NCBI GenBank assembly: GCA_902782815.1
Contig: CACZOS010000053.1
Coordinates: 1-13,387, forward strand
Length of the DNA stretch: 13,387 bases
Source: an uncultured Lachnospiraceae bacterium
GTDB lineage: Bacteria > Bacillota > Clostridia > Lachnospirales > Lachnospiraceae
Direction of reading: 5' to 3'
A program made the translations under genes and the position numbers. Positions 1 through 13,387 of the stretch are shown here, piece after piece. A model generated the notes under the pieces. The model was given only the letters and a program-made list of their open reading frames with translations, was not told the DNA's origin and ran no database searches. Numbering within the stretch: the stretch's first letter is position 1; the number at the start of each line of letters is the position of its first letter.

Positions 1-2
1 AA

Positions 3-2072
3 AAAATAAAGGGGGAGAGGGACGTCTATTATCTGGAGTATGACGAGATCTCCGACGCCGCCAAGGTGGCGATCATCTCCGTGGAGGATAAGAATTTCCC
101 CAGCCACCGGGGTATTGATGTGGTGGGACTCGGCCGGTCTGTGATCCAGCTCATCATACACCGGGGCAGGATCACCATGGGCGGCAGCACCATCACCCAG
201 CAGCTGGCAAGAAATGTCTTTCTGTCCTTTGAACAGACCTATTCCCGAAAAATCAAGGAAATCTTTTATGCCTCCCTGCTGGAACAGAAATACAGCAAGG
301 AAGATATCCTGGAATTTTATCTCAACAATGTCTACTTTGCCAACGGTAATTATGGCATAGAGGCTGCTTCCAGGGCATATTTCCAGAAGTCCTGCAAGGA
401 CCTGACCATCTCCCAGACTGCTTTCTTGTGTGCTATCCCCAATAGTCCGGTCCGGTATGATCCCTATGATAATCCGGAGAATACCCTCAGGCGCAGGGAC
501 AGGATCCTGACCAAGATGTACGAGGAGGGATATCTGGACAAACCACAGTATGAAAAGTCTCTGAGGGAGGAGATTACTGTTTCTCCCAGAATGGAGAAGA
601 GCTCCAACGACTATGCTGAAACCTATATTTTAAAATGTGCCACGGAAGCCCTGATGGAGGCAGACGGGTTTACCATCCGTACACGGTTTGATTCCAAAGA
701 GGATAAGACAGCCTACCGGGAACAGTACGACGAGTGGTATTCCAGCTACCGGCAGAAACTCTACACCGCAGGTTACCGGATCTATACTTCCATCGACCAG
801 GAAATCCAGGATCAGCTCCAGAGATCCATCTTTGACGAGCTGGGCGGATCCTTTATCGAAAAGACCGACGACGGTGTCTTTAAGGTTCAGGGGGCGGCAG
901 TCTGCATTGACAACTCCTCCGGCAAGGTGACAGCCATCGTGGGCGGGCGTGAGCAGGATCAGGAAGGATATGGTCTCAACCGTGCCTATCAGTCTGAAAG
1001 ACAGCCCGGCAGCGCCATCAAGCCCCTCGTGGTCTTTACTCCTGCATTTGAACAGGGATATACGCCGGATTCCATGGTGGATGACAGCCGGATGACCGGG
1101 GAGGATACCGTGAACAACGCCGGATACTCTTATTCAGGGACCATCACATTGCGTAAAGCTGTACAGAAATCCTCCAATGTGGTCACCTACCGCATGTATA
1201 AGGAAATGGGGGCCTCCGCCCTGCTCCGGTATCTGGAGGAGATGAATTTCGCGGGGCTGGATGAGAAGGATTACCGTTACGACACCACCTGTATCGGCGG
1301 TTTTACCAACGGCACTACCCCTCTGGAGATGGCTGCGGGCTATGCCACCCTGGCCAATAACGGGACTTACCGTAAGCCTACATGTATTGTGAAGATTACT
1401 GATGCAAAGGGAAATGATGTGGTCAGTGAGAGCGACTGTTCCCAGGCAAAGACCATCTATTCCAACCAGGCTTCCCGGATGATGACCAACGTGCTGGAGA
1501 GCTGTGTGACCAACTACGCCGGTACTGCTTCCAACTGCGGGCTGGATCAGGACATACCGGTGGCCTGCAAGACCGGAACCACCTCCAGTTACGTGGACGG
1601 ATGGCTTTGCGGATACAGCCCTTATTTTACCACCGCTGTATGGGTGGGCATGGATGTTTATAAGAGTGTGGACAATCTGAAGGGGAATACTTACCCTGCC
1701 TATATCTGGACGGATTTCATGAATAAGATCCACGAAAATATCACCCGGGATCCGGATCTGGAAGAGGATTTCGGCTCTTATCTGGGATATGACGAACCGG
1801 AAACCCGGACTACGGAGAATACCACCACAGAGGAGGAACCTACGGAGGAGGAAGAACCCACGGAACCCACCGGGACCACGGAACCCACCGGACCTACGGA
1901 TCCGGCTTACCAGGATCCCGATTCCGTTGAGATTCCGGATTACGACCTGCCTTCCGGAGATTCCGGTGGGGGAGCTCAGGAGCCGGATGATTCCTATGAT
2001 GAGGAGAATTCAGATTCAGAGGAGAATGATGATCCTGTTTCGGGAGAAGACAGTTTTGTGATCAGCCCATGA
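3..2072 (+). CDS. Class A penicillin-binding protein (5' partial)
   Basis: Bifunctional peptidoglycan synthase: a GT51 glycosyltransferase polymerises lipid II and a transpeptidase cross-links the stem peptides at the outer face of the membrane. The frame is open to the window edge (689 codons visible), so the start, cytoplasmic tail and membrane anchor lie upstream. The GTG at 66 encodes a Val inside the conserved GT51 stretch and is not the start. GT51 signatures are VEDKNF (about residues 27-32, catalytic Glu) and GGSTITQQLARN (about 60-71). The transpeptidase has the SxxK motif SAIK (337-340, nucleophile Ser337), SSN (390-392) and KTGTT (523-527), so both active sites look intact. After about residue 610 comes a low-complexity tail rich in Thr, Glu, Pro, Asp and Ser, common in clostridial PBP1A proteins and probably disordered in the wall. 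It is separated from the next gene by 136 bases. Family assignment is firm; which paralogue it is cannot be told. Confidence 0.95.
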   Translation, partial: KIKGERDVYYLEYDEISDAAKVAIISVEDKNFPSHRGIDVVGLGRSVIQLIIHRGRITMGGSTITQQLARNVFLSFEQTYSRKIKEIFYASLLEQKYSKEDILEFYLNNVYFANGNYGIEAASRAYFQKSCKDLTISQTAFLCAIPNSPVRYDPYDNPENTLRRRDRILTKMYEEGYLDKPQYEKSLREEITVSPRMEKSSNDYAETYILKCATEALMEADGFTIRTRFDSKEDKTAYREQYDEWYSSYRQKLYTAGYRIYTSIDQEIQDQLQRSIFDELGGSFIEKTDDGVFKVQGAAVCIDNSSGKVTAIVGGREQDQEGYGLNRAYQSERQPGSAIKPLVVFTPAFEQGYTPDSMVDDSRMTGEDTVNNAGYSYSGTITLRKAVQKSSNVVTYRMYKEMGASALLRYLEEMNFAGLDEKDYRYDTTCIGGFTNGTTPLEMAAGYATLANNGTYRKPTCIVKITDAKGNDVVSESDCSQAKTIYSNQASRMMTNVLESCVTNYAGTASNCGLDQDIPVACKTGTTSSYVDGWLCGYSPYFTTAVWVGMDVYKSVDNLKGNTYPAYIWTDFMNKIHENITRDPDLEEDFGSYLGYDEPETRTTENTTTEEEPTEEEEPTEPTGTTEPTGPTDPAYQDPDSVEIPDYDLPSGDSGGGAQEPDDSYDEENSDSEENDDPVSGEDSFVISP
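1860..1907 (+). repeat. Short in-frame tandem repeat in the PBP tail
   Basis: Two 18-base units starting ACGGAACCCACCGG (1860-1877 and 1878-1895), followed by a decayed third unit, encode TEPTGT, TEPTGP and TDPAYQ. The unit length is a multiple of three, so copy-number change would keep the frame. It lies in the disordered, acidic tail downstream of the transpeptidase domain. Confidence 0.7.
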
Positions 2073-2082
2073 CCATAAACAG

Positions 2083-2105
2083 CCGAAAAAGGAAACTTTT
2101 TTTGG
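2083..2105 (+). terminator. Possible weak terminator after the PBP gene
   Basis: CCGAAAAAG (2083-2091) can pair with CTTTTTTTGG (2096-2105) around a GAAA loop, with one bulge and mostly A-T pairs, just after the PBP stop codon. There is no separate T-run beyond the arm. It is the only terminator-like element between the PBP gene and the nfnA-like gene, and it is weak. Confidence 0.3.
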
Positions 2106-2208
2106 GGAAAAAAGGAATTATGGGGAAATCAACACTTTAATACTGTGAAGAGATGTGATAGAATGGTTCAGAATAGAAGAGAATTATCTATACGGGGAGG
2201 AAAGGAAA

Positions 2209-3099
2209 ATGTACAAGATCAAAAAGGCAGAGCAATTATCTGCTAACAGTTATCTGATGGATGTTGAAGCGCCTCGTGTCGCAAAACATTGTCAGCCGGG
2301 CCAGTTTGTTATCGTGAAAATGGATGAAAAAGGAGAGAGGATTCCTTTGACCATCTGCGATTATGACAGGAATAAAGGAACGGTTACCATCGTTTTTCAG
2401 CCGGTGGGTGCTTCCACACAGAAATTTGTCCATCTGGGCCAGGGAGACTCTTTCCGCGACTTCACCGGACCTTTGGGATGTCCTTCCGAACTGCTTGAGG
2501 AAGATACGGAAGCACTGAAGGAGAAAAAGATCCTCTTTGTGGGAGGCGGCGTCGGCGCGGCCCCCATCTATCCCCAGGTCAAATGGATGCATGAACATGG
2601 TGTTGGCGTGGATGTCATCATCGGTGCCAAGACCAAAGATCTTCTTATCCTTGAGGAGGAGATGAAAGCGGTGGCGGAGAATTATTATCCCTGCACCGAT
2701 GACGGCTCTTACGGATTCGGCGGAATGGTTACCGCCAGGATGGAAGAATTGGCCGCCGAGGGAAAACAGTACGATGTATGTGTGATCATCGGCCCCATGA
2801 TCATGATGAAATTCGGTGTCCTGACTGCCAAAAAGATCGGTATACCCCAGTGTATCGTCAGCATGAATCCGATCATGGTGGACGGGACAGGCATGTGCGG
2901 TGCCTGCCGTGTGCTTGTGGACGGGAAAGTGAAGTTTGCCTGTGTGGACGGACCGGAATTTGACGGTTACGGAGTAGATTTTGACAGTGCCATGAAGAGG
3001 CAGACTATGTACAAGGATAAGGAACAGAGAAAACTGCTTAAGCTGCAGGAAGGGGACACCCATCATGGCGGATGCGGACAGTGCGGAGGTGAAGAATAA
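2209..3099 (+). CDS. nfnA: NfnA-type ferredoxin-NADP+ reductase subunit (FAD, [2Fe-2S])
   Basis: Small subunit of an NADH-dependent reduced ferredoxin:NADP+ oxidoreductase; in the family it binds FAD and NAD(H) and works with the GltD-like NfnB made by the next gene in flavin-based electron bifurcation. The start is the ATG at 2209 (MYKIKKAEQL), 8 bases after GGGGAGG; a GTG at 2155 in the same frame has no such site. The 296-residue product shows an FNR-type FAD domain (LTICDYD near residue 46; GPLGCPSE), a nucleotide-binding segment FVGGGVGAAPIYPQ, and a C-terminal [2Fe-2S] motif with Asp225, Cys230, Cys233 and Cys245 in DGTGMCGACR...FACVDG. Family members can use Asp plus three Cys as cluster ligands. 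The last residues form a His/Cys/Gly-rich tail (HHGGCGQCGG). The same fold is annotated as sulfide/dihydroorotate dehydrogenase-like; the paired NfnB favours NfnA. Cytoplasmic. Confidence 0.87.
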   Translation: MYKIKKAEQLSANSYLMDVEAPRVAKHCQPGQFVIVKMDEKGERIPLTICDYDRNKGTVTIVFQPVGASTQKFVHLGQGDSFRDFTGPLGCPSELLEEDTEALKEKKILFVGGGVGAAPIYPQVKWMHEHGVGVDVIIGAKTKDLLILEEEMKAVAENYYPCTDDGSYGFGGMVTARMEELAAEGKQYDVCVIIGPMIMMKFGVLTAKKIGIPQCIVSMNPIMVDGTGMCGACRVLVDGKVKFACVDGPEFDGYGVDFDSAMKRQTMYKDKEQRKLLKLQEGDTHHGGCGQCGGEE

Positions 3100-4490
3100 T
3101 GGCACAGGATATGATGAAGAGAATCCCTGTCAGGGAACAGGATCCAAAGGTACGTGCGACAAATTTCGAGGAGGTCTGTTACGGGTATAACGAAGAAGAA
3201 GCCCGGGCGGAAGCTCTCCGCTGCCTCACCTGCAAGAAGGCAAAATGTATAGAAGGATGTCCGGTAAATATCAATATTCCGGCTTTTATCAATGAAATCA
3301 AGGAAGGCAATATTGAGGCGGCCTACAACGTGATCGGGGAGTCTTCCTCCCTGCCGGCCATCTGCGGCCGTGTCTGTCCCCAGGAATCCCAGTGTGAGAG
3401 CAAGTGTATCCGGGGAATAAAGGGAGAGCCTGTTTCCATCGGTAAGCTGGAGAGATTTGTGGCCGATTATGCCCTGGAAAACGATATCATGCCCAAAAAG
3501 GCAGAAACCTCCAACGGGCATAAGGTAGCTGTCATCGGGTCGGGCCCTGCCGGGCTGACCTGTGCCGGCGATCTGGCAAAACTGGGTTATGACGTGACGG
3601 TATTTGAAGCCCTCCACGAGCTGGGCGGCGTTCTTGCCTACGGTATTCCGGAGTTTCGTCTTCCCAAAAATAAAGTGGTAAAAAAAGAGATCGACAAAGT
3701 TAAAGAACTGGGCGTCAAATTTGAAACCAACGTGGTGATCGGCAAGTCCACCACCGTGGATCAGCTCATGGAAGATGAAGGGTTTGAGGCAGTATTCATC
3801 GGATCAGGTGCCGGTCTTCCCATGTTTATGGGAATCCCGGGGGAGACGGCAAACGGATGTATGTCTGCCAATGAATACCTGACCAGAAGCAACCTTATGC
3901 ACGCCTATGATGACGATTATGATACCCCCATCGCAACCGGGAAAAAGGTGGCTGTCGTGGGAGGCGGAAATGTGGCCATGGACGCCGCGAGGACAGCTCT
4001 GCGTCTGGGTGCGGAAGTACATATCGTTTACCGCCGGTCCGAGGCTGAGCTTCCTGCAAGAGCCGAGGAAGTGGAACATGCCAAGGAGGAGGGAGTCATC
4101 TTCAATCTTCTCCAGAACCCCACCGAAATCCTGGTGGACGATAAAGGCTGGGTCCGGGGTATCCGCGTGATCAAGATGGAACTTGGCGAGCCGGATGCTT
4201 CCGGAAGGAGACGCCCTGTGGAGATCCCGGGCTCCGAGTATGAGATCGAGGTGGATACGGTGATCATGTCCCTGGGCACATCCCCCAATCCCCTGATTTC
4301 TTCCACCACAAAAGGGCTGGAAGTAAACCGGAGAAAATGTATCGTGGCGGACGAGGAGAACGGAAAGACTTCCAAGGCCATGGTATACGCCGGCGGTGAC
4401 GCCGTCACCGGTGCGGCCACGGTCATCCTCGCCATGGGAGCGGGAAAGGCGGCCGCAAAGGGAATTCATGAAATGTTTTCCGAACAATAA
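3099..4490 (+). CDS. nfnB: NfnB-type (GltD-like) NADPH-binding electron-bifurcating subunit
   Basis: Large subunit of the NfnAB transhydrogenase. In characterised homologues it carries the bifurcating FAD, two [4Fe-4S] clusters and the NADP(H) site, coupling NADH, reduced ferredoxin and NADP+. The ATG overlaps the nfnA stop codon by one base (TAATG) and has GGAGGT 8 bases upstream, so the two are translationally coupled. The 463-residue protein has two N-terminal cysteine groups (Cys42, 45, 50, 54 and Cys89, 93, 99, 103), an FAD-binding GSGPAG at 147-152, a second dinucleotide fold VAVVGGGNVAMDAARTA near 285, and the C-terminal FAD contact YAGGDAVTGAATV. It matches the glutamate synthase small-subunit family. 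No glutamate synthase large subunit lies nearby and the NfnA partner is present, so Nfn is the better reading. It can supply NADPH from ferredoxin and NADH during fermentation. Confidence 0.9.
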   Translation: MAQDMMKRIPVREQDPKVRATNFEEVCYGYNEEEARAEALRCLTCKKAKCIEGCPVNINIPAFINEIKEGNIEAAYNVIGESSSLPAICGRVCPQESQCESKCIRGIKGEPVSIGKLERFVADYALENDIMPKKAETSNGHKVAVIGSGPAGLTCAGDLAKLGYDVTVFEALHELGGVLAYGIPEFRLPKNKVVKKEIDKVKELGVKFETNVVIGKSTTVDQLMEDEGFEAVFIGSGAGLPMFMGIPGETANGCMSANEYLTRSNLMHAYDDDYDTPIATGKKVAVVGGGNVAMDAARTALRLGAEVHIVYRRSEAELPARAEEVEHAKEEGVIFNLLQNPTEILVDDKGWVRGIRVIKMELGEPDASGRRRPVEIPGSEYEIEVDTVIMSLGTSPNPLISSTTKGLEVNRRKCIVADEENGKTSKAMVYAGGDAVTGAATVILAMGAGKAAAKGIHEMFSEQ

Positions 4491-4552
4491 GAGAGATCGG
4501 AGTGACTTTTTGATTTAGAGGACAGACGGATCTTTATATTTGGGGAATGCAC

Positions 4553-5533
4553 ATGAAGAGAGAAGTCTATGACCAGTCAACCTGTCTGGTGAGTCAGATT
4601 GCTTATCAATATTATATCGAGGAGAAAAAAACTTCGGAGATCGCAGAGCAGTTTGAACTGTCTCCCTCCACGGTGTCCAGGGTACTGAAAAGGGCAAGAA
4701 AGGAAGGGATCATCGAGATCCGCCTTGCCCAGCCCTACCTGGAATGCAATCAGATGGAGAGGTATCTGGAGGAGAGATTTCAGCTGAGGAATGTCTGCAT
4801 CGTCCCCTTAAATAAACCGGAGGAAGAACTGCAGGATAACAATGTGAAGAAACAGGTGGCCCTGGAGGCAGCCAGATATGTGCAGAGGATCATTCGGGAT
4901 GATGACGTTCTGGGTCTTGCCTGGGGCGGGACCATGTACCATCTGATCCAGTACCTTAATCCCTGCAGAAAGGTGAGGGCAAGCATCGTAACCATGCATG
5001 GAAGCATAGCCAACTGTCACGAGGCTCTGGAGGTACAGACCCTGGTAGACCGGGCAGCCATGGCTTTCGGAGGGGAAAAGGTCTCTCTTGAGCACCCGGG
5101 TCTTTACGACACTCCCGAGGAATACCGTAAGATCGCTTCTTCGGAGGAATGCCGGAACATTTTTGAGATGTATGAGAAGATCGACATCGCTGTTACCGGT
5201 GTGGGCACCATGTATCCTGAGAATGATTCCCTTCTGGTCAAAACAGGTTATCTGACCACAGAGGAGGTAGAAGCCCTGGAAGAAGAAAAGGTGACCAGTG
5301 ACCTTATGCTCCATTTTATTCGGGAGGACGGGTCCGAATGCCGCCACCCCATAAAAGAAAGGACTCTTTCCATCAGCCTGGATACCTACCGCAGGATACC
5401 CTGCAAGATCCTGGCGGCTTCGGGATCCGGGAAAGCCCATTCCGTTTTATCCCTCCTGAAAGGGAATTACGTCGATGTGCTGATCATCGATTATCATCTT
5501 GCCCAAAAACTAATCGGATTTTTGGATGAATAA
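4553..5533 (+). CDS. SorC/DeoR-type sugar-binding transcriptional regulator
   Basis: DNA-binding repressor or activator of the SorC family, whose C-terminal domain binds phosphorylated sugars. An N-terminal helix-turn-helix is visible at about residues 26-53 (TSEIAEQFELSPSTVSRVLK). It is followed by the sugar-binding domain with characteristic stretches DVLGLAWGGTM and DIAVTGVGTM. I prefer the ATG at 4553 (326 residues): the purine-rich TGGGGA ends directly against the ATG at 4547, giving that codon no spacing, but leaves 6 bases to 4553. The gene follows nfnB after a short gap with no clear terminator, so read-through from nfnAB is possible. It ends at a strong terminator and lies just upstream of the RLP gene, which makes it the obvious regulator of the cluster. 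Candidate operators are listed separately. The effector is unknown, presumably a phosphorylated pathway intermediate. Confidence 0.9.
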   Translation: MKREVYDQSTCLVSQIAYQYYIEEKKTSEIAEQFELSPSTVSRVLKRARKEGIIEIRLAQPYLECNQMERYLEERFQLRNVCIVPLNKPEEELQDNNVKKQVALEAARYVQRIIRDDDVLGLAWGGTMYHLIQYLNPCRKVRASIVTMHGSIANCHEALEVQTLVDRAAMAFGGEKVSLEHPGLYDTPEEYRKIASSEECRNIFEMYEKIDIAVTGVGTMYPENDSLLVKTGYLTTEEVEALEEEKVTSDLMLHFIREDGSECRHPIKERTLSISLDTYRRIPCKILAASGSGKAHSVLSLLKGNYVDVLIIDYHLAQKLIGFLDE

Positions 5534-5557
5534 AACAACAGTAAACGATTTAACCGG

Positions 5558-5592
5558 GACCGGATCTCCGCTGGAGGATCCGGTCTTTTTTC
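5558..5592 (+). terminator. Intrinsic terminator after the SorC-type regulator
   Basis: GACCGGATCTCC (5558-5569) pairs with GGAGGATCCGGTC (5573-5585), with one bulged G, around a three-base loop, and is followed directly by six T (5586-5591). This is a canonical rho-independent terminator and separates the regulator from the RLP transcription unit. Confidence 0.93.
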
Positions 5593-5640
5593 TGTATAGA
5601 AGCCTTTATAACTGCGGAATTCTGAATTGAGTGAATATTT

Positions 5641-5667
5641 ATTGAAATTTTTTTCTATATTTTCAAT
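5641..5667 (+). promoter_or_regulatory. Candidate SorC-family operator upstream of the RLP gene
   Basis: Inverted repeat with perfect 7-base arms ATTGAAA (5641-5647) and TTTCAAT (5661-5667). The right arm overlaps the presumed -35 region of the promoter ending at 5687. An additional half site-like ATTGA lies at 5626-5630, one turn and a half further out. The same arms recur upstream of the second kinase at 11146-11163. The surrounding DNA is very AT-rich, so chance cannot be excluded for this copy alone. Confidence 0.5.
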
Positions 5668-5687
5668 TTTTTAATTCCAGATATAAT
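5660..5687 (+). promoter_or_regulatory. Predicted promoter of the RLP operon
   Basis: A perfect -10 consensus TATAAT lies at 5682-5687. The best -35 match at suitable distance is TTTTCA (5660-5665, 16-base spacer), a weak match that would fit a regulated promoter. Transcription would start near 5694, leaving a leader of about 75 bases before the ATG at 5769. The promoter sits between two inverted repeats (5641-5667 and 5698-5726). Confidence 0.6.
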
Positions 5688-5697
5688 AAAATCAGAT

Positions 5698-5726
5698 ATT
5701 GATTCGCAATAATTATGCAGATCAAT
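5698..5726 (+). promoter_or_regulatory. 29-base dyad just downstream of the RLP promoter
   Basis: Imperfect palindrome: outer arms ATTGAT (5698-5703) and ATCAAT (5721-5726) and inner arms GCA (5706-5708) and TGC (5716-5718), with 10 of 14 positions symmetric about 5712. Placed right after the predicted start point, it is well situated for a repressor roadblock. The outer arms resemble those of the upstream repeat with A changed to T at the sixth base. Confidence 0.45.
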
Positions 5727-5768
5727 GTGTTTTTGTCATTTTTAACATTAAGAGAATGGAGGTAGAAT

Positions 5769-7094
5769 ATGTTTATTGATCCTATCGTTGTACAGTACCC
5801 TGAAGCTTTAGATCCGGAAGGTTTTGTTATTGCCACCTATTATTGTGCCACACCGAGGGACGTCAACGGCTTAAAGTTCGGTGCCGCCCTTGCCGTGGAG
5901 CAGTCCTGCGGTACCTGGTTAAAGGTTCCCGGTGAGACTGAAGAAGTCAGGGCAAGAGCCATCGCCCGTGTTATCGGTGTCTATGAAGCGCCCGCTTATC
6001 AGATCGGTGTTCCGGAGGGAGTTACCGAGAGACATTTCATTATCCGTATCGCCTTCCCCAAGGGGAACCTGGGACCCTCCGCAGCCATGCTTCTCAGCAC
6101 GGTTATCGGTAATATCTCCAGTTCGGGAAAGGTAAAATTACTTGATCTTGAATTCCCGAAATCCTATCTTGAACTCTACAAAGGACCCAAATTCGGTATC
6201 CCGGGTATCCGTGATCTTCTGGGCGTTTATGACAGACCTCTGCTTAACAACATGATCAAACCCTGCGTGGGTCTCGATCCCCAGATGACCGCCAAACTGG
6301 CCTATGAGGCAGCTGTGGGCGGCGTGGATATCATCAAGGATGACGAGCTGGTCGCCAGCCCCTATTTCTGCCCTCTGGAAGACAGAGTAAAGGCAGTTAT
6401 GCCTGCGGTTAAGGAAGCGGATAAGGTTAAAGGCGAGAAGACATTATTTGCCTTCAACATCACAGACAGGACTGAGAACTTAAAGAAGAACGCCATGACA
6501 GTAATCGAGAATGGCGGTAATGCATTGCTGGTCAACTACAATACCATCGGACTTGACGCTGCCAGAATGCTGGCGGATGATCCGGATATCGATGTTCCGA
6601 TCCTTGCTCATTCCGATTATACCGGCGCTGTATATGAGTCCGAATGGTCCGGCCTCAGTGTGAACCTCATCGGTGCGACACTTCCGAGGCTTTGCGGTCT
6701 TGATATGATCATCGCCCTTACACCTTACGGCAAATTCCCCATGTCCATGGATTCCTTTGTATCCGCAGGATACAAGATGACAGCTCCTCTGGGCCATATC
6801 AAACCTGTATTTGCTATGCCGGGCGGAGGTACAACCCAGGGTCATATCGAAGACGTGATCAACAAGTTCGGTAAAGACGTCATGATCGCTGCAGGCGGTG
6901 CTGTTCACGGCCATCCCATGGGAGCCATCGCAGGTGCCAAGGCCTTCCGTCAGGGTATTGATGCCGTTATGGCAGGCAAGACCTTAAGAGAAGCGGAGAA
7001 GGATAATCCTGAACTCAAGGCTGCCCTTGACGCATGGGGAGTATACGGTGAAGCCAAAGCTACACAGAACTACGATCTTAAATCCAAATTCTAA
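5769..7094 (+). CDS. RuBisCO-like protein (form IV RLP), likely sugar-phosphate enolase/isomerase or decarboxylase
   Basis: A 441-residue member of the RuBisCO large-subunit superfamily. The ATG at 5769 has GGAGGT 5 bases upstream. Equivalents of RuBisCO active-site residues (spinach numbering in brackets) that I can place: Glu44 [60], Thr49 [65], Trp50 [66], Asn115 [123], Lys164 [175] in MIKP, Lys190 [201, the carbamylated Lys], Asp192 and Glu193 [203, 204] in IIKDDE, His281 [294], and Gly376/Gly377 [403/404] in AAGGAVHGHPMG. Changed are Cys166 for Lys177, Ser282 for Arg295, no His at the 327 position, and Gly for Ser379. Lys322 may stand for loop-6 Lys334, but that alignment is uncertain. 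So metal binding and enolisation chemistry look kept while bisphosphate binding is not. Known RLPs act in methionine salvage (MtnW), as methylthioribulose-1-phosphate isomerase, and in apionate catabolism on 3-oxo-isoapionate 4-phosphate. The kinases and dehydrogenases around it point to a sugar or polyol substrate; no methionine-salvage gene is present. Confidence 0.92.
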   Translation: MFIDPIVVQYPEALDPEGFVIATYYCATPRDVNGLKFGAALAVEQSCGTWLKVPGETEEVRARAIARVIGVYEAPAYQIGVPEGVTERHFIIRIAFPKGNLGPSAAMLLSTVIGNISSSGKVKLLDLEFPKSYLELYKGPKFGIPGIRDLLGVYDRPLLNNMIKPCVGLDPQMTAKLAYEAAVGGVDIIKDDELVASPYFCPLEDRVKAVMPAVKEADKVKGEKTLFAFNITDRTENLKKNAMTVIENGGNALLVNYNTIGLDAARMLADDPDIDVPILAHSDYTGAVYESEWSGLSVNLIGATLPRLCGLDMIIALTPYGKFPMSMDSFVSAGYKMTAPLGHIKPVFAMPGGGTTQGHIEDVINKFGKDVMIAAGGAVHGHPMGAIAGAKAFRQGIDAVMAGKTLREAEKDNPELKAALDAWGVYGEAKATQNYDLKSKF

Positions 7095-7108
7095 TCTTCA
7101 ATATTCCG

Positions 7109-7133
7109 GGGGAATCGTCTGCGACGATTCCCC
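7109..7133 (+). other. Perfect 11-bp stem-loop between RLP and kinase genes
   Basis: GGGGAATCGTC (7109-7119) and GACGATTCCCC (7123-7133) are perfect inverted repeats with a three-base loop, 14 bases after the RLP stop codon. No T-run follows (next bases TCATTCCCC), so it is a poor intrinsic terminator. It more likely stabilises the RLP mRNA 3' end or causes partial termination, lowering expression of the kinase. Confidence 0.7.
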
Positions 7134-7193
7134 TCATTCCCCTTATCAATAAATGAACGTTCACATATATTAAATGATCAAAGGAGGTTAATT

Positions 7194-8699
7194 ATGCGTT
7201 ATTTCTTTGGACTTGACCTGGGTACCGGTGGAATCAAAGCCGTTCTTTTTGATGAATTCGGTAAAGAGATTGCATCCGATGTGAAAGAGTACCCTCTTTA
7301 TCAGCCCTATAACGGCTGGTCAGAGCAGGATCCTGAAGACTGGTTCAACTATTCCGTAGTCGCTATCAAAAATGTTATGGAGAAATCCGGAGTAGCCAAG
7401 GAAGATGTGCTGGGTATCGGTTTTTCCGGTCAGATGATGGGGCTTACCCTTCTGGACAAAAACTGTAAGCCTCTCCGCAGAGCTATTCTCTGGAATGACC
7501 AGAGAACAGGGGAAGCAACCGAAGCCATGGCCAAGAAGATCGGGGCCGACAGATTCCTGGCAGTAACCTGCAATCCTCCCAGAGAGGGCCTTACCGCTGC
7601 AAAACTCTACTGGGTTGAGATGAATGAGCCTGAGGTTTTTGCCCAGGTGGAACATATCCTTCTTCCCAAAGACTATCTGCGTTTCCGTCTCACCGGTGAT
7701 TTTGCCGCAGAGATGTCCGACGCTTCCGCAACACAGTTCCTGGATACTCCCAAACGCTGCTGGTCTGAGGAGATGATGGATGGTCTTAATATTAAACCCT
7801 CCATGCTGGGAAAACTCTATGAATCCTGTGAAGTGACCGGCACGCTCCTTCCCGAGGTGGCAGAAGCGGTCGGCTTATTACCCGGCACAGTAGTCGTCGG
7901 CGGAGCAGGCGATAACGCCGCAGCTTCCGTAGGAACCGGCGTTGTTGCAGAAGGAAGAGCCTTCACCACTGTCGGTACTTCCGGCGTTGTATTTGCTTAC
8001 ACAGACAAACCCACCATGGACCCCACCGGAGGAGTCTATACTTTCTGTACCGCAGTTCCGAACGCATGGCATATGATGGGCCTGGTCAACTCGGCAGGTT
8101 TCTCTGTAAAATGGTGGCGTAATACCTTCCTTCCGGATGATGAGGATTATCTTGAGATCGACAAACTGGTTGATTCCTCCCCCATCGGCGCCAACAAGCT
8201 GATCTACCTCCCCTATCTTATGGGTGAGGCATCCCCTTACTGGGATGTTAATGCAAGAGGCGGATTCTTTGGTCTTTCCTCCATCCATACCAAAGCGGAT
8301 ATGACCCGTGCGGTTATGGAAGGTGTCACCTATGGTCTGAATGACTCCATGAAGAAATATCGTGATTTCGGTGTGGACATCAAGACCATGAGGATGTGCG
8401 GCGGCGGCTCCAAAGCCCCCATCTGGAGACAGATGATGGCAGACATCTACGGTATTCCCGTTCAGATCCCGGCCGGTTCTTCCGAGAATGCCGCAGCACT
8501 GGGCGCAGCTATCCTGGCAATGGTTGGCGCAGGAGTTTACAAGACTGTTCCGGAAGCCTGTGACAAACTGGTCAAACTTCGTGACGAGATGGTTATGCCG
8601 GTTCCTGAAAATGTACAGGAATATGCTAAATATAACGGTGTTTACCGCAAGATCTACTCCGCCATCAAACCGATCAATGACGAACTTGCAACACTTTGA
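7194..8699 (+). CDS. Xylulokinase-like FGGY carbohydrate kinase
   Basis: Cytoplasmic ATP-dependent kinase of the FGGY family, closest in pattern to xylulokinase (XylB), which makes D-xylulose 5-phosphate. ATG at 7194 with AAGGAGGT 5 bases upstream; 501 residues, the usual length. Visible motifs: N-terminal phosphate-binding DLGTGGIKAV (Asp8), SGQMMG (78-83), WNDQR (100-104), GLTAAKLYW (132-140), VGGAGDNAAASVG with catalytic-base candidate Asp240, and the C-terminal ATP-binding CGGGSKAPIWRQMMADIYG. Classical xylulokinases have SGQMHG where this has SGQMMG, so the sugar may differ from D-xylulose. No xylose isomerase is present in the window. It follows the RLP gene by 99 bases with a stem-loop between, probably in the same transcript. 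Arg codons CGT/CGC are common here, as in the second kinase, suggesting high expression. Confidence 0.88.
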   Translation: MRYFFGLDLGTGGIKAVLFDEFGKEIASDVKEYPLYQPYNGWSEQDPEDWFNYSVVAIKNVMEKSGVAKEDVLGIGFSGQMMGLTLLDKNCKPLRRAILWNDQRTGEATEAMAKKIGADRFLAVTCNPPREGLTAAKLYWVEMNEPEVFAQVEHILLPKDYLRFRLTGDFAAEMSDASATQFLDTPKRCWSEEMMDGLNIKPSMLGKLYESCEVTGTLLPEVAEAVGLLPGTVVVGGAGDNAAASVGTGVVAEGRAFTTVGTSGVVFAYTDKPTMDPTGGVYTFCTAVPNAWHMMGLVNSAGFSVKWWRNTFLPDDEDYLEIDKLVDSSPIGANKLIYLPYLMGEASPYWDVNARGGFFGLSSIHTKADMTRAVMEGVTYGLNDSMKKYRDFGVDIKTMRMCGGGSKAPIWRQMMADIYGIPVQIPAGSSENAAALGAAILAMVGAGVYKTVPEACDKLVKLRDEMVMPVPENVQEYAKYNGVYRKIYSAIKPINDELATL

Positions 8700-8743
8700 T
8701 CCTTTGGGATTGAAGATATCCTGATCAATAATAGCTGAGTTTT

Positions 8744-8779
8744 GAATAGTTCGGTACCTGAAAGGGTATCGGACTATTC
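8744..8779 (+). other. 15-bp stem-loop between kinase and AraM-like genes
   Basis: GAATAGTTCGGTACC (8744-8758) pairs with GGTATCGGACTATTC (8765-8779) over 15 positions with two G-U pairs and a six-base loop. What follows is TCAATATAAT rather than a T-run, so termination would be inefficient. A TATAAT at 8784-8789 has no matching -35 element. Just upstream, ATTGA (8709-8713) and TCAAT (8725-8729) form a further short inverted repeat like the cluster operators. Confidence 0.65.
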
Positions 8780-8817
8780 TCAATATAATAAGCGTATATG
8801 GTATAACCTGAGAGGAG

Positions 8818-10224
8818 ATGAATATTTTGGATAAACATCTGCTGGAATATTCAATCGATGAACTGGCCCATGGCCGGTTCTCCTGCAGCTGCGGAAAAGA
8901 GCATTATATCGGGATCGAGCATATTGCCATCGGCAAAGGAGCAGTGGAAAGACTGCCGGAATTCCTGGCCGACCAGAATCTGAAGACCGGGGGAAAACTG
9001 CAGAAGACAGATAAGATCTACCTGGTGGCAGATGTCAATACCTGGAAGGTTGCCGGAGAGAGGGTCTACGATCTGATCCGGAAGGCAGGCTATCCGGTTG
9101 ACAGGTTTATCTTCCCATATGAGAAGATGCACACGGAAGAATCCCACATCAAGGAACTCCAGGATGTGGTTCCGGAAGAGATCAGCCTGATGGTTGCTGT
9201 AGGTTCCGGGACTATCAACGATATCACCAGATATATTTCTTTCCATAAAAATATCCCGTATTACATCGTGGGAACAGCTCCCTCCATGGACGGGTATGCC
9301 TCCGATGTTTCCCCCGTGATCATCGATAAGCTGAAAAGAAGCCTTCCTGCTCATTGTGCCAGCGGGATCATCGGAGATACTGATATCCTCGCCACCGCAC
9401 CGGACAAAATGGTGGCAGCCGGGGTGGGAGATATTCTTGCCAAGTTTCTGGATACCAATGACTGGAGAATGTCCCATATTCTCAACGGGGAGTCCTACTG
9501 TGACGAGGTGGCTCAGATCATGATGGATTCCACGGAGAGGGTGGTTGCCAATATCGATGGTCTGGTGAGAAGAGATTCCGATGCCATGCAGTATCTGATG
9601 GAGTCTCTGGTCATGTGCGGTATTGCCATGTCCTTTGTGGGAAGTTCCAGGCCCGGATCGGCAGCCGAACATTCCATGGCCCATGTCATGGAGATGCTTT
9701 CCCTGCTGGGAGGTGACTACGGGGAACTGCACGGAACCTGTGTGGGTATGGCGACCTGTGTGATCACCAGGATGTATGAACTGTTCCTGGACCGGCTCCC
9801 CATCGATTACGACAAGGCCGGGCAGCACGCCGAGGCCTTTGATTACGATTCCTGGGTGGCAGAGATGCGCCGAATCTACACTTCCGCCGCCGACCCTGTG
9901 ATCAAACTCTATGATAAGGAAAAGAGAAATGATCCGGAAAATGTGAAGGCAAGGATAGCCCGGATCAAAGAGAATGAAGCGGAAATCCTTTCCCTGATCA
10001 GAGAGACCGTGGACAAGTCAAAGAGAGCGGAATCCTGTATCAAAGCCTTAAACGGATGGACAAGCCCGGTGGAATTCGGTTTCAGCAAGGAACATATGCG
10101 GGACATCATGCTTTGTTCCAAAGAACAGAGAGACCGTTATGCTGCCCTCCAGTTCTTCTATGAACTGGGTCAGCTGGAAGAGATCACAGACGATTTATTG
10201 AATCAATATTATGAAGAGGTATAA
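8818..10224 (+). CDS. AraM/EgsA-type sn-glycerol-1-phosphate dehydrogenase family protein
   Basis: Metal-dependent NAD(P)H alcohol dehydrogenase of the iron-containing ADH/glycerol dehydrogenase superfamily. Characterised AraM (B. subtilis) and archaeal EgsA interconvert dihydroxyacetone phosphate and sn-glycerol 1-phosphate. Visible: an N-terminal Cys/His motif CSCGKEHYIGIEH (about residues 23-35), nucleotide-binding GSGTIND (129-135), TAPSMDGYAS, and metal-ligand candidates Asp187 (GDTDIL), His285 or His289 (AEHSMAH) and His305 (ELHGTC). At 468 residues it is longer than B. subtilis AraM (about 390), with extra N- and C-terminal sequence. AGGAG (8813-8817) abuts the ATG at 8818, leaving no spacing; a TTG at 8827, 9 bases away, may be the true start (465 residues, MDKHLLEYS). 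Next to a catabolic cluster it may oxidise or reduce a phosphorylated polyol rather than make membrane lipid; the sequence cannot decide. The next gene starts after 3 bases. Confidence 0.88.
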   Translation: MNILDKHLLEYSIDELAHGRFSCSCGKEHYIGIEHIAIGKGAVERLPEFLADQNLKTGGKLQKTDKIYLVADVNTWKVAGERVYDLIRKAGYPVDRFIFPYEKMHTEESHIKELQDVVPEEISLMVAVGSGTINDITRYISFHKNIPYYIVGTAPSMDGYASDVSPVIIDKLKRSLPAHCASGIIGDTDILATAPDKMVAAGVGDILAKFLDTNDWRMSHILNGESYCDEVAQIMMDSTERVVANIDGLVRRDSDAMQYLMESLVMCGIAMSFVGSSRPGSAAEHSMAHVMEMLSLLGGDYGELHGTCVGMATCVITRMYELFLDRLPIDYDKAGQHAEAFDYDSWVAEMRRIYTSAADPVIKLYDKEKRNDPENVKARIARIKENEAEILSLIRETVDKSKRAESCIKALNGWTSPVEFGFSKEHMRDIMLCSKEQRDRYAALQFFYELGQLEEITDDLLNQYYEEV

Positions 10225-10227
10225 GAA

Positions 10228-11025
10228 ATGACATTACCCAAAGAAGAAGCGTTAAAAGGAGTTAAGCTGTTCGTTCTGGACATGGACGGGACAGTTTACA
10301 TCAGCAATGACCTGATCGATGGTTCCCTGGATTTCATCCGAAAAGTGGAAGAGGATCCTGACCGGGATTACATCTTTTTTACCAACAATGCCTCCAGAGT
10401 TCCTTCCGTCTATGTGGAAAAGCTTGCCAAACTGGGGATATTTGTGGATGAGAGCAAAGTGGTGACTGCAGGTGATGTCTGTGCCGAATTCCTTATGGTC
10501 AATTATCCCGGAGCCAGGATCTTCCTGAACGGGACCCCTCTGCTGGAGGATAACTGGAGGAAAAAGGGACTCAATCTGGTGGAAGAAGATCCGGATGTGT
10601 GCGTGCAGAGTTTTGACACCACACTGACCTACCACAAGCTGGACAGGATCTGCCATTATATCCGCAACGGTGTTCCCTTCATCGCCACCCATATGGATAC
10701 CAACTGTCCTACAGATTACGGCTTTATGCCTGACTGCGGAGCCATGTGCACCCTGATCACCGATTCCACCGGTGTCAAACCCAGATTTCTGGGCAAACCC
10801 TGGAAAGAGACGGTGGATATGATCACGGAGATCACCGGCTACAAACCGGAAGAGATGGCATTCGTGGGTGACCGTCTGTACACGGATGTCAGGACGGGAG
10901 TGGACAACGGATGCAAGGGCTTTCTGGTCCTTACCGGTGAGGCGGACATGCAGACGGTGGCAGAATCGGATGTTGTCCCGACCTGCATCTATGACTCCCT
11001 CTATGAGATGTCCAAATATCTGTAA
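10228..11025 (+). CDS. HAD-IIA family phosphatase (AraL/NagD-like)
   Basis: Mg-dependent phosphatase of the haloacid dehalogenase superfamily, subclass IIA, which hydrolyses small phosphate esters such as sugar and polyol phosphates. 265 residues, typical length. All four motifs are present: DMDGT (Asp18 nucleophile, Asp20 acid/base), FFTNNAS (51-56), Lys190 in LGKPWKE, and GDRLYTD (Asp215, Asp220), with the C2 cap between motifs II and III (THMDTNCPTDYGF). It starts 3 bases after the AraM-like stop, with AAGAGGT at 10214-10220 inside that gene, so the two are coupled. B. subtilis has the same pair, araL-araM, in its arabinose operon, where AraL is a broad sugar-phosphate phosphatase. Here it likely removes stalled phosphorylated intermediates or completes a step giving a free polyol. 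Closed by a strong terminator. Confidence 0.9.
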   Translation: MTLPKEEALKGVKLFVLDMDGTVYISNDLIDGSLDFIRKVEEDPDRDYIFFTNNASRVPSVYVEKLAKLGIFVDESKVVTAGDVCAEFLMVNYPGARIFLNGTPLLEDNWRKKGLNLVEEDPDVCVQSFDTTLTYHKLDRICHYIRNGVPFIATHMDTNCPTDYGFMPDCGAMCTLITDSTGVKPRFLGKPWKETVDMITEITGYKPEEMAFVGDRLYTDVRTGVDNGCKGFLVLTGEADMQTVAESDVVPTCIYDSLYEMSKYL

Positions 11026-11032
11026 ATACTTT

Positions 11033-11064
11033 ATCCCGGTGGCTTTTTGTCACCGGGATTTTTC
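11033..11064 (+). terminator. Intrinsic terminator after the HAD phosphatase gene
   Basis: ATCCCGGTG (11033-11041) and CACCGGGAT (11051-11059) form a perfect 9-bp stem with a T-rich loop, followed by TTTTC, 7 bases after the stop codon. It ends the RLP-kinase-araM-araL unit, so the second kinase needs its own promoter. Confidence 0.92.
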
Positions 11065-11145
11065 TGTTTTGGGGGATTTTTATAAATTAATAAACATTCA
11101 GGTCATAAAAATATCTGTCAAATACAGAAAAATATCCGGAATAGT

Positions 11146-11163
11146 ATTGAAATAATTTTCAAT
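11146..11163 (+). promoter_or_regulatory. Candidate SorC-family operator upstream of the second kinase
   Basis: ATTGAAATAATTTTCAAT is an 18-base inverted repeat with perfect 7-base arms and a TAAT centre. From memory, the B. subtilis DeoR operator (a SorC-family protein) is ATTGAACAAAATTTCAAT, with the same length and same six-base ends. The arms equal those of the repeat before the RLP gene. The SorC-type regulator encoded at 4553-5533 is the natural binder. Confidence 0.6.
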
Positions 11164-11172
11164 ATGGTATTA

Positions 11173-11218
11173 TTGCACAAAAAAGATATAATTATTATAT
11201 AAGTTAGTGCATAATGCA
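11173..11218 (+). promoter_or_regulatory. Predicted promoter region of the second kinase, with a downstream dyad
   Basis: Two overlapping -10 candidates exist: perfect TATAAT (11187-11192) without a good -35, and TATATA (11196-11201) with a weak -35 TTGCAC (11173-11178) at a 17-base spacing. An 11-base perfect dyad TGCATAATGCA follows at 11208-11218, and TGCAC (11174-11178) can pair with GTGCA (11207-11211) across the -10 region. The exact start point cannot be fixed by eye. Confidence 0.45.
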
Positions 11219-11262
11219 TACACAAAAGAACGAGTTAATTTATTATTTAAAGGAGGTTGTTT

Positions 11263-12825
11263 ATGGAAAAGAAATATGTAGTTGGTATTGACTGCGGTAC
11301 TACCAGTTCAAAGACGGTTGTCTTTGACTTTGAAGGAAATCAGATCGGTGTAGGCCAGCATCTTAATCCCCTTACCTATCCCAGCCAGGGCCGTGTGGAA
11401 TGTGACGGTCCGGCCATGATCGAGAATCTCTATCGTACTACCAGAGATGCCCTGGAAGACGCCAGGATCGATCCGGAAGAGATCGCTGCCATCAGCTGTA
11501 CCATGTTCCGCTGTACAGCCATCACCCGTGACAAGGACGGCGGATTTACCACACCCATCATCATCTGGCAGGACCTCCGTGGTGTCGAGATGGTTCCCGA
11601 GATGGATCAGATGCTTCAGGATGCCGGTCTTTCCGCAGATGATCTCTATGATATGTCCGGTATGCCTCTGGCAGGCACCTATCCTCTGGCTAAACTTCTC
11701 TGGGTAAAGAAATACAATCCCGAAGCATATGAGAATGCAACCAGGATCCATACCATGATGGGTCTTCTGAATAAGGCATACGGCGCAGATGACTATTATG
11801 ATGATTACAGTGATACTCCCTGGATCCAGTTATGCGGTGAGGACTTCCATTACAGCCAGAAACTCTGCGACGCATTCGGCATTGATCCCAACAAGCTGGC
11901 TCCTCTGGCTCAGACCGGAACAAAAATCGGTGAAGTGACTCCCGAGGTTGCCTACAAGACCGGCCTCGCTGTAGGAACACCCCTTATCATGGGTACCGGC
12001 GACCAGCAGATCGCCTGCCTGGGCTGCGGCTGTGTTGATGAAGGTATCGGTTTTGCCTGCGGCGGAACAGCAGGAATCACAGCCGGCAAGTCCATGAAGA
12101 TCCTCCGTGACCCCGACAGAAAATGTTACGTACTGGGTACTCCGGACGGCGCATACGTTATGGAAGGCCAGTCCAACTCTGCTGCTTCCGCATTCAAGTG
12201 GTTTAAGGATACTATCGCTCACGGTGAGTCCATGGCTGCGGTTCATACCCACGGAAATCCCTATGATATCCTGACCCATGCCGCCAGATATTCCAAACCC
12301 GGCGCTAACGGCGTGTTCTTCCTTCCCTACATGCAGGGTGCCAACACTCCCAACTATGACCTGAATGCCCGTGGTACCTACACCGGCATGACCCTTGCCA
12401 CCACCCGTGAAGATATTATCCGTGCCACCATGGAAGGTATTGTATTTGACCTTAAGGATATGCTTCTTGCCATGCTTGACGCGAAGGTACCTCCTTTCAA
12501 TACCGTACGTATCACAGGCGGTATCGCTGTTTCCGAAATCTGGAACCAGATGCAGGCAGATATCTATAACTGGAATGTGGAGACCGTGGCAGTCAGTGAA
12601 GCTACCGCTCTGGGCTGTGCTCTGGTTGCCGCAGTCGGCGCCGGAATTTACCCGACCTACAAAGATGCAGTAAACAAGATGGTCAAGGTTGTCAAGAGAT
12701 ATACACCGAATCCGGATAATGTTCCGGTCTATGAGGACGCGTTTAAAGTATGGAGGCAGATCTTCAGGGATCTCCATCAGAATTCCACCCAGATGATCGC
12801 GGATTTCCAGGATAAATACAGATAA
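11263..12825 (+). CDS. FGGY-family carbohydrate/polyol kinase (second, divergent from glycerol kinase)
   Basis: ATP-dependent FGGY kinase of 520 residues. The ATG at 11263 lies 6 bases after AAAGGAGG; the in-frame TTG at 11257 abuts that site and is rejected. Motifs: GIDCGTTSSKTVVFD (Asp10), WQDLR (102-106), MGTGDQQIACLG with catalytic Asp247, the ATP-loop GGTAGITAG, and C-terminal GGIAVSEIWNQMQADIYN. WQD and GDQQ recall glycerol kinase, but the QRE substrate motif of glycerol kinase is absent: the matching stretch is ISCTMFRCTA (78-87). An insert with many Asp and Tyr (GADDYYDDYSDTPW) falls in the lid region. A larger polyol or sugar than glycerol is therefore likely; erythritol kinase (EryA) is about this size and, like here, lies beside a GlpD-type dehydrogenase. 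It has its own promoter and operator and shows the CGT/CGC-rich Arg usage of a well-expressed gene. Confidence 0.87.
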   Translation: MEKKYVVGIDCGTTSSKTVVFDFEGNQIGVGQHLNPLTYPSQGRVECDGPAMIENLYRTTRDALEDARIDPEEIAAISCTMFRCTAITRDKDGGFTTPIIIWQDLRGVEMVPEMDQMLQDAGLSADDLYDMSGMPLAGTYPLAKLLWVKKYNPEAYENATRIHTMMGLLNKAYGADDYYDDYSDTPWIQLCGEDFHYSQKLCDAFGIDPNKLAPLAQTGTKIGEVTPEVAYKTGLAVGTPLIMGTGDQQIACLGCGCVDEGIGFACGGTAGITAGKSMKILRDPDRKCYVLGTPDGAYVMEGQSNSAASAFKWFKDTIAHGESMAAVHTHGNPYDILTHAARYSKPGANGVFFLPYMQGANTPNYDLNARGTYTGMTLATTREDIIRATMEGIVFDLKDMLLAMLDAKVPPFNTVRITGGIAVSEIWNQMQADIYNWNVETVAVSEATALGCALVAAVGAGIYPTYKDAVNKMVKVVKRYTPNPDNVPVYEDAFKVWRQIFRDLHQNSTQMIADFQDKYR

Positions 12826-12837
12826 AAGATAAATCCC

Positions 12838-12891
12838 AACATCAATCAGACATTCACTGCCAGTATGAATCCATAATTCAAGAGTGATGTT
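12838..12891 (+). other. Possible folded segment after the second kinase gene
   Basis: AACATCA (12838-12844) and TGATGTT (12885-12891) are perfect inverted repeats enclosing a smaller one, ATTCA/TGAAT. The arms are short and far apart, so this is only suggestive of a structured RNA in the 161-base gap between kinase and dehydrogenase. Confidence 0.3.
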
Positions 12892-12897
12892 AGTATC

Positions 12898-12946
12898 GAA
12901 GAAGTATTATGCTCTTTCCGGACAGACTGCAGTATAATACTTCTTC
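12898..12946 (+). other. Long stem-loop between second kinase and GlpA-like gene
   Basis: GAAGAAGTATTAT (12898-12910) and ATAATACTTCTTC (12934-12946) are perfect 13-base inverted repeats; adding one G-U and two more pairs gives a 16-bp stem with a 17-base loop containing TCCGGA. TTAGTTTT follows, a broken T-run, so partial termination is plausible. The stem ends 40 bases before the next start codon, leaving the ribosome site (GGAGGT, 12973-12978) free. Confidence 0.65.
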
Positions 12947-12986
12947 TTAGTTTTACCCAAACAGATAGGAATGGAGGTATGTAACA

Positions 12987-13387
12987 ATGTATGACATTAT
13001 CGTGATCGGAGGCGGTGTTACCGGTACGTGTATCGCCAGAGAACTTTCAAAATATCAGGTGAAAATGTGCCTGATCGAGAAGGGGGACGACGTGGCTTCC
13101 GGAACATCCAAGGCGAACAGCGGTGTTATCCACTCCGGTTTTGACGCTAAGCCGGGAACATTGATGGCCAAACTGAATGTGCGAGGCAATGAACTCTTAT
13201 ATAAACTTGCTCCCCAGCTTGATTTCCCGGTTAAACAGAACGGCGCTCTGGTTGTCTGTACCGATCCCGCCCAGAGAGGAGACCTGGACAGACTTCTGGA
13301 TCAGGCTCATAAGAACGGGGTTCCGGGTGTCCGGATCATAGAGAAAGAGGAAGTACTGGCCATGGAGCCCAACCTTACTCCCAACAC
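12987..13387 (+). CDS. GlpA-type FAD-dependent (glycerol-3-phosphate-like) dehydrogenase, 3' partial
   Basis: N-terminal 133 residues of an NAD(P)/FAD-dependent oxidoreductase of the DAO/GlpA family; the frame runs off the window. ATG with GGAGGT 8 bases upstream. Visible: the FAD Rossmann motif VIGGGVTG (6-13) with the ribose-binding Glu31 at the end of the second strand (CLIEKGDD), then the flavin-contacting GTSKANSGVIHSGFDAKPGTLMAKLN. Clostridial homologues are about 480-500 residues, often followed by a second FAD oxidoreductase and a small DUF1667 protein (GlpABC-like set); here the downstream is not visible. GlpA oxidises sn-glycerol 3-phosphate to dihydroxyacetone phosphate. Behind a kinase that lacks the glycerol-kinase substrate motif, it may oxidise another polyol phosphate, as EryB does for erythritol 4-phosphate. 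The family is clear, the substrate is not. Confidence 0.85.
   Translation, partial: MYDIIVIGGGVTGTCIARELSKYQVKMCLIEKGDDVASGTSKANSGVIHSGFDAKPGTLMAKLNVRGNELLYKLAPQLDFPVKQNGALVVCTDPAQRGDLDRLLDQAHKNGVPGVRIIEKEEVLAMEPNLTPN

Follow-up and report, generated by a model that had tools for sequence, protein, structure and literature searches.

The locus and its question

What does a RuBisCO-like protein (RLP) do among genes for sugar kinases, a phosphatase and polyol-phosphate dehydrogenases? The question is raised by the window analysed here, a stretch of 13,387 nucleotides that forms an entire contig (G000:C53:1-13387) from a gut-type bacterium whose genome is estimated to be 84.62% complete. Few RLPs have been characterised so far, a handful according to a review (PMC10176493). 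Among the matches listed in the open-access literature, no title or abstract opening concerns this RLP branch in combination with FGGY kinases or polyols. Some databases label members of the branch as methionine-salvage enolases, a label that the present evidence does not support.

Gene content

The interval 4547-13387 encodes, all on the + strand, a SorC regulator, the RLP, FGGY kinase 1, AraM, AraL, FGGY kinase 2 and the start of a dehydrogenase, as the initial annotation had described them. The regulator (SorC1; 4547..5533) is of the SorC/DeoR sugar-responsive type (PF04198, 187.1 bits) and is also matched by several HTH models. The RLP gene (5769..7094) encodes 441 aa and matches PF00016 at 179.2 bits, against a cut-off of 30.1. 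FGGY kinase 1 (7194..8699) is of the xylulokinase type: it scores 525.7 bits with the XylB model TIGR01312 (cut-off 380.25), its best solved relative is the xylulose kinase 2itm, and its identity to the sister-genome copies is 98% in G012 and G016 and 88% in G006. The AraM-type glycerol-1-phosphate dehydrogenase-like protein (8818..10224; PF13685) has the glycerol-1-phosphate dehydrogenase 9h4x as its best solved relative and scores 172.8 bits with the model of that enzyme, under the cut-off of 413. The AraL-type HAD-IIA phosphatase (10228..11025; TIGR01460, 125.9 bits, cut-off 100.15) is followed by an intrinsic-terminator-like hairpin (11033..11059, +) of 11 pairs with a T tail, identified by consensus match only. 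A paralogue of AraL with 92% identity lies at G000:C133 with an AraM-like gene, RpiB, transketolase and an FGGY kinase; the AraM-AraL pair occurs also without an RLP.

FGGY kinase 2 (11257..12825; PF00370/PF02782), a predicted polyol/ketose kinase, reaches the cut-off of none of the listed kinase equivalogs, XylB and GlpK among them (204.9 against 590.35 for the latter). Its best solved relative is the autoinducer-2 kinase 5ya0, with glycerol kinases next. Canonical GlpK scores over the cut-off elsewhere in the genome in 6/8 related genomes; the incomplete window genome yielded none, and in G012 the only match is below the cut-off. The last gene, encoding a predicted GlpO/GlpA-type FAD polyol-phosphate dehydrogenase, is cut off by the end of the contig. 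Its first 133 codons (12987..13387, +; NF033460, 127.6 bits over 133 aa) belong to the DAO family, with type 2 glycerol-3-phosphate oxidase as the best model. A complete copy in locus L147 combines the DAO domain with a BFD-like [2Fe-2S] domain and is nearest to the L-alpha-glycerophosphate oxidase 4x9m; in L150, genes for a GlpB-like protein and DUF1667 come after its homologue. Searches of the window returned no tRNA and no Rfam RNA regulator at gathering score. Gene calling there gave no methionine-salvage and no DUF1537 gene, in agreement with the initial annotation, and mtnA is present elsewhere in the genome.

Active site and phylogeny of the RLP

The RLP has the RuBisCO large-chain domain and fold (PF00016; AlphaFold model with a mean pLDDT of 91.2). 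Its metal site is kept, with K190, D192 and E193 corresponding to the carbamate lysine and ligands K201, D203 and E204, and it retains E60, N123, K334 and the P1 phosphate residues. At the bisphosphate site K177 is replaced by C166, R295 by S282, H327 by I315 and S379 by G352; a bona fide RuBisCO, which has the full site, was rejected on this ground. The pattern extends to the relatives: equivalents of K175, K201, D203, E204, H294 and N123 are found in 84/84 related rows, and none of the 84 has R at position 295 or H at 327, some of these rows being near-duplicates. Since S379 is retained in 43/84 rows, loss of the second phosphate site is argued mainly from R295, H327 and K177. With metal and P1 residues kept and K177, R295, H327 and S379 lost, the substrate is likely a monophosphate. 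Loss of the R295/H327 phosphate site favours monophosphate chemistry, with decarboxylation possible, and the kept K334 could point to CO2 chemistry. The branch is marked by the motif NNMIKPC, in which K177 is changed to C.

The closest solved structures are those of MtnW (2zvi and 2oem, 36-37% identity). Scores against solved proteins are 269.1 bits to MtnW 2oek, 215.4 to 1tel and 210.3 to 2qyg; the last two represent the Photo/NonPhoto RLPs (C. tepidum and R. palustris RLP2) and stand outside the trees. The tree was built from 28 of the 84 related rows and the references, with form I omitted and three extra rows similar to the L226 protein; an earlier tree, in which the DeepYkr type and form I had one row each, suffered from long branches. 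MtnW, OiaX and DeepYkr each form a clade of their own, all apart from the window RLP. The 28-row group that includes the window RLP has support of 83/69, and an inner eight-row group 100/100. Judged by this tree, the window RLP is a branch outside all three functionally assigned clades compared. RLPs of this kind are fairly common, with matches at E <= 1e-60 in 37/398 genomes sampled from the phylum (MtnW-like rows included), and relatives of the RLP extend to Asgard archaea.

An operator-like motif and a candidate regulon

Two sites in the window, TTGAAATTTTTTTCTA 5' of the RLP gene (5642..5657, +) and TTGAAATAATTTTCAA 5' of FGGY kinase 2 (11147..11162, +), are copies of one 16-bp operator-like motif, each with 0 mismatches to TTGAAATWWTTTTCWA. 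With up to three mismatches allowed, the window holds 6 matches against 1.59 expected, a number reached in 2/200 shuffles. Across five genomes, 11 of the 21 matches, among them all five with 0 mismatches, lie 5' of RLP, FGGY2 or GlpA genes, 8 of these 11 being at promoters inspected in whole or in part before the pattern was drawn; the reversed control pattern gives 5 matches. The three target matches unseen beforehand are G024:C182 and two in G006:C108, at GlpA genes. The motif precedes the RLP gene in G006, G012, G016 and G024 (0 or 1 mismatch) and FGGY2 in G012 and G016 (0 mismatches). The other 10 matches were judged by eye to be off target, nine of them beside genes without an evident link. 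No copy was seen between RLP and FGGY kinase 1 in the window.

The tenth off-target match, G016:C18, falls between a class II aldolase gene and one of PHP type; in G001 (L149) the same two genes stand ahead of FGGY2. Locus L027 has a weaker copy, seen by eye only.

The placement at the RLP and FGGY2/GlpA units suggests that RLP, FGGY2 and the GlpA-type dehydrogenase form one candidate regulon. Counterpoints are the shortness of the motif and the share of matches elsewhere. SorC1 is probably the regulator of the cluster, and 12/42 bacterial loci have a SorC gene no more than 6 kb from the RLP; its pairing with the operator-like motif we infer. The promoter motifs that the initial annotation had described as common survive only as the operator-like motif at RLP and FGGY2; the sigma-70-like sites, rejected as a common motif, number 14 against 11.6 (sd 3.5) in shuffles, which is chance level.

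Neighbourhoods of related RLPs

The gene order of the cluster is kept in two sister genomes (G012 and G016), where a second SorC gene and a cupin gene are added to it, and parts of it recur in G006 and G024. Conservation of the neighbourhood, which the initial annotation had named as a check, holds to this extent; beyond the genus it gives way to PTS, UPF0261/PEP-hydrolase and TPI/RpiB genes. Relatives in other Clostridia and archaea lie near FGGY kinases, a galactitol-type PTS, GlpABC or TPI/RpiB, or in UPF0261/PEP-hydrolase operons. The cluster in the window is a local version of this wider association.

FGGY, GlpA or galactitol-PTS genes are found within 6 kb of the RLP in 16/42 bacterial loci and in 0/17 mtnA control loci taken from RLP-bearing genomes (p = 0.0015, a guide only, the loci being related). 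UPF0261 and/or PEP-hydrolase genes accompany the RLP in 21/42 loci, again against 0/17 controls, and FGGY genes in 19/47 archaeal loci. These neighbourhood counts are lower bounds, the ORF caller having missed genes in G+C-rich loci. The 42 loci omit duplicates or partial copies (L017, L024, L025, L026, L028 and L201), two loci of high G+C in which the simple ORF caller called antisense frames (L030 and L034), and L200, which has no RLP. An FGGY kinase is absent from the 6-kb surroundings of the relative in L027, which is 83% identical to the window RLP. TPI- and RpiB-like genes lie near the relatives of group E (L023, L194, L195, L197 and L199).

Proposed role and alternative explanations

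The RLP probably performs a step of sugar-alcohol breakdown, not CO2 fixation. We tentatively place it in polyol catabolism, as an enolase/isomerase whose substrate is a ketose monophosphate, at a probability somewhat short of even. This reading is supported by the kept gene order, the common motif, the retention of P1 and loss of P2, the polyol-gene neighbours and the DeepYkr precedent; the greater frequency of UPF0261/PEP-hydrolase neighbours than of polyol genes is a counterpoint. We infer the reaction, its direction and the order of steps as follows. A C4 to C6 polyol would be phosphorylated by FGGY kinase 2 within a SorC-controlled regulon, or by the galactitol-type PTS in related loci, and the GlpO/GlpB/DUF1667-type dehydrogenase would oxidise the phosphate-adjacent carbinol to give a ketose-1-phosphate. 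Like the DeepYkr RLP, the window RLP would take a proton and shift the carbonyl along the carbon chain, making a product that the pentose phosphate pathway or an aldolase could use. A free ketose would join the same pool through FGGY kinase 1, and AraM and AraL may serve redox balance or the removal of dead-end phosphates.

The UPF0261/PEP-hydrolase pathway might instead be the ancestral and still the main role of the RLP, with the polyol genes a recent local addition. Half of the bacterial loci, including the closely similar L027, have these neighbours, and G006 has PEP-hydrolase genes on its RLP contig; the motif, on the other side, ties the RLP to FGGY2 and GlpABC within the window's genus, and FGGY, PTS or GlpABC partners appear on separate branches. 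We consider this explanation rather unlikely, and since no function of the UPF0261/PEP-hydrolase proteins was found in the literature searched, it and the polyol reading may describe one pathway. The branch retains residues that handle CO2 in RuBisCO. By another account the RLP would be an OiaX analogue, a decarboxylase or transcarboxylase of a phosphorylated 3-keto acid, and kinases and dehydrogenase would make the acid or process the resulting tetrulose phosphate. This is unlikely: R295, present in five OiaX-type rows, occurs in none of the related rows, the OiaX group stands apart in the tree (100/100), and the window RLP reaches 227.9 bits with the OiaX model against a cut-off of 700. In its favour, E60, N123 and K334 are kept, K334 being common to the five OiaX-type rows and not to MtnW (S) or DeepYkr (R). 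The group E relatives also recall Rhizobium, in which OiaX is near such genes, but in these five rows E60 is absent in 5/5 and K334 in 4/5. DUF1537 kinases occur in 11/36 RLP genomes, including the sisters G006, G012, G016 and G024, where they lie on contigs other than that of the RLP; none was found in the window genome (84.6% complete).

Plain glycerol catabolism would make kinase 2 a glycerol kinase and GlpABC a glycerol-3-phosphate dehydrogenase, with AraM and AraL interconverting DHAP and glycerol and the RLP a bystander. We judge it improbable, as the motif is found at the RLP in all five genomes searched, kinase 2 falls far under the GlpK cut-off and most related genomes have a canonical GlpK elsewhere. 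It draws on the resemblance, at family level, that AraM, GlpO and kinase 2 bear to glycerol enzymes, on a glycerol-3-phosphate antiterminator no more than 6 kb from the RLP in 7/42 loci, and on the lack of a canonical GlpK in the incomplete window genome. Methionine or 5-deoxyribose salvage, with the RLP as a methylthioribulose-phosphate enolase or isomerase, is very improbable. Its argument from co-occurrence was dropped, mtnA being equally frequent with and without an RLP (over the cut-off in 29/36 RLP genomes and in 54/66 genomes that gave no RLP match; p = 1 by Fisher's test), and in no genome does an mtnA match lie on the RLP contig stretch examined. The MtnW models are also missed by the window RLP (NF007095, 338.1 against 409 bits; TIGR03332, 292.8 against 513.6), the MtnW clade is separate, and KDDH and GGRF are absent from the protein.

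The new catabolic route of the initial annotation is upheld in part: the RLP is outside the three clades compared, the order persists in sister genomes, and the motif ties the RLP to kinase 2 and the GlpA-type dehydrogenase. Taken beyond the genus, the claim was too broad. A wider proposition extends the isomerase reading to the whole branch in gut Clostridia and Asgard archaea, with K177 changed to Cys and E60, N123 and K334 largely kept. The branch may perform a new reaction on ketose monophosphates derived from polyols, either a migration of the carbonyl or perhaps a reversible decarboxylation; we hold this as a possibility, with the balance leaning against it. If true, polyols would gain an RLP-based entry to central metabolism. 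CO2-handling residues on a monophosphate scaffold bear on the relationship of RuBisCO to sugar-phosphate enolases, and the candidate regulon narrows substrates and partners to a small testable set.

Comparison with known systems

The list of known RLP roles in the initial annotation was incomplete, as it omitted the D-hamamelose RLP oxygenase, a further role that appears in a reference list. The bacterial tetritol pathways of the EryA/EryB/EryH/EryI type share with the locus the logic of an FGGY kinase and a GlpD-like polyol-phosphate dehydrogenase, and TPI/RpiB-like isomerases lie near the RLP in L194; the window itself has no TPI or RpiB gene, and the tetritol pathways are not known to include an RLP. 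OiaX (3-oxo-isoapionate-4-phosphate decarboxylase/transcarboxylase) is likewise an RLP of sugar catabolism and resembles the window RLP in K334 and, for some relatives, in nearby TPI and RpiB genes. It differs in its clade, in R295, and in its DUF1537 kinase and ApnO-like dehydrogenase partners, which are missing from the window. MtnW (2,3-diketo-5-methylthiopentyl-1-phosphate enolase), which provides the nearest solved structures, has also lost R295 and H327, but the MtnW row has G60, K123, V177 and S334, the tree puts the two MtnW rows in a group by themselves (100/100), and no mtnX/mtnB partners lie at the window RLP.

DeepYkr is the nearest precedent for the proposed isomerisation. According to PMC4958253 and PMC5893883, the DeepYkr RLP of R. 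rubrum and R. palustris converts 5-methylthioribulose-1-phosphate to 1-methylthioxylulose-5-phosphate, a 1,3-isomerisation of a ketose-1-phosphate, and PMC5893883 assigns the DeepYkr name to the R. palustris RLP other than RLP2. We provisionally equate the L226 group with DeepYkr because its best solved match is 3qfw, an R. palustris RLP distinct from RLP2 (2qyg). The DeepYkr reference rows are shorter (371-381 aa against 441 aa), the L226 row and 3qfw have KDDH and GGRF where the window RLP has KDDE and YGKF, the clade is separate (100/99), and in the plasmid records examined its neighbours include transketolase/DXS-like genes in 4/4 and mtnA in 2/4. The likeness lies in the RuBisCO fold, the metal-site lysine and aspartate, the expectation of one sugar monophosphate substrate, the kept E60 and N123, and the cupin near the RLP in the sister genomes of the window.

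Organization and conservation of the locus

The genes of the cluster, from SorC1 to a GlpO/GlpA-type oxidase, are all located on the + strand: the SorC-type regulator SorC1 (4547-5533), the RuBisCO-like protein (RLP; 5769-7094), FGGY kinase 1 (FGGY1; 7194-8699), AraM (8818-10224), AraL (10228-11025), FGGY kinase 2 (FGGY2; 11257-12825) and the 5' part only of the oxidase gene (12987-end), within which the contig ends. The window is one entire contig (G000:C53) of a genome with a completeness of 84.6%, and near relatives within its genus include uncultured Lachnospiraceae. The cluster is preceded by a penicillin-binding protein gene and then by genes for a FAD/NAD-binding protein (PRK06222 family) and a GltA-type protein (2203-4490); this pair, which resembles NfnAB, is also found 5' of the cluster in the sister genomes G012 and G016.

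The gene order of the window is kept in G012 (L017, L147) and G016 (L014, L148), on two contigs each: one bears SorC1-RLP-SorC2, SorC2 being a further SorC-type regulator, and the other FGGY1-AraM-AraL-small gene-FGGY2, with GlpA next in G012. In G012 the small gene encodes a cupin, and its G016 counterpart appears similar by eye. SorC2 and the cupin of the sister genomes are not present in the window (at 7095-7197 and 11026-11256), which may reflect true loss or an effect of assembly. Sister genome G006 displays SorC1-RLP-SorC2-cupin-AraM-like-FGGY1 on a single contig; GlpABC and a homologue of FGGY2 lie ~9-16 kb upstream. In sister genome G024 the genes are divided between two contigs, which bear SorC1-RLP-SorC2 fragment and AraM-AraL-GlpA-GlpB-DUF1667-FGGY2, respectively. 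Homologues of FGGY2 also occur with GlpA in G001 and G015, and alone on a short contig in G014; no RLP was found in any of these genomes, and FGGY2 is therefore a separable module. It is unlikely to serve as the ordinary glycerol kinase, because 6 of 8 genomes carry a canonical GlpK gene elsewhere (GlpK was not found in the incomplete G000 and fell below the cut-off in G012). A second AraM-AraL pair, its AraL 92% identical to that of the window, recurs in G000:C133 (L280, 3872-10155) alongside genes for RpiB, transketolase and an FGGY kinase, which suggests that AraM-AraL has a general accessory role and is not a core step.

Candidate regulon

A 16-bp motif, first detected as a repeat within the window, was searched in five genomes with at most one mismatch, yielding 21 matches against 5 for the reversed control. 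Eleven lie upstream of RLP (one site per genome, 5/5), FGGY2 (G000, G012, G016) or GlpA (G024, and two sites between the divergent GlpA genes of G006), although only 3 of these 11, all at GlpA genes, are new, because the pattern was drawn after several target promoters had been inspected. All five perfect matches are among these target sites. Nine of the ten off-target matches adjoin genes without evident link; the tenth, with one mismatch, falls between class II aldolase and PHP-type genes (G016:C18, L260). Such a gene pair is also seen 5' of FGGY2 in G001 (L149). From its adjacency, we infer SorC1 to be the partner of the motif.

Neighbourhoods of related RLPs

Of 398 sampled genomes of the phylum, 37 contain an RLP match at E <= 1e-60, a number that includes some MtnW-like proteins. 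Genes within 6 kb of RLP were counted in 42 bacterial loci, with 17 mtnA neighbourhoods as controls; the RLP loci are related to one another, and neither bacterial nor archaeal counts are independent draws. PEP hydrolase-like (18/42) and UPF0261 (16/42) genes were followed by SorC (12), ComB-like phosphatase (11), GatC (9), GlpA, FGGY, class II aldolase and G3P-responsive antiterminator (7 each), and TPI and RpiB (4 each). Among the gene types queried, class II aldolase alone was present in the controls (3/17). The nearest non-bacterial relatives found, mostly from Asgard archaea (47 loci, L035-L081), share 44-52% identity across most of the protein; an FGGY kinase gene lies within 6 kb in 19 of these loci, and a class III aminotransferase gene in 10.

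A Clostridia operon recurs in L206-L218: GlpP-like antiterminator, RLP, PEP hydrolase-like, ComB-like phosphatase (PF04029), UPF0261 and a second PEP hydrolase-like gene. UPF0261 and PEP hydrolase-like proteins each correspond to one half of tomato Tm-1. In L023, L194, L195, L197 and L199, RLP lies near TPI- and RpiB-like genes, and L194 additionally carries GlpABC and two FGGY kinases; these RLPs lack E60 (RuBisCO numbering) in 5/5 and K334 in 4/5 cases.

Proposed function of the RLP

Taken together, the predicted parts of the cluster point to a route in which a polyol would be phosphorylated first and then oxidised next to the phosphate, with the RLP acting last, in an enolisation-based step on the oxidised product. 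A decarboxylase reading of the RLP may also be in play, because its retained K334 is likewise kept in five aligned sequences of OiaX-type RLPs, a functionally assigned group forming its own clade. A carbonyl shift on a ketose-1-phosphate has its known precedent in the DeepYkr RLP (PMC4958253, PMC5893883). A DeepYkr-type RLP on a Vibrio nigripulchritudo plasmid (L288) is accompanied by transketolase-like genes and an FGGY kinase.
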